Shown here one piece after another: positions 1-64,000 of a stretch of 64,000 nucleotides of DNA. Origin of the DNA: Alphaproteobacteria bacterium (GTDB taxonomy: Bacteria; Pseudomonadota; Alphaproteobacteria; Thalassobaculales; Thalassobaculaceae); assembly GCA_013203465.1 (NCBI GenBank), contig JABMNR010000045.1, positions 1 through 64,000 on the forward strand, written 5' to 3'. Within the stretch, counting starts at the first letter, position 1, and each line of letters starts with the position of its first letter. The position numbers and the translations under genes were made by a program. A model generated the notes under the pieces. The model was not told the origin of the DNA. It searched no databases and saw only the letters and a program-made list of their open reading frames with translations.

Positions 1-2
1 CC

Positions 3-176
3 GGCGGCGATCGCGGCTGGAAGGGCGACGTGCCGATCGTGATGCTCGACAGCACCCGCATCCGGGCGCTTGGCTGGTCGAACCGGTTCGGCACCGCCGA
101 CGCCATGGCCGACGCGATGCGGGCGGTGAAAGCCGATGTGGAAGCCGGAAACGTGCCGCTGCCGGTACGTGATTAG
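3..176 (+). CDS. NAD-dependent epimerase/dehydratase, C-terminal fragment
   Basis: The window opens inside a gene; 57 codons and a TAG stop remain. The fragment contains GW-GDVP-V-LD followed by R-LGW and an Ala/Met-rich helix. This is the usual C-terminus of extended SDR sugar-nucleotide epimerases such as UDP-glucose 4-epimerase homologues, where the GDVP/LD and LGW residues border the substrate site. The Rossmann domain lies outside the window. It converges on the large membrane protein gene, one base from that gene's stop. Together with the two genes that follow, this suggests a surface polysaccharide locus. The family call is reasonable; substrate is unknown. Confidence 0.65.
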   Translation, partial: GGDRGWKGDVPIVMLDSTRIRALGWSNRFGTADAMADAMRAVKADVEAGNVPLPVRD

Positions 177-177
177 G

Positions 178-3100
178 TCACGGCGTCTCGTCGATCGCCC
201 AGGACACAAGAGCCTCCGGCGCCGGTGCCCCGTCCTCGGTCCAAAACCACAGCGGCCCCGCGTCGAACCCCCACCATTGCGGGCAGGCCGCCAGCGGAAC
301 CGACACCCGCCCACCGCGCGGAGACCCGAAGCGGATCGAGCGTTCCTCGACCTCCGGATCCCAGGGTGGCCGGTCGGCGATACGGTAGACTTGACCAGAA
401 CCACCGCCATCGATCACCAGACGTAGCGCCCGCAGATCAACCCCGATTGGCGACTCCTCCAGCCGCCGCAGTTCGCTATAGTGTGTGATGGATCGGCGGT
501 CGATCCAGCCGCCTTGATCACGCGGATCGGGATTATCGTCGGGCGGCACCAACTCCGGGCTGGCGGCCAATGACCGCGCCGTTCCATCGTCTCCCCGCGC
601 GACCAGACGCACCCGATCGGCATCCGTCGATGCGACCACATAGGCGAGAGCGAAACCGCTAACCGCGGCGTCGGGTGAGTTCAACGCCGCCGCGACGTCC
701 GGTCGCGGATGATCGGGTGTGACCTCGGCCAGGATGCGGTCGTCCAAAAGGGCATACACCCGCTCGGCGGCTCGGCCGGTCGCGGGTGATGCCGCCCAAC
801 CCTCGAACCGCACCACTGTCAATGGCGGCTCCAGTCGACCAGGCCACGGCGTCGTCACGCCAACCGGGTCGTCGAGAAACCCGGCCGCGTATCCCCAGTC
901 GCAGGCCACGCCCGCCATGTATAACCGACGCACCGCGCGCTCCGCCGCCGGTCGCGGAATGTAGATAACGCCGTCCGGTCGCGCGGCCACGGGGACATAG
1001 TCGGCCAAGATCGCGCGGGTCAGGCGGTGGTGGCGGAGCGTGTCGGGAATGCCGTCCCAACCGCGCGCCGTCGGCAGGATCGCCACGGCCGGTTTGACCC
1101 GGCGTAGGTCGGCGATCATCTCCTGCTGGCTTTCGCGACGAAGCGTCAAACTGACGTGAAAGAAGCGACCGATCGGCGGCCGGTCGATCAGGTAGTGGAA
1201 CAGCGCCGGCCGGTTGGTTATATCCAGGATCGGTCCGCCCCCCGGTGCCCACGTGTCGAGCTCGGCGCGCCAGCCGGCCACCAACCCCGGAGGCAAGACA
1301 TTCGCCCGGGCATATCCCAGGCGGGGCTCGGTCGGGGCTTCGTCGACGCTCGGCCGCAGGCGCTTCACCACGGTCTCGGGATTGAGCGTTGGTCCGCCAT
1401 AGCGCCAGCGCGCCGCCATGTCGTCCTTGGTTGTCGCCAACAGCACCGGCCCGACGATCGCCATCACGAGCACGGCAAGCACCGTCGCCCATGACGGTAT
1501 CCGGCGCGGCATCGGCGCCGACGCCTCGACCAAGGACAGCAGTCGTACCGACACCATGCCTATGACAACCCCGGCCGCTCCGACAACATGAAAGACATGC
1601 GCGTCGGCACGGTTGATCACCTTCTGGAAATACAGCGCCACAAACAGGGTCGCGGCGATCAGAACCCACTCCCGGGTATCGGGCTGGCGGCGGAGAACAA
1701 CCGTCCATCCAATCCCGACCAGCACCGCCGCCGCCGAGGCCAACACGACAGCACTCATCGTCAACACGCGGAGATCGCCGCCGACCGGCAGGCCTCCCGC
1801 CAACGCATGATCGCGGGAGAACACCGCGACGTGGTGCAGAAAGCCGTCCCAGGCCCCACCAACCACCAGCAACGCCACCAAGACACCCATCACGGGACCG
1901 GAGCAGGCGGCGCACAGCAGCGTACGTCGGAACCGGGCCACCGTGGTTTCCGCCGGGGTCACGAGATCGTGGGCCAAGATCGCGAGCCCAACCGCGATCG
2001 CGGCGAATGCCGCTTCCGGCACGGCGATGGCAAACCCCCCACCAATGACCACGACGGTCAGGGCGCGCGGCCAACTGGGCTTCACCAACAGCAACGCGAA
2101 CGCCGCCAGCAAGGGTGGCCAAGCGATCAGCCGAATGTGCACGAACGGATCCAGGACGATCAGCAGAAGCACGGCCAAGGCCGTCGCCAGCCAGCGCCAG
2201 CCGGTCAGCCACGCCAGCAACGCGGCGGTCAGCGCGAGGTAAAGCGGGTTGAGGATCGCGTACACGCCGGCGGCCGCGCCCCAGCGCGTCGGCTCGAACA
2301 CCGCGAAGCCGACAACCGCCCGGCCGACATCGTACCAAGGGCCATGGATCATATGCAGATCGGCCCAGGGAACCGCCCCTTGGCGCACCGCCTCGGCCGG
2401 CACCAGCACTTCGCCCTCATGGAACAGATCCATCGGACCGAGCGCACCGGGCAACTCCACCACCGACAGCCACAACGCGGGCAAGCCAAGGCCCAGCATC
2501 GCCACCGGCCGCGCCGCCCGGGCCGCGCCCAGCCGCCACGTCACGCCCCACAGGCCCAGCGCCAACCCTGCAGCAAGCCATACCGGAAACCACGGCCACG
2601 CGACCGTCTCCCCGGTCTCCACAACCGAAACCACCGTGATCGACGAGGCCAGGGCGAGAACACCCCAGCCCAAGGGAGCCAACCAAGCCACTAGCCGTGT
2701 CGCCACCTCGGCGGTCCGGCGCGCCAGCGCGATGGCCGCACCGATCGCCAGCACCGTGGCGCCAAGGGTCGAGGCCAGATCCAGCCGCAGGCCGATCGCG
2801 GCCGCCGCCACCACGAGCGCCATCAGAGCCGACGTGTCGGCCATCGGGCTTGCCATCGCTGCTCGTGTCATCGCCGGCAGCACCAGAACCGGCCGCGCCG
2901 ATGACGTCCGCCAAAGCCGGCGGCCGCTCCACACCAGCGCCGCCGCCATCACCGTGCCCGCCGTCAGCAGGATCAGATACGCCGCGTGATACCGGTAGAT
3001 GTCGAAGTCGATGTAGGTGGGGTTGCCGATCAGATCGGTGGCGGCAGCCAAGCGATTCGGCAAAAGCCGGACCAACACCACCACCATAATCGCCATCAAC

Positions 3101-3198
3101 GTGAGCGACGCCACCAGGATCATCACTCCGCGCGCGGTAGCGGTCCTGTCCCCCGACGCGTTCGTCGGCGCATCGCCTCCCGTCGAACCCGGCTTCAT
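178..3198 (-). CDS. Large GT-C-like polytopic membrane protein (1006 aa)
   Basis: The N-terminal two thirds consist of many hydrophobic segments, at least a dozen. A loop reads HEGE near residue 260, followed by G-VPW-D and HGP. That pattern resembles the first periplasmic loop of GT-C glycosyltransferases, which use polyprenyl-phosphate sugars. The last roughly 350 residues are mostly soluble, ending in a Trp-rich stretch, and probably form a periplasmic domain. Its ATG overlaps the stop of the upstream SGNH-like gene by four bases (ATGA), so the two are likely co-translated. The C-terminal domain was not recognised. Role in glycan assembly is inferred from topology and neighbours. Confidence 0.6.
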   Translation of the reverse strand: MKPGSTGGDAPTNASGDRTATARGVMILVASLTLMAIMVVVLVRLLPNRLAAATDLIGNPTYIDFDIYRYHAAYLILLTAGTVMAAALVWSGRRLWRTSSARPVLVLPAMTRAAMASPMADTSALMALVVAAAAIGLRLDLASTLGATVLAIGAAIALARRTAEVATRLVAWLAPLGWGVLALASSITVVSVVETGETVAWPWFPVWLAAGLALGLWGVTWRLGAARAARPVAMLGLGLPALWLSVVELPGALGPMDLFHEGEVLVPAEAVRQGAVPWADLHMIHGPWYDVGRAVVGFAVFEPTRWGAAAGVYAILNPLYLALTAALLAWLTGWRWLATALAVLLLIVLDPFVHIRLIAWPPLLAAFALLLVKPSWPRALTVVVIGGGFAIAVPEAAFAAIAVGLAILAHDLVTPAETTVARFRRTLLCAACSGPVMGVLVALLVVGGAWDGFLHHVAVFSRDHALAGGLPVGGDLRVLTMSAVVLASAAAVLVGIGWTVVLRRQPDTREWVLIAATLFVALYFQKVINRADAHVFHVVGAAGVVIGMVSVRLLSLVEASAPMPRRIPSWATVLAVLVMAIVGPVLLATTKDDMAARWRYGGPTLNPETVVKRLRPSVDEAPTEPRLGYARANVLPPGLVAGWRAELDTWAPGGGPILDITNRPALFHYLIDRPPIGRFFHVSLTLRRESQQEMIADLRRVKPAVAILPTARGWDGIPDTLRHHRLTRAILADYVPVAARPDGVIYIPRPAAERAVRRLYMAGVACDWGYAAGFLDDPVGVTTPWPGRLEPPLTVVRFEGWAASPATGRAAERVYALLDDRILAEVTPDHPRPDVAAALNSPDAAVSGFALAYVVASTDADRVRLVARGDDGTARSLAASPELVPPDDNPDPRDQGGWIDRRSITHYSELRRLEESPIGVDLRALRLVIDGGGSGQVYRIADRPPWDPEVEERSIRFGSPRGGRVSVPLAACPQWWGFDAGPLWFWTEDGAPAPEALVSWAIDETP

Positions 3199-4322
3199 TC
3201 GCCGCCCAGCAACTCGACCAGAGCGTCAGCCACGCCTTCAGCAACAACGCGATTGCCGGCTTTCGACATATGCGCGACGAGGAAGTACTTAGAATAAAAC
3301 CCAGCCGGATCGGCGTCGTAGAGCGCCCGCAAGCTTGACAAGGTGTCGAGCGTGGCAAGCCCAGCCTGCTGCGCGCAAGCGAGCAACCGCTCGGACCCCG
3401 TCAGCTCTTCCACCGATTTGGGGCTCACCAAATCAGTTATGTTGCGGGATAGATACTGTGCCACCACCAGGACCTTACTGCCGGTTTTTTCCTCCAACGC
3501 CTTCAGTCGCCGCATCAGCAAACACGCCACCGTGGGCCCGTCGTCGTGCACTTTGACCTGGGGGAAACCTCCAGCGTACCACCATTCCGTGGCGCCCAAC
3601 CGCCGCGCGGTCCAGTCCACCAGATAGCTGTAGCCAAGCGCCGCCCGCACCACCCCCATCTGTTCGATGCGCGGCCGGTTGCGCGACGGCGGCACGTTGC
3701 GCAAAACCAGCGCTCCATCGACCACGTCGAAATACGGCTTCTCCACCCCGGTGCGCTGGATCAGCTGGGTGCGGCGCACGTCGCCGTAGATGAACGACAC
3801 CACCAGCGCCCACGGTTCGAGTTCTGGCACCAACCGCTCGGCTCGCAGTACCGCCTGATCAAGGCCATAGCCAAAAACGCCCGCGTTGGCCACGGGTTGG
3901 CCGAGCAGCCCATCGAGCTGGGCCGGCCATGTCTCGGAATCCGAAACCTCGTCGCCGAAGGTGTAGGAATCACCGACCGCCAACACCGCCACCGGATCAG
4001 GCGTCGGCGTGTCGGCGGCGTTCTGACGCAGCGACAAGCGATCGATCGTCACCTCGGTGTTCCAGGCGTTCGCCGTCCCGGAAAATTTCGGCTTCGGGAC
4101 ATAACCCAGCAACGGATCGTAAACGCTGGGATAGGCGCTGGCGAATAATGACAGCTTATCCGCCACGAAACTGCGCGGCGCGAAGGCGACGCCATCCATC
4201 GTCCGGACCAGGGCCTCCAAAACACCCAACGTCAGACCGACCGTCACCACGATGGTCACCAGCCGCCCCAGCGCGCCGCTTTTCTTTACGCCGCTTTGCT
4301 TCAGTGTTCTGTTCCGCGCCAT
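3195..4322 (-). CDS. Membrane-anchored SGNH-like protein
   Basis: This 375-residue protein has a single N-terminal membrane segment (about 19-38) and then a periplasmic domain. GDSYTFG at 117-123 is SGNH block I, with Ser119 as expected nucleophile, and NAGVFGYG near 146 fits block II. Other blocks are weaker: the block III region reads YGDVRR without the usual Asn, and near the C-terminus a His is present without an obvious Asp before it. It may therefore be an O-acyl-transfer accessory protein or an inactive member. The ATG at 4322 was preferred over an open frame reaching 4484 because AAGGAGG lies 11 bases upstream and this frees a divergent promoter region. It is coupled to the GT-C-like gene by ATGA. 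Confidence 0.65.
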   Translation of the reverse strand: MARNRTLKQSGVKKSGALGRLVTIVVTVGLTLGVLEALVRTMDGVAFAPRSFVADKLSLFASAYPSVYDPLLGYVPKPKFSGTANAWNTEVTIDRLSLRQNAADTPTPDPVAVLAVGDSYTFGDEVSDSETWPAQLDGLLGQPVANAGVFGYGLDQAVLRAERLVPELEPWALVVSFIYGDVRRTQLIQRTGVEKPYFDVVDGALVLRNVPPSRNRPRIEQMGVVRAALGYSYLVDWTARRLGATEWWYAGGFPQVKVHDDGPTVACLLMRRLKALEEKTGSKVLVVAQYLSRNITDLVSPKSVEELTGSERLLACAQQAGLATLDTLSSLRALYDADPAGFYSKYFLVAHMSKAGNRVVAEGVADALVELLGGE

Positions 4323-4487
4323 CGGCACCGGCGCCTCCTTCATGCCCTTGAACCATAGGTGAGTCGCGCCATGTCCGGCAAGACACCGTCCCCCGGTGTG
4401 GTATTGCTTGCATACAAACATTGACGCTTGGCACAGAGGTCGTGAACATCGCGGCCTTGTCGTCACCACCCCAAGAAGATCCACCCC

Positions 4488-6599
4488 ATGACCGATCCCC
4501 GCACTGCCCCACGTCTTGCCGTTGATGTCGGCGGAACCTTCACCGACGTGGCGTTGGAGATCGGCGATCCGCTACGTGACGGACGACGGATCACCTCCAA
4601 GGTTTTAACCACGCAGAATGCGCCCGAGGAGGGCGTGCTGGACGCGATCAACAAGGCGGTAACGGAAGCTGGAGTGGCGCCGGCGTCGGTCGGGCTGATC
4701 ATTCACGGCACCACGCTGGCGACCAACGCGCTGATCGAGCGCAAGGGCGCCAAAACCGCGCTGATCACCACCGCGGGTCACCGCGACAGCGTGGAGATGG
4801 CGCAGGAGAACCGCTTCGAGCAGTACGACATCAACATCGATCGGCCGGACCCTCTGGTGCCTCGGCATCTCCGTTGGCCGGTGACCGAACGTATGAATTA
4901 CCAAGGCGAGGTTCTGATCCCGCTGGACGAGGACAGCGTGCACGCCTTGATCCCCAAGATCGAGAAACACGGGATCAAAGGGTTGGCGATCGGCCTGTTG
5001 CATGGTTACGCCAACGGCGCTCACGAACAGCGGGTCGCGAGTATCCTTCGCGCCGCCGTTCCCGATCTGGCGATCACCTTGTCCTCGGAGGTGTGTCCGG
5101 AAATACGCGAGTATGAGCGGCAGTCGACCGCCTGCGCCAACGCCTACGTTCAACCGGCGATGGCTCGCTATCTCACCGAGCTCGACGAGCAGCTTCGGGC
5201 CAAGGGTTATGCCTGCCCATTCCTGCTGATGACTTCCGGTGGCGGGCTGACGACGCTGGAGACGGCGGTGCGGTTCCCGGTACGTCTGGTCGAGTCCGGA
5301 CCGGCCGGCGGCGCCATTCTGGCGGCCGAAATCGCCAAGGAATGCGCCCTGACCGACGTGTTGTCCTACGATATGGGCGGCACGACAGCCAAGATTTGTC
5401 TGATCGACGGTTTCACGCCCCAGACCACGCGGACCTTCGAGGTCGCGCGGGTTTACCGCAACCTCAAGGGCAGCGGCCTGCCGGTACGAATCCCGGCGAT
5501 CGAAATGGTGGAGATCGGCGCCGGCGGCGGCTCGATCGCCCATGTCGACGCCATGAGCCGCTTGCTGGTCGGCCCCGAAAGCGCCGGCTCCGACCCTGGC
5601 CCCGCCTGTTACGGCCGGGGTGGCGCGCGCGCGACGGTGACCGACGGCGACGTGGTGTTGGGTAAGATCGACCCGGCACGGTTCGCCGGCGGCGCGGTGA
5701 CGCTCGACATCGATGCGGCCGAGAAGGTGGTAACCCGCGACATCAGCCTGCCAATGGCGCTTGACGGCCGGCTCGGCGCGTTCGCGCTGGCCGAGATCGT
5801 CGACGAAAACATGGCCAACGCCGCCCGGGTGCACGCCATCGAATGGGGCAAGGACATCACCGCCCGTTCGATGATCGCCTTTGGCGGTGCCGCGCCGCTG
5901 CACGCCTGCCGGCTGGCCGAGAAGCTGGGCATCGATACCGTCGTGGTGCCGACCGGCGCCGGCGTTGGCTCGGCCATCGGCTTCCTGCGCGCGCCGATCG
6001 CCTACGACGTGGTGCGCAGTCGCCACCTGCTGCTCTCGAAGTTCGACGCCAAGGCCGTCAACGCCCTGCTGGCGGAAATGGCCGAGGAAGCCCGCGCCAT
6101 CGTGGTCTCCGGAGCCGGCGAGGCTGGGCTGACCGAGAGCCGGGTCGCCTACATGCGCTATGTCGGCCAAGGGCACGAGATCATGGTCGCGCTGCCGCCC
6201 GGCATACTCGTCGACGGGGACGGTCAGAGGATTCGCGACGCTTTCGAGGCCGAATACACCCAACTCTACGGACGCATCATTCCAGGCCAAGAGCCGGAAA
6301 TCCTCTCCTGGACCGTGGCGGTGTCGGCGCCGATCGTCGAGCCGCCATCGACACCGCCACCAAGCGCCCCCGCCGGTGCCGCGACACCGCTCGGCCGCCG
6401 TTCCGTGTTCGACCCCGAACGCCAGACGGACCTGGATTATGCCGTCCACGCCCGCGCCGACCTGACGCCCGGCATGACCGTGGCTGGCCCGGCGTTGATC
6501 ATCGAGGATCAGACCACGACCGTCGTCACCTCGACTTTCGACGCCACCGTCAACGCGCTCGGATACTTGGTGATGACCGCCAGAGGAGGCACACGATGA
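4488..6599 (+). CDS. hyuA: Hydantoinase/oxoprolinase subunit A
   Basis: This 703-residue protein is full length for the HyuA/acetone carboxylase beta-like family. These enzymes use ATP to open cyclic amides such as N-methylhydantoin or 5-oxoproline together with subunit B. DVGGTFTD at 13-20 is the N-terminal actin-like phosphate loop. DMGGTTAK begins near residue 295, and GAGGGS and SAGSDPGPACYG follow in the middle. It is cytoplasmic. The stop overlaps the start of hyuB by four bases, as expected for subunits made in fixed ratio. The upstream region contains TTGCATACAA, a short imperfect dyad like some GntR sites, but no regulator gene is adjacent. The true substrate cannot be read from sequence. 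Confidence 0.88.
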   Translation: MTDPRTAPRLAVDVGGTFTDVALEIGDPLRDGRRITSKVLTTQNAPEEGVLDAINKAVTEAGVAPASVGLIIHGTTLATNALIERKGAKTALITTAGHRDSVEMAQENRFEQYDINIDRPDPLVPRHLRWPVTERMNYQGEVLIPLDEDSVHALIPKIEKHGIKGLAIGLLHGYANGAHEQRVASILRAAVPDLAITLSSEVCPEIREYERQSTACANAYVQPAMARYLTELDEQLRAKGYACPFLLMTSGGGLTTLETAVRFPVRLVESGPAGGAILAAEIAKECALTDVLSYDMGGTTAKICLIDGFTPQTTRTFEVARVYRNLKGSGLPVRIPAIEMVEIGAGGGSIAHVDAMSRLLVGPESAGSDPGPACYGRGGARATVTDGDVVLGKIDPARFAGGAVTLDIDAAEKVVTRDISLPMALDGRLGAFALAEIVDENMANAARVHAIEWGKDITARSMIAFGGAAPLHACRLAEKLGIDTVVVPTGAGVGSAIGFLRAPIAYDVVRSRHLLLSKFDAKAVNALLAEMAEEARAIVVSGAGEAGLTESRVAYMRYVGQGHEIMVALPPGILVDGDGQRIRDAFEAEYTQLYGRIIPGQEPEILSWTVAVSAPIVEPPSTPPPSAPAGAATPLGRRSVFDPERQTDLDYAVHARADLTPGMTVAGPALIIEDQTTTVVTSTFDATVNALGYLVMTARGGTR

Positions 6600-8287
6600 C
6601 CGCCAACCGCACGGCGCTCGACCAGATTCACCTTCAGATCCAGTGGAACCGCCTGCTCTCGGTCGTCGAGGAACAGGCCCAGACCCTGGTGCGCACCGCT
6701 TTTTCCACCTCGGCGCGGGAGGCCGGAGACATCTCCGCCGGGGTGTTCGACACTAGGGGGCGCATGCTGGCCCAAGCGATCACCGGCACGCCGGGCCATG
6801 TGAACGCCATGGCGGCCTCGGTCGGCTTCTTCCTGGAGACCTTCCCGATCGGCTCGATGGTCATGGGCGATGTCTTCATCACCAATGACCCCTGGAAGGG
6901 CACCGGACATTTGAACGACTTCACCGTCGTCACCCCGACCTTTCTGGACGGCGTTCCGGTTGGGCTGTTCGCCTGCACCACACACGTCGTCGATGTGGGC
7001 GGCCGCGGTTTCGGCCCGGATGGCCGGCAAGTCTATGAGGAAGGGATCAACATCCCGATCATGCGGCTGGCCGACAAGGGCGTGGTCGACACGCGGCTGT
7101 TGGGTGTGCTCGCCGCCAACGTGCGCAACCCGGTGGAAGTCGAAGGCGATATCTACTCCCTGATGGCCTGCAACGAGGTCGGCGGCCGCCGGTTGGTCGA
7201 GATGATGCGGGAGTTCGATCTCACCGATCTCGACGACCTCGGCCGACACATCATCGAGCGCAGCCGCGCCGGCATGCTGGAGGCGATCGCCGAGCTGCCG
7301 CGCGGCACCTACAGCCAATCCATGCGGATCGACGGCTACGAGAAAGAGGTCGACCTGGTCGGCACGCTGACCATCACGGACGACGGTATCGACGTCGATT
7401 TCACCGGCACGTCCGGAACCTCGAACTACGGCATCAACGTGCCCCTGACCTACACCCAAGCCTATGCCAGTTTCGGCGTGCGGTGCGTGATCGGTGGCGC
7501 CATCCCGAACAACGCCGGCTCGCTCGGCGCGATCCGCGTGACCGCCCCCGAGGGCACGATCCTGAACGCCCCGCACCCGGCCGCCGTCGCCGCCCGGCAT
7601 GTGATCGGCCAGATGCTGCCGGACGTGGTGTTGGGTTGTCTCAACCAGATCATTCCCGATCGGGTACCGGCCGAGGGGACCAGTTGTCTGTGGAACCCGG
7701 TTCTGCTGGGCGGTCATGGCATCACCGATGAGCCCTATGGCACCAGCCGGCCGTTCGCCATGAACACCTTCCACGCCGGCGGCACCGGGGCCCGCCCCGG
7801 CAAGGACGGGTTGAATGCCACCGCCTTCCCGTCGGGAGTGCGCAACACCCCGGTCGAGGTCAACGAGACCATCGCCCCGCTGATCATCTGGAAAAAGGAA
7901 TACCGGGCCGACAGCGGCGGCCCCGGCCTGCATCGTGGCGGCACGGGTCAAGTCATGGAGATATCGCACGCCGACGGATCACCGTTCGCCATCAACTCCA
8001 TGTTCGACCGGGTGATCCACCCGCCGCGTGGCCGCAACGGTGGCCGCAACGGCACCGCCGGCCGCCTGCGGCTAGCCTCCGGCGCGGAATTCCGCGGCAA
8101 AGGCCGCCAGGCGATTCCAGCCGGTGACCGGATCATCGTCGAGATGCCGGGCGGTGGTGGCCTGGGTGATCCACGGCACCGCGACCGAGACGCCCTGGCC
8201 CGGGACGTCCGCGACGGGTTTGTCAGCCCACATCAAGCACGCGAGGTCTACGGCTGGGCCGACGCGCCGACGGACGGCGATGGTTAG
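6596..8287 (+). CDS. hyuB: Hydantoinase/oxoprolinase subunit B
   Basis: The 563-residue partner of HyuA. Typical family features are an N-terminal helical segment with FSTSAREAGD, the FDTRGRMLAQ stretch, ITNDPW-GTGHL-D near residue 100, and a C-terminal half with a Gly/Arg-rich GRNGGRNG turn. ATG at 6596 is chosen because it overlaps the hyuA stop (ATGA) and has AGAGGAGG upstream; an open frame extends further left but is only the shadow of hyuA. Together the two subunits should form an ATP-dependent cyclic-amide hydrolase. The 63 bases after the gene precede a convergently placed kinase gene. Confidence 0.88.
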   Translation: MTANRTALDQIHLQIQWNRLLSVVEEQAQTLVRTAFSTSAREAGDISAGVFDTRGRMLAQAITGTPGHVNAMAASVGFFLETFPIGSMVMGDVFITNDPWKGTGHLNDFTVVTPTFLDGVPVGLFACTTHVVDVGGRGFGPDGRQVYEEGINIPIMRLADKGVVDTRLLGVLAANVRNPVEVEGDIYSLMACNEVGGRRLVEMMREFDLTDLDDLGRHIIERSRAGMLEAIAELPRGTYSQSMRIDGYEKEVDLVGTLTITDDGIDVDFTGTSGTSNYGINVPLTYTQAYASFGVRCVIGGAIPNNAGSLGAIRVTAPEGTILNAPHPAAVAARHVIGQMLPDVVLGCLNQIIPDRVPAEGTSCLWNPVLLGGHGITDEPYGTSRPFAMNTFHAGGTGARPGKDGLNATAFPSGVRNTPVEVNETIAPLIIWKKEYRADSGGPGLHRGGTGQVMEISHADGSPFAINSMFDRVIHPPRGRNGGRNGTAGRLRLASGAEFRGKGRQAIPAGDRIIVEMPGGGGLGDPRHRDRDALARDVRDGFVSPHQAREVYGWADAPTDGDG

Positions 8288-8350
8288 ATGGTTAAGGCAA
8301 CCAGGTATGCTCACGTAACAGTCGCGGCACGCCAAGCTCTCTCGGATCGC

Positions 8351-10843
8351 CTACCACGCCACGGCCGCCGTCTGAGACCGTTGCTGGATCCACCAGTTCA
8401 GCACGTCCAGGATCGCGTCTTCAAAATCCGGCCGTAGCGCCCGGACCCGATCAATGTCGTCGGATATTTCGACCATCTCGGCCGATAGCGCCGCGACCCG
8501 AGGCGACAACCCGGCGATCACCGACCCTTTGATCTCGTGCGCGGCACCGTGAATTACCGCCGAATCGGCGGCCTCGAGGCCGTGTCGCAACCGTTCCAGA
8601 ACATCTCGGCAGCTCGCCTCGGCAACCTCGAACAAGGCCGCCGTCCTCGCCTCGCCAATCGAGGACTTGAGCATCTCGACCTGTTCCAAATCGACCGGCG
8701 AGATGGATCGCGGAGGTGATGTCGTCTGATCGACCTGGATCTGAGGCGACGCCATATCGGCCGTCGAGCCGCCAACATGCTTGCGGAGCACCCGAATCAG
8801 TTCGCCTTCAATATAGGGCTTGGTCAGCACCTCGTCGGCACCCCCGCGCAGGAACCGGGCGTGATGTTCAGCGAAGGCGACGGCGGTCAAGAAGATGATC
8901 GGCGTCCGCGCGTTGCGACCGTCCTGCCGCAGGATACGCGTCGCCTCGACGCCGTCCATTTCCGGCATGTGCACGTCCATCATAATGGCATCGAACGCTG
9001 TCGAGAATGCCGCCTCGCATGCTTGCCGCCCATCGACGACGTGGGTCACATCATGGTCGTGCTTCTCCAAGAAGGCCCGTGCGATCTCCGCGTTCATCAA
9101 ATTATCTTCGGCGAGCAGAACCCGAAGCGGCCGCGACTTCGTATTGACACCTTCGAGGGCCGATAAACGAAAGGCTTTCTGTTCCGCTTCATCGCAGGGC
9201 TGCAGAGGTAGGTTGACGACGAATCGGGTTCCGGCGCCCGGCGTGCTGGTGGCCTCGATCGCCCCCGTCATCATCTCGACCAAACGCTTGACGATGGTCA
9301 GGCCGAGACCGGATCCGCCAAACCGCCGGGTCGTTGTTTCATCGGCCTGTACGAAGGGATCGTATATTTGATTGAGCGATTCCTCGGCGATCCCAATACC
9401 GGTGTCGCAGATCTCGATACGCACCAGCGACATGGGTGCCAGCTCAGGCATCGGTATGGATCGGTTGGGGATCGTAACGCGTATCTCCACGCGGCCGTGG
9501 TCCGTGAACTTGATCGCGTTGCTCACCAAATTCCAGACGATCTGACGAACCCGCGCCGAATCCCCCCGGAATGCCTTGGTATCGCCAAGAGCCATGGCGA
9601 GTCGCAAGTCCAGGCCCTTCTCCTCGGCTATGTCGCGGAACAGCGTGATCACGCTCGCGACCACATCTTCCATGTCGAACGGCGCATGCTCCAGCTCGGT
9701 CGTCCCCGCCTCGATCTTGCTCACGTCGAGAACGTTGTTGGTGATCGCCAGCAACGTATCCCCAGACGCGACGATAGCCCGCACCCGGTCGCGCTGTTTT
9801 GGATCAAGATCGCTGTCGCTGAGCAGTTGGGTCATGCCAAGGATACCGTTCAGTGGTGTTCGGATCTCATGGCTCATGGTTGCCAGAAAATCCGATTTGG
9901 CGGCGTTGGCGCGTTCCGCTTCGTCCTTGGCATCACGCAGCTCAGCGGTTGCTCGATCGACCGCCAAGCGCAAGCGCGCCGGCTGCTCCAGAAAGAAATA
10001 GGTCGCCGCCACCGCGATCGCCACGAACACGCTCGCGAAAACCCAATACCAGCGCGCGAAGATCGAGTTCCGGTCGACCGCCGGCCCCTGCGGCGCGGCC
10101 GCGATCTGCCACGTACCCGTCGGCAGCACCACCTGCGTCAGAGCGATAGCGTCGGCGAAGGTCTGTTCGCCGCCAAAGAAGACGTCGCCCTTGGCGCCGA
10201 GGCCGTTCTTGCCACGGATCGCAAGAGACAAGCCTTGTCCGGGATCCAGGACTCCGGCCTCGGACAATAGAACCTCGACGTCGATCAGCACCGTGGCGAA
10301 ACCCCAGAAGCGGTCCTCGTCACCGGCGTCGTCCTTCAAGAAGATCGGGCGCCGGGCGATGATCGCGGTGCCGCCCTGGATCAGATCGATCGGCCCCGCG
10401 ATAATATATTCCCGGTTACGCACCGCGCGTTCCACCAACTCGCGACGCTTGGGGTCGCCGAACAGATCGTGGCCGACGGCGGCGCGGTTCCGCTCCAAAT
10501 TGCTGACGTACCGGACAACGCCGCCGGGGGCGAGTTGCAGGCTGATCAGTCCAGGCAAATTGTTCTGCAGGGAAGACGTGAAGGTATCGAAGTCCCGCTG
10601 GCTGAAACCGGGCCGGGCTTCCACAAAGGCCACGAGGCTTCGCGTGTTGTAGAGCCGGACATTCACCGCCTGCGAGAGCGTCGCCGCGATCTGAGCGATA
10701 CGATCTTTCGCCGCGGCCTGCTGGCGAAGCATGCGCTGCCCCGCCTCATCCTCATAGATATGGACGATGCCGAAAATTAGCAGCGCACCGACCATGAGGC
10801 TGACGAATGCCGCGATCAAACGGTGTCGATATGGTTTCGCCAT
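8351..10843 (-). CDS. CHASE-domain hybrid sensor histidine kinase with receiver and Hpt domains
   Basis: 830 residues with the domain order TM1 (about 11-28), periplasmic CHASE sensor (about 60-250), TM2 (about 265-286), coiled linker, HisKA with phosphoacceptor H325 in SHEIRTP, HATPase with N442 (N box) and GGSGLGL (509-515), receiver with D623 in MMDVHMPE and K675, and Hpt with H769 in HEIKGS. All phosphorelay residues are present, so an internal His-Asp-His relay is possible. CHASE domains bind small extracellular ligands in known cases. No cognate response regulator with an output domain is adjacent, so the target must lie elsewhere. A nested inverted repeat sits in its 5' leader (10866-10916). 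Confidence 0.9.
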
Positions 10844-10865
10844 CTTGGATATAACCCTGATTCTT

Positions 10866-10916
10866 GGCCGGTTCGAGGGTGGCGCTCCGCCACGTCAGTC
10901 TGTGCGACAACCGGCC
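10866..10916. repeat. Nested inverted repeats in kinase leader
   Basis: Outer arms GGCCGGTT (10866-10873) and AACCGGCC (10909-10916) enclose inner arms GTGGCG (10879-10884) and CGCCAC (10888-10893) with a three-base loop. All four arms match perfectly. The structure lies in the 135-base gap between the hemH stop and the start of the CHASE kinase. It could fold in the kinase 5' untranslated RNA or act as a binding site. No U-tract is present, so a simple terminator is less likely. Confidence 0.4.
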
Positions 10917-10978
10917 CTTCAGCATCAGTTCACCATGGAAACCTTACGAATTTATTAAATTATCTAAAATGCCGCCAT

Positions 10979-12046
10979 TTAGAGTGTGGCTGCGTCGGCC
11001 GCCCACCAACCCGCCAGCTCCCGACGCGCGATCGCACCCAGCATGTCGACCGATTCCGGCGCCGAGTTCAGACATGGAATCGCCGTGAAGTGGGTGCCTC
11101 CTGCGTCCATGAAGGTCTCACGGACGCCGATATCGATCTCCTCCAAGGTCTCGACGCAATCAGCGACAAACCCCGGCATCGCCACGGCGATCCGCCTGGT
11201 GCCCGCCTTGGCCAACTCCTTGATGGTTTCGTCGGTATACGGTCGCAGCCATTCCTCGCGTCCGAAACGCGATTGAAAGGTGAGCTGGAACCGCTCCTCG
11301 CCCCAGCCTAGCCGCTCGCGGATCAACCGCGCGGACTTGGCGCAATGGCAATGGTACGGATCGCCCGATAACAGGTATCGCCTGGGCAGGCCGTGGAACG
11401 AGGCCAAGATCACCTCCGGCTCCCAGTCCAAAGTGGCCAGATGCCGCCCGATCCCGACGGCGACCGCGTCGATATAAGCCGGATCGTCATGGAATGCCGG
11501 CGTTGTCCGTACCGCCGGCTGCCACCGTACGCCGAGCAGATAGCGGGCTACCTCGTCAACCACGGTGCCGGTGGTGGAGGCGGCGTATTGCGGGTACAGC
11601 GGCAACACCAAGATACGGTCGCAGCCGGCGGCCTGCAGCGCCGCCATGCGATCGCGGATCGCCGGCTGGCCATAGCGCATGGCCCAGTCGACCCGCACCG
11701 TCTCCGCCGTGGGATCCAACCGCTCCTGCAACGCCTCGGCTTGCGCGCGGGTATAATACCGCAGCGGCGACTCGTCGGTCTCGGTCCGCCAGATCTTACG
11801 ATAAGCCTCGGCCGTCTTGGGTGGCCGGATGTTCAGGATGACGCCGTGCAGGATGACCTTCCACAGCAGTGGATTCACCTCGATCACCCGCTGATCCGAC
11901 AGGAACTCGGCCAAATACCGGCGGATGTCCGATACCGAGGTCGAATCCGGCGTGCCGAGATTGACCAGCAGCACCCCGACCCGGCCAAGCGCGATGGTCG
12001 GATGGTCGGCAGCGCCGGAAACGTCTCGGACAAGTCGTGGGCTCAT
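10979..12046 (-). CDS. hemH: Ferrochelatase
   Basis: 355 residues, normal for bacterial HemH, which inserts ferrous iron into protoporphyrin IX in the last step of haem synthesis. The N-terminus has VLLVNLGTPDS, then RRYLAEFLSD and a KIW segment typical of the family. The middle has SFHGLPRRY, carrying the conserved catalytic His, and the later stretch reads LTFQSRFG-EEWL-P-T. It appears soluble or peripherally membrane associated. It stands alone between a kinase leader and a decayed gene. The start at 12046 is an ATG; a second methionine is not close, so this start is likely. Confidence 0.93.
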   Translation of the reverse strand: MSPRLVRDVSGAADHPTIALGRVGVLLVNLGTPDSTSVSDIRRYLAEFLSDQRVIEVNPLLWKVILHGVILNIRPPKTAEAYRKIWRTETDESPLRYYTRAQAEALQERLDPTAETVRVDWAMRYGQPAIRDRMAALQAAGCDRILVLPLYPQYAASTTGTVVDEVARYLLGVRWQPAVRTTPAFHDDPAYIDAVAVGIGRHLATLDWEPEVILASFHGLPRRYLLSGDPYHCHCAKSARLIRERLGWGEERFQLTFQSRFGREEWLRPYTDETIKELAKAGTRRIAVAMPGFVADCVETLEEIDIGVRETFMDAGGTHFTAIPCLNSAPESVDMLGAIARRELAGWWAADAATL

Positions 12047-12074
12047 TATTAGATATCTCCTGGTGTCGAAAGCC

Positions 12075-12102
12075 GCCGTAAAGCAGGGGCCGTAAAGCAG
12101 GG
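12075..12102. repeat. 14-bp tandem duplication
   Basis: GCCGTAAAGCAGGG is present twice head to tail (12075-12088 and 12089-12102) in the leader of hemH. The 96 bases between hemH and the pseudogene contain no other visible feature. Similar 15-bp duplications occur elsewhere in the window. Confidence 0.85.
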
Positions 12103-12142
12103 AATGTAAGGGTATTGGCGACCATGACCACCATGGGCGCGA

Positions 12143-12606
12143 CTATTCCGCCAGAAATGCCAGCAGCACGTAGCGCCGCCCCTCGATCACCGGCACCGCC
12201 TCGTGCATGAGCGAGCACGAGAACACCAACCCGCCGCCCGCCGGGGCGCGCCAGCGATCGTCGCTGTATTCGGGGAACACCAAACCGCCGCCTTCATAGT
12301 CCTCGTTCAGCTCGACGCTGATCGCGATCCAGCATCAAACGCTCCGCCAGAGCTGCCCGCCTCTCCCTCCAAGGCCAGCACAGTCAGACGCTCGCCGCCG
12401 ACCCGCGCCGCCAGCGCCTGGGTGACGGCGGTCGGCGCCGCCAGGAACAGCGTCGGCCCCCGCACGACGTCGCGGTGGTATTCGAACCGCCGTCCGCCGC
12501 TATCGATGCTCAGCACATTCGGCAGCCGTCTCCCCCAGCGGACGGGCGAACGAGGTGGTTTCGTGGATCGCGGGCGCATGGCACTATCCATCCTAACGGC
12601 AACCAC
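12143..12606 (-). pseudogene. Remnant of redoxin-like/2OG-Fe(II) oxygenase gene
   Basis: The left part (12143 to about 12333) reads in one frame as a clean C-terminus of a PKHD-type 2-oxoglutarate/Fe(II) oxygenase: NEDYEGGGLVFPEY, then GGGLVFSCSLMHEA with a metal-binding His, then RRYVLLAFLAE and TAG. Just upstream this frame has a stop. The right part (to 12606) continues in another frame with a redoxin-like segment, LPNVLSIDSGGRRFEYH. Near 12530-12606 a third frame carries APAIHETTSFARPLGET, which looks like the original N-terminus. The gene therefore has at least two frame breaks and a large internal deletion, since the first Fe-ligand motif and most of the core are gone. Confidence 0.6.
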
Positions 12607-13123
12607 ACATGACGTTAAACACTTGGCGACGCGCTACTTCTTCTTCGGCACGTTGATGGACTCGGACATCCTGTCCGTTGTGCTGGACAGACCGGTTGAG
12701 GCGGTGCGGCTGACGCCGGCGCGGCTCAATGGGTATCGGCGTCGACGGTTGGCCGAAGACAGCTACCCCATGCTGCTGGTCGACCCGGCGGCGGCGGTCG
12801 ATGGCGTGATATTCGAGAGTTTCGGCGATCACGATGACGCCCGCATCCTGTTTTTCGAGGACTACAATTACGGCTTGCTGCCCTGCCGTCCGGTGCTCGT
12901 CAACGATGAATCCACTGTTGACGCGATGTTCTGTTATGCCGTCGACGGTACCGAGGCATCCGACGAGGACTGGGACTTGGACGTCTGGGCCGCCACCCAC
13001 AAGGATGGCTTCATCGAGCTGTCGCGACGCTACATGGCGTGTTTCGGCCGTATGACGACCCAAGAGGCGGAACCGATCTGGGAAGCAAGCCGCAAGCAGC
13101 TCATGGAGGAAGGTCGTTTGTGA
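12578..13123 (+). CDS. Gamma-glutamylcyclotransferase-like (GGCT/AIG2 fold) protein
   Basis: The protein of 181 residues carries YFFFGTLMD near the N-terminus, the hallmark loop of the GGCT/AIG2 fold, and FFEDYNYG in the middle. Such proteins cyclise gamma-glutamyl amines to 5-oxoproline or act as small-molecule lyases; the substrate is not known here. Start is uncertain: ATG 12578 is listed, and TTG 12623 would begin just before the conserved strand. A longer frame back to 12203 is rejected because it only reads the antisense of the decayed oxygenase. The stop overlaps the GTG of the next gene, so the two are probably one operon. Confidence 0.68.
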   Translation: MALSILTATTHDVKHLATRYFFFGTLMDSDILSVVLDRPVEAVRLTPARLNGYRRRRLAEDSYPMLLVDPAAAVDGVIFESFGDHDDARILFFEDYNYGLLPCRPVLVNDESTVDAMFCYAVDGTEASDEDWDLDVWAATHKDGFIELSRRYMACFGRMTTQEAEPIWEASRKQLMEEGRL

Positions 13124-13626
13124 CCCCCTCCCATTCTGGAGTTCCTATTGTGCATCTAAGCGCCGAGTCCCTTACCGTCGACAGCTTCGCTCCGTTCGGT
13201 CAGGTGCTGACCCTGCCAAGCGGCCAAGGCCGGGTCGACTACTCGCACGCGCCGGAAAACCGGCGGCCGGCACAGGCGACGCTGTGCTTCCGCACCAGTC
13301 TGACCGAACCGACGGAGTTGCCCTTCCGGGCAATCCAGATGGAGCGCCACCGCTATTCCAGCCAGGCGTTCCTGCCGGTCGACGTTGCCCGGTATCTGGT
13401 GCTGGTCGCGCCGCATGGCGACGGTGGCGGCCCGGACATGCGGCGGGCACGATTGTTCCACGTCGATGGCCGCACCGGGATCAACTACGCGCCCGATGTC
13501 TGGCACCATCCGATGACCGTGCTCGACCGGCCGGCGATCTTCGCCACGGTGATGTTCGTCGATGGCGGTCCCGACGACGAGGAGTTCGTGGACTTGCCGG
13601 AACCGGTGACGATCACCCTGCCCTGA
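13120..13626 (+). CDS. allA: Ureidoglycolate lyase
   Basis: 168 residues matching the AllA family, cupin-like enzymes that split ureidoglycolate into glyoxylate and urea at the end of purine/allantoin breakdown. Family marks include F-PFGQVL near the N-terminus, the FHVDG-TGINY-P-VWHHP block around residues 115-130 with paired His, and a C-terminal D-EE-V segment. GTG at 13120 overlaps the preceding stop (GTGA) and has GGAGGAAGG upstream. A later GTG at 13150 is possible. No other allantoin genes are nearby, so it may detoxify or salvage ureidoglycolate-like compounds. The glyoxylate product could feed malate synthase G at 15828, which is an inference only. Confidence 0.8.
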   Translation: MTPSHSGVPIVHLSAESLTVDSFAPFGQVLTLPSGQGRVDYSHAPENRRPAQATLCFRTSLTEPTELPFRAIQMERHRYSSQAFLPVDVARYLVLVAPHGDGGGPDMRRARLFHVDGRTGINYAPDVWHHPMTVLDRPAIFATVMFVDGGPDDEEFVDLPEPVTITLP

Positions 13627-13630
13627 GCCG

Positions 13631-13855
13631 TCACCACGTCGTCGACGGCCGACGAACGGATTCCTCATCGCAGTTGTAGCGTGTGCGATCCACCCGCGAC
13701 CCGACGGAACACTGGTTGCTGCAATTTTCTGCTGCCGTGCACGCGGCCCGCCCGGTGTTTTCGAGCGTTCGCAGGGCAACGTCGCCAAAGGATGTCTGAC
13801 CACATCCCGCAGCGCTCCACAGCACACCTGCCGCTATGAGCCATCGAATTGTCAT
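13631..13855 (-). CDS. Small putative lipoprotein
   Basis: 74 residues with a positively charged hydrophobic leader ending in SAAGC, an acceptable though not classic lipobox, giving a mature chain that starts at Cys18. The remaining chain has four more cysteines and no recognised domain; secretion and lipidation would place it at the membrane. The ATG has GAGGCG about seven bases upstream. It is transcribed away from the DUF2975 gene, with an AT-rich shared leader of about 90 bases. Function unknown. Confidence 0.5.
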   Translation of the reverse strand: MTIRWLIAAGVLWSAAGCGQTSFGDVALRTLENTGRAACTAAENCSNQCSVGSRVDRTRYNCDEESVRRPSTTW

Positions 13856-13944
13856 ACGTGCGCCTCGTATTTAAAAATCAATATGAGACATTAATTTATG
13901 AAAGTGATAAGCGAACTTCAAGTCCCATCGATCGGAGCATTAGC

Positions 13945-14496
13945 ATGTCGATGCAATCACCGGACCAAGCCTCTCGGCGCGTGGCGCGGGTGCGTCGCGT
14001 CTCACGCATCATGATGGTCGTCAGCGGCGTTCTCGCGGCGGCGGGCCCGATCTTGCTGATCCCGGTATGGCTCTCTTTCGAGCACTTCGCCGCCGCCATG
14101 GTTCCGGGACTACGGATCGACTCGCTCTCGGAGTTGGATCGCGCAGGCGGTTACCTCATTTCATTGCTCCCCGCCGGCATCGCCGCCTGGGGCTTTATCA
14201 CCCTGAGCCGGTTGTTCGCGCGCTTCGCCAGTGGCGATACGCTCGGCGCTGCGAACGCGCGCCTGTTGCACCGGTTCGCCTGCGCCGTGCTGTTCACGGC
14301 ACCAGCCAAGTGGCTCTCCGGTGCGTTGTTGTCGGTCTGGTTGACGCGGGATGCCGCGCCAGGTGAGCATCAATTGATCTTGTCCCTATCCAGCAACGAC
14401 ATCGCCTTCGCGGCTCTTGGCATGCTGTTGATGATTCTGTCCTGGGTGATGCGTGACGCGGCCGAGATCGCCGATGAGCATCGGCAGTTCGTCTAA
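13945..14496 (+). CDS. DUF2975 membrane protein
   Basis: 183 residues with four predicted membrane segments (about 23-44, 65-90, 112-130 and 152-170) and the layout of the DUF2975 family. Such proteins are commonly paired with a short XRE-type regulator, as here, where the regulator starts 15 bases downstream. The pair is thought to work as a membrane-linked regulatory module, but no molecular role is established. ATG at 13945 is preceded by CGGAG; a longer frame starting at 13849 would run through the AT-rich leader and is less likely. Another ATG lies two codons later. Confidence 0.72.
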   Translation: MSMQSPDQASRRVARVRRVSRIMMVVSGVLAAAGPILLIPVWLSFEHFAAAMVPGLRIDSLSELDRAGGYLISLLPAGIAAWGFITLSRLFARFASGDTLGAANARLLHRFACAVLFTAPAKWLSGALLSVWLTRDAAPGEHQLILSLSSNDIAFAALGMLLMILSWVMRDAAEIADEHRQFV

Positions 14497-14511
14497 GCAA
14501 CCGGCGCCATC

Positions 14512-14751
14512 ATGCCGATCATCGTGACGTTGGACGTGATGCTGGCGCGGCGAAAGATGCGCGGCAAGGAGTTGGCGGACATCATCGGCATGAGCGAACA
14601 GAACCTGTCGCTACTCCGCTCCGGCAAGATAAAGGGCGTGCGGTTCGAGACCCTGGCCCGCCTGTGCGCGGCGCTGGACTGCCAACCTGCCGACCTGCTG
14701 ATGTTCGAGCCCGACGATGACGTGTCGATCCGCTCACCATCCGACACCTAA
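14512..14751 (+). CDS. XRE-family helix-turn-helix regulator (YozG-like)
   Basis: 79 residues that are almost entirely one Cro/CI-type domain. The HTH is seen in GKELADIIGMSEQNLSLL (about 21-38), followed by the FETLARLCAALDCQPADLL segment typical of small stand-alone XRE proteins. It lies 15 bases downstream of the DUF2975 gene and is probably co-transcribed. Likely a DNA-binding repressor or activator of its own operon; its targets are unknown. The acidic C-terminal tail has no recognised domain. Confidence 0.8.
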   Translation: MPIIVTLDVMLARRKMRGKELADIIGMSEQNLSLLRSGKIKGVRFETLARLCAALDCQPADLLMFEPDDDVSIRSPSDT

Positions 14752-14790
14752 CAGTCTGATCGGGTGGTGTAATGTTGCATACAGGCGCTT

Positions 14791-15225
14791 CTACCCCCGC
14801 ACCGCCTTCTCCAAGGCTTCCAGGAAGCGGGAGCGGTCCTGCTTGGCGAACGTCGGGCCGGCGCCGGAGACCTCGCCCATGGCGCGCAGGTCACTCATCA
14901 ACTCGCGCATGGCCAACGCCATACCGATGCCGCGTTCGGTGAACGGTTTGCCCTTGTGGTCGAGCACCTTCGCCCCGGCCTCTAGGCAGCGCGCGGCCAG
15001 CGGGATGTCGCCGGTCACCACCACGTCACCCGGCCCGACCCGTTCGACGATCCAATCATCGGCGGCGTCGAACCGGTCGGACACCACCACATTATGAACC
15101 TTCGGCCGATCGGTGACGCGAAACCCCTTGTTGCTGACGATATGGATGTCGATGCCATGCCGCTCGGCCACGCGCATCGCTTCCTCGCGCACCGGACAGG
15201 CGTCAGCGTCGATATAGATATCCAT
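14791..15225 (-). CDS. DUF188/UPF0178 (YaiI/YqxD) family protein
   Basis: 144 residues with the family signature at both ends: IDADACPVR at the N-terminus, SDRFDAADDWI and GDVVVTGDIPLA in the middle, and KGKPFTERGIGMALAMRELM in the C-terminal half. The arrangement of conserved Asp residues resembles PIN-like nucleases, but activity is not established for the family. Cytoplasmic, single gene, converging on the XRE gene with about 40 bases between. Confidence 0.88.
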   Translation of the reverse strand: MDIYIDADACPVREEAMRVAERHGIDIHIVSNKGFRVTDRPKVHNVVVSDRFDAADDWIVERVGPGDVVVTGDIPLAARCLEAGAKVLDHKGKPFTERGIGMALAMRELMSDLRAMGEVSGAGPTFAKQDRSRFLEALEKAVRG

Positions 15226-15294
15226 CGGCCTCGTCCGTTGGCGGGTTCCGGGTCAAGAACACGGCTCTGTTGTAAACTGAGCGGCGGACTGCGG

Positions 15295-15666
15295 TCAGGG
15301 AATTCTGGAACCACCCTTGCGCGCGTAAAGTTCCTTCAAGGCGATCATCTTATAGCGCTCGAGACCATGAAAGCGCGCGGCAACTCCGCTTCGATCGATA
15401 CGTTTAATCACCACCGAAACATCGTCCAGAGCCACCGGGCCGTCGCGGTCGTGAAAGTCCTGAATGACAATCCGCAACTTCGCCCGCTGACCCACGACCA
15501 GACCGCCGGCGTACGGACCAGCCAACAACCCATCTTCCGACCAGTTCTTCAGCGGCACATCGCGTCCCTCGACCCGCACATAGCTATCGCCATGCGTCCG
15601 CAGACGCTGTTGGCGGCGACGGTCGGTAAGCGGCGTCACGGGGCGCGACAAGAACGGTATTTTCAT
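15295..15666 (-). CDS. PilZ-like domain protein
   Basis: 123 residues. RRRQQR near residue 16 fits the RxxxR motif of PilZ c-di-GMP-binding domains. It is followed by a beta-rich segment with NWSEDGLLAG, an acceptable variant of the D/NxSxxG motif. A role as a c-di-GMP sensor is inferred from these two motifs. ATG 15666 is chosen over a frame start at 15729 because the domain begins there; the ribosome site is weak either way. The gene is divergent from malate synthase G across about 160 bases. Confidence 0.6.
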   Translation of the reverse strand: MKIPFLSRPVTPLTDRRRQQRLRTHGDSYVRVEGRDVPLKNWSEDGLLAGPYAGGLVVGQRAKLRIVIQDFHDRDGPVALDDVSVVIKRIDRSGVAARFHGLERYKMIALKELYARKGGSRIP

Positions 15667-15827
15667 ACCAAAGCCCAAGCATGATTCGGGCCAAACCGTG
15701 AGCCTCGACCATTGATGCGCCGGGATCACGAGACACGTTCAGGGCGTCTTCGCTTGATGCACGGGCTTGGTTCTGGTTTATCCCGCCGACGCATGACGAC
15801 GCGACGAGAACGGGGAGCATTGTAAAT

Positions 15828-18005
15828 ATGGCCGAGCGGGTTGAGATCGGCGGTCTGAGGATCGCCAAGGAACTGTACGACTTCGCCAACACCGAAGCCC
15901 TGCCGGGTACCGGGGTTGAGCCGCAAGCCTTCTGGGCCGGGCTTGACGCCATCGTCCGGGATCTCGCCGCGAAGAACGCCGCCCTTCTGGCCAAGCGCGA
16001 CGCGCTACAGGCCAAGATCGATGCCTGGCACAAGGCCAATCCGGGCGCTCAGAACGATCTCGGCGCCTACAAGGCGTTTCTGAAGGACATCGGCTATCTG
16101 GTCGAGGAAGGACCGGACTTCACCGCCGGTACCGCGAACGTGGATGCGGAATTTTCCTCCATCGCCGGCCCACAACTCGTCGTGCCGGTAATGAACGCGC
16201 GCTACGCCCTCAACGCCGCCAACGCCCGCTGGGGCAGTCTGTACGACGCGCTGTATGGCACCGACGCGATTTCCGAGGATGGCGGGGCCGAACGCACCGG
16301 CGGCTACAACCCGGCGCGCGGCGCCAAGGTCATCGCCTGGGCGCGCGATTTCCTGGACACGGCGGCCCCGTTGGCAAACGGCAGCCATGTCGACAGCACC
16401 GGTTACAGGGTGGACGGCGGCAGACTGGTCGTGACGTTGAAGGGCGGCGCCACCAGCGGTCTCGCCGACCCAAGCGCCTTCGCCGGCTACACCGGTGACG
16501 CCGCGGCACCGACCGGGGTGCTGATCCGTCATAACGCGATGCATGTCGAGATCGTGATCGACGCCAGCCACCCGATCGGCAAGGACGACCCGGCGCACGT
16601 CGCCGATCTGGTTCTGGAATCGGCGGTCAGCACGATCATGGACTGCGAGGATTCGATCGCCGCGGTCGACGCCGAGGATAAGGTCGCGGTCTACCGCAAC
16701 TGGCTCGGCCTGATGAAGGGCGACCTGTCGGAGAGCTTCCAGAAGGGCGGCAAGACGGTCGAACGCCGGCTCAACCCGGACCGGGTTTATACCGGCCCCG
16801 AGGGTGGCACCGTCACCCTGCACGGCCGGTCGCTGATGCTGATACGCAACGTCGGCCATCTGATGACCATCAACGCGATTCTCGACAAGGACGATCACGA
16901 GATCCCCGAAGGCATCCTGGACGCCCTATTCACCAGCGTGATCGCCAAGCACGACCTGCTGGGCAGCGGCCCGCTGCGTAACAGCCGCGCCGGCTCGATC
17001 TACATCGTCAAGCCGAAAATGCACGGCCCCGAGGAAGTCGCCTTCGCCAACGAGCTGTTCGGCCGCGTCGAGGATGTGATCGGCGTCGAGCGCAACACCG
17101 TCAAGATGGGCATCATGGACGAGGAGCGGCGCACCTCCGTCAACCTGAAGGAGTGCATCCGCGCCGCCAAGGACCGGGTGGTGTTCATCAACACCGGCTT
17201 CCTGGACCGCACCGGCGACGAAATGTACACCTCGATGGAGGCCGGCCCGATGATCCGCAAGGGCGACATGAAGGCCGCCCCGTGGATCCAGGCCTATGAG
17301 AACTGGAACGTCGACATCGGGCTGGCCTGTGGTCTGGCCGGCAGGGCGCAGATCGGCAAGGGCATGTGGGCGATGCCGGATTTGATGGCCGACATGCTGG
17401 TGCAGAAGATCGGCCATCCGAAAGCCGGCGCGAACACCGCGTGGGTCCCGTCGCCGACCGCCGCCACCCTGCATGCCACCCACTATCACCAGGTCGATGT
17501 GAAGGCCCGGCAGGCGGAGCTGATGAACCGCGAGCGGGCCAACATCGACGACATCCTGACCATTCCTGTCGCCCCGCGACCGAACTGGACCGAGGCCGAT
17601 ATCCAGGCCGAACTCGACAACAACGCCCAAGGCATCCTCGGCTACGTGGTGCGCTGGGTGGATCAAGGTATGGGTTGCTCGAAGGTGCCGGACATCAACA
17701 ATGTCGGCCTGATGGAGGATCGCGCCACCCTGCGGATTTCCAGCCTGCACATCGCCAACTGGCTGCACCACGGCGTGTGCTCCGAAGACAAGGTCATGGA
17801 AACCATGAAGCGCATGGCCGCCGTGGTCGATGGTCAGAACGCCGGCGACCCCGCCTACCGGCCGATGGCACCGAATTTCGACGACAGCGTGGCGTTTCAG
17901 GCGGCCTGTGATCTGGTGTTCAAGGCACGTGAGCAACCGAGCGGCTATACCGAGCCGGTGCTGCACCGTCGGCGCATTGAAGCCAAGGCAAAATTCGGCG
18001 GTTGA
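15828..18005 (+). CDS. glcB: Malate synthase G
   Basis: 725 residues, the expected size for the monomeric G isoform, which condenses glyoxylate with acetyl-CoA to malate in the cytoplasm. Recognisable blocks are [15 protein letters not shown]-type core, [15 protein letters not shown] (about 270-284), [13 protein letters not shown] (about 336-348), [12 protein letters not shown] and [10 protein letters not shown]. Near the C-terminus WLHHGV and related motifs surround the catalytic Asp. ATG at 15828 is preceded by GGGGAG. No isocitrate lyase is in the window, so glyoxylate could come from glycolate, ureidoglycolate or C1 metabolism. Confidence 0.95.
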
Positions 18006-18019
18006 GTCGGGGGAATGCG

Positions 18020-18968
18020 GTGACGGCAACGGAAAACGACCTCGAGTTCGACGCGCTACTGCAGTCGATTTTCACTGCCGTTGCTGCGTTTGGGAGTCTT
18101 CCAACCGAACGACAGGATGATCTCTTGTCGACCGACGATAACGCCTTAGCGGAACGGATCGCGGCAATCTTTCGGGCGCGCGCCGATCAGGGACGCCGCG
18201 CCATCGACCCCGATCCAGTTCGCTGGGGAGCCGGGCACTCGTCCGGCTGGTTGAGAACAGCCACGCCGTGGTCTGGTCTCCGGCTGCCACACTTGACTTG
18301 ACTCTCCGTCTTGCCGACCTCGACGGCCGAACGACCGTGACCCCGTCCCTGGGTGACTCGGTGACCACCGTCCTCGACCGCCATTTTAAAGCCCAAGCAA
18401 CAGACGCATCAACTGCGCGTGACACCCAACTTGATCTGTCGCTTGCCTTGCCCTCCGATGTCCCGCCTCGGGAACTCAAAGACTATGTCGCCGAGACAAT
18501 TGAGACTCTGAACCCCAACACGGCGCTTCGGTTGATCGTCCCTGTGGCAGTCGACGATGGTCCATGCCGGATACTCGTCCTGCCGACCCGAGGCCACATG
18601 ACGATTTGGACGCTGGCGACGGTCGCGGCGACCTCCACCACGGTCAACGGTCGATCGCTCCGCTGCGCCAGGTCCATGCGGCGCTCGCCGACAAGGAAGC
18701 CGAGTGTTTCGCCAATGGGTATGCGACCGTCGCCTCGAAGCTCCTGTATCCGATCATTGCGCTCTTGAACGAGGATCCGCGCCGAAGGCCAATGTTGACG
18801 ACCCTGCAGAATCAGCTGGCGCCGTCATTCAACGATCCGAACCCGCACTGGCGTGCCACTGTGCTCTACGACGCCGTCACGCCGACCTATGCGTCCGTCC
18901 ATACCGTGGAAGAGGTCAGCGGTTGGCTCATGGCCGCGGGCGCTACCGCGCTGGAGCGTCGCCCGTAG
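18020..18968 (+). pseudogene. Unrecognised gene broken by two frameshifts
   Basis: Three overlapping open segments in three successive frames look like one original gene of about 316 codons. Segment one starts at GTG 18020 with GGGGGA upstream and is sensible to about 18238. Segment two begins near there as ALVRLVENSHAVVW and continues to about 18590. Segment three runs from about 18590 to the stop at 18968 and includes ADKEAECFANGYATVASKLL and EEVSGWLMAAGATALERR. Amino-acid composition stays protein-like across both junctions, which is unusual for chance frames. It follows glcB by 14 bases. The family was not recognised. Sequencing error at two sites is an alternative to true decay. Confidence 0.5.
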
Positions 18969-19052
18969 CCTAGCATTGCTCTCACGGGCATCATCGACAG
19001 ATCACAATCCCTGTGACTTTATCTACTCGGCATTGTGATCCAACGGCGCAAC

Positions 19053-19100
19053 GACAGCGGTTATCCCCCTCGGCAACCGTCCAACGGGATAACCGCTGTC
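19053..19100. terminator. Perfect 15-bp inverted repeat at the 3' end of the GNAT gene
   Basis: GACAGCGGTTATCCC (19053-19067) is mirrored exactly by GGGATAACCGCTGTC (19086-19100), with an 18-base loop. The right arm enters the stop codon of the minus-strand acetyltransferase gene. It may end that transcript or the converging one, but neither side has a T-run, so Rho-independent action is uncertain. Confidence 0.5.
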
Positions 19101-19722
19101 ATACCACCTTGGCCAGTAGGATCGCGTCACCGTCGGTGTAATGCAGACAGGGATGCGGGACGATCGAACGACGATCCATCTCGTGAAAGCCCCGTCGGGT
19201 ATAGAGCCGCATGGCGTCGCGGTTGCCATCAAAACAGATCAAGCTGACCCGCCGGAGGCCACGCCCCCGTGCTCGGCTGATCACGGCATTGAGTAGCCGC
19301 GTGCCAATCCCCCACCCGCGCATCGGCTCGTCCACCGCAAGACCAGCCAAGTAAAAACTGCCATAATCCTCAAGCTCGGCGTAGGGCCTCAAGACAGGAT
19401 CGGTCTCGGCTTCGGCGCCGGGAGACGGCGCGTCCATCGGAAAGGCATGCGCCATGGCGACGACCTCTCCGTTCCGCTCCACCACAAGGCAATTCTCGAA
19501 CGAAAAGGCGACACCCGTGCGGGCATAGCGGGCGGCACCGGCGTCCTCCAGGCTCTGACCGGGTGTCGCCACCCGTTGCCAGATGTAGGCGGCGAGGCCG
19601 TCGGAAGCGATCAGGAACAGACGAGCGATCGCCGGCGCGTCGGCTACCGCGGCCGAGCGCAGCGTGAGCGACCCTGGATCGATACGATCGAACGGCCGGC
19701 TCAACGAATCCATCAAAGCCAT
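19099..19722 (-). CDS. GNAT family N-acetyltransferase
   Basis: 207 residues with the GNAT acetyl-CoA fold: LRSAAVADAPAIARLF at the start, AGLAVDEPMRGWGIGTRLL (about 132-150) containing the R-GxGxG/A pyrophosphate loop, and LICFDGNRDAMRLYTRRGF for the C-terminal strand and helix. The acyl acceptor is unknown. The gene stands alone, its stop is buried in a large hairpin, and it diverges from the DUF1127 gene across 186 bases that hold no other gene. Confidence 0.85.
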   Translation of the reverse strand: MALMDSLSRPFDRIDPGSLTLRSAAVADAPAIARLFLIASDGLAAYIWQRVATPGQSLEDAGAARYARTGVAFSFENCLVVERNGEVVAMAHAFPMDAPSPGAEAETDPVLRPYAELEDYGSFYLAGLAVDEPMRGWGIGTRLLNAVISRARGRGLRRVSLICFDGNRDAMRLYTRRGFHEMDRRSIVPHPCLHYTDGDAILLAKVV

Positions 19723-19908
19723 AAGCGCCCCAACGCTTGGTTAACAGAGACGCGCTCATGCACCCGGGCGCCGCGCCCGTCAATCGAAGAAACAATTGAA
19801 ACATTTTACCTGCCATCCCGTGCATCGACGGAAACAGGCGGCCGGTAGCCTCACCATCAACCGAGAGCCGCTTAGGGGCGCTCGACATCCAAAACGAGGA
19901 GACCAGAT

Positions 19909-20175
19909 ATGTCGGCCCATTTCCTCCATTCTCATGAACTAGGTCTTACGAGCTTTGCTCGCGGTACCGCCGAACTGGTTGGTGCCATCCGCTTCATCGG
20001 CCGCCCCATCGCCGCCGTCGTTCGCTGGGTTGAGAGACGCCGTACCTACAACGAGCTGCTCGCGCTGAACCCGCACACGCTATCCGACATCGGTTTGGAA
20101 CGCTGCGACGTCCATTTGGTGTCCGGGAGTGTTGCCGGTTATCCTTCGATCGACTCACGCCACTTCAATCGGTGA
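19909..20175 (+). CDS. DUF1127 small protein (YjiS-like)
   Basis: 88 residues. The C-terminal part WVERRRTYNELLALNPHTLSDIGL is the DUF1127 signature, an Arg-rich amphipathic helix followed by L--L-DIGL. In alphaproteobacteria such proteins influence RNA turnover and phosphate or carbon responses, and they are often strongly expressed. ATG 19909 has ACGAGGAGA upstream. Its stop overlaps the first possible start of the following kinase gene, but the kinase probably begins about 90 bases later. Confidence 0.82.
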   Translation: MSAHFLHSHELGLTSFARGTAELVGAIRFIGRPIAAVVRWVERRRTYNELLALNPHTLSDIGLERCDVHLVSGSVAGYPSIDSRHFNR

Positions 20176-20261
20176 GCCGTCGGATGGTGGCGCCCCGACA
20201 GAGGAAGGCGTATCCTAGGCGTCCCGACGCCGCCACATGCCGCCCGGGGCGCCGAACGCCA

Positions 20262-22976
20262 ATGCCGAGTCTGCCGACCAACGCCGCCGACCCGACGACC
20301 ATGCATGAGTCCGACCGCCGGGCTCTATTGGATTTCGCGGTCGGACAGACGGACACCGTATTTTACATCGCCGCCCTGCACGGCGAGCGGCGCACCCAGT
20401 TCATCTCCGACAACATCGTCGAGCTGACCGGTCATAGCGCCGCTGACTTCGTCGAGCAGAGCGGCTTCGGCCTGCGGCACATCCACGTCGGCGACCAAGC
20501 CGCGTATCTCGACGCCATCGCCCGCCTGCCGGACGTGGGGGCGTCGACGCTGGAATACCGTTTCGCGGCCAAGGATGGCGAATGGCGCTGGATTCGCGAC
20601 ACGCTGCATCTCGCAATGACCCCGGACGACGGTGACGAGGCCAATTTCGTCGGCTGCATGATCGACATCACCGATCAGAAGCACGCCACCCTACGGATGA
20701 CCGAGGCCGAGGCGATCAAGCAGGCTTTGCTGGACACCGCCATGGACGCGATCGTGGCGATGGATCCCGACGGGGTTATCGTCGAGTTCAACGCCACCGC
20801 CGAGATCATGTTTGGATACAGCCGGGCCGAGGCGGTTGGCCAAACGATGGCCGATCTCATCATCCCGGAAATTTACCGGGCGCGGCATGACGCTGGCCTG
20901 CGCCGCTTCCTGAAGACTGGACGCACCGCGCCCCCGAAAGCTCGAATCGAGGTCGAGGCGATGCGACGGGACGGGACTTTGTTCCCCGTTGAGATCACCA
21001 TCGCCGCCACCGAGATTCACGACCAGTTGCTGTTTATTGGCGAGATTCGCGACACATCGGACCGTCACGCTGCCGTTGAGGAGCGACGGCGCCTTACCCA
21101 ACTCATCCAGGACGCCATCGAGAGCCTTCCGGACGGCTTCACAATCAGCCACGCCGACGGCCGGGTGTTGTTCTGCAACAAAGCCTTCGCCGCGCCCTAC
21201 GGCGACACGCCCGAGGCGATGATCGGTCGGACGCGCACCGAGAACATCGAACGGTTCTGCGAGAACGTCCGGCGGTTCGACGGCAAATTGGTCGCGGGCG
21301 ACCGTGCTTACGTGCCGTGGATCGTCGAGCGTCTCAGCAATCTGTCGGGTGATCCGATCGAGATGGAACTGACCAACGGCGACTGGCGGGAAATGAGCTG
21401 CCATCCAACCAGCGATGGCGGCACTGTCACCATTCGCCGCGACATCACCGAGCGGAAACAAAACGACCTGGCGTTGCGCGAAAGCGAGGCGATGGTACGG
21501 CGGATCCTCGATGCCTGCCCGGTGCCGGTCGGCATGACGCGGTATGAGGACGGCAAGATCCTCTATGAGAGCCCCGCATCCAAGCGCTTGTTCCTGCGGG
21601 ACGCCGACAAGACACCGCTGTCGGCGCGTAGCTTTTTCGTGAACCCCGAAGACCGAAACCGTTATCTTGAGGCGCTGGCGCGGTACGGACAGGTCGACGG
21701 TTTCGAGACGTTTCTGAAGCGCACCGACGGCACCGAATTCTGCGCCTCGCTCTCGGCACGCGTCGTCGAATACCAGGGCGAACGCGTTATCGTCTCAAGC
21801 ACGTACGATCTGACCGAACGCCGGCATATGGAAAACGAGATGGCGCGGCAGCAAGACGCATTGCATCAGAGCGAGAAATTGAGCGCGCTTGGCGAATTGC
21901 TCGCCGGAATCAGCCACGAGCTGAACAATCCGCTGTCGGTCGTGGTGGGTCAGACCATGCTGATGCGAGAGACCGCGACGGATCCGAAGACCGCCGAACG
22001 CGCGCGCAAGATCGGTGAAGCCGCCGAACGCTGCGCGCGGATCATTCGAACCTTCCTGGCGATGGCCCGTCAGCAGCCTGCCAAGACCAAGGCGGTCGAT
22101 ATGAATGCCGTCATCGAACAAGTATTGGAGGTCACCGGTTACACGCTGCGATCCGCCGAAATCGATGTCAGCCTGGAGCTGTCCGACAACACGCCGCCGA
22201 TCCTGGCCGATGGCGACCAGATCAACCAAGTTCTGACCAACCTGACCATCAACGCGCACCACGCCCTGGCCGATGCTCCGCGCCCGCGCCGCCTACGGCT
22301 GATGACACGCTATGATCGCGGTAAGAACGAGGTGGTGCTGTCCGTCGTGGACAATGGCTGCGGCGTGCCCGCCGCCGTCGCTTCGCGCGTGTTCGAGCCG
22401 TTCTTCACCACCCGCGAGGTCGGCCAGGGTACCGGGCTTGGCCTGGCCATCAGCCACCGCATCGTCGAGGCCCATGGCGGCCGCATCAAGATGGAGGAAA
22501 CGCCCGGCGGCGGGGCCACCTTCGTCCTGCGGTTTCCCGCACTGACAACGAGAGCCGCCGATGCGCAGCCCGATGCCGACACGCATCAGGACATCGATCG
22601 CATGCACGTCCTGGTGGTTGATGACGAGCCGACCGTCGCCGAGATGATCCGCGACGTGCTGGAAGCCGATGGTCACCGGGTGGACATTGCGAACTCCGGG
22701 CGCGCCGCCGTCGAACGGTTGCGCCTACGGCATTACGACGCGATCCTCAGCGATCTGCGGATGCCCGACCTGGATGGCCCCGCTCTGTTTCAGATTTTGA
22801 ACGAGCAATACCCCGCCATCATCAACCGTATCGCCTTCATCACCGGCGACACGATGAGCCCGGCGATCCGGCAGTTTCTGGTCGACACCGGTCGGCCGCA
22901 CATCGAAAAACCCGTGACGCCCAGTGACCTGCGCACCTTGGTGGATCAACTGATTGCAGGAGCGAAACCAGCATGA
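20262..22976 (+). CDS. Multi-PAS hybrid sensor histidine kinase
   Basis: About 904 residues without membrane segments, so probably a cytoplasmic sensor. In order: PAS/PAC (about 20-140), PAS (about 150-265) with GYSRAEAVGQ, a third PAS-like unit (about 280-405) and a fourth (about 420-530). Then HisKA with H552 in GISHELNNPLS, HATPase with NLTINAHHAL and GTGLGLAIS, and a C-terminal receiver with D831 in SDLRMPDLDG. Start is uncertain; GTG 20172, ATG 20262 and ATG 20301 are all possible and none has a strong ribosome site. Its stop overlaps the ATG of the response regulator, a normal two-component pair. Confidence 0.88.
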   Translation: MPSLPTNAADPTTMHESDRRALLDFAVGQTDTVFYIAALHGERRTQFISDNIVELTGHSAADFVEQSGFGLRHIHVGDQAAYLDAIARLPDVGASTLEYRFAAKDGEWRWIRDTLHLAMTPDDGDEANFVGCMIDITDQKHATLRMTEAEAIKQALLDTAMDAIVAMDPDGVIVEFNATAEIMFGYSRAEAVGQTMADLIIPEIYRARHDAGLRRFLKTGRTAPPKARIEVEAMRRDGTLFPVEITIAATEIHDQLLFIGEIRDTSDRHAAVEERRRLTQLIQDAIESLPDGFTISHADGRVLFCNKAFAAPYGDTPEAMIGRTRTENIERFCENVRRFDGKLVAGDRAYVPWIVERLSNLSGDPIEMELTNGDWREMSCHPTSDGGTVTIRRDITERKQNDLALRESEAMVRRILDACPVPVGMTRYEDGKILYESPASKRLFLRDADKTPLSARSFFVNPEDRNRYLEALARYGQVDGFETFLKRTDGTEFCASLSARVVEYQGERVIVSSTYDLTERRHMENEMARQQDALHQSEKLSALGELLAGISHELNNPLSVVVGQTMLMRETATDPKTAERARKIGEAAERCARIIRTFLAMARQQPAKTKAVDMNAVIEQVLEVTGYTLRSAEIDVSLELSDNTPPILADGDQINQVLTNLTINAHHALADAPRPRRLRLMTRYDRGKNEVVLSVVDNGCGVPAAVASRVFEPFFTTREVGQGTGLGLAISHRIVEAHGGRIKMEETPGGGATFVLRFPALTTRAADAQPDADTHQDIDRMHVLVVDDEPTVAEMIRDVLEADGHRVDIANSGRAAVERLRLRHYDAILSDLRMPDLDGPALFQILNEQYPAIINRIAFITGDTMSPAIRQFLVDTGRPHIEKPVTPSDLRTLVDQLIAGAKPA

Positions 22977-23695
22977 GCGATCGTGTCCACATCGTCGTGG
23001 TCGACGACGAACGAGACATCCGCGAGACCGTGGCCGAATATCTGGAGATCAACGGCTATCGCGTGTCGCGGGCCGATGGCGGCCCGGCACTGCGACGGTT
23101 GGTCGAGCAAGGATCGGTCGACCTCGCGATCCTTGACGTCACCATGCCCGGCGAGGACGGCCTGTCCCTGGCCCGGTGGTTGCGCGACCAGGGCCCGACC
23201 GGGATCATCATGCTGACGGCACGCGACGCGGTGGTCGACCGGGTCGTTGGCATCGAACTCGGCGCCGACGACTATGTCACCAAGCCGTTCGATCTGCGCG
23301 AGTTGCTGGCCCGGGTGAAGGCGCTGCTGCGGCGCCTGCGCCGTACGGCGCCGGGCTCGGACGCCACGACATCTGAAACTGTCGCGTTTGGCCGTTGCCG
23401 GCTCGATCTGGCGGCTCACAAACTGTTCGACCCGAATGGCGATGAAATTCAGTTGACCGCGATGGAGTTCGACCTGTTGCGCGCCTTCGCCGAACGGCCG
23501 AACCGGGTGCTCTCGCGGGATCAGTTGCTGGACATTGCCCACAACCGCGACTTCGAGCCGTTCGACCGCTCGATCGACATCCGCATCGCCCGGCTGCGGC
23601 GCAAGATCGAGGACGATCCCGGCAAGCCGATGGTGATCAAGACGGTGCGCGGCGCCGGTTATCTGTTCGTCTCCACGGTCGCCGCCGACGCCTGA
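22973..23695 (+). CDS. OmpR/PhoB-type response regulator
   Basis: 240 residues: receiver with D11/D12, phosphoacceptor D55 in LAILDVTMPGEDG and K104, then a winged-helix output domain (about 135-235) ending RIARLRRKIEDDP and IKTVRGAGYLF. The ATG overlaps the kinase stop (ATGA), so it is the likely partner. Because the kinase itself ends in a receiver, phosphate may pass by either route. DNA targets are unknown; the downstream hydrolase gene is a candidate but is separated by 185 bases with repeats. Confidence 0.93.
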   Translation: MSDRVHIVVVDDERDIRETVAEYLEINGYRVSRADGGPALRRLVEQGSVDLAILDVTMPGEDGLSLARWLRDQGPTGIIMLTARDAVVDRVVGIELGADDYVTKPFDLRELLARVKALLRRLRRTAPGSDATTSETVAFGRCRLDLAAHKLFDPNGDEIQLTAMEFDLLRAFAERPNRVLSRDQLLDIAHNRDFEPFDRSIDIRIARLRRKIEDDPGKPMVIKTVRGAGYLFVSTVAADA

Positions 23696-23717
23696 ACCTT
23701 CAGTGCGGTATCGCTAT

Positions 23718-23762
23718 CGGGCTAATCGAAACCGGGCCAATCGAAGCCGGGCCGATCGAAAC
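23718..23762. repeat. Three 15-bp tandem repeats
   Basis: Units CGGGCTAATCGAAAC, CGGGCCAATCGAAGC and CGGGCCGATCGAAAC follow each other without gaps, and a shortened copy CGGACTGAAAC follows at 23763. They sit just after the response regulator and before the alpha/beta hydrolase. The 15-bp period would also be compatible with one and a half helical turns if they are binding sites. Confidence 0.8.
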
Positions 23763-23880
23763 CGGACTGAAACACTTCTCCCCCGCCACGGACACAAAGC
23801 CGAAACACCGCCCTCCTAAAACGCTCCCAACACCAAAGGCCAAGGCGTCTCGCCGGGTCACGGAACAGGTAAGGGGCGTT

Positions 23881-24750
23881 ATGAACACCATCAACGTAGG
23901 CGGCGCACCGATCGCAGTGCGCGAGATTGGCGAGGGCCGGCCCGTTGTCCTGCTGCATTGCACCGGCGGCAGCGGCGGCCAGTGGCGCGGCGTCGCCGAG
24001 GCGCTGTTCGCCAACACACGATCCGGCGATTTCCGCTTGATCATGCCGGATCTGCATGGGCACGGAAAATCACCGTGCTGGACCGGCCGCGGCCCGATGC
24101 GTCTGGTCGACGAAGCGGCCATCGTCTCGGCCATCGTCGAGGAGCTTGGCGAACCCGTGCACCTGGTCGGTCACTCCTACGGCGGTACCGTGGCGCTGCG
24201 CGCGGCGTTGGAACTGCCGGCGATGCTGAATTCGCTCACCTTGATCGAGCCGGTGGCGTTCTTCCTGCTACGCGATGGCGACGCCGAGGACTCCCGGCTG
24301 TTGGCCGAGATCGGCGGCCTGGCCGACGCGGTGTCGAGCGGTGCGGTGACCGGTGACTTCCGCGCACCGATGGCCGGCTTCGTGGACTATTGGAGTGGCG
24401 CCGGCACCTGGGCCAGCCTGCCCGAGGACGCGAAGTCCGCCCTGGTCAACCGGATCCAGACCGTGGCGCTCAATTTCGCCGCGACCATCTCCGAGCGCAC
24501 CCGGCTGTCCGCGACGCAGACGCTGCGGGTACCGACCTTGTTGCTGCAAGGCGACCGCACCCGGCCGATCGCCAAGCGGCTGATCCAGCTTCTGATGTGC
24601 TCGCTGCCGAACGCCACGCTGAAGACCGTGCCGGGCGGCGGCCACATGGCGCCACTGACCCACGCGGCGGCCGTCGCCGAGGCCATCGCCCCGCACTTGG
24701 TGGGCCGGCATATGCCGCTGATCCCCTTCCTGGAGCATCACGCGGCCTGA
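23881..24750 (+). CDS. Alpha/beta-fold hydrolase
   Basis: 289 residues with a cytoplasmic alpha/beta-hydrolase pattern: VVLLHCTGGSGGQW oxyanion region, PDLHGHGKS, nucleophile Ser in LVGHSYGGTVAL (about 96-107), acid region TLLLQGDRT, and His in GGGHMAPLTH (about 254-263). Likely an esterase, lipase-like or C-C hydrolase; the substrate cannot be read. ATG 23881 is preceded by AAGGGG. It lies 54 bases before metY and could share a transcript with the methionine genes, though its role there is unclear. Confidence 0.82.
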   Translation: MNTINVGGAPIAVREIGEGRPVVLLHCTGGSGGQWRGVAEALFANTRSGDFRLIMPDLHGHGKSPCWTGRGPMRLVDEAAIVSAIVEELGEPVHLVGHSYGGTVALRAALELPAMLNSLTLIEPVAFFLLRDGDAEDSRLLAEIGGLADAVSSGAVTGDFRAPMAGFVDYWSGAGTWASLPEDAKSALVNRIQTVALNFAATISERTRLSATQTLRVPTLLLQGDRTRPIAKRLIQLLMCSLPNATLKTVPGGGHMAPLTHAAAVAEAIAPHLVGRHMPLIPFLEHHAA

Positions 24751-24804
24751 ACCGCCACCTCGCATCCGCAACCCAAACTCAAAGTCGACATTAGGGAGAG
24801 ACAC

Positions 24805-26115
24805 ATGACCGACTACACCAACCCCGAGACCATTGTGTTGCACACCGCCTACCACGCCGACCCCACCACCGGGGCGGTGGCGGTGCCGATCTATCAGACC
24901 AGCTCCTACGATTTGGGCGACACCCAGAACGCGGCCGACCTGTTCGCGCTGAAAAAACTCGGCAACATTTACTCCCGCATAATGAGCCCGACCAACGACG
25001 TGCTGGAACGTCGGATGGCGGCACTCGATGGGGGGGCGGCGGCTTTGGCCCTGGCCTCGGGGCAGGCGGCGATCACCACGGCGATCCAGAACATCGCCCA
25101 AGCCGGTGACAACATCGTCAGCTCGACCGAACTCTACGGCGGCACGGTCAACCTGTTCGCCAACAGCCTGCGGACCATGGGCATCGAGGTCCGCTTCGTC
25201 GATCCGGCCGACCCGGAGAATTTCCGCCGCGCCACCGACGGCCACACCCGCGCGTTCTTCGCCGAAACCCTGCCGAACCCAAGCCTTATTCCCGCGCCAA
25301 TGCAGGAAATCGCGTTGATTGGCGAGGAGTTGGGCGTTCCGTTGATCGTCGACAACACCAACGCACCCGTGATCTGCCGGCCGATCGACCATGGCGCTCA
25401 CGTGGTGGTCTATTCGGCGACCAAATACATCGGCGGTCACGGAACCTCAATCGGCGGTTTGATCGTCGACTCCGGCCGGTTCGATTGGGCACGCCACGCC
25501 GAGCGCTTCCCGATGCTCACCCAGCCCGATCCGAGCTACCACGGCGCGATCTGGACCGAGGCCGTCGCCGAACTCGGCCCGATCGCCTACATCATGAAGG
25601 CACGGTGCACGCTGTTGCGCGATACCGGTGCTGCGATGAGTCCGTTCAACGCGTTCCTGTTCCTGCAGGGGCTGGAGACGCTGCCGTTGCGCATGCGTGA
25701 GCATTGCCGCAACGCCGATGCGGTCGCCCGGTTCCTGGCCGACCATCCGGCGGTCGAGCGGGTGATCTTCCCGGGCCTGTTCGAAGGCCCCGACAAGACT
25801 CGCGCCGAGACCTATCTGACCGGTGGTAACGGCGCCTTGGTCGGCTTCGAGATGACCGGCGGCACCGAGGCTGGATTGGCGTTCATCGACGCGCTGAAGA
25901 TGATCCACCATGTGGCCAACATCGGCGATGCGCGAACGCTGGCCATCCACCCGGCGACCAGCACTCACCAGCAACTCTCGGAAGACGCCCAGCGGGCCGC
26001 CGGTGTCACCCCCGGCTATGTCCGTCTGTCGATCGGCCTTGAGAACGTGACCGACATCGAGGCGGACATCGCCCAGGCGCTGGATAGCGTCGGCGGATTG
26101 GCGAAAGCCGCCTGA
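24805..26115 (+). CDS. metY: O-acetylhomoserine sulfhydrylase (PLP enzyme)
   Basis: 436 residues, the usual length of MetY; this soluble enzyme makes homocysteine from O-acetylhomoserine and sulfide. K207 in YSATKYIGGHG is the Schiff-base lysine. Also present are TSSYDLGD, NIYSRIMSPTND with the Tyr-Ser-Arg phosphate region, LASGQAA and the C-terminal ATSTHQQLS with R in YVRLSIGLE. GGGAGAG lies before the ATG. A homoserine acyltransferase gene follows after a hairpin, so the two should work in sequence. No SAM riboswitch was recognised in the 54-base upstream gap. Confidence 0.9.
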   Translation: MTDYTNPETIVLHTAYHADPTTGAVAVPIYQTSSYDLGDTQNAADLFALKKLGNIYSRIMSPTNDVLERRMAALDGGAAALALASGQAAITTAIQNIAQAGDNIVSSTELYGGTVNLFANSLRTMGIEVRFVDPADPENFRRATDGHTRAFFAETLPNPSLIPAPMQEIALIGEELGVPLIVDNTNAPVICRPIDHGAHVVVYSATKYIGGHGTSIGGLIVDSGRFDWARHAERFPMLTQPDPSYHGAIWTEAVAELGPIAYIMKARCTLLRDTGAAMSPFNAFLFLQGLETLPLRMREHCRNADAVARFLADHPAVERVIFPGLFEGPDKTRAETYLTGGNGALVGFEMTGGTEAGLAFIDALKMIHHVANIGDARTLAIHPATSTHQQLSEDAQRAAGVTPGYVRLSIGLENVTDIEADIAQALDSVGGLAKAA

Positions 26116-26122
26116 GGCTCCT

Positions 26123-26150
26123 CCGGCGGGGGCATAAGCGCCCCCGCCGG
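26123..26150. terminator. Stem-loop between metY and metA
   Basis: CCGGCGGGGGC (26123-26133) pairs perfectly with GCCCCCGCCGG (26140-26150) around a six-base loop, giving an 11-bp all-GC stem. No T-run follows, and metA starts 22 bases later. It may be a partial terminator or an mRNA-stabilising element that sets different levels for the two enzymes. Confidence 0.6.
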
Positions 26151-26172
26151 CCCCTTGTCCCGGGAGAGACCC

Positions 26173-27162
26173 ATGACCGTAATCCTTCCAACCGGGCTTC
26201 CTGCCGCCCATGTGCTGAGGCTGCAGGGGGTGCCCGTCGTCGAGCACCAGACCGAGCCGACCGGCCGGGCCGTCGGCGAGCGCGCCATGACCATCGCCCT
26301 GGTCAATTTGATGCCCGACAAGATCGCCACCGAGACTCAGTTCGCCCGGCTGCTGGCTAGCGGTCCACAACCGGTGCGAATGATCCTAACGATACCCGAC
26401 GGCTATCGCTCGTTCTCCGCCTCGCCCGGCCATATGGATCGGTTCTACCGGCCCTGGAGCGCGTTGCCGTTGGAGCGGCTCGACGGTGTGATCATCACCG
26501 GCGCGCCGGTCGAGCGCCTAGCGTTCGAGGACGTTCGATATTGGCCTGCATTGACCGATATTCTCGATTGGCTGGCGGTGACGCGGGTGCCGGCGCTGCA
26601 TGTCTGCTGGGCCGCGCAAGCGGCGCTGTGGCATTATCACCAGGTGCCGAAACGACCGCTCAAGACAAAGCGCTTCGGTGTGTTCCCGCATGTGCCGTGG
26701 AACCTGCGGGCGCCGCTACTGACCGGGGTGCGGTTGCCAATGACCATGCCGGTGTCACGGCATACCGAAACCTTGATCGAGGACCTGCCGGGCCGTCTGG
26801 TTCGGCCGCTACTGGTCGCGCCGGTCGCCAGCATCGGCCTCGCGGTCGATACCCAGCACCGGGCGACCTACCTGCTGAACCATCCGGAATACGATCCCGA
26901 CACGCTCGACCGGGAATACCAACGCGACCGGGCGCGCAACCTCGGAACGGCGCGCCCTTCAGGCTACTACTCCGGCGGCGATCCAAGCCGCCCGTCACGC
27001 GATAGCTGGTCGGCGAACGCCCGCACGCTGTACCGGAACTGGCTCACCGAGGTGATGGCGGCCGACCCACGTTGCTCCGCTATCGACGCGCTGGACTGGT
27101 TGGTGTTCGCCGAGACGACACAAACCAACCGTGCCGCCGGTGACCGGGAACGGCCGCACTGA
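26173..27162 (+). CDS. metA: Homoserine O-acyltransferase, MetA type (probably acetyl-specific)
   Basis: 329 residues of the MetA/HTS family, class I glutamine-amidotransferase-like enzymes activating homoserine. Catalytic C145 lies in LHVCWAAQA, and His/Glu are in NHPEYD near residue 236. LMPDKIATETQ is a strong family block. The loop after ITGAP reads VERL. In the family a Glu at this place is associated with acetyl-CoA use and Gly with succinyl-CoA. Together with the neighbouring MetY this suggests O-acetylhomoserine as product. ATG 26173 with GGGAGAG is preferred to a TTG at 26155. Confidence 0.9.
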   Translation: MTVILPTGLPAAHVLRLQGVPVVEHQTEPTGRAVGERAMTIALVNLMPDKIATETQFARLLASGPQPVRMILTIPDGYRSFSASPGHMDRFYRPWSALPLERLDGVIITGAPVERLAFEDVRYWPALTDILDWLAVTRVPALHVCWAAQAALWHYHQVPKRPLKTKRFGVFPHVPWNLRAPLLTGVRLPMTMPVSRHTETLIEDLPGRLVRPLLVAPVASIGLAVDTQHRATYLLNHPEYDPDTLDREYQRDRARNLGTARPSGYYSGGDPSRPSRDSWSANARTLYRNWLTEVMAADPRCSAIDALDWLVFAETTQTNRAAGDRERPH

Positions 27163-27183
27163 CAGAGCGGCAAAAGATCTCGG

Positions 27184-28464
27184 TTAGCCGAGCGCCTCGG
27201 GCAAGGTGAGCGAGATCGCCGGAATGAAGGTGGTCAGAATGAGGGCCACCAGGATCGCCAGATAGAACGGCCAGATCGAGCGCACCGCCCGCTCGATTGG
27301 CACGTTGCCAATGGCACACCCGACGAACAGGCAGGCACCAACCGGCGGCGTGCAGAGTCCGAGGCCGAGGTTCATCATCAGGATCATGCCGAACTGTAGC
27401 GGGTCCATGCCCATCTGCATCACCACCGGCAGGAAGATCGGCGTGCAGATCAGGATCAGCGCCGCCATGTCCATGATCATGCCGAGGATCAGCAGCATGG
27501 CGTTGATCAACAGCAGGATGACAATCGGATTGTCCGAAATTCCGGTCAGGAACTCGATCATCCGGGCCGGTACTTGGTAGAACGTCAGCATGTAGCCGAA
27601 GGCCGACGCGCAGGCGACCAGGATCATCACCATGGAGGTGGTGCGCACCGCGTTCACGACCGCGAGTTTGAACTTCTCCCAGGTGAGCGCGCGGTAGATG
27701 AAGATTGTCACGAGCGCGGCGTAGATCGTGCCGAAGGCGCCGGACTCGGTCACGGTGAAGATGCCCGACAGCACGCCGCCGACGATAATCACGGCGGTAA
27801 AGAGGCCCGGGATGGCGGCAACGGCGTGCAAGCCGAGCGCGCGCCAACCCGGAAACGGCTCCGCCTTGTAGCCATGCCGCACCGCCACGATGTAGGCGGC
27901 GACGACAAGACACAGGCACATCAACACCCCCGGCACCACGCCGGCGAGAAACAACTGGGAAATCGAAATGCCACCGCCCGCCGCCACCGCGAACAGGATC
28001 ATGTTGTGGCTCGGCGGGATCAGGATGCCGGCGATCGACGAGGTGACGGTGACGTTGACCGCGTAATCCTCGCTGTAGCCTTTTTCCTTCATCACCGGGA
28101 TCAGGATCGAGCCAAGGGCGGAGACGTCGGCGACCGCCGAGCCGGAGATGCCGCCGAACAGCATGGAGGAGAACACGTTCACCACGCCGAGCCCGCCACG
28201 CACACTGCCGACGGCGGAGGACGCAAAGCGCACCAGCCGCTGGGCGATGCCGCCGTGGAACATCAGCTCGCCAGCGAAGATGAAAAACGGAATGGCCAAC
28301 AGCGAGAACACCGAGACACCGGAGACGATGCGCTGGAAGGCGATCACCAGCGGCAGTCCCTCGTACCAAAAGGCGGTGACCGCCGCGATGCCGAGCACGA
28401 AGGCGACGGGAACGCCGATGATGACACCCAGGGCGAACAGACCGAGCAGAAGCGCAAGTCCCAT
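27184..28464 (-). CDS. TRAP transporter large permease (DctM type)
   Basis: 426 residues, fully hydrophobic with about 12 membrane segments, matching the DctM family. Family blocks include GVPVAFVLG near the start, SGSAVADVSALGSI, and PPSHNMILFA in the middle. It forms the ion-coupled channel with the small subunit. It follows the DctQ gene by three bases and is the last gene of the P-Q-M operon. It converges on metA, with 21 bases between the stops. Confidence 0.93.
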   Translation of the reverse strand: MGLALLLGLFALGVIIGVPVAFVLGIAAVTAFWYEGLPLVIAFQRIVSGVSVFSLLAIPFFIFAGELMFHGGIAQRLVRFASSAVGSVRGGLGVVNVFSSMLFGGISGSAVADVSALGSILIPVMKEKGYSEDYAVNVTVTSSIAGILIPPSHNMILFAVAAGGGISISQLFLAGVVPGVLMCLCLVVAAYIVAVRHGYKAEPFPGWRALGLHAVAAIPGLFTAVIIVGGVLSGIFTVTESGAFGTIYAALVTIFIYRALTWEKFKLAVVNAVRTTSMVMILVACASAFGYMLTFYQVPARMIEFLTGISDNPIVILLLINAMLLILGMIMDMAALILICTPIFLPVVMQMGMDPLQFGMILMMNLGLGLCTPPVGACLFVGCAIGNVPIERAVRSIWPFYLAILVALILTTFIPAISLTLPEALG

Positions 28465-28467
28465 GGA

Positions 28468-28986
28468 TCAGCGACGCCCCAAGGCCATGGTCAGCAAGTG
28501 ACCCAGTGAGAACAGGGCGACCAAGCCGCCGCAGATCGCGATCGGTATCACCCGCAGACCCTCGGACACGTGGATCAGCGGAATAGGAGCTTCCCACTTG
28601 AAGGCGGCGAGGCCGTAGCCGTGCACCATCATCACCACGCCGAAGGCGATCAGCGTGAGGTGCGAGACGACGATGAAGACCCGGCGAACCGGTGGCGGGC
28701 ATAATTCCTTGAAATAGGACACGCCAAGATGGGTGTCGTCGCGGATGCCGACCGCGGCACCGAGGAAGGTGATCAGCACCACCAGCAGCAGCGACACCTG
28801 CTCGACCCAGGTCGGCGTCGCGTTCAGCACGTAGCGCCCGTAGACCAACCAGCCGAAGATCACCGTCAGCACGACTAGTGCCGTGCCGGTGATGACGACA
28901 CAGGTCTGCCGCAACGCGCCGAGAACCGTGTCCACGACGTACAATACCGGATGCACGCGATCGTCACCCGACGGATCTCGATCCAT
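28468..28986 (-). CDS. TRAP transporter small permease (DctQ type)
   Basis: 172 residues with four membrane segments (about 30-52, 68-88, 105-130 and 145-168) and the loop W-EQVSLLLVVLITFLGAA typical of DctQ. It assists the DctM subunit in ion-driven uptake of organic anions or similar solutes. AGGGAG lies before the ATG. The gene is separated from the binding-protein gene by a 30-base palindrome, probably lowering its expression relative to that protein. Confidence 0.9.
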   Translation of the reverse strand: MDRDPSGDDRVHPVLYVVDTVLGALRQTCVVITGTALVVLTVIFGWLVYGRYVLNATPTWVEQVSLLLVVLITFLGAAVGIRDDTHLGVSYFKELCPPPVRRVFIVVSHLTLIAFGVVMMVHGYGLAAFKWEAPIPLIHVSEGLRVIPIAICGGLVALFSLGHLLTMALGRR

Positions 28987-29003
28987 CTTAGCTCCCTATC
29001 GAA

Positions 29004-29033
29004 GACCGCCGCCGGATCGATCCGGCGGCGGTC
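29004..29033. terminator. 30-bp perfect palindrome between dctP-like and dctQ-like genes
   Basis: GACCGCCGCCGGATC (29004-29018) is followed directly by its exact reverse complement (29019-29033). As RNA it would form a GC-rich stem of about 13 bp. Its place just after the binding-protein gene and before the permease genes suggests partial termination or 3' protection of the binding-protein message. Confidence 0.65.
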
Positions 29034-29052
29034 ACGTTTGGTGGTGGTGGTG

Positions 29053-30051
29053 TTATTTCGTGTTCTGGATCAGCTCGACCAGCGGCTTGAGCGACGGATT
29101 CTCGGCCAAGTACTTGTCGTAGACCGGCTTCATCGCTGCCTGGAACGCCGACTTGTCCGGAATCTCGTTGAACTTGACCCCGGAAGCCAACACCTTCTCG
29201 CGGCTCGATTTGGCCCGCTTCTCCCAGAGCGCGCGCTGCAGGACGGCGGACTCGCGTGCTGCGTCCTTCACGGCCTTTTGGTCGGCCGCCGACAAGCCAT
29301 CATAAACCTTGGCGTTGACGCACACGCACTCCGGAATGATCAGATGCTGCGAGAGCGAGTAGTACCCGGCAACCTCGAAATGCCCGGTCGACTCGTACGA
29401 CGGCCAGTTGTTCTCGGCGCCGTCCACCACACCGGTCTTCAGCGATTGATAGACCTCGGAAAACGCCATCGGCGAGGGGTTGCCGCCCAACGAGGCGATC
29501 ATGCCCGAGTAGAGGTCGTTGTTCATCACCCGGACCTTCATTCCGGTGACGTCGGCCGGCGTCATGATCGGCTTCTTGGAGTTGTAAAATGACCGTGCGC
29601 CGGAATCGTACCAGGCAAGCGCGATCAGTCCCTTCTTGGCCATGCCGGCGCTGATCTCCTCGCCCGCCTTGCCGTCAAGGGCGCGGTGCATATGGCCCAT
29701 GTCCTTGAAGATGAACGGCAGGGATACGACGTTCGCCTCCGGCGCGATCGGACCGATCGGACCGAGGTTGAAATTGCCGATCTCCAGCCCGCCGATGCGC
29801 ACTTGCTCGATCGCGTCGGGTTGGCTGCCCAACACACCCGAGTGGAACATCTTCACGGTGATCCGGCCGCCAGTCTTCTCCTTGACCAGGTCGGCGAACT
29901 TGTCCATCGCCACGGTGTTCGGATAGCCCGGCTTGTGGATATTCCAGCCGCGCCACTCCGCCGCTTCGACACTGGCCATCGCGCTGAGCGAGACCGTTGC
30001 CGCAACGGCGGCACCGAGGAGCCGCGAAGCCCCGATCGTCCTGTAGAACAT
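29053..30051 (-). CDS. TRAP transporter substrate-binding protein (DctP type)
   Basis: 332 residues. A Sec signal peptide with Ala-rich core ends near AxA at about residue 30 (VEAAEW). The mature chain has the DctP pattern: a WRGWN start, KTGGRI-VKMFHSGVLG, IG-LEIGN, SLPFIF, and VTGMKVRVMNN carrying the conserved Arg that binds a carboxylate. NNWPSYESTGHFEV lies near residue 215. It is the periplasmic ligand receptor for the following permease genes. The substrate is probably an organic acid, but the sequence does not tell which. An SDR gene diverges from it. Confidence 0.92.
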   Translation of the reverse strand: MFYRTIGASRLLGAAVAATVSLSAMASVEAAEWRGWNIHKPGYPNTVAMDKFADLVKEKTGGRITVKMFHSGVLGSQPDAIEQVRIGGLEIGNFNLGPIGPIAPEANVVSLPFIFKDMGHMHRALDGKAGEEISAGMAKKGLIALAWYDSGARSFYNSKKPIMTPADVTGMKVRVMNNDLYSGMIASLGGNPSPMAFSEVYQSLKTGVVDGAENNWPSYESTGHFEVAGYYSLSQHLIIPECVCVNAKVYDGLSAADQKAVKDAARESAVLQRALWEKRAKSSREKVLASGVKFNEIPDKSAFQAAMKPVYDKYLAENPSLKPLVELIQNTK

Positions 30052-30218
30052 GGGTATCCTCCCTTATGTCCAGCGTGCAACGTTGGCCCGCGGACGCCTT
30101 TGTTTATCAACTAGATTTCGGATGATAGGACAAAGCGGGTTGTTGTCACATCAATTGACTCACACAACACGCGACAACATGGGCGCCCGACACAGGCGCC
30201 GATCGAGGGAGAGGACCG

Positions 30219-30965
30219 ATGGAGCTGGGCTTGACCGGTAAAACCGTGATCGTCACCGGCGGCAGCCGCGGGATCGGATTCGCGATCGCCGCGATCTGCG
30301 CCACCGAGGGGGCGGCGGTATCGATCTGCGGCCGGGGTGAGGCATCCCTGGCAGCGGCCAAGGATCGTCTGGCCGGCCATGGTCGGGTAGTCCACACCGC
30401 CGTGTGCGACGTGAGCGATCCGGACGCCCTCGCCGCCTATGTCGCGGACGCCGCCGACGTGTTGGGCGGTCTCGACGCCTTGGTCAACAACCCCTCCGGC
30501 TTCGGCTCGACCGACGACGAGGACGGTTGGCGCAAGGGTATCGACGTCGACCTGATGGGCGTGGTGCGCGGCACTTGGGCGGCGCTGCCGCACCTGAAGA
30601 AGACCCAAGGTGCCGTGCTGAACATCTCCTCGATCTCCGGTATCGGGCCGAGCGGCAATCTGCCCTATGGCGCGGTGAAGGCGGCGGTGATCCAGCTGAC
30701 TCAAAGCCACGCGGCGACATTCGCCGCCGACCGGGTCCGGGTGAATTGCATCGCCCCAGGCTCGATCGAATTTCCCGGCGGGGTCTGGGACCGACGGCGA
30801 ACCGAGAATCCGGACACCTATCATCGCACGTTGGCACGCATCCCGTTCGGTCGCATGGGCCATCCCGAGGAGATCGGCCGGGTCGCCGCCTTCCTGATCT
30901 CGCCGGCGGCCAGTTGGGTGACCGGACAGACCGTGTCCGTGGATGGCGGGCAGAACCTGAGCTGA
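30219..30965 (+). CDS. SDR family oxidoreductase
   Basis: 248 residues of classical SDR type. TGGSRGIG (13-20) binds NAD(P)H, the active-site Ser lies in SSIS near 137-140, and Y150 and K154 form YGAVK. PG-IEFPGGVWD after the catalytic site is a variable substrate loop, and the C-terminus has WVTGQTVSVDGGQ. The usual NNAG motif is NNPSG here. It diverges from the TRAP operon across about 165 bases, so the substrate imported there may be its substrate or precursor, which is inference. Convergent with the DMT exporter gene, seven bases between the stops. Confidence 0.88.
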   Translation: MELGLTGKTVIVTGGSRGIGFAIAAICATEGAAVSICGRGEASLAAAKDRLAGHGRVVHTAVCDVSDPDALAAYVADAADVLGGLDALVNNPSGFGSTDDEDGWRKGIDVDLMGVVRGTWAALPHLKKTQGAVLNISSISGIGPSGNLPYGAVKAAVIQLTQSHAATFAADRVRVNCIAPGSIEFPGGVWDRRRTENPDTYHRTLARIPFGRMGHPEEIGRVAAFLISPAASWVTGQTVSVDGGQNLS

Positions 30966-30972
30966 CGGTCGG

Positions 30973-31857
30973 TCACCGCCGGGCGATCAGCACCCCAACC
31001 GCCGCCAGCGCCATGCCCGCCCATGCAAGGGCGGGCATGGCCTCGCCCAGCATGCCCCACGCGATCAACGAGGCGGTCGGCGGCACCAGAAACAGCAAGG
31101 CCGAGACCCGTGCCGCCTCGCCGAACCGCAGCATGGCCAGCAACAACGTGACCGCGATCAGCGAGTTGCCGATCACCAGATAGGCCAGGGCGATGCCGAA
31201 CTCGGCGGTCCAGTCGACCGTCATGGTCTCGAAGATGGCGGCGATCGGCAGCACCACCACTAAGCCCGCCGCGTACTGCACCAGGTTGGCCGACACCGGG
31301 TGGTGGTCGCCGCCATAGCGCTTTTCGTACAATGTCGCCCCGGTCATCGCGAGCATCGCGCCGGCCGCCGCCAACAACCCGGGTACCGAGGCCGGCTCCA
31401 AACCCATTCGCGCCAGGATCACCACCGCCGCTCCGGCGAGGCCGAGCACCAGGCCCAGCCAGCGCAGAGCCGACACCCGTTCGCCCGCCAGCATCGGCGC
31501 CAGCAGGCCGACCAGGATCGGCTGCAGCGAGATCACCAAGGCCGCCACCCCCGCCGACACCCCGAGATCGAAGGCGATGTAGGACAGGCCGAAATACGCC
31601 GCCTGGATCAGCACACCGACGACCGCGAGATGCCCCCACTCCACCAAACGGCTCGGCAGGCGCGGGCGCAGAATCAGAAACAGCGGCGCCAACACCACCA
31701 GCACGCAAGCGTAGCGCAGAGCCAGGAAGGTGATCGGCTCGGCGTGGGCGATGCCGAGCTTGGCGAAGGTGAAACCGCCCGACCACAGCAACAGGAACAA
31801 GATCGGTGCCGCCGGCAGCCAAACGGGTGGCGACGCTCGACCGGGGCGGTCACTCAC
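30973..31857 (-). CDS. EamA/DMT-family transporter
   Basis: 294 residues with about ten hydrophobic helices arranged as two EamA repeats; the first repeat has LLLWSGGFTFAKLGIAHAEP, the family start. Such inner-membrane proteins export amino acids, metabolites or drugs. Its ATG overlaps the stop of the CoA-transferase gene (four bases), so both belong to one transcript and may share a pathway. A 12-bp perfect hairpin is embedded in its last codons (31011-31040). Confidence 0.87.
   Translation of the reverse strand: MSDRPGRASPPVWLPAAPILFLLLWSGGFTFAKLGIAHAEPITFLALRYACVLVVLAPLFLILRPRLPSRLVEWGHLAVVGVLIQAAYFGLSYIAFDLGVSAGVAALVISLQPILVGLLAPMLAGERVSALRWLGLVLGLAGAAVVILARMGLEPASVPGLLAAAGAMLAMTGATLYEKRYGGDHHPVSANLVQYAAGLVVVLPIAAIFETMTVDWTAEFGIALAYLVIGNSLIAVTLLLAMLRFGEAARVSALLFLVPPTASLIAWGMLGEAMPALAWAGMALAAVGVLIARR
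31011..31040. repeat. 12-bp perfect inverted repeat inside the 3' end of the DMT gene
   Basis: CCATGCCCGCCC (31011-31022) and GGGCGGGCATGG (31029-31040) flank a six-base loop. The repeat lies within the last 25 codons of the transporter gene, close to the convergent SDR stop. It may act as a coding-embedded terminator or block convergent transcription; it may also simply reflect codon choice. Confidence 0.5.
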
Positions 31858-33077
31858 GGCTCGGCGCTCGCGACGATCCCGTCGTCGTGCAACCGGCCGA
31901 TGGCACCGGAGGTAAGCCCCAGCACCTCGGCCAGCACCTCGTCGGTATCGGCGCCAAGCCGGGGGGCCGGCGCCACCGGCACCCGATCGGTGCCGAGAAA
32001 CGCGATCGGCGATCCCGGGGTCAGCACCGGCCCGATATCCGGATGATCAACGGTCGAGAACATCGGGTTGGCGGTCGACGCGCGGGGGTCGTCCGCCAGC
32101 ATCTGGCGCACGCTCTGATACGGCCCCCAGGACAACCCCTCGGCATCCAGGGCGGTAGCGATCTCGGCCAAGGTCCGGGTGGCGCACCAACGCTCGATCA
32201 GCGCGAACAGCACCTGCCGCCATTCGAACCGCGCGCCCTCGTCGGTGAAGTCGGCCACGAGCGCGGTTTCCAACGCCGCCACGCTGTCCTCGATTCCGCA
32301 GGCCCGGCACAGCCCGTGCCATTGCTTGACGGTGAGCGCCACGATCATCACCCGGCGGCCGTCCGACGTGGCGAAGTCGCGGCCGAACGCGCCATAGAGA
32401 TCGTTGCCGATCGGCCGGCGGTCGGCATTATTGATCTGCACCTCGGCGATCTGGCCGAGATTGCCGACCATGGCCATGGCTACGTCCGACAACGCCACTT
32501 CCGCCCGTCCACCCTGGCCGGTGCGCGACCGGCGATCGACCGACGCCATCACCGCCAACGCCGCGTGCAGCCCGGTGGCCACGTCCCAGGCCGGCAGCAC
32601 GTGGTTGACCGGCTGGTTCTCGCCGCCGGTGCCGGTCAAGCCCGGATAACCGACGGCACAGTTGATCGTGTAGTCGACCGCCGGTGACCCGTCGGGGCTA
32701 CCCTTGACCACCACCGAGATCGCATCGGCCCGGTGTTTCTCCAACGCGGCCTGGGCGAGCCAGGGGACATCGGCGAAATTGGTGATCAGCACGCCCGCCG
32801 CCGGCCCCGGCCGGGTCGCCAGCGCCTGGACCAGCTCACGGCCGCGCGGGTCGCGCAGGTTGACCGCGACCGAGCGCTTGCCCTTGTTCAACCCGGCCCA
32901 ATACAGGCTGGCGCCGCTGTGGTCCGCCAACGGCCAGCGCTTGTAGTCCAAACCGCCACCGATCATGTCGACACGGATCACGTCGGCGCCGAGTTGCGCC
33001 AACGTCAGGCCCGCCAACGGCGCGGCGACAAAGGCCGATGCCTCGACGATCATGAGGGAGTCGAGCAAACGATACAC
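31854..33077 (-). CDS. Class III CoA-transferase, 2-methylfumaryl-CoA isomerase-like
   Basis: 407 residues of the CaiB/BaiF fold. The catalytic Asp is expected at D165 in LPAWDVATG. The N-terminus (VEASAFVAAPLAGLTLAQLGADVIRVD, GGGLDYKRWP, SLYWAGLNKGKRS) resembles the mesaconyl-CoA C1-C4 CoA transferase (Mct) group more than formyl-CoA transferases; that assignment is from memory of the family and is not proven. GTG 33077 with TTGGAG upstream is preferred; a TTG five codons earlier also exists. It is translationally coupled to a DMT exporter and lies 60 bases after a GT39 gene. No other 3-hydroxypropionate-cycle gene is present. Confidence 0.7.
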   Translation of the reverse strand: MYRLLDSLMIVEASAFVAAPLAGLTLAQLGADVIRVDMIGGGLDYKRWPLADHSGASLYWAGLNKGKRSVAVNLRDPRGRELVQALATRPGPAAGVLITNFADVPWLAQAALEKHRADAISVVVKGSPDGSPAVDYTINCAVGYPGLTGTGGENQPVNHVLPAWDVATGLHAALAVMASVDRRSRTGQGGRAEVALSDVAMAMVGNLGQIAEVQINNADRRPIGNDLYGAFGRDFATSDGRRVMIVALTVKQWHGLCRACGIEDSVAALETALVADFTDEGARFEWRQVLFALIERWCATRTLAEIATALDAEGLSWGPYQSVRQMLADDPRASTANPMFSTVDHPDIGPVLTPGSPIAFLGTDRVPVAPAPRLGADTDEVLAEVLGLTSGAIGRLHDDGIVASAEP

Positions 33078-33137
33078 GGCACCAATCTCCAATGCGCTAG
33101 CTGCGAGGAACGCTTCGGCAGGGTAGCGGAGCCAGGA

Positions 33138-34796
33138 TCAGTTCCGCCACAGCGTGAGGCGGATATCGTCGCCACGCGAATAGTTCAGGCCCTCGACGGT
33201 GGCGATCACGCGCGGTGTCAGACCCCGCGTCGAAACCGCAGCGGTGAACGCGTCGGCCATCCGATCCTCGATCGCCGCGATCCGGCAACCGCCCGTCTCG
33301 GTCAGGAACGACACGGCCAGGAACGACACGGCCCCCGCGGGATCGGTCAACCGTGTCGCCGTGCCCAGCGTGAACACCGTGCTCGGCTCGTGAAACCCGG
33401 CGAACGCCACGGCCGGATCGGCACAGTCCGCGATCCCGGCGATCCGGCTCTCAACCGCGCGTGCGATCCACAGATGATCCAGCCTCGGCGCCACCCCGGC
33501 GAACGTCGCGGCGTAGAACACCGACGCGGCCACCGCCAAAGCCAGCAATCGGTCGACTGTCATCTCCCGAACGAACCGCAGCGTCAGCCCCAACACGCCG
33601 ACGCCCAACAGGCTCGCGGTTCCCGACCAAGGCGTGACGATGCCCTCCAGGTACAGTGTCGCGCCGACCGGCACCGCCGCCAGCGCGACCGCGACCACCA
33701 AGGCCAACCCGCTTGTCGCCCGCTGCGCCCATCGCCAACCGCCGGTCGCCGCGGCGTCCAGCCCACGGCTCAGAAACAGTCCGGTCAGAATCGCGATCGC
33801 CGGATAGACCGGGTAGGTGTAGTGCGGCAGCTTGGTCGCCACCAACTCGAAGACGATCCAGGTTGGCACGATCCAGCAGATCAACAACCGTATCGACGGC
33901 TCAACCCGGCGCGACCACGCCGTCGCCACCGCGCCGGCAGCCAGAATCGAGCCGGGCCAGAACGCCACCAGGAACACCAGTGTGTGATAGCCGGGAGGCG
34001 CGCCGTGGGCGTCGTCGCCGCGCGCCACCTTACCCAACAGCGCGTGTCCAACCGCTTCCTCCAGGAAGGCCGGGCCGACCTTGGCGGTGATCGCGATCAG
34101 CCAGGGTGCCACAATGGCGGCGGTGAGCAACAGCCCGCGGCCGATCCACAGATCGCGCAAAACCTCCCGATCACGCCGCCAAACCGACACGGCCGCGACC
34201 GTCGTCGCCAGCACCAGGGTGATGATCGGCCCCTTGATCAGCACACCGAGCCCATGAGCGATCCAGAACGCCGCCGGTGCCCCCCAGAAGCGGGCCCGGG
34301 TGATGTCGTCGCGTGTCGCGAGGCGATGCAGGGCGATTTGCGCCGCCAGAACCGTGACAAGCAACAGGGCGTCGGTTTTCGCGGTCCGCGCCTCCACCCC
34401 GGTGATCAACGCCGTCGCCAGCAGCACCCCGGCCACGAGCCCCACTGACGCACCGCCGATCCGCGCGCCAAGCCATGCGGTCATCAGCACCGCCGCCACC
34501 GCCGCCAACAGCGAGGGTAGTCGGTAGGCCCAGATGCCGACGTCCGCGCCGCCGGCCAGCACGGCGCTCGCCGCTTGCAGCCAGTAGGTGCCGATCGGCT
34601 TGACATGGCGGGGCACGTCCTGGAACCGAATGTCGATGACATCGCCGGTCTCGATCATCTGCCGCGACGCCTGAGCGTAGCGCGCCTCGTCGCGATCCAT
34701 CGCCGGGATCTGAAATTGCCCCGGCACCAGTGCGACCAACGCCACCGCCAGAACCAGCATCCATTGCCGAAGCGACAGTCTCACCGGCTCGGTCAC
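33138..34796 (-). CDS. ArnT/PMT-like membrane glycosyltransferase (GT39/GT83)
   Basis: 552 residues. The first periplasmic loop has MDRDEARYAQASRQM (about 33-47), carrying the Asp-Glu pair used by GT-C enzymes that take sugar from polyprenyl phosphate, followed by KPIGTYWLQA. About 11-12 membrane segments and a soluble C-terminal domain follow. GTG 34796 overlaps the stop of the GT2 gene (GTGA). The GT2 enzyme probably makes the polyprenyl-linked sugar that this one transfers. An in-frame 15-bp duplication (33304-33333) gives the repeat AVSFLAVSFL. Confidence 0.88.
   Translation of the reverse strand: MTEPVRLSLRQWMLVLAVALVALVPGQFQIPAMDRDEARYAQASRQMIETGDVIDIRFQDVPRHVKPIGTYWLQAASAVLAGGADVGIWAYRLPSLLAAVAAVLMTAWLGARIGGASVGLVAGVLLATALITGVEARTAKTDALLLVTVLAAQIALHRLATRDDITRARFWGAPAAFWIAHGLGVLIKGPIITLVLATTVAAVSVWRRDREVLRDLWIGRGLLLTAAIVAPWLIAITAKVGPAFLEEAVGHALLGKVARGDDAHGAPPGYHTLVFLVAFWPGSILAAGAVATAWSRRVEPSIRLLICWIVPTWIVFELVATKLPHYTYPVYPAIAILTGLFLSRGLDAAATGGWRWAQRATSGLALVVAVALAAVPVGATLYLEGIVTPWSGTASLLGVGVLGLTLRFVREMTVDRLLALAVAASVFYAATFAGVAPRLDHLWIARAVESRIAGIADCADPAVAFAGFHEPSTVFTLGTATRLTDPAGAVSFLAVSFLTETGGCRIAAIEDRMADAFTAAVSTRGLTPRVIATVEGLNYSRGDDIRLTLWRN
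33304..33333. repeat. In-frame 15-bp tandem duplication within the GT39-like gene
   Basis: AGGAACGACACGGCC occurs twice directly (33304-33318 and 33319-33333). It adds five residues, giving AVSFL twice in the C-terminal domain, and keeps the frame. Confidence 0.9.
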
Positions 34797-35545
34797 GTAC
34801 GCGGCTCCGAGGTCGGTGGTGCGACGCTGGACCGGCGCAGCAGCCACATCACGCCGAACAAATCGACGATGCCGACCGCCGCGCGGCCGAGGTTGGTGTA
34901 TTTCGAGCGGCCGGCCAGCCGGGCGCGATCGTCGATGCTGACGTTGGTGATCCCGTAGCCATAGCGCCGCACCAGCGCCGGCAGGAACCGGTGCAGGCTG
35001 TCGAAGAACGGCAGGCTGAGAAACAGCGCGCGCGGGATCAGCTTCAAGCCGCAGGCGGTGTCCGGGCAGTCGTCACGCAACGCCAGACGCCGCGCGCCGT
35101 TGCCGATCCTGGACGCGATCAGCCGGCCGATGCCCGCCGTCCGGCGCCGGCGTATGCCGCACACAAGTCCGGTCTCGCCAACCACGCGCGGATCGATGGT
35201 CCGGGCCATCGCCACCAGATCGGCCGGATCGTTCTCGCCGTCGCCGTCGATGCTTGCCGCCCACAGCGACCGCGCCGCCGCCATGCCGGTACGCAACGCC
35301 GCGCTCTTGCCCAACCGCTGGGGATGCCGGACCAGCCGCACTCGGCCGTCCTCCGTCGCAAGCCGTTCGACGAGCGCATCGGTGCCATCGCGGCTGCCAT
35401 CATCAACCACCACCACGTCGAGGGCATAGTGCGTGCCCGCGACCTCCAGCAGCTCGCGCAAGAGCGCCTCGACGGCTCCCGCTTCGTCGCACACGGGCAC
35501 GACGACGGAGAGGGGCGGCAAAATCTCGGGATCGGTGGCGGTCAT
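34793..35545 (-). CDS. Glycosyltransferase family 2 (polyprenyl-phosphate sugar synthase-like)
   Basis: 250 residues with the GT-A fold: LSVVVPVCDEAGAV at 12-25, VVVDDGSRDGT (45-55) and DGDGENDPAD near 99-108 (DxD-like metal site). This layout fits dolichol-phosphate mannose/undecaprenyl-phosphate sugar synthases. The C-terminal part has one hydrophobic stretch (VGIVDLFGVMWLL) that may associate with the membrane. The stop overlaps the start of the GT39-like gene, a donor-maker and donor-user pair. The accepted sugar is unknown. Confidence 0.87.
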   Translation of the reverse strand: MTATDPEILPPLSVVVPVCDEAGAVEALLRELLEVAGTHYALDVVVVDDGSRDGTDALVERLATEDGRVRLVRHPQRLGKSAALRTGMAAARSLWAASIDGDGENDPADLVAMARTIDPRVVGETGLVCGIRRRRTAGIGRLIASRIGNGARRLALRDDCPDTACGLKLIPRALFLSLPFFDSLHRFLPALVRRYGYGITNVSIDDRARLAGRSKYTNLGRAAVGIVDLFGVMWLLRRSSVAPPTSEPRT

Positions 35546-35608
35546 GGACGGCGCTGTATCGTGGTGTTCGCGGGTCTTACCAGATCGCGGGAAGCCGCGC
35601 GACGGCGA

Positions 35609-36634
35609 TCACGCCGCCGACAGCCGCTCAAACAGGTCAACGTACGACCGCACGCACGCCTCGCGGGTGAAGTGCCGGCCATGCCGTTCGGTCGCGCCGG
35701 CGACCAGACGGGCCGCCAGATCCTTGTCCTCGATCGCCCGGCGCAACGCCTCGGCCAACGGCTCGATCGCGTCACGCGGCACCATCAGGGCGTCGACCTC
35801 CGGGGTGACGAACTCGGCCGGGCCATCGGCGTCGCTCACCACCAAGGGTTTGCCGTAGGCCCAGGCCTCCAGGGTCACGGTGCCGAACGGCTCGTGCCGG
35901 GACGGAAACGCCACCACGTCGCACGACCGGAAGTAAGCGCCGGTCTCCGCTTGCCATCCAAGAAACACCACCCGGTCGGCGACACCCAACTCCCGCGCCA
36001 GGGTTTTCAAGGCCGTTTCCTCCGGCCCGCTGCCGGCGATCCAAAGGTACACGCCGTCGAGCCGCGCCACCGCCTTGAGCAGCACATCCAACGCCTTGGC
36101 TTGATGCAGCCGGGCGGGGGTAAACACCACCGGCGCATCGGCGGGCGTGCCCAGTGCGGCACGGTCGGCCGGCGGGCTGGCGTCGGGTTCGGCGAAATTG
36201 GCGATCACGCTGGCGCGGCCGGCCGGCCACCCCAGATCGATCACGTGACGGCGGATGCCCTCGGTGATGCAGGCCAGGTGGTCGCAGCGCCGGAAGTATT
36301 TCAGGTCGTAGAAACCGCCGAGCCGCGCCACCTTGGGAAACGGTCCCCGCGGCATGAAGGCTGACGCCCGGCTCATGAACGACAACGCGGCTTGCGGCTG
36401 GAGCTGAGCAATGGCGCGGTCGATCGCCCGGCCGGTCTGGAAATCAAGCCACCGCCCGAACGCCGTCTCGGTGACCCGCACACCGGCGTCGCGCAAGGCC
36501 GCCGCCCGGGGCGGATTGTGCCGAATGATCGCGTGGACATCGTGACCGGACCGCACGAAAGCGCCGCTCAGCGTGACGAAAAAGGTCTCCGCCCCGCCGT
36601 CGCGGGCGCCGGCCAGCAACGTCAGAAGCCGCAT
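35609..36634 (-). CDS. Glycosyltransferase family 4
   Basis: 341 residues with a GT-B fold. The start, LLTLLAGARDGGAETFFV, is the usual N-terminal Gly-rich loop. The C-terminal domain has VFTPARLHQAKALDVLL, IAGSGPEE, and the EX7E-like SRHEPFGTVTLEAWAYGKP that binds the nucleotide sugar. It is soluble and works at the cytoplasmic membrane face in glycan or glycolipid synthesis. ATG 36634 lies two bases after the upstream stop. Sixty-three bases separate it from the GT2 gene. Confidence 0.88.
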   Translation of the reverse strand: MRLLTLLAGARDGGAETFFVTLSGAFVRSGHDVHAIIRHNPPRAAALRDAGVRVTETAFGRWLDFQTGRAIDRAIAQLQPQAALSFMSRASAFMPRGPFPKVARLGGFYDLKYFRRCDHLACITEGIRRHVIDLGWPAGRASVIANFAEPDASPPADRAALGTPADAPVVFTPARLHQAKALDVLLKAVARLDGVYLWIAGSGPEETALKTLARELGVADRVVFLGWQAETGAYFRSCDVVAFPSRHEPFGTVTLEAWAYGKPLVVSDADGPAEFVTPEVDALMVPRDAIEPLAEALRRAIEDKDLAARLVAGATERHGRHFTREACVRSYVDLFERLSAA

Positions 36635-36636
36635 GC

Positions 36637-37650
36637 TCAAGCCGCCGTCAGATCGCGCACGGCCCGGTGGATGAACGCCGCATCCTCCGGGTTCAGAACC
36701 GGGTTCCCGGCGCGATGACCCCAAATCGATTCGATCGGCCGAAACTCGGCGTTCGGCATCCGGGCGGTCTCGGCCGCGCTATCCTCCGCCGTGAAATAAA
36801 GATCGGTGCGCGACGGCATGATGATGGAACGCGCAGTAATGGCACCCAGCGCCGCGTCCAAATCGCCATCGTAGATATCGTTAGCGGAAATGTCCGACAG
36901 CTCCCAGGTGCGAAGGCTGGCCAGCAGATCATCGCCGGAGCGGCGGAGGAAATTCGCCTCCCAGCTGCGGACCAGCCAGTCCTCGAGCGAGCTGAACCCG
37001 ACTTCGAGGTAGAGTTTCTCGCGATAGAACGCCTGGCTCATCGCCCAACCGGCGTAGACCCGGCCCATGGCACGCAGCCCGGTCACCGGCCGCTCGGCGA
37101 AATAGCCGTCGCGCCACGCCGGATCGGCGGTGAGCGTCGCGCGCACCCCTTCGAGAAACACCTTGTTGTGCACCGAGGTTCGGGCCGAGCCGCACAACGC
37201 GCAAATCCGTTCGACTTGATCCGGAAAAAGCGCGCCCCAGTGCAGCGCCTGCTGCGCACCCATGGACCAGCCGTAGATCAGCGCCAACCGCTCGACCCCG
37301 AACACCTCCCGCATCAGCCGCCTCTGAGCATGGACATTGTCCCAATGGGTAAACTCCGGGAACCGGCCGTGGCCGAACGGCTCCGGCAGGGTACTCGGCG
37401 AGCTCGACAGCCCGTTGGCGAACATGTTGGGGATCACCACGAACCAGCGATCGGTGTCGAGAACCTTGCCCGGCCCGACCAGCCACTCGGTGTCGGTGTG
37501 CTGGGCTCCGTAGGAGGTCGGATAGAGCACGGCGTTGGACTTGTCCGGCGCTAAGCTGCCGTAGGTCTTGTAGGCGATGAACGGGTTCGGGATGGTCATG
37601 CCGCGCTGAAGTGTCGTCGGGCCAAGATGAAAAATCGCGTGGCCGGCCAT
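36637..37650 (-). CDS. Homoserine-acetyltransferase-like alpha/beta hydrolase
   Basis: 337 residues. Nucleophile Ser in YGWSMGAQQ (about 123-131), acid in MPSRTDLYF and His in SIWGHRAGNP near the end form a complete triad. The overall pattern, AYKTYGSLAPDKSNAVLYPTSYG and MFANGLSSSPS, is that of the MetX superfamily. The canonical MetX nucleophile motif GGSMGGMQ is not kept and a MetA is encoded nearby, so this is probably a relative with another acyl substrate or simple hydrolase activity. ATG 37650 has ACGGAGACG upstream. It is placed first in the glycosyltransferase run. Confidence 0.78.
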   Translation of the reverse strand: MAGHAIFHLGPTTLQRGMTIPNPFIAYKTYGSLAPDKSNAVLYPTSYGAQHTDTEWLVGPGKVLDTDRWFVVIPNMFANGLSSSPSTLPEPFGHGRFPEFTHWDNVHAQRRLMREVFGVERLALIYGWSMGAQQALHWGALFPDQVERICALCGSARTSVHNKVFLEGVRATLTADPAWRDGYFAERPVTGLRAMGRVYAGWAMSQAFYREKLYLEVGFSSLEDWLVRSWEANFLRRSGDDLLASLRTWELSDISANDIYDGDLDAALGAITARSIIMPSRTDLYFTAEDSAAETARMPNAEFRPIESIWGHRAGNPVLNPEDAAFIHRAVRDLTAA

Positions 37651-37798
37651 GATCGTCTCCGTCTCGTTGGGCACAGGGTGGCGAGTGTAGCACCGGTCCC
37701 GTTCCAACCAAGCAACGCCCCGGCCCTCCCGCATGCCGTGGAAAGCCCTTACAGTCGTGGGCGTACCCATGGCGCCTTCATGGCGGAAAGGATAGCCC

Positions 37799-39004
37799 AT
37801 GCCGGGTCCACTGCACGGCGTCCGCGTCGTCGACCTCACCAACGTGGTTTCCGGCCCGCTGGCCACCATGATCCTCGCCGATCAGGGCGCTGACGTGATC
37901 AAGATCGAGCACCCGCGCGGCGGCGACTTCACCCGTGCGGTGTCGAATCGGCGTGGCGGGTTTTCCGCGAACTTTCTGAACAACAACCGCAACAAGCGCT
38001 CGATCGCCGTCGATCTGAAGACATCCGAAGGGCTGGCTCTGGTCAAGGAGCTGATCGCCGGCGCCGACGTGGTGGCGCAAAACTTCCGCCCCGGCGTGGT
38101 CGAGCGCATGGGCCTCGGCGAGGACATGGTGCGGGTGATCAAACCGAACATCGTCTACGTCTCGATCAGCGGCTTCGGTGATGCCGGACCGTACGCCGAA
38201 CGTCCGGTTTACGATCCGCTGGTGCAGGCGATCTCCGGGCTGACCACGATCCAAGCGGGCTCGGACACGGCGCGGCCGCGGCTGGTGCGCACCATCATCC
38301 CGGACAAGATCACCGGCTATACCGCCGCCCAGGCGATCACCGCCGCCCTGTTCGCCCGCGAGCGCAGCGGCAAGGGTCAGCACATCAAGCTCAGCATGCT
38401 GGACAGCGTGATCGCCTTTCTCTGGCATTCCGACATGGGCAGCCAGACCTTCGTCGGCGGCGAATTCCCGCAGGAGGTGGCGCAGTCCTTCATCGACCTG
38501 ATCTACGAAACCACCGATGGCTATATCTCGGTGTCGGTGATGACCGACAAACAATGGCAGGCGCTGACCCGGGCGCTGGGAACGCCGGAATGGCTGGACG
38601 ACCCACGCTTCAAGACCGCCGAGCTGCGCCAGATCAACATCGATGATCGCCTGACCCTGACCCAGGAGGCCTTGCGAACCCGGAGTTCGGCCGAGTGGCT
38701 GGAGCGGCTTGACGCGGAGGACGTGCCCTGCGCGCCGGTGTTGCGGCGGCGCGACATGCTCGACCACCCTCAGGTCCAGGCCAACGAGATCGTGGTCGAG
38801 TTGGCCCATCCCGACGCCGGCACCCTGCGCCAGGCACGGCCCGCCGCCCGCTTCTCCGGCACGCCGTTCGAATACCGCCGCGGCGGCCCCAGCCTGGGCG
38901 CGCACACCGACGATATTCTCGCCGAGTTGGGCTATACGGCCGACCGCATCACCGCCCTCCGCGCGGCGGGGGTGATTGGCGGTGCCGTGGAGGGTGCCGA
39001 ATGA
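37799..39004 (+). CDS. Class III CoA-transferase (CaiB/BaiF family)
   Basis: 401 residues. The family blocks are VVDLTNVVSGPLATMILADQGADVIKIE at the N-terminus, NRNKRSIAVDLK, NFRPGVVERMG, ISGFG--GPYA--P-YD, and catalytic D169 in IIPDKITG. It transfers CoA between carboxylic acids through an enzyme-bound anhydride; the acids cannot be inferred. The GST gene overlaps its stop by four bases, which ties it to glutathione-linked chemistry. It diverges from the MetX-like gene across about 150 bases. Confidence 0.9.
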   Translation: MPGPLHGVRVVDLTNVVSGPLATMILADQGADVIKIEHPRGGDFTRAVSNRRGGFSANFLNNNRNKRSIAVDLKTSEGLALVKELIAGADVVAQNFRPGVVERMGLGEDMVRVIKPNIVYVSISGFGDAGPYAERPVYDPLVQAISGLTTIQAGSDTARPRLVRTIIPDKITGYTAAQAITAALFARERSGKGQHIKLSMLDSVIAFLWHSDMGSQTFVGGEFPQEVAQSFIDLIYETTDGYISVSVMTDKQWQALTRALGTPEWLDDPRFKTAELRQINIDDRLTLTQEALRTRSSAEWLERLDAEDVPCAPVLRRRDMLDHPQVQANEIVVELAHPDAGTLRQARPAARFSGTPFEYRRGGPSLGAHTDDILAELGYTADRITALRAAGVIGGAVEGAE

Positions 39005-39690
39005 TCGATTTTTACTACTGGCCGACACCGAACGGCTGGAAGGTGGCGATCCTGCTGGAGGAGTTGGGGGTCGCCTACAACACCATTCCGATAAACATCG
39101 GCAAGGGCGACCAGTTCGCGCCCAGTTTCCTGGCGATCAGCCCGAACAACCGCATGCCGGCGATCGTCGACCACGACACCGACGGCGACCCGGTGTCGGT
39201 GTTCGAGAGCGGCGCGATCCTGCACTACCTCGCCGCCAAGACCGGCCGGTTCTGGCCGACCGACCCCCGGTGGCAGGTTCAGACCATGGAATGGCTGTTC
39301 TGGCAGACCGGCAATCAGGGGCCGATGGCCGGGCAGCTCAGCCATTTCGTCAACTACGCCCCGGGCGAGCACCCCTATTCCAAGGACCGCTACGCGCGGG
39401 AATACGATCGCTGTCTCGGCGTGCTGGACCGGCGGCTGGACGGGCGGGGGTGGATCGTCGGCGACGCCTATTCGGTGGCCGACATGATCTGTTGGCCCTG
39501 GGTGTTGATCGCCAAGCCCTTGGGCGGTGATTTGGACCCGTATCCGAACGTCACCCGCTGGCGGTCGGCGATCAAACAGCGCCCGGCGGTGCAACGGGCG
39601 GTCGATCTCGGCAAGGAGTTCCGCCGGTCCGCGCCACCGACCGAGGAAGAGCGCACGATCTTGTTCAATCAATCGGGCCGACCGGACTGA
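39001..39690 (+). CDS. Glutathione S-transferase family protein (YghU/Ure2p-like)
   Basis: 229 residues with an N-terminal thioredoxin-like domain: YYWPTPNGWKVAILLEELG, NRMPAIVD with the cis-Pro, and FESGAILHYLA for the glutathione gamma-Glu site. An all-helical C-terminal domain with DMICWPWV follows. The NGWKV start is typical of the YghU-like/nu class, where Asn or Thr replaces the usual catalytic Ser/Tyr. The ATG overlaps the CoA-transferase stop, so the two products probably handle one compound in succession. Confidence 0.87.
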   Translation: MIDFYYWPTPNGWKVAILLEELGVAYNTIPINIGKGDQFAPSFLAISPNNRMPAIVDHDTDGDPVSVFESGAILHYLAAKTGRFWPTDPRWQVQTMEWLFWQTGNQGPMAGQLSHFVNYAPGEHPYSKDRYAREYDRCLGVLDRRLDGRGWIVGDAYSVADMICWPWVLIAKPLGGDLDPYPNVTRWRSAIKQRPAVQRAVDLGKEFRRSAPPTEEERTILFNQSGRPD

Positions 39691-39798
39691 ACCCCCTGAA
39701 CATCGGTTCGTCGATCGAGCGAACGCTCTCACTGGATTGACCCGGCGGCTGGAAGAACCACATCGTAAAGATCGTTGATTCTGTTCGGAGCCTCGCCG

Positions 39799-40944
39799 AT
39801 GCCTCGCCTATCCGCCGTCCTCGCCGTCTTGACCCTCGCATTGCTGGCCTTACCGGCGGCGGCCCAGATAGCCGCGCAAGCCGACGCCTGCACGCTGATC
39901 GCCGAGGAACGGGCCGGTAGCCTGGAACACCCCTGGGGAGTGGCGTTCCTGCCCGACGGCACCGCGCTGGTGACCGAACGCTCCGGCCGGTTGCTGCTGG
40001 TCGACCCACGCACCGGCGACCGCCAGCCGGTGGAGGGCGCGCCAGCGGTGGCCGCGCGCGGCCAAGGCGGTTTGCTGGACATCGCCCTGCATCCCGATTT
40101 CGCCAGCAACGCCCTGGTCTATCTCAGCTTTTCCGAGCCGCGCGACGGGGGCACGGCGACCGCCGTCGGGCGCGGGCGTCTGGTGCGCGACGGCGGCGGG
40201 ATGCGGCTTGACGGCTTCACCGTCATCACCCGGATGGCGAAGGCCAGCGGTGGCGGTCGGCATTTCGGCTCCCGCCTCGCCTTCGCGCCGGACGGCGCGC
40301 TGTTCGTCACCATGGGCGAACGCGGCGACCGCCCGCGCGCGCAAGACCCGTTCGACCACGCGGGCTCGGTCCTGCGGGTCAACGATGACGGCTCGATCCC
40401 GGTCGACAATCCGTTCGCCGACGGTCGCAAGGGTAAACCGGAAATCTGGTCGATCGGCCATCGCAACCCCCAGGGTGCGGCGATCCACCCGGATAGCGGC
40501 CTGATCTGGACGGTGGAACACGGCGCGCGCGGCGGCGACGAGATCAACCAGCCGCGGCCGGGCCGAAACTACGGCTGGCCGGTAATCAGCTATGGCCGGC
40601 ACTACTCCGGCCTGCCGATCGGCGAGGGGACGTCGAAGCCGGGCATGGAACAGCCGGTGTTCTATTGGGATCCGTCGATCGCGCCGTCGGGCATGGCGTT
40701 CGTTACCGGCCCGATGTTCCCGGCCTGGCGCGGCGATATATTGGTCGGCGCGCTGAAGGACCGGCTGCTCTCCCGGCTCGACATGGAGAACGGACGGGTG
40801 GTGGCGGAGGAGCGGTTGTTCGAGGGTGCCCTGGGCCGCATCCGCGACGTCCGAATGGGACCGGACGGCGCGATCTGGCTGTTGACCGACTCACCGTCGG
40901 GCGGGCTCTATCGCCTCACGCCCGAGGACGGTGTGTGCGGATAA
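39799..40944 (+). CDS. yliI: PQQ-type aldose sugar dehydrogenase (YliI-like)
   Basis: 381 residues. A signal peptide (about 1-23, ending in AAA-Q) directs it to the periplasm. The rest is a six-bladed beta-propeller of the glucose/sorbosone dehydrogenase family: HPWGVAFLPDG, GLLDIALHP, H in GGRHFGSRLAFAPDG with MGERGDR, SIGHRNPQG, EHGARGGDEIN, and a C-terminal RDVRMGPDGAIWLLTD. These place the PQQ and calcium sites and the catalytic His. ATG 39799 with CGGAG is preferred to TTG 39775. No PQQ synthesis genes are in view. Confidence 0.9.
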   Translation: MPRLSAVLAVLTLALLALPAAAQIAAQADACTLIAEERAGSLEHPWGVAFLPDGTALVTERSGRLLLVDPRTGDRQPVEGAPAVAARGQGGLLDIALHPDFASNALVYLSFSEPRDGGTATAVGRGRLVRDGGGMRLDGFTVITRMAKASGGGRHFGSRLAFAPDGALFVTMGERGDRPRAQDPFDHAGSVLRVNDDGSIPVDNPFADGRKGKPEIWSIGHRNPQGAAIHPDSGLIWTVEHGARGGDEINQPRPGRNYGWPVISYGRHYSGLPIGEGTSKPGMEQPVFYWDPSIAPSGMAFVTGPMFPAWRGDILVGALKDRLLSRLDMENGRVVAEERLFEGALGRIRDVRMGPDGAIWLLTDSPSGGLYRLTPEDGVCG

Positions 40945-40954
40945 TCGGCTTCGC

Positions 40955-42151
40955 TCAGGGCGTCGCCTTCGCCGTCCGCAGCGCCAGCACGAACGCCAGC
41001 AACCCGGCCCCGATGATCGCCAGCACCGCACCGATCATCACGTCGTAGCCGCCGAGCGACCAGATCAGTGAACCGAGGAACGGCGACAGCGCCGTCGCCG
41101 CCATGAACGGCACCGCCATGGCGCCGGAAATCGCGCCAAAACCCTCACGCCCCAGCAGGTTGGCGGTGACCACGGGTCGGGTGATGCTGGTCACGCCATA
41201 ACCCGAGCCGTGCACCACCACGAACACGAACAACAGCATCGGCACGGCACCCGCCACGAACAAGATGCACGCGGCGACGATCATGAACGTGAAGGACAAG
41301 CCGCAAATCACCTCGATCGACACCCGCCTCTCGATGGTGATCATGCCCAGGCGGCCGGCCACCTGCATCGGCCCGATCAACGAGGCGGTCAGCACCGCCA
41401 ACGGCGCCGACACCCCGCGCTCGTCCAGTAACGGCAGCAGATGGGTGATGATCATGCCGTGGGCCAGCGCGATGGAGGCGAAGGACAGCGCCAAAAACCA
41501 GAAGACCGGCCGCCGCATCGCCGCCGCCCGGCTGCCCGCCACCGGTACGCGTTCGGTCTCGGCCACCGCATGGCGCGGCCTAGTGCCGTACCAGAACAAT
41601 GGGATCGCGACGAACAGGATCAAGCCGCAGAACACCGCCGTGCTGGCCCGCCAACCATAGGCGTTGGCGATCAGGTTGGCGGTCGGGAACGACACCGTGC
41701 CGGCAAGACCCGCCACCAGGGTGATGCGGGTGATCGCCTTGCGCGCGCCCTCCCCTCGGGTGCGGGTGACGAAGGCGAAGCACGGCTCGTAAAGGCAGCC
41801 GGCCATACACACCCCGATGCCGAGCCACAGCGACTTGAACACCCAGGGATCGTCGACGAAGCTCAACGCGCCGACCAATATCCCACCGATCCCGGCGCTG
41901 ACCATCAGCACCGTCCCGCCATAGCCTTGATCGATCAACCGCCCGGCGGTGGGAGCGCCGATGGCCGAGGTGGCAACGGCGATGGTCATGGCGATCGTCA
42001 GATCGGTCTTCGACCACCCGAGGTCGGTTTCCCACTGCAGCAGCAGAGCTGGAAAGAGATAGAACATCCCGGCCCAGACCAACGTCTCGGCGGTGGCCAG
42101 TGCCCAGACCGGCCAGTCGATTCCCGGTTTTGGATCGGCCGCCGCCGTCAC
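40955..42151 (-). CDS. MFS transporter
   Basis: 398 residues with 12 hydrophobic helices. The N-terminal half starts WPVWALATAETLVWAGMFYLFPALLL and has GRLIDQGYGG, the MFS loop 2-3 motif. The pattern resembles oxalate:formate/monocarboxylate-type MFS proteins. GTG 42151 overlaps the stop of the ArsP-type permease (GTGA), so it is in the arsR operon. It may export an arsenical or a metabolite, but no residue assigns the substrate. It ends ten bases from the convergent sugar dehydrogenase. Confidence 0.84.
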   Translation of the reverse strand: MTAAADPKPGIDWPVWALATAETLVWAGMFYLFPALLLQWETDLGWSKTDLTIAMTIAVATSAIGAPTAGRLIDQGYGGTVLMVSAGIGGILVGALSFVDDPWVFKSLWLGIGVCMAGCLYEPCFAFVTRTRGEGARKAITRITLVAGLAGTVSFPTANLIANAYGWRASTAVFCGLILFVAIPLFWYGTRPRHAVAETERVPVAGSRAAAMRRPVFWFLALSFASIALAHGMIITHLLPLLDERGVSAPLAVLTASLIGPMQVAGRLGMITIERRVSIEVICGLSFTFMIVAACILFVAGAVPMLLFVFVVVHGSGYGVTSITRPVVTANLLGREGFGAISGAMAVPFMAATALSPFLGSLIWSLGGYDVMIGAVLAIIGAGLLAFVLALRTAKATP

Positions 42152-43185
42152 GCGATGGCGCCAAACAGCGCGCCCATGGAGAACGCACCGACGAAGGCGA
42201 AGCTCAGATAGGCGGCAAACACCGGCGGCCGGGCCAACGCCCACACCGCGATCGCCGCCGGGATCGAGCTAACCCCGCCGGCCAGCAGGAACGCCATACC
42301 CGCGCCCGGCGCCATGCCCTGCTCGATCAAGCCACCGACCAGCGGCAACGCGGCATACCCGTTCAGATACGCCGGCACACCGACCAGGGTGGCGCCCAGC
42401 ACCGGCAGCCAGCCGTCGCCACCGATCAGGCTGCTGACGGTTTCCGCCGGCACGTAGGCAAGCATCAGGCTCTCCAGGAAAAACGCGATGGTCAGCCACT
42501 TACCAAGAAATCGGGTGTTCTCCCAAGCATTACCGACAAACGTGACACGACGTGCCGACTCCTGCCAGAACCGCCAGACGATCGCCTTGGGGTTCCGCAC
42601 GATGACCCCGCCACAGCCGCCATTGCCGATGCCATCGCGCAGCGGATTTGCAAAGGCCCCCACACCCATCAGCGCGTAGATGCCAAACCCACCGAGCAGA
42701 CCGACCATAACGGCGGCCGCCGTCTTGAACAGCGCGAACTCCATCCCCAGCGTGCCGGCGGTCAACAAGAACATCGACGGGTCCATCAGCGGTGAGGCCA
42801 ACCAGAACGCCATCACCGGCGCCAGCGGCACGCCCATCGCCAACAAGGCGGCGATCAGCGGAATCACTCCGCACGAACAAAACGGCGACAGCGCCCCCAC
42901 CAGCGCCGCCGCCATGATCATCGTGGTCTGCCGGCCGCTGAACGCGCGGGCGATCAGCTGGTCCGCGCCGCTCGCCTTGGCATACGCCGCGACCGCGATC
43001 GACAGCGCGAGGAAGATCGACACGCCAACCAACGCCTCGGCGGTGAAAACCACACTCTCCACCGCTTGACCCGGCGCCACCACCGCCAAGCCCGTAATCC
43101 CGGCGAGCAGAAACGCGACGGGCATGTCCAACCGGTCGGCCAAGCGGCCAAGCGTGCGGCGGGTGGTTAGGGTGATGTCGGTCAT
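42148..43185 (-). CDS. ArsP-type permease (DUF318/UPF0718)
   Basis: 345 residues, about eight to ten membrane segments. ALSPFCSCGVIPLIAALL near residue 100 is the family signature; the Cys pair in this motif is used by ArsP proteins to export trivalent organoarsenicals. The second half repeats the fold with VPAYLNGYAALPLVGGL. ATG 43185 follows CGGAGAGAC. The gene lies 51 bases after an ArsR-type repressor, which supports metalloid efflux; other family members have unknown substrates. Confidence 0.82.
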   Translation of the reverse strand: MTDITLTTRRTLGRLADRLDMPVAFLLAGITGLAVVAPGQAVESVVFTAEALVGVSIFLALSIAVAAYAKASGADQLIARAFSGRQTTMIMAAALVGALSPFCSCGVIPLIAALLAMGVPLAPVMAFWLASPLMDPSMFLLTAGTLGMEFALFKTAAAVMVGLLGGFGIYALMGVGAFANPLRDGIGNGGCGGVIVRNPKAIVWRFWQESARRVTFVGNAWENTRFLGKWLTIAFFLESLMLAYVPAETVSSLIGGDGWLPVLGATLVGVPAYLNGYAALPLVGGLIEQGMAPGAGMAFLLAGGVSSIPAAIAVWALARPPVFAAYLSFAFVGAFSMGALFGAIA

Positions 43186-43236
43186 TGGTGTCTCTCCGTT
43201 ATTCCCAGAAGTATCGACATAGGTGAGCAAAAAAAA

Positions 43237-43590
43237 TCAAGCCGCGTTATGAGCACGCCCCGCGTCACCACGCGTCTCGCCGGGGCAGTCATCGGCGGCG
43301 CGACGGCCATCGACACAGCATTCCCGTGTCAAGAACGTCAAGGTTCCGTCCATGACCGCGTAATCGGCGTGGCAATGCAGGGTGGTGCCGTCCCGCTGTT
43401 GATACACCAGGCCGACGGCAATCAACTTGTGCAGATGATGCGACAGGGTGGAGCGAGCGGCCCCGGTGCGCCGTTGCAGCTCGCCCACCGGCAATCCGTC
43501 GCGCCCGGCACGCACCAACAACCGGTACATCTCCAGCCGGGTTTCGTTGCCCAGGGCCTCAAGGCGGGAAGCGATCGTCGCGGTGTCCAT
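43237..43590 (-). CDS. ArsR-family metalloid-responsive repressor
   Basis: 117 residues: winged-helix HTH with ALGNETRLEMYRLL and RTGAARSTLSHHLHKLIAVGLV (about 41-63). Near the C-terminus C91 and C92 are followed by C102, much like the C95-C96-C102 arsenite site of the ArsR of Acidithiobacillus ferrooxidans; a further C73 lies on the wing. This suggests As(III), Sb(III) or organoarsenical sensing. ATG 43590 is chosen because the conserved domain starts there. Its leader contains repeated TATTCC/GGAATA elements, possible operators. Confidence 0.85.
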   Translation of the reverse strand: MDTATIASRLEALGNETRLEMYRLLVRAGRDGLPVGELQRRTGAARSTLSHHLHKLIAVGLVYQQRDGTTLHCHADYAVMDGTLTFLTRECCVDGRRAADDCPGETRGDAGRAHNAA

Positions 43591-43628
43591 GGGGCCTATA
43601 TACGCCGCGCGCGCCATCTTTGCAACGG

Positions 43629-43674
43629 TATTCCCGGGATTATCGGAATAGATAACTTTTCTTTAAGGTATTCC
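43629..43674. promoter_or_regulatory. Candidate ArsR operator repeats
   Basis: TATTCC (43629-43634) and GGAATA (43645-43650) form a dyad, and a further TATTCC stands at 43669-43674. They lie in the AT-rich divergent region between arsR and the Spy-like gene, where an autoregulator would bind. The assignment is by position and symmetry only. Confidence 0.4.
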
Positions 43675-43751
43675 GGTCTTAATAGCGCCGGATTTTGGTC
43701 ACAGTCGCGTTCGATATCACACCGTCAACACCGCACCCACGAGATCACACC

Positions 43752-44315
43752 ATGCCCACCACCGCCCAACGCCTCGCCGCCATCGCCGCCGTGCTGATCG
43801 TTGGCCTCACGACCGTCGGCATCGCCGCCGGGTCGAACTATCGCGGCCTGACCGACCGGCCGATCAAGGCGCTGTCGGCGGACACCATCAGGGATCTCCG
43901 CGACGGTAAGGGCATGTCCTTGGCACTGGCCGCCGAGCTGAACGGCTGGCCGGGGCCGCGCCACGTGCTTGATCTGGCCGGACCACTGGCCCTGACCGAT
44001 CAACAACGGCAACGGGTCGAGGCCGAATTCACCGCCATGCAGGCGGTGGCCCGAACGCTTGGCCGCGACGTGATCGCCGCCGAGGCCGATCTGGAGGCGT
44101 TGTTTAACCGCGAGGAACCCGATGACACGTCAATTCGTCGTACGGTCGATCGGATCGCCGCCCTGCAAGGGGCGTTGCGCTACACCCATCTGCGCCATCA
44201 CTTGGCGACGACCCGCATCCTGACCCCGGAACAGACCGCGCGCTATGCCGCGCTTCGCGGCTACGAAACCGAGCGCCCACACGAGCCGCGCGACGGCCAC
44301 CACACCATCAAGTAA
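43752..44315 (+). CDS. Spy/CpxP-like (LTXXQ) periplasmic protein
   Basis: 187 residues. An N-terminal membrane segment or uncleaved signal (about 6-28) is followed by a helical domain with LTDQQRQRVEAEF and LTPEQTARYAALRGY. These are two LTxxQ-type motifs of the Spy/CpxP/ZraP group, which act as periplasmic chaperones or metal-stress sensors. The His-rich tail (HH near the end) could bind metal. It diverges from the arsR operon, so both may respond to the same stress. The stop overlaps the convergent SDR gene by eight bases. Confidence 0.68.
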   Translation: MPTTAQRLAAIAAVLIVGLTTVGIAAGSNYRGLTDRPIKALSADTIRDLRDGKGMSLALAAELNGWPGPRHVLDLAGPLALTDQQRQRVEAEFTAMQAVARTLGRDVIAAEADLEALFNREEPDDTSIRRTVDRIAALQGALRYTHLRHHLATTRILTPEQTARYAALRGYETERPHEPRDGHHTIK

Positions 44316-45060
44316 GGAACGCGCCGCCGTTCACGTGGATGGTCTGGCCGGTGATGTAGCCGCCTTCCGGGCCGACGAGAAACCGCACGGTCTCGGCGAT
44401 TTCCTCGACCCGCCCCTTACGGCCGAGCGGGGTTCCCGCGTTGGTCATCGTACTGGGCAGCGCGCCGGCAGCCGCCCCGCGCACCGTATCGATGGCCCCG
44501 GGAGAGACGCTATTGCAGCGGATGCCATGCGGAGCCAACTCGACCGCCAGAGCCCGCATCAGCCCTTCCAGTCCGGCCTTGGACGCCGAGACGTGGCAGC
44601 GGTTCGGCGTGCCGATGTGGGTCGATATCCCCGACAGGCCGACGACCGCTCCGCCGCCCCGCGCGATCAGGTGCGGGGCCGCCGCCTTGCACAGGTGGAA
44701 CGCGCCGTCGAGCGCCACCGACAGAATTTCCCGCCATTCCCCGACGCTCATCTCGACGAACGCTGTCTGACGGCGCAAGCCGGCGTTGCTGACCACGATG
44801 TCCAGTCCGCCAAGCTGAGCAACCGCCGTCTCGACCATGGCGGCGGTCGCCACCGGGTCGGCGACGTCGGCCATGGCGGCGATCGCGCGGCCGCCGGTGG
44901 CCTCGATCTCCGCCACCACCACCTCAACAGCGTCACGATCGGAGCGGCCATTGACGATCACCGCCGCGCCGTCGCGCGCCAGGGTCAACGCGATCTGGCG
45001 GCCGATGTTCTTGCCCGCCCCCGTAACCAGCGCGACCTTGCCCGCGAGCGCGTCCGTCAT
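44308..45060 (-). CDS. SDR-like protein lacking the catalytic tyrosine
   Basis: 250 residues with a normal Rossmann start (LVTGAGKNIG, 11-20), SNAGL near 91, S143 in GLSGIS and K161 in VSASK. The Tyr that should stand four residues before this Lys is Val157 (codon GTC), in RCHVSASKAGLEGL. Ordinary SDR proton transfer is therefore not expected; it may use another residue, act as an isomerase/enoyl-CoA-type member, or only bind cofactor. It is last in the glycerol uptake run, 24 bases after the DUF2160 gene, although its link to glycerol is uncertain. Confidence 0.82.
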   Translation of the reverse strand: MTDALAGKVALVTGAGKNIGRQIALTLARDGAAVIVNGRSDRDAVEVVVAEIEATGGRAIAAMADVADPVATAAMVETAVAQLGGLDIVVSNAGLRRQTAFVEMSVGEWREILSVALDGAFHLCKAAAPHLIARGGGAVVGLSGISTHIGTPNRCHVSASKAGLEGLMRALAVELAPHGIRCNSVSPGAIDTVRGAAAGALPSTMTNAGTPLGRKGRVEEIAETVRFLVGPEGGYITGQTIHVNGGAFLT

Positions 45061-45084
45061 GCCGTCATCCTTTGATCGTGCGCT

Positions 45085-45366
45085 CTACACGTAGCGGAAA
45101 ACCAGAAATCCCCAGACCAAGGCGATCGCCAGCGGTCCCCAGAGCAGAGTGCTGACCAGCCCCATCCAGGCCAGGAAGATGAACGCGCTGCCCAACAGCG
45201 AAATGAACAACCGGTCGCCGCGCGTGGTGTCGATGCCAAAGACGCCGTGGCGCGGGTCACCGCCCGGCACCTTCAACTCCCACACCGTCAGGGTGATCAG
45301 GCACGCCGCGACAAACACGAAGAATGCCGCCGTCGGCCACGTCCAGGCCATCCAACTGAGACCCAT
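45085..45366 (-). CDS. DUF2160 small membrane protein of glycerol transporter operon
   Basis: 93 residues with two strong membrane segments (about 10-30 and 55-90). DUF2160 proteins are found in the operon of the GlpSTPQV-type glycerol ABC transporter, as here after glpQ. WELKVPGGDPRHGVFGIDTTRGDRLF between the helices is the conserved loop. It is probably an accessory membrane subunit; no biochemical function is established. It follows glpQ by 21 bases. Confidence 0.82.
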   Translation of the reverse strand: MGLSWMAWTWPTAAFFVFVAACLITLTVWELKVPGGDPRHGVFGIDTTRGDRLFISLLGSAFIFLAWMGLVSTLLWGPLAIALVWGFLVFRYV

Positions 45367-45387
45367 GATCGGATCCTCCCGTCCTGC

Positions 45388-46188
45388 TCACACCCGTCCG
45401 AGGGCGAAGCCCTTGGCGATGTAGTTGCGCACGAAATAGATGACGAAGGCGCCGGGAATGATGGTCAGCGTCCCGGCCGCCGCCAGTAACCCCAGCTCAT
45501 AGCCCGAGGTACTCGCCGTTCGGGTCATGATCGCCGCGATCGGTTTGGCCTCGACCGCCGTCAACGTCTTGGCCAGCAGCAACTCGACCCAGGAAAACAT
45601 AAAGCAGAAGAACGCCGCCACCCCGATGCCGGCGGCCACCGTCGGTATGAAAATCTTGAGGAAAAAGCTCCAGAACGAGTGACCATCGACATAGGCGGTC
45701 TCGTCCAACTCCTTCGGCACGCCGGACATGAAACCTTCCAGGATCCACACCGCCAAGGGGATGTTGAACAACGTGTGCGCCAGTGCCACCGCGATGTGGG
45801 TGTCGAACAGATTGACCGCCGAATAGAGCTGGAAAAACGGCAGGGCGAACACCGCCGGCGGCGCCATGCGGTTGGTCAGCAACCAGAAGAACAGATGCTT
45901 GTCGCCGATGAAGCGGTAGCGCGAGAACGCGTAGGCCGCCGGCAACGCCACCGACACCGACAGGATGGTGTTGAGCGACACATAGGCGAGCGAGTTCACG
46001 TAGCCCATGTACCAGGTCGGATCGGTGAAGATCGTCACATAGTTGGCAATGGTGAACTCTTGCGGGAACACGCTGAAGCCGCCGAGGATCTCGTTGGTGG
46101 TTTTGAACGACATGCTCACCAGCCAATAGATCGGCAACATCAGAAAAATGATGTAGATCGTCGGAACGATCCAGCCCGTGCGTCTCAT
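45388..46188 (-). CDS. glpQ: Glycerol ABC transporter permease
   Basis: 266 residues with six membrane segments and the binding-protein-dependent transport fold. The EAA loop is recognisable as ELDETAYVDGHSFWSFFLKIFIP (about 153-175), which docks to the ATPases. It forms the channel with GlpP. It lies 13 bases after glpP in the order V-S-T-P-Q-DUF2160, which is the known layout of the rhizobial glycerol importer. The symbol follows that system and not the E. coli phosphodiesterase of the same name. Confidence 0.9.
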   Translation of the reverse strand: MRRTGWIVPTIYIIFLMLPIYWLVSMSFKTTNEILGGFSVFPQEFTIANYVTIFTDPTWYMGYVNSLAYVSLNTILSVSVALPAAYAFSRYRFIGDKHLFFWLLTNRMAPPAVFALPFFQLYSAVNLFDTHIAVALAHTLFNIPLAVWILEGFMSGVPKELDETAYVDGHSFWSFFLKIFIPTVAAGIGVAAFFCFMFSWVELLLAKTLTAVEAKPIAAIMTRTASTSGYELGLLAAAGTLTIIPGAFVIYFVRNYIAKGFALGRV

Positions 46189-46201
46189 GGGAACGCTCTC
46201 C

Positions 46202-47065
<864 letters not shown>

Positions 47066-47075
47066 GGTTCCATCC

Positions 47076-48149
47076 TCACGCGACCACACGGCCGTCGGCG
47101 TAGAGCCGGGTCCGCTCGACATCGAACGCCAGATGCGTGGCATCGGTGGGGATTTCGGTTCCTTCCGGCACCAGGAGCCGGATCGGCGACGCCACGTCAT
47201 TGGGCCGCGTCTCGACGATCCGGAACCGGCCGGCGTCGCTCACCTTGGTCACCGTCACCGGAAAGCCATCCTCGGCGAACCGCACGAATTCGGGTCGCAC
47301 CCCGACCTCCAGCGTGTCGCCGCCGCCGCTGTAGCGGGCGGCGTTGGCGGTCGGAACGTCGTGGTCGAAACAGACCGCGACCCCCGCGCGCACGGTGCAG
47401 GGCAGCAGGTTCATGCCCGGCGAGCCGATGAAATGACCGACGAAGGTGTGCTGCGGGGCTTCGAACAACTCCACCGGCGTGCCGATCTGCACCACCTCGC
47501 CCTGGTTCATCACCACCACCCGATCGGCGAAGGTCAGCGCCTCGGTCTGGTCATGGGTCACGTAGATCATGGTGGTGCGGACTCGCTGGTGCAGCTCCTT
47601 CAGTTTGGACCGCAACTGCCACTTCAGATGCGGGTCGATGACGGTCAGCGGCTCGTCGAACATGATCACGTTCACGTCCGACCGCACCAAGCCGCGGCCC
47701 AGTGAAATCTTCTGCTTGCCGTCGGCGGTCAGCCCGGACGCTCGTTTGTCGAGCCGGTCGGTCAGGTCGATCATCTCGGCGATCTCGCGCACCCGGCGGT
47801 CGACGTCCGCGGCGGCCACGCCCCGGTTGCGCAACGGGAAGGCCAAATTGTCGTACACCGTCATGGTGTCGTAGACGACCGGGAACTGGAACACCTGGGC
47901 GATGTGACGCTCGTCCGGCGGCAGCGCCGTCACGTCGGCGTCGTCGAACAGAATCCTCCCATGGCTCGGCCGCAGCAGGCCCGAGATGATGTTCAGCAGC
48001 GTGGTCTTGCCGCAGCCCGACGGGCCAAGCAGCGCGTACGCCCCACCGTCGTCGAAGGTAACGTCCAGCTGCTGCAGCGCCCAGTCCTCGGGTGCCTTTG
48101 GCTCGGCCATGTAGCTGTGGCGCAGGTCGTCGATCGTGATCTTGGCCAT
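47076..48149 (-). CDS. glpT: Glycerol ABC transporter ATPase with degenerate signature
   Basis: 357 residues. Walker A GPSGCGKT (42-49), Q-loop QFP near 88, Walker B VIMFDEP (161-167) and the H-loop His199 in YVTHDQ are intact. The C-loop, normally LSGGQ, reads LTADGKQK (140-147), so this subunit does not supply a normal signature to the partner. A regulatory OB-like C-terminal domain follows from about 240. ATG 48149 lies two bases after glpS. It works as a heterodimer with GlpS. The symbol refers to the glycerol importer, not the G3P antiporter. Confidence 0.9.
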   Translation of the reverse strand: MAKITIDDLRHSYMAEPKAPEDWALQQLDVTFDDGGAYALLGPSGCGKTTLLNIISGLLRPSHGRILFDDADVTALPPDERHIAQVFQFPVVYDTMTVYDNLAFPLRNRGVAAADVDRRVREIAEMIDLTDRLDKRASGLTADGKQKISLGRGLVRSDVNVIMFDEPLTVIDPHLKWQLRSKLKELHQRVRTTMIYVTHDQTEALTFADRVVVMNQGEVVQIGTPVELFEAPQHTFVGHFIGSPGMNLLPCTVRAGVAVCFDHDVPTANAARYSGGGDTLEVGVRPEFVRFAEDGFPVTVTKVSDAGRFRIVETRPNDVASPIRLLVPEGTEIPTDATHLAFDVERTRLYADGRVVA

Positions 48150-48151
48150 CG

Positions 48152-49258
48152 CTAGGCCCTCGCGCTGGGATCTGGTGCGTCTTGGTCGGATGCACTGGCA
48201 AGCAGTCGGCCGTCGGTCGCGAAATACATCGCCCGCGCCATATCGGCGTACAGCCGGGCATCGGCACCGACCTCGAATGGGTGAATGCCGTGCGCCTGCG
48301 ATACCCAGGTGGTCTCGCCCATGACGAAATGCACGATACTTTCGGAACCGCTCAACTCGGTCACCAGGACCCGGCCGTCGACCGCCACCGGGCGTTGGCC
48401 GCGTTGCATCGGCGTGACGAAATGCGGGCGGATGCCGACGGTGTAGTCCGCGTCCGGCAACTCCTTGAGAGCGCCGGTCGCCTCCCACCGCGTGGTCGCG
48501 TCAAGCACGAACGCGCCGTCCCGCTTGTGAACGCGGGCGGTGTTGATCGGCGGGTCGGAAAACACCTGGGCGGTGATCAGGTCGCGCGGTTGACGGTAGA
48601 GTTCGCTGGTCGGCCCGAACTGGGTCACCGCGCCCTCGAACAGCGTGGCGGTTCGACCGCCGAACAACAGGGCCTCCATCGGTTCCGTCGTGGCGTAGAC
48701 CACGATGCACTCGCGGTTGGCGAACAGACGCGGCAGCTCGTCGCGCAGCTCCTCGCGCAGCTTGAAGTCGAGATTGGCCAGCGGTTCGTCGAGCAGCACC
48801 AGATCGGCGTCCTTGACCAGGGCGCGCGCCATGGCGGTGCGCTGCTGCTGGCCGCCCGACAGCTCGGCCGGCCCTCGATCCAACATCGGCGTCAGCCTCA
48901 ACAGTTCGGCCATGGTGTGAACCCGCCGACGGATTTCGTCTTCGGCCATTCTCGCCACCCGTAACGGCGAGGCGATGTTCTCGAAGACGCTCATATTCGG
49001 GTAGTTGATGAACTGTTGGTAGACCATCGAGACGTTACGCTTCTGCACGGAAACTTTGGTCACCAGCCTGTTGTCGAACCACACCTCGCCCGAGGTCGGC
49101 CTGTCGAGCCCGGCCATCAGCTGCATCAAGGTGGTCTTGCCGGCGAGGGTCGTGCCGAGAAGGATGTTGAAGCTGCCCGGCTCCAGGCGCAGATCGGTCG
49201 GATGAATGTGCATCGCGATGCCGACGCGTTTCGCCACGTTCTTGAGTACCAGGGTCAT
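48152..49258 (-). CDS. glpS: Glycerol ABC transporter ATPase lacking the H-loop histidine
   Basis: 368 residues. Walker A is GTTLAGKT (35-42), signature LSGGQQQR (133-140) and Walker B LVLLDEP (153-159) are present. The H-loop reads VVYATTEP, with Thr191 where His is expected. Its own nucleotide site is therefore likely weak, but it offers a good signature to GlpT. A C-terminal regulatory domain is present from about 240. The gene follows a GC-rich hairpin 50 bases upstream and is the first of the membrane/ATPase genes after glpV. Confidence 0.9.
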   Translation of the reverse strand: MTLVLKNVAKRVGIAMHIHPTDLRLEPGSFNILLGTTLAGKTTLMQLMAGLDRPTSGEVWFDNRLVTKVSVQKRNVSMVYQQFINYPNMSVFENIASPLRVARMAEDEIRRRVHTMAELLRLTPMLDRGPAELSGGQQQRTAMARALVKDADLVLLDEPLANLDFKLREELRDELPRLFANRECIVVYATTEPMEALLFGGRTATLFEGAVTQFGPTSELYRQPRDLITAQVFSDPPINTARVHKRDGAFVLDATTRWEATGALKELPDADYTVGIRPHFVTPMQRGQRPVAVDGRVLVTELSGSESIVHFVMGETTWVSQAHGIHPFEVGADARLYADMARAMYFATDGRLLASASDQDAPDPSARA

Positions 49259-49308
49259 GGCGTCGTTCCCAACCGCCTTACGGAGCGCATCGTAGCGAAA
49301 GAATGGGT

Positions 49309-49340
49309 GCCGGGGCACGCACCATGGCGCGTGCCCCGGC
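49309..49340. terminator. 12-bp perfect stem-loop between glpV and glpS
   Basis: GCCGGGGCACGC (49309-49320) pairs fully with GCGTGCCCCGGC (49329-49340) around an eight-base loop. Without a T-run it is best read as a partial terminator or 3' shield, allowing more binding protein than transporter. The same arrangement is seen after the TRAP binding protein gene. Confidence 0.65.
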
Positions 49341-49363
49341 GGATCAGGTCGGAAAGAGCCGGA

Positions 49364-51097
<1,734 letters not shown>

Positions 51098-51128
51098 TCG
51101 TTTACCTCCCTGCTAAAACAGCGTGGCG

Positions 51129-51157
51129 ATCATCAAACGAAAAAAAACGAAGGTCAA
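51129..51157 (-). promoter_or_regulatory. Candidate glpV promoter with operator repeats in the spacer
   Basis: Read leftward, TTGACC (51152-51157) is a good -35 and GATGAT (51129-51134) a fair -10, 17 bases apart. The spacer consists of two AAACGAA units (51135-51141 and 51145-51151, plus strand) spaced by exactly ten bases with A's between. A third AAACGAA is at 51238-51244. This matches how DeoR-type repressors such as GlpR block promoters, but binding is inferred. Confidence 0.5.
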
Positions 51158-51219
51158 GCCGTCATTTTCATTGCCAAATTGCACCAAATTCGAAACATTA
51201 TGGGATTGTTCGCATAATT

Positions 51220-51263
51220 TCTCGCACATGTGAAAAGAAACGAAACTTTTCGCATATGCGAAA
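51220..51263. promoter_or_regulatory. Candidate GlpR palindromic operators upstream of glpR
   Basis: TTTCGCATATGCGAAA (51248-51263) is a perfect 16-bp palindrome 18 bases before the glpR ATG. TCTCGCACATGTGAAA (51220-51235) matches it at 13 of 16 positions, with centres 28 bp apart. A half site, TTCGCAT, lies at 51209-51215. TTCG/CGAA arms are like those of known GlpR sites. Autoregulation is likely. Confidence 0.55.
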
Positions 51264-51281
51264 GGCGCGAGAGGAACCGTG

Positions 51282-52085
51282 ATGGAACCGGCATCGCCGA
51301 GGCAGTCGGACATCCTGCGCATGGCGTGGGAGCTTGGACGTGTTGGCGTGGACGATCTCGCCGGGCATTTCGAAGTCACGCCACAAACCATTCGCAAGGA
51401 TTTGAACGATCTGTGCGACGGCGGTCCGTTGCAGCGCGTCCATGGCGGCGCGATCTATCCATCGGGCGCCAGCAACTACGCCTATGAGGCGCGGCGGCGT
51501 CTGGCGGCCGACGGCAAACGCCGGATCGGTGAACGAACGGCCCGTCTGATCCCCGACAACTCCTCGATCATGCTGAACATCGGCACCACCACCGAGCAGG
51601 TGGCGATAGCGTTGGGCCGGCATGACGGCATCATGGTAGTCACCAACAACATCAACGTGGCCAACATCCTGCGCGGGTCACCGACGGCCGAGGTAATCAT
51701 CGCCGGCGGGTTGGTGCGCCCCTCGGACGGCGGCATCGTCGGCGAGGCGACCGTCGACTTCATCCGCCAATTCAAGGTCGACTATGCCGTTATCGGCGCC
51801 TCGGCGATTGACGAAGAGGGCACGGTTCTGGACTACGACCTCCGTGAGGTGCGGGTTGCCCAGGAAATCATGCGCCACGCCCGACACACCATCCTGGTCA
51901 GCGACCGCATGAAGTTCGAGCGTAACGCCCCGGTACGGATCGCCCATCTGTCGGAGATCGACGTTTTCGTGACCGACGCCGAACCGCCGGAGCCGGTGAT
52001 GAATATCTGCCGTCAGAACGATGTCGTGGTCGAGATCGCCGAGGACGAGGCCACCGTGGAACGTGATGCGGAGCGGGTGGCGTGA
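51282..52085 (+). CDS. glpR: DeoR-family glycerol regulon repressor
   Basis: 267 residues. N-terminal HTH in VDDLAGHFEVTPQTIRKDLNDL (about 23-44), then the DeoR sensor domain with RIGERTARLIPDNSSIMLNIGTTTEQVA, GGLVRPSDGGIVGEATVDFI and a late SDRMKFERNAPV. The sensor should bind glycerol-3-phosphate. ATG 51282 has GAGAGGAA at good distance; the GTG one codon earlier is also possible. The stop overlaps the GTG of glpD, and operator-like palindromes lie just upstream, so it probably controls both arms. Confidence 0.92.
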   Translation: MEPASPRQSDILRMAWELGRVGVDDLAGHFEVTPQTIRKDLNDLCDGGPLQRVHGGAIYPSGASNYAYEARRRLAADGKRRIGERTARLIPDNSSIMLNIGTTTEQVAIALGRHDGIMVVTNNINVANILRGSPTAEVIIAGGLVRPSDGGIVGEATVDFIRQFKVDYAVIGASAIDEEGTVLDYDLREVRVAQEIMRHARHTILVSDRMKFERNAPVRIAHLSEIDVFVTDAEPPEPVMNICRQNDVVVEIAEDEATVERDAERVA

Positions 52086-53620
52086 CCGAGACGCACCAGA
52101 CGGTCGACATTTTCGTCATCGGCGGCGGCGTCAATGGCTGCGGCATTGCCCGCGATGCCATCGGCCGCGGGTATTCGGTCTTCCTTGCCGAAATGAACGA
52201 CCTGGCCAGCGGCACATCATCCTGGTCGACCAAGTTGATCCACGGCGGGCTGCGCTATCTGGAGCATTACGAGTTCCGGCTGGTGCGCGAGGCGTTGATG
52301 GAGCGCGAGGTGCTGTGGGCCATGGCACCGCACATCATCCGCCCGCTGCGCTTCGTGCTGCCGCATCACAAGGGCCTGCGCCCGGCGTGGTTCCTGCGCC
52401 TGGGGTTGTTCCTCTACGACCACCTGGGCGGGCGTAAGAAACTGCCGGCGACGGCCACACTCGACATGCGGACCGATCCGGCCGGGAAACCCCTGAAGCC
52501 ACTGTTCACCAAGGCCTTCGAGTATTCCGACTGCTGGGTCGACGATGCGCGGCTGGTGGTGCTGAACGCCCGTGACGCCGCCGATCGGGGGGCGGTGATC
52601 CGCACCCGCGCCAAGGTGACGGCGGCCGAGCGCACGGACACTGGCTGGCGGGTGACCGTTCAGAATCTGAGCGACGGCACCACGACCACGGTCGCGGCGC
52701 GTGTCCTGGTCAACGCCGCCGGCCCCTGGGTCGACCGGGTGTTGAACGAGGCCACCGGACGCAACGACGCGCGCAACGTGCGTCTGGTGCAAGGCAGCCA
52801 CATCGTCGTGCCCGAACTGTTCGAGCACGGCCGCAGCTACATCTTTCAGAACGCCGATGGCCGGATCATCTTCGCGATCCCCTACGAAGGGGATTTCACG
52901 CTGATCGGCACCACCGACCAGGATTATACCGGCGACCCGAAGGATGTGGCGATCACGCCGGCGGAGATCGCCTATCTCTGCGCGGCGGCCAGCGAGTATT
53001 TCGCGGCACCGGTCACCCCGGACGACGTTGTCTGGACTTATTCCGGGGTACGCCCGCTGTTCGACGACGGCGCCTCCCAGGCCCAGGAAGCGACCCGCGA
53101 CTATGTCCTGCGCGACGAGGCGGTCGGCAGCGGCGGTCTGATCAACATCTTCGGCGGCAAGCTCACCACCTACCGCAAGTTGGCCGAGGCGGTGCTGGAA
53201 AAGATCGAGGCCCGGCTGGGTACGCGCGGGCCGCGCTGGACCCATACCGGCGCTCTGCCGGGTGGCGATTTCCCGGTCGATGGCGTCGAGGCGCTGATGG
53301 CCGACATCCGATCCGCCTATCCGTTCCTCGAAGAAGCGCTGATCGAGCGCCTGACCCGGCTCTACGGCACCCGCAGCCGGGACGTGCTGGGCGAGGCTAC
53401 GTCGCTCGCCGATCTCGGCCGCTGTTTCGGTGCCGACCTGTACGTGGTGGAAATCCGCTATCTGATGACCCAAGAATGGGCGATCGAAGCGGTGGATGTG
53501 TTGTGGCGGCGGACCAAGCTTGGCTTGCGTCTGTCGGAGGCGGAGGTTCGCGCGCTGGAGGAATTCATGGCGTCGACCCCGCTGCGCGGCCCGGTACGCG
53601 ATGACCAAGCCGCCGAGTAA
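52082..53620 (+). CDS. glpD: Aerobic glycerol-3-phosphate dehydrogenase
   Basis: 512 residues, membrane-peripheral flavoprotein that oxidises glycerol-3-phosphate to dihydroxyacetone phosphate and passes electrons to quinone. FAD motif [13 protein letters not shown] (14-26), then [19 protein letters not shown] with the substrate and flavin contacts, NAAGPWVD in the middle and [19 protein letters not shown] and TRLYGTR toward the end. GTG 52082 overlaps the glpR stop (GTGA). A 15-bp tandem duplication lies between it and glpK. Confidence 0.95.
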
Positions 53621-53624
53621 ATAC

Positions 53625-53654
53625 GGTCAGCAGCCAGAAGGTCAGCAGCCAGAA
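53625..53654. repeat. 15-bp tandem duplication between glpD and glpK
   Basis: GGTCAGCAGCCAGAA occurs twice without a gap (53625-53639 and 53640-53654) in the 55-base glpD-glpK gap. It ends 21 bases before the glpK ATG and does not touch the ribosome site GGGGGAG. Confidence 0.9.
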
Positions 53655-53675
53655 CAAGATCCAACAGGGGGAGAC

Positions 53676-55172
<1,497 letters not shown>

Positions 55173-55175
55173 CCC

Positions 55176-56342
55176 CTACCCGATCACCGGCATCACCTCC
55201 GGCGCGCGGCGGGTCAGAAGCTCGCAGCCATCCTCGGTGACGACCACGTTCTCCTCCAGCACCAGCATCTTGCCCGGCGCGTATTCCAGGCCGGGCTCGA
55301 TGGTCATCACCATGCCCGGCATCAGGAGCGTGGCGTCGTCCGGGCGATTCGACGGCGGCTCGGTCAATTGCAGACCGAGACCATGGCCAAGCCGACCCAC
55401 ATCCATCCCGCCCGCCTCGTCCAAATCCAGCACCGCCGCCATGGCGCCCCAGAGCTCGGCCGCCGTCGCTCCCGGGCGCACCGCCTCGATTCCGACGGAG
55501 ACGGCGCGCCACACCGTCTCGTAGGCGTGCCGCGCCGCGTCGGTCGCCGAGCCGAAGGCGAAATTGCGGTCGAAATCGCAGAAGTAGCCGTCCCAGGTCG
55601 CGCCCAAATCCATGATCAGCACGGCGCCGTCGCCGAGCACCACCTCGCGCGAGCCGGCGATAATCTGGGAATAGCCGCCGAGGCCGGAGCAGGCGGCGAC
55701 GAACGGCACGGCGTCGACCCCGCGTTCGGCCAGGTCGAGACGCAGCGTGTTCGCCGCCGCGCGTTCCGTCATGCCCAACGCGAGCCGCCCCGGCATCGCC
55801 TCGAACGCGTCACTGGCCAACCCGCATATCACCCGGTGACGCTCGATCTCGCGCCGCGATTTCACCATGCGGAGCGCCCACAGCACCGGAGAGCCATCGA
55901 CGCACTCGATGCCCCGGAGCAAGCCGCACAGCCGATTGAAATCGGTAATCGGCATGCGCAGAACGGTCTCGCGGCCTAGCTCCCAACCGATCCGGGCGAA
56001 GCGCCGGGGCAGGTTTTGGAGCACACCGGCCAGCAGCGTTACCCCGTCATCCTCCGGCCGGGGCGCCGGCCAGGTGCGCACATCGTCGAGCCAGGTGGCG
56101 AGAAACGACTCGCGGCCGATCTCCGGCACCACGGCGACTGGCTGTCCTTCGGCGGGAACCACGACAAACCAGGGCCGGGTCGGGCTTTCCCAGAACTCGC
56201 TGGCAAAGCCGGTGACATAGCGGACGTTCGGCGGGCTGGTCACCACCAGCGCATCCAGCTCCGCCGTTCGCATCATCGCCTGGGCGCGGGCAATCCGCGC
56301 CTCGAATTCCGCGCTGGGGAACCCGCGCTCGACACCACCCAT
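55176..56342 (-). CDS. M24-family metallopeptidase/hydrolase
   Basis: 388 residues: an N-terminal creatinase-like domain (about 1-150) and the C-terminal pita-bread fold. The five metal ligands all appear: D245 in IMDLGA, D256 in YFCDFDRN, H320 in GRLGHGLGL, E349 in MTIEPG and E363/364 in VLEENVV. This suggests a dimetal Xaa-Pro peptidase-like or amide hydrolase and argues against a creatinase, which does not use metal. ATG 56342 is at the domain start. It is next to a TetR gene and an N-methyl amine operon, so it may release or open a methylated substrate. Confidence 0.85.
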   Translation of the reverse strand: MGGVERGFPSAEFEARIARAQAMMRTAELDALVVTSPPNVRYVTGFASEFWESPTRPWFVVVPAEGQPVAVVPEIGRESFLATWLDDVRTWPAPRPEDDGVTLLAGVLQNLPRRFARIGWELGRETVLRMPITDFNRLCGLLRGIECVDGSPVLWALRMVKSRREIERHRVICGLASDAFEAMPGRLALGMTERAAANTLRLDLAERGVDAVPFVAACSGLGGYSQIIAGSREVVLGDGAVLIMDLGATWDGYFCDFDRNFAFGSATDAARHAYETVWRAVSVGIEAVRPGATAAELWGAMAAVLDLDEAGGMDVGRLGHGLGLQLTEPPSNRPDDATLLMPGMVMTIEPGLEYAPGKMLVLEENVVVTEDGCELLTRRAPEVMPVIG

Positions 56343-56445
56343 CGTCCTAGCCCCCGGAAGGCCCCGCTTGGTAATCGTTGCAACGTTAAAACTGTCGGCG
56401 CCCCCTATACAGGCACATTGTTGTGACTGGTCGCGAACAAAGAAT

Positions 56446-57099
56446 TTACGCTCCCGAATGATCGTCTGGAACCACCGCGCTGGCGAACGCACGGAACGCC
56501 GCCGCTTCCTCGGTGGTCGGCTCAACTCCGGTGAAACCGCGCACATAGGCCTCGACATAGGAGAGCCGTGTCTCCATCGGCTCACCCAGGTCGAGCGCGT
56601 AGTAGCCGATCTGCATGAAGTACAGGATCCGCGCCCGCACGAAGGCATCGGTCGCCTCGTAGCCATGGCGCGCGAACATTCTCCGGATCGCCTCGACCCG
56701 CGCCGCATCGGCGTCATCCAAGACCCGTCGCACCGCCTCGGATCGCCGCGCCCATTCCCGAACCGCGAAGTCGAGACGCGGGTCGAACACCGCGTCGTCG
56801 GTCCAGCACTCGAAGACATGCAGCACCGCCTGGACGATCGAGTCCGCCGGCCGAGCGGCACGCTCAACGATCGCCGCCGTGTTGGTGTCGAGCCAGCGCC
56901 ACAGCATCTGATCCAACAGATCCTGCCGGCTCTTGAAGTACCAGTAGAAGCTGGACCGCGAGACATCCAGGGTGCGAGCCAGATCCTGAATCTTCACCCG
57001 CTCGACCCCTTCGTCGATCAGGACAGCCAGCGCGGCGTTCAGCCAATCCTCATGGCTGACCTTGGTCTGTGGGTAGCGGCTGACGGTGGTCTCGGTCAT
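56446..57099 (-). CDS. TetR-family transcriptional regulator
   Basis: 217 residues. N-terminal HTH (about 17-65) contains IQDLARTLDVSRSSFYWYFKSRQDLLD; the C-terminal helices form the ligand pocket, unlike any family I could name. ATG 57099 is preferred to a frame start at 57171, which would cover the dyad GACACAAGTGTC at 57127. It diverges from the flavoprotein/MttB operon across about 100 bases and is its likely local repressor. Ligand may be the amine substrate or a product. Confidence 0.87.
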   Translation of the reverse strand: MTETTVSRYPQTKVSHEDWLNAALAVLIDEGVERVKIQDLARTLDVSRSSFYWYFKSRQDLLDQMLWRWLDTNTAAIVERAARPADSIVQAVLHVFECWTDDAVFDPRLDFAVREWARRSEAVRRVLDDADAARVEAIRRMFARHGYEATDAFVRARILYFMQIGYYALDLGEPMETRLSYVEAYVRGFTGVEPTTEEAAAFRAFASAVVPDDHSGA

Positions 57100-57126
57100 G
57101 TCGTACCCTGCCCTGCCGATAGTTTG

Positions 57127-57138
57127 GACACAAGTGTC
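57127..57138. promoter_or_regulatory. Candidate TetR operator
   Basis: GACACAAGTGTC has inverted arms GACAC and GTGTC separated by two bases. It stands 28 bases upstream of the TetR ATG and 64 before the divergent flavoprotein ATG, in position to control both. The site is short, so confidence is limited. Confidence 0.4.
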
Positions 57139-57201
57139 TAGACTCACGTTTCCCGGTGCCCTAGCGTTCACGCCTCGACGCTTGACTGGGGAGGACGGGC
57201 C

Positions 57202-59622
57202 ATGAAATCACAATACCGGGCGGTGGTGATCGGCGGTGGCGTCGTCGGCGCCAGCGTGCTGTATCACCTGGCGAAATTCGGCTGGAGCGATGTGGCGCTG
57301 ATCGAGCGGGCGGAGTTGACCGCCGGTTCGACCTGGCATGCCGCCGCTGGCTTCCACCCGTTGAACGCCGATCCCAACATCGCCGCCCTGCAGTCCTACA
57401 CCATCAAGCTGTACCGCGAGATCCAGGAGGAAAGCGGTCAGGATGTCGGCCTGCACATGACCGGCGGCGTCAACATCGCCTCGGCGCCCGAGCGCTGGGA
57501 GTGGTTGCAATCGGCCTGGGCGACGTTCCAGACCATGGGGATCGAAACCGCGCGCTTGGTCGGCCCGGACGAGATCAAGGAAATGGTACCGATCGCCGAC
57601 GTGACCGGCGTGCTCGGTGGATTGTACGACGCCAACGAGGGGCATCTGGACCCCTACGGCACCACCCACGCCTATGCCGGCGCCGCCAAGAAGCGCGGCG
57701 CCGAGGTCATCCTGCGCAACCGGGTGATCGAACTGAACCCGCGCGCCGAGGGCGGCTGGAACGTGGTGACCGAGCACGGCACCATCATCGCCGAGCACGT
57801 GGTCAACGCCGGCGGGCTATGGGCCAAGCAGGTCGGCAAGATGGTCGGCGTCGATCTGCCGGTCACGCCGATGGAGCACCACTATCTGGTGACCGAGGAC
57901 ATTCCCGAGCTGGCGGCGTTGGACCGCGAACTCACCCTGATGGCCGATCTGGAGGGCTTCACCTACTCACGGCAGGAACACAACAGCCTGATGCTCGGGG
58001 TCTACGAGCTGACGCCGAAGCATTGGAACATGGAGGGCGCGCCCTGGGATTACGGCATGGACCTGATCCCCGAGGACATCGACCGCATCTCGCCTGAGTT
58101 GGCCAAGGGGTTCGAGCGGTTCCCGTGCCTGAACGATGTCGGCATCAAACGTTGGGTCAACGGTGCCTTCACCTTCGCGCCGGACGGCAACCCCCTGGTC
58201 GGCCCGATGCCGGGGGTGCCGAACTACTGGCTGGCCTGCGGCGTGATGGCCGGGTTCAGCCAGGGCGGCGGCGTCGGCAAGTCGCTGGCCGAATGGATGA
58301 TCCACGGCGAGCCCGAGGAGGACGTGTTCGGTATGGACATCGCCCGGTTCGGGCCGTTCGCCTCGAACCGCGAGTACCTGCGCCAGACCACCGGCCAGTT
58401 CTATTCCCGCCGCTTCGTCATGGCCTACCCGAACGAACAGTTGCCCGCCGGCCGGCCGTTCAAGGTCTCGCCGAGCCACGATGCGATGGCCGCCAACGGC
58501 GCCCGGTTCGGTGTCAACTGGGGGCTGGAGGTGCCGATCTACTTCGCCCCCTCGCCCGCGTTCGAGGAGAAATGGACCCTCAAGCGCTCGAACGCCTTCG
58601 ACATCATCGCTGGCGAGTGCCGCGCCGCGCGCGAGCATGTCGGCCTGCTCGATACCTCGGGTTACTCGCGCTACAGCATCACCGGGCCGGGAGCCGCGCA
58701 ATGGCTCGATCGCATGTTGGCGTGCAAACTGCCGCCGCCGGGCCGGGCGCGGTTGGCGCCTATGCTGTCGCCCAACGGCAGGCTGAAGGGTGACCTCACC
58801 GTCTTCAACTGGGATGGTGAGACCTTCTGGCTGATGGGGTCCTACTATCTGCGCCAGTGGCACATGCGCTGGTTCCAGGATCACGCGGTGGATGGTGTGA
58901 CCGTGCGTGACGTCTCCGACGACTGGACCGGCTGGCTGGTCTCCGGCCCGAAGGCGCGCCAGGTAATGGAACGGGTGGTGCACAACGCCTCGATGGCGCA
59001 CGAGGATTTCCGTTTCCTGGCGTGCCGCGATCTCGACGTCGGCCTAAGCCGGGCCAAGGTTGGCCGGCTGTCGGTGTGGGGTGAGTTGGGTTACGAGATC
59101 AACGTGCCCGCCGCCGAGCATCGCGTGCTGTACGACACGCTGAAGGCCGCCGGGACCGAGTTGGGCATGGCCGATGTCGGCATGAACGCCTCGGGCTCGC
59201 TGCGGCTGGAGAAAAGCTTCGGCGTCTGGTCCTTGGAATTCCGGCAGAACTATACCCCGGGCATGACCTTGATGGACCGCTGGATCGCCTTCGACAAGGG
59301 CGACTTCATCGGCCGCGACGCCGCCCTGCGAGAGCGCGACGGCGACACCGCGCCACGCAAGCTGGCGACCCTGGAGATCGACTCCGACGACGCCGACACC
59401 GCCGGGTTCGAGCCTATTTGGGATGGGGATACCCGCGTCGGGTTCGTCACCTCGGGCGCCTATGGCCACTGCGTCGGCAAGAGCATCGCCATGGCGATGA
59501 TCGACAAGGAACGCATCGCCGAGGGCGCGGCCTTCGACGTCCATGTGGTCGGGGTGAAGAAGAAGGCTCGCATCATCGCCGACAGCCCGATGAACCCGAG
59601 CGGATCGCGCATGCGGGCCTGA
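57202..59622 (+). CDS. Dimethylglycine/sarcosine dehydrogenase-like flavoprotein with GcvT domain
   Basis: 806 residues, the length of bacterial DMGDH-type enzymes. The N-terminal half is a DAO-type FAD domain with VIGGGVVGASVLYHL (9-23). H46 in AGSTWHAAAG is placed like the His that holds FAD covalently in DMGDH. From about residue 425 a GcvT-like folate domain follows: GLLDTSGYSRYSITGPGA, LTVFNWDG, LGYEINVP, RLEKSFGVWSLEF and a C-terminal barrel. It should oxidise an N-methyl group and hand the C1 unit to tetrahydrofolate. First gene of a three-gene operon behind the TetR dyad. Confidence 0.86.
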   Translation: MKSQYRAVVIGGGVVGASVLYHLAKFGWSDVALIERAELTAGSTWHAAAGFHPLNADPNIAALQSYTIKLYREIQEESGQDVGLHMTGGVNIASAPERWEWLQSAWATFQTMGIETARLVGPDEIKEMVPIADVTGVLGGLYDANEGHLDPYGTTHAYAGAAKKRGAEVILRNRVIELNPRAEGGWNVVTEHGTIIAEHVVNAGGLWAKQVGKMVGVDLPVTPMEHHYLVTEDIPELAALDRELTLMADLEGFTYSRQEHNSLMLGVYELTPKHWNMEGAPWDYGMDLIPEDIDRISPELAKGFERFPCLNDVGIKRWVNGAFTFAPDGNPLVGPMPGVPNYWLACGVMAGFSQGGGVGKSLAEWMIHGEPEEDVFGMDIARFGPFASNREYLRQTTGQFYSRRFVMAYPNEQLPAGRPFKVSPSHDAMAANGARFGVNWGLEVPIYFAPSPAFEEKWTLKRSNAFDIIAGECRAAREHVGLLDTSGYSRYSITGPGAAQWLDRMLACKLPPPGRARLAPMLSPNGRLKGDLTVFNWDGETFWLMGSYYLRQWHMRWFQDHAVDGVTVRDVSDDWTGWLVSGPKARQVMERVVHNASMAHEDFRFLACRDLDVGLSRAKVGRLSVWGELGYEINVPAAEHRVLYDTLKAAGTELGMADVGMNASGSLRLEKSFGVWSLEFRQNYTPGMTLMDRWIAFDKGDFIGRDAALRERDGDTAPRKLATLEIDSDDADTAGFEPIWDGDTRVGFVTSGAYGHCVGKSIAMAMIDKERIAEGAAFDVHVVGVKKKARIIADSPMNPSGSRMRA

Positions 59623-59651
59623 CCCGTGACCTCTAGAAGAAGGACTGCGCC

Positions 59652-61199
59652 ATGGCGGATCGTGAGAGGCGAAGCGGGCGGCGTGGCCGGCGCTCCGCCG
59701 CCGAGACGGCACCCGCACCCACCCGGTCGATCGCCTATCGCCGCCTGATCAATCCGCTGATCCGGCAACCGGCGTTCAGTGACGACCGGGTCGAGGCGAT
59801 CCACCAGACCGCGTTGCGGGTCCTGGAAGAACTTGGCATCAAGGTGCTGAACGGACAGGCGCGCGACCGTTTCAAGAAGGCGGGCGCGGATGTCGACGGC
59901 GACAGCTGGATGGTGCGTCTCGACCGTGGCCTGGTGGAAGAGGCGATCCGTACCGCCCCCGGACAGTTCGACCTGATCGCCGGATCGGCGGAGCGCCGGG
60001 TCACCCTGGGCGGCGACCATGTGGCCTTCATGGGCGTCGGCGGACCGCCGCACATCTCCGACCTCGACCACGGCAAGCGGCCCGGCACGCTGGAAGACAC
60101 CCGCAACCTGATCAAGCTCACCCAGAGCTTCGACGTGGTGCATCTGCTGTCACCGAACGTCGAGCCCCAGGACATCCCCATCGAGATCCGCCACCTCGAC
60201 ATGACCTATGCCGAAATGACGTTGAGCGACAAGGCGCCGTTCGTCTACGCCCGCGGTCCCGGACAGGTGCGCGACTGTTTCGCGATGATCCGCCTCGCCC
60301 GCGGCGTCGACGAAGACACGTTCGCCGCCCGGCCCTATTGCTACACCGTCATCAACACCAACTCGCCACGCCAGCTCGACATCCCGATGTGCCAAGGGAT
60401 CATGGATTTCGCCGACGCCGGGCAAATCTCACTGATCACCCCGTTCACCCTGTCGGGCGCGATGGCGCCGGTGACCATCGCGGGCGCCTTGACCCTGGCC
60501 CATGCCGAAGCGCTGGCCGGGATCACCCTGGCGCAGGTCAGCCGGCCCGGCGCGCCGGTGCTGTACGGCTCGTTCACCTCCAACGTCGACATGAAATCCG
60601 GCTCCCCGGCCTTCGGCACGCCGGAGTTCATCAAGGGCGCGTTCGGCGCCGGGCAGTTGGCGCGGCATATCGACGTGCCGTGGCGCGGCTCGGTCGGCAC
60701 CGCCTCGAACGCGCCGGACGAGCAGGCGGTCTACGAGACGTTGATGTCGATGTGGGGCAACATGCTCGGCGGCGCCCACGTCCATCTCCACGCCGCCGGT
60801 TGGCTTGAGGGCGGGCTGACCGCGTCGATGGAGAAATTCGTCCTCGACGTCGAGATGTTGCAAATTCTGGCCGAGATGCTGCAACCGCTGGACGCCAGCG
60901 ACGCCGCGATCGGCTATGACGCCATCGCCGAGGTCGAGCCCGGCGGGCACTTCTTCGCCGCCGCCCACACCATGGAGCGCTACCAGACCGCGTTCTACCA
61001 GCCGCTGGTATCGGACTGGCGCAACTTCGGGCAATGGAGCGAGGATGGCGCGACGTGGTCGTCGACCCGGGCCAACCGGATCTGGAAGGAAACCCTGGCG
61101 AATTTCACGCCGCCGCCGCTCGATCCCGGTATCGTCGAGGCGTTGGACGAGTTCGTCATCCGGCGCAAGGCCGAGGGCGGCGAGCCACCGGTGTCGTAA
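59652..61199 (+). CDS. Non-pyrrolysine MttB-family methyltransferase homologue
   Basis: 515 residues of the trimethylamine:corrinoid methyltransferase superfamily (COG5598). After an Arg-rich tail, the barrel shows IHQTALRVLEELGIKV, FMGVGGPPHISD, TPFTLSGAMAPVTIAGAL and YGSFTSNVDMKSGSPAFGTPE. No in-frame TAG interrupts it, so pyrrolysine is absent. Relatives of this non-Pyl type in anaerobes demethylate quaternary amines such as glycine betaine, passing the methyl to a corrinoid protein. No corrinoid protein is encoded here. It sits 29 bases after the DMGDH-like gene and 24 before a DAO-type gene. Substrate and acceptor are unknown. Confidence 0.84.
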   Translation: MADRERRSGRRGRRSAAETAPAPTRSIAYRRLINPLIRQPAFSDDRVEAIHQTALRVLEELGIKVLNGQARDRFKKAGADVDGDSWMVRLDRGLVEEAIRTAPGQFDLIAGSAERRVTLGGDHVAFMGVGGPPHISDLDHGKRPGTLEDTRNLIKLTQSFDVVHLLSPNVEPQDIPIEIRHLDMTYAEMTLSDKAPFVYARGPGQVRDCFAMIRLARGVDEDTFAARPYCYTVINTNSPRQLDIPMCQGIMDFADAGQISLITPFTLSGAMAPVTIAGALTLAHAEALAGITLAQVSRPGAPVLYGSFTSNVDMKSGSPAFGTPEFIKGAFGAGQLARHIDVPWRGSVGTASNAPDEQAVYETLMSMWGNMLGGAHVHLHAAGWLEGGLTASMEKFVLDVEMLQILAEMLQPLDASDAAIGYDAIAEVEPGGHFFAAAHTMERYQTAFYQPLVSDWRNFGQWSEDGATWSSTRANRIWKETLANFTPPPLDPGIVEALDEFVIRRKAEGGEPPVS

Positions 61200-61223
61200 G
61201 TCGTTGAAAAGGAGAAGAGCGCG

Positions 61224-62531
61224 ATGACCAGAACCGCGGACGCGATCATTATCGGCGCCGGGGTGATCGGCGCCGCCGTTGCCTTCGAGTTGGCCAAGAA
61301 GGGTTGGAAGACGCTCTCGGTCGACCGCAACGCCCAGGCCGGTCACGGCTCGACCAGCGGCTCCTGCGCCATCATCCGCATGCACTACTCGACCTTCGAC
61401 GGCACCGCCTTCGCCTGGGAGGGCTACCACTACTGGCGCGACTGGGCCGACTACCTGGAGACCCGCGACCCCAGCGGCCTCGCCACCTTCCGCGAGACCG
61501 GGTGCTTGGTCATGAAGACCGAGGGCAATGAGTATCTGTCGAAGCATATGGAGAACTCCAAGGCGCTGGATTGTCCGTTCGAGGAATGGACGTCCGCGAC
61601 CATCACCGAACGCCTGCCCGGCTACGACACCCAGTTGTTCCACCCACCCAAGACATCGGACGATCCCGGCTTTGGCGCGCCGACCGGCGGCACCCTGCGC
61701 GGTGGGGTATTCTGGCCCAACGCCGGCTACGTCACCGACCCGGCGCTGTCGGCGCAGAACCTGGCCCACGCCGCCAAGGCCAAGGGCGCCGAATTCCTCC
61801 ATGGCGCCACCGTCAGCGATATTCTCACAGCGGGCAGCCGAACCAAGGGCGTGCGGCTGGCCGGCGGCGAGGAGTTGCATGCGCCGGTGGTGATCAACGT
61901 CGCCGGTCCGGCCTCGTCCCGGATCAACGCGATGGCCGGGGTGACCGGCGACATGATCATCACCACCCGCGCCCTGCGCCAGGAGGTGGTGCACGTTCCC
62001 GCCCCCGAGGGCCTGGATTTCGACAACCACGGCATCGTGCTGTCGGACAGCGACATCGCCGTGTACTGCCGGCCGGAGCACGGCAACAACATTCTGATCG
62101 GCAGCGAGGATCCGCCCTGCGACGATCACGTCTGGGTCGACGACGACACCGGTTACAACCGCGACTTCACCGAACAATGGCGCACCCAGGCCCTGCGCTA
62201 CGCCCAACGTCTGCCGACCCTCGGCATCCCCAGCCGCATGAAGGGGGTGGTCGATCTGTACGACGTGACCGAGGACTGGATTCCGATCTACGACCGCTCC
62301 AGCCTCGACGGCTTCTACATGGCCTGCGGCACCAGCGGCAATCAGTTCAAGAACGCGCCGATCGCGGCCAAGATGATGGCGGCCCTGGTGGAGGCGTGCG
62401 AGGCCGGTCACGACCACGACGCCGAGCCGCTGCGCTTCACCCTGCCGTATCTCGGCCGCGCGGTGAACGTCGGGTTCTACTCGCGCAAACGCTCGATCAA
62501 CCAGGAGAGCAGTTTCTCGGTGCTGGGGTAG
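61224..62531 (+). CDS. Sarcosine-oxidase-beta-like FAD-dependent oxidoreductase
   Basis: 435 residues of the DAO family. IIGAGVIGAAVAFELAKKG (9-27) binds FAD. The GSTSGSCAIIRMHYS segment (42-56) resembles the beginning of heterotetrameric sarcosine oxidase beta chains. NVAGPASSRIN and a C-terminal YMACGTSGNQFKNAP complete the fold. It likely oxidises a secondary N-methyl amine such as sarcosine, with electrons to oxygen or ETF. GAAAAGGAGAAG precedes the ATG. Last gene of the operon; no alpha, gamma or delta sarcosine oxidase subunit follows. Confidence 0.86.
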   Translation: MTRTADAIIIGAGVIGAAVAFELAKKGWKTLSVDRNAQAGHGSTSGSCAIIRMHYSTFDGTAFAWEGYHYWRDWADYLETRDPSGLATFRETGCLVMKTEGNEYLSKHMENSKALDCPFEEWTSATITERLPGYDTQLFHPPKTSDDPGFGAPTGGTLRGGVFWPNAGYVTDPALSAQNLAHAAKAKGAEFLHGATVSDILTAGSRTKGVRLAGGEELHAPVVINVAGPASSRINAMAGVTGDMIITTRALRQEVVHVPAPEGLDFDNHGIVLSDSDIAVYCRPEHGNNILIGSEDPPCDDHVWVDDDTGYNRDFTEQWRTQALRYAQRLPTLGIPSRMKGVVDLYDVTEDWIPIYDRSSLDGFYMACGTSGNQFKNAPIAAKMMAALVEACEAGHDHDAEPLRFTLPYLGRAVNVGFYSRKRSINQESSFSVLG

Positions 62532-62551
62532 GAGCGCGCGTGGACTTGCGA

Positions 62552-63754
62552 TCAGCGTGCGCGGCGCAGCTCGGCGATCGTCAACCCCAGCCCACCGATC
62601 ACGACGGTGATCAGCGCGATGGCGGCGATGGCCGCGCGCACCCCGATCACCGGCACCGCGAACCCCGCCGACACCCCGCCGAGCGGCCCGCCGCTCTGCA
62701 TCAGCGTGCGCATGATCGCGAAGCACCGGCCATGGAAGCCGGGCGGGATGATCTTCATGCGCAGGGTCTGTCCCCAGATGGTGAGCGGTGCGATGAACAC
62801 GCCATAGAGCGCCAGCGCGACCGCGACCCCGGCGACGTTGGGGCTCATCGCCACCGCGGCCACGGCGACGCCGCTCAGCAGCAGCGTCAGGCAGATGGCG
62901 AGCCCGGTGGGGATTGGCAGCCGGACGACGCCGATCGTCACCGAACTCACCAGCTGGCCGATCGCGATGCAGCCGAGCAGCAAGCCATACAGCTCGGGAC
63001 CGCCGCCGAGCACGGTGTCGGCAAACACCGGCACGACCACCAGCAGCGCGCCGAGCCCCACATTGAAGGCGAGGTACATGAGGGTGGTGCTCGCGAGCAC
63101 GGGGTTGCGCGCGATGACCCGAACCGCCGCGAGCAGGCTCGTCTCGTCGCCGGTTCCCACATGTCCGGGCTCGGGTCGCGGCCGGCATCGCCATACCGCC
63201 CATGCGAACACCAGATAGCTGGCCGCGTCCAGGTACAGCGCGTCGAGAGGCCCGATCTGGGCGATCAGCAAACCGGCGAGCGGCGGACCGAGCACGCCGC
63301 CCGTGGTGTAGCCGATAGTCTCCAGCGCATTGGCCGCGTTCAGGTCGTCGCCGCTCACCAGCGCCGGCAGCAGGCTTGGCACCCCGGCCAAGGGGATCAT
63401 CATCAGGAATCCGAACACACTGGCGACCACGTACACATACCACAGCGGCAGCGCGTCCATGGTCGCCAGGACGGGTACCGAGAACACCACCAGCGACTTC
63501 GCCAACGAGTCGATCGCCATGATCGTGCGGCGGTCATATCGGTCCAGCAGCCAGCCGGCGGCTATGCCACCGACGATGACCGGTGCCGTGAAGCAGAACG
63601 ACAGCCAACCCAGCGATACCGACGAGCCGGTAAGTTCGAACACGTACCAGACCAGCGTGGTTCGGGTGATCGCGTCGCCAAGCACCGACGCGCAGAAGCC
63701 CGACCAGAACACCCCGTAGCCACGTTCCGAACGCAACGCTCGACGCATGCTCAT
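62552..63754 (-). CDS. MFS exporter (EntS/MefA-like, MFS_3)
   Basis: 400 residues with 12 hydrophobic helices. The start GYGVFWSGFCASVLGDAITRTTL and the loop GWLLDRYDRRTIM are typical of the MFS_3 group that exports siderophores and macrolides. IPLAGVPSLLPALV is the helix-4/5 loop. Its substrate is unknown. GAGGAAGG lies upstream of two close ATGs (63754 and 63748). It converges on the DAO gene and diverges from a C-N hydrolase gene across 191 bases in which no other feature was recognised. Confidence 0.87.
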   Translation of the reverse strand: MSMRRALRSERGYGVFWSGFCASVLGDAITRTTLVWYVFELTGSSVSLGWLSFCFTAPVIVGGIAAGWLLDRYDRRTIMAIDSLAKSLVVFSVPVLATMDALPLWYVYVVASVFGFLMMIPLAGVPSLLPALVSGDDLNAANALETIGYTTGGVLGPPLAGLLIAQIGPLDALYLDAASYLVFAWAVWRCRPRPEPGHVGTGDETSLLAAVRVIARNPVLASTTLMYLAFNVGLGALLVVVPVFADTVLGGGPELYGLLLGCIAIGQLVSSVTIGVVRLPIPTGLAICLTLLLSGVAVAAVAMSPNVAGVAVALALYGVFIAPLTIWGQTLRMKIIPPGFHGRCFAIMRTLMQSGGPLGGVSAGFAVPVIGVRAAIAAIALITVVIGGLGLTIAELRRAR

Positions 63755-63945
63755 GTCGCGGGGCCTTCCTCTCCCAAGAGATGTCCCTCTTTCCAGTATT
63801 TAGCAGGTACGAATTTTCGACCAAAAAATTCAGTCGGTCATGGCGCCATCGATGGCCACCCATCTTTCTGGGATGAGCCGCGATAGGATATGGCATGGCC
63901 CGGTGTACCGTGAGCTGATCGTAAAAAAACGCGACTGAGGACGAC

Positions 63946-64000
63946 ATGCGCCTTGCCCTGCTGCAAGCCAACCCAATTTCCCGCGATACCGACCGGGCGT
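63946..64000 (+). CDS. Carbon-nitrogen hydrolase/NAD synthetase-like, N-terminal fragment
   Basis: The first 18 codons before the window ends: an ATG after GAGGACG, then LALLQANPISRDT. This resembles the first strand and loop of nitrilase-type hydrolases, especially the glutaminase half of glutamine-dependent NAD synthetase (LALLQ-NP). Too little is visible to decide; catalytic residues lie outside. Confidence 0.5.
   Translation, partial: MRLALLQANPISRDTDRA

Follow-up and report, generated by a model that had tools for sequence, protein, structure and literature searches.

What does a methyltransferase of the MttB superfamily do in an aerobic alphaproteobacterium when its operon carries no gene for a corrinoid protein? 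The question is raised by a locus in a 64,000-nucleotide stretch of DNA from a member of the Thalassobaculaceae (hereafter the window), in which the gene for a TetR-family regulator stands divergent from a plus-strand operon coding for a dimethylglycine-dehydrogenase-type (DMGDH-type) flavoprotein, an MttB-superfamily protein and a DAO-family oxidase (Table 1). An earlier note on this DNA read these genes as a TetR-controlled aerobic route that might lead from betaine via dimethylglycine and sarcosine to glycine, or run likewise on another quaternary amine, and held the corrinoid partner of the first step to be missing. Gene calls and Pfam/NCBIfam profile matches bear out the four genes, their places and both intergenic gaps, i.e., 29 bases between the DMGDH-type and MttB genes and 24 bases between the MttB and oxidase genes, and none of the three enzymes is given a specific name by the NCBIfam profiles. 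A longer reading of the TetR gene from a GTG at 57171 is less likely than the ATG start, in view of the position of the predicted operator.

Table 1. Features of the operon in the window, and the corrinoid cluster on contig C19 of the same genome
Feature	Position	Strand	Details
TetR-family regulator	56446..57099	minus	217 aa from ATG 57099; PF00440 57.7 bits
Predicted TetR operator TGGACACAAGTGTCTAGAC	57125..57143	plus	conserved motif upstream of DMGDH gene
Dimethylglycine-dehydrogenase-type flavoprotein fused to GcvT folate domain	57202..59622	plus	806 aa; Pfam DAO, FAO_M, GCV_T, GCV_T_C
Non-pyrrolysine MttB-superfamily methyltransferase	59652..61199	plus	515 aa; PF06253 664 bits
DAO-family N-methyl amino acid oxidase or dehydrogenase	61224..62531	plus	435 aa; PF01266 171 bits
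C19 cluster	L008:8253-14664		order MtgC, DUF1638, PF13769, thioesterase (opposite strand), MTHFR, pterin-binding methyltransferase (MtgD), RACo

The central protein belongs to the MttB superfamily (PF06253, COG5598), its match covering positions 3–500 of the 500 in the profile against a cut-off of 25 bits. It is not a pyrrolysine enzyme, as its frame is open with no internal in-frame stop; its score against the pyrrolysine-dependent trimethylamine methyltransferases (TIGR02369) is 304 bits, below the cut-off of 525. The predicted structure resembles 4yyc, 9yce and 2qne with TM scores of 0.91–0.92. In a tree of 131 MttB proteins, built as a quick search with rows gathered by using the window protein as bait, its clade comprises 112 rows (SH-aLRT 100, branch 0.74) and excludes the characterised glycine betaine methyltransferase MtgB of Desulfitobacterium hafniense (DhMtgB), the Sinorhizobium meliloti protein 4yyc and a paralog on contig C223 of the source genome itself. 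At the positions of the DhMtgB contacts with glycine betaine, Y94/N199/R309/H345/F353 (with Tyr also counted at 353), the window MttB has G/N/R/H/G and thus keeps three of five, and the C223 paralog has Y/N/R/H/G; these contacts, and hence any argument from Tyr94, stand on docking and not on a liganded structure (PMC6855144).

The two flavoproteins point to what might follow a first demethylation. Over its full length, the DMGDH-type protein can be aligned with human DMGDH (5l46; residues 3–796, 517 bits), and no NCBIfam equivalog matches it above its cut-off. It also has a WHAA motif with a His that is conserved in its orthologs and is the flavin-linking residue in DMGDH, so that, to judge by domains and motif, it may well be a dimethylglycine dehydrogenase. 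The oxidase scores below every named NCBIfam cut-off, including that for monomeric sarcosine oxidase (TIGR01377; 56.5 bits against 479.65), and its structure model is poor (pLDDT 54). Its orthologs, 53–79% identical, occur in the cassettes of Ruegeria and others. Arg52, Tyr55 and Lys376 are invariant in 15 orthologs, and the first and last of these are equivalent to residues that bind the carboxylate in monomeric sarcosine oxidase (Arg52 and Lys348); Asp344 occupies the position of Cys315, which links the flavin in that enzyme.

The cassette of DMGDH, MttB, TetR and oxidase is kept across Rhodobacterales and their relatives, and its arrangement is far beyond chance: among 80 homologous loci on which gene calls were made, the DMGDH gene lies directly upstream of the MttB gene in 41, and a TetR relative stands next or close to the MttB gene in 45. 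Linkage of DMGDH and MttB is tight across many genera, and the ends of the two genes often overlap. The window-type oxidase is present in 16 of the 80 loci. It was not found in five cassette-bearing stretches, some of them cut off close to the operon, and each of the five has a canonical SoxB scoring above the TIGR01373 cut-off: in L065, L073 and L090 it stands in place after TetR, followed in L073 by SoxD- and SoxA-like genes, and in L069 and L078 it is divergent, just upstream of the DMGDH gene. Because SoxB thus occurs in or beside cassettes in which no monomeric oxidase was seen, a last step acting on a secondary N-methyl amino acid is supported; taken with the close similarity to DMGDH, this also favors the order of the earlier note, in which a tertiary amine is attacked before a secondary one.

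The regulator comes with a predicted operator. The palindrome TGGACA-N4-TGTCTAGAC lies 77 bases upstream of the DMGDH-type start in the window, and its general form, TGGACA-N4-TGTCNA, recurs upstream of DMGDH, mostly 60–107 bases before the start. It is found with at most two mismatches in 32/32 loci with an adjacent TetR gene, and with at most one in 31 of these (shuffled upstream regions, 0.13%), although these loci, which are related, also served to refine a motif first taken from the window site, and are therefore not 32 independent tests. Only two of nine loci without an adjacent TetR gene have it. Extended to 19 bases, the motif is matched exactly once in the source genome, and in three other genomes only at operon-linked sites. 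Because the motif is conserved and the 19-base match is specific to operon-linked sites, control of the operon by this protein, which combines a TetR_N domain (PF00440) with a predicted palindromic operator near the promoter, seems well supported, as had been proposed. In relatives, the gaps around the TetR gene are usually −4 to +4 bases, and as these genes often overlap or nearly touch, they are probably co-transcribed. The divergent orientation of the TetR gene in the window differs from this co-directional arrangement, and in one close relative (L134) gene calling gave no TetR by the cassette, which speaks against the general picture.

As for the substrate, the immediate candidate is glycine betaine, whereby the MttB would be an isoenzyme of MtgB and the operon a second self-contained route from betaine through dimethylglycine and sarcosine to glycine. 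The resemblance of the downstream enzymes to DMGDH, the canonical sarcosine oxidase beta subunits described above and the retention of Asn199, Arg309 and His345 are all compatible with this, SoxBDAG near relatives would fit it, and two loci (L029 and L031) join a window-clade MttB, a DMGDH and a homocysteine-methyltransferase-like gene to a Y94-type MttB. A direct bearing on the matter comes from Ruegeria pomeroyi, in which, as in Phaeobacter, an aerobic MtgBCD-type glycine betaine system and a split methionine synthase were described in 2025, with only SPO2108 and SPO2134 named as PF06253 proteins whose levels rise on betaine, choline and carnitine (PMC12478193). In genome G102, probably R. 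pomeroyi DSS-3 to judge by its gene content, these two correspond, by their spacing to mtgC (SPO2160, 2.298 Mb), to PF06253 genes at 2.244 and 2.268 Mb; the C223 paralog of the source genome shares 63% identity with the protein of the former, and its C182 paralog 42% with that of the latter. The window-type operon is found in the same genome at 0.56 Mb; its surroundings correspond to SPO0560 on one side and SPO0568 on the other in the annotation of PMC4809877, so that it should be about SPO0564-0567, on which as such the papers searched gave nothing.

Given its similarity to the inferred SPO2108 and its Tyr94, the C223 paralog is likely the true glycine betaine enzyme of this genome, i.e., MtgB, and the window MttB therefore probably takes a related betaine. 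That it does not take glycine betaine itself is probable because it lies outside the MtgB clade and lacks Tyr94, and because the MttB proteins raised in R. pomeroyi do not include its ortholog there (about SPO0565), an absence that could be a non-detection. The loss of Phe353 and the two other SoxBDAG-like sets in the source genome speak in the same direction. Of the route first proposed, sequential aerobic demethylation is supported, but glycine betaine as its starting point has become doubtful. Among other betaines, a trimethylated amino acid is the better match to two flavoprotein steps after the MttB, as proline betaine carries only two N-methyl groups. Proline betaine was also considered by way of a putative PutA neighbour in Ruegeria; the start of this 1137-aa protein resembles indolepyruvate ferredoxin oxidoreductase, in agreement with the listing of SPO0568 as a 2-oxoacid ferredoxin oxidoreductase (PMC4809877), and the candidate was dropped. 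Nothing was seen that links the operon to the homarine route.

It might also be asked whether the MttB leads into the flavoprotein route at all, or instead draws on an unrelated methyl donor to supply methyl-THF or methionine, the flavoproteins being co-regulated with it for the general use of N-methyl amino acids. Some clade members are without both flavoproteins and have only TetR alongside (L015-L018, L033), and MtgC and MtgD also serve methionine synthesis (PMC12478193); nevertheless, the tight linkage of DMGDH and MttB over many genera and the shared predicted operator upstream of DMGDH make such a division of labor improbable.

The corrinoid protein is indeed absent from the operon, as had been remarked, but it is not missing from the organism. 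The genome-wide search that the earlier note called for returned, from 4.48 Mb in 238 contigs, four PF06253 genes (the window MttB and three paralogs), with just one stand-alone MttC-like corrinoid protein (MtgC) and one RACo-type activase (RamA), both in the C19 cluster. The pterin-binding methyltransferase of this cluster (MtgD, methyl-THF:corrinoid) scores 373 bits against PRK07535 (cut-off 259), so that the B12-binding protein, the RACo domains and DUF1638 are joined there by the remaining component of an aerobic MtgBCD-type set. The MtgC is 84% identical to that of a Ruegeria genome. Across 98 genomes, with MtgC called present at ≥75% identity, MttB and MtgC occur together in 33, MttB alone in four, MtgC alone in one and neither in 60 (p=1.6e-20), and the association persists when one genome per family outside the organism's own family is counted (11/1/0/50 in the same order, p=2.4e-11). 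Three of the four genomes with MttB only are incomplete drafts (73–84% complete), and the fourth, in 810 contigs, has MttB fragments only. There is at most one MtgC per genome, with up to 15 MttB matches. From this co-occurrence and the single MtgC, we infer that the window MttB depends on the MtgC of C19. Methylation of folate or another acceptor directly, which the want of a corrinoid gene in the operon might suggest, can be dismissed as a very slim chance, since the genome encodes MtgC and RamA, MtgC keeps company with MttB and the predicted fold is that of the corrinoid-dependent MtgB and MttB.

The best explanation for the locus, with a probability that we put at roughly 0.6, is the stepwise aerobic demethylation of a trimethylated amino-acid betaine, wired to a shared corrinoid hub. 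The MttB would take one methyl off the quaternary amine and place it on the cob(I)alamin of MtgC, from which MtgD would pass it to tetrahydrofolate for oxidation by MTHFR, and RamA with DUF1638 would re-reduce the cobalamin. The flavoprotein, judging from its DMGDH architecture, would then oxidise the tertiary amine and deliver a C1 unit to folate, and the DAO oxidase would take off the last N-methyl, with TetR predicted to repress the whole via its palindrome and the one hub presumably serving several MttB paralogs. Of this, the gene content and order, its conservation, the existence of the hub and the recurring operator motif are observed, and the chemistry and the substrate are deduced. The more far-reaching proposal, that this is a widespread aerobic MttB subfamily with a substrate new for MttB (a trimethylated amino acid of greater size than glycine betaine) and a three-step cassette on the shared hub, is offered more tentatively, at somewhat less than even odds. 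The genetics of aerobic corrinoid-dependent glycine betaine demethylation were worked out only in 2025, and several MttB paralogs of unassigned substrate are common in marine and soil bacteria. The operon represents a large, well-bounded clade of such paralogs with its own regulator, predicted operator and downstream enzymes, and as an ortholog set exists in the tractable R. pomeroyi DSS-3, the question of its substrate is directly testable there.

Each component may be compared with a known system. The oxidase shares the DAO family and the carboxylate-binding Arg and Lys equivalents with monomeric sarcosine oxidase (1zov), from which it differs in having Asp at the flavin-linking position and in scoring far below the family cut-off. 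The DMGDH-type protein parallels mammalian DMGDH (5l46, 4pab) over its full length, in domains and in the flavin-linking His motif, the window protein being bacterial and operon-encoded. With the MtgB of D. hafniense (2qne, 9yce), an anaerobe, the MttB has in common the fold (TM about 0.91), independence of pyrrolysine and three of the contact residues, while it is only 36% identical and has Gly for both Tyr94 and Phe353. The proposed sharing of one corrinoid protein by many paralogs with different substrates is mirrored by MtpB, MtcB and MtyB of Eubacterium limosum (PMC8604678, PMC12478193), an anaerobic gut acetogen for which no tie to demethylation by flavoproteins is described. The aerobic MtgBCD of R. 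pomeroyi and Phaeobacter (PMC12478193) has the same methyltransferase family, the same hub of MtgC, MtgD, RamA and DUF1638, genes for later demethylation nearby and several PF06253 paralogs per genome, likewise in aerobic Alphaproteobacteria. The betaine-responsive proteins of that system, MtgB1 (SPO2108, assigned by position) and MtgB2 (SPO2134), are not orthologs of the window MttB, which falls in a different clade, has no Tyr94 and resides in its own operon with a dedicated DMGDH, oxidase and TetR.

The non-pyrrolysine methyltransferase MttB yields 15 matches in the 2.8 Mb genome of one relative (G069), alongside a single match to the corrinoid protein MtgC. In four loci (L091, L022, L026 and L149) MttB genes adjoin apparent enolase genes of the mandelate-racemase type, a class that includes hydroxyproline betaine epimerase, and these enolase-like neighbours offer a lead toward other MttB substrates; L091 additionally carries MtgC-, DUF1638-, RamA- and SoxBDAG-like genes. 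An MttB paralog in Ruegeria, with old-yellow-enzyme-like and TetR genes as neighbours, possibly belongs to another betaine route.

The genome of the window (G000) holds two further sets resembling SoxBDAG on contigs C202 (L177) and C98 (L178), the latter with a carnitine-dehydrogenase-like gene nearby. On C19, a Pfam search of the 352-aa protein encoded within the corrinoid cluster returned no match. The window itself bears an apparent cluster for glycerol uptake and catabolism, in which glpK is the sole gene confirmed by family search.

Coordinates of features in the window, its genome and a related locus
Feature	Location	Content or setting
Apparent glycerol cluster	window 45085-55172	ABC transporter, DeoR-like regulator, glpD-like, glpK
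352-aa protein	L008:7073-8128 (G000:C19)	between mtgC and radical-SAM gene
Second operator-like site of genome	G000:C110:3721-3739	one mismatch
MttB paralog (Ruegeria)	L148:3910-10987	adjoins TetR gene and two old-yellow-enzyme-like genes

Upstream of TetR in TetR-MttB pairs from other branches (L016, L017, L018, L033, L036 and L045) lies a different palindrome, approximately CCATACA-N4-TGTATGG; its core, ACA-N4-TGT, also occurs in the predicted operator of the window operon.
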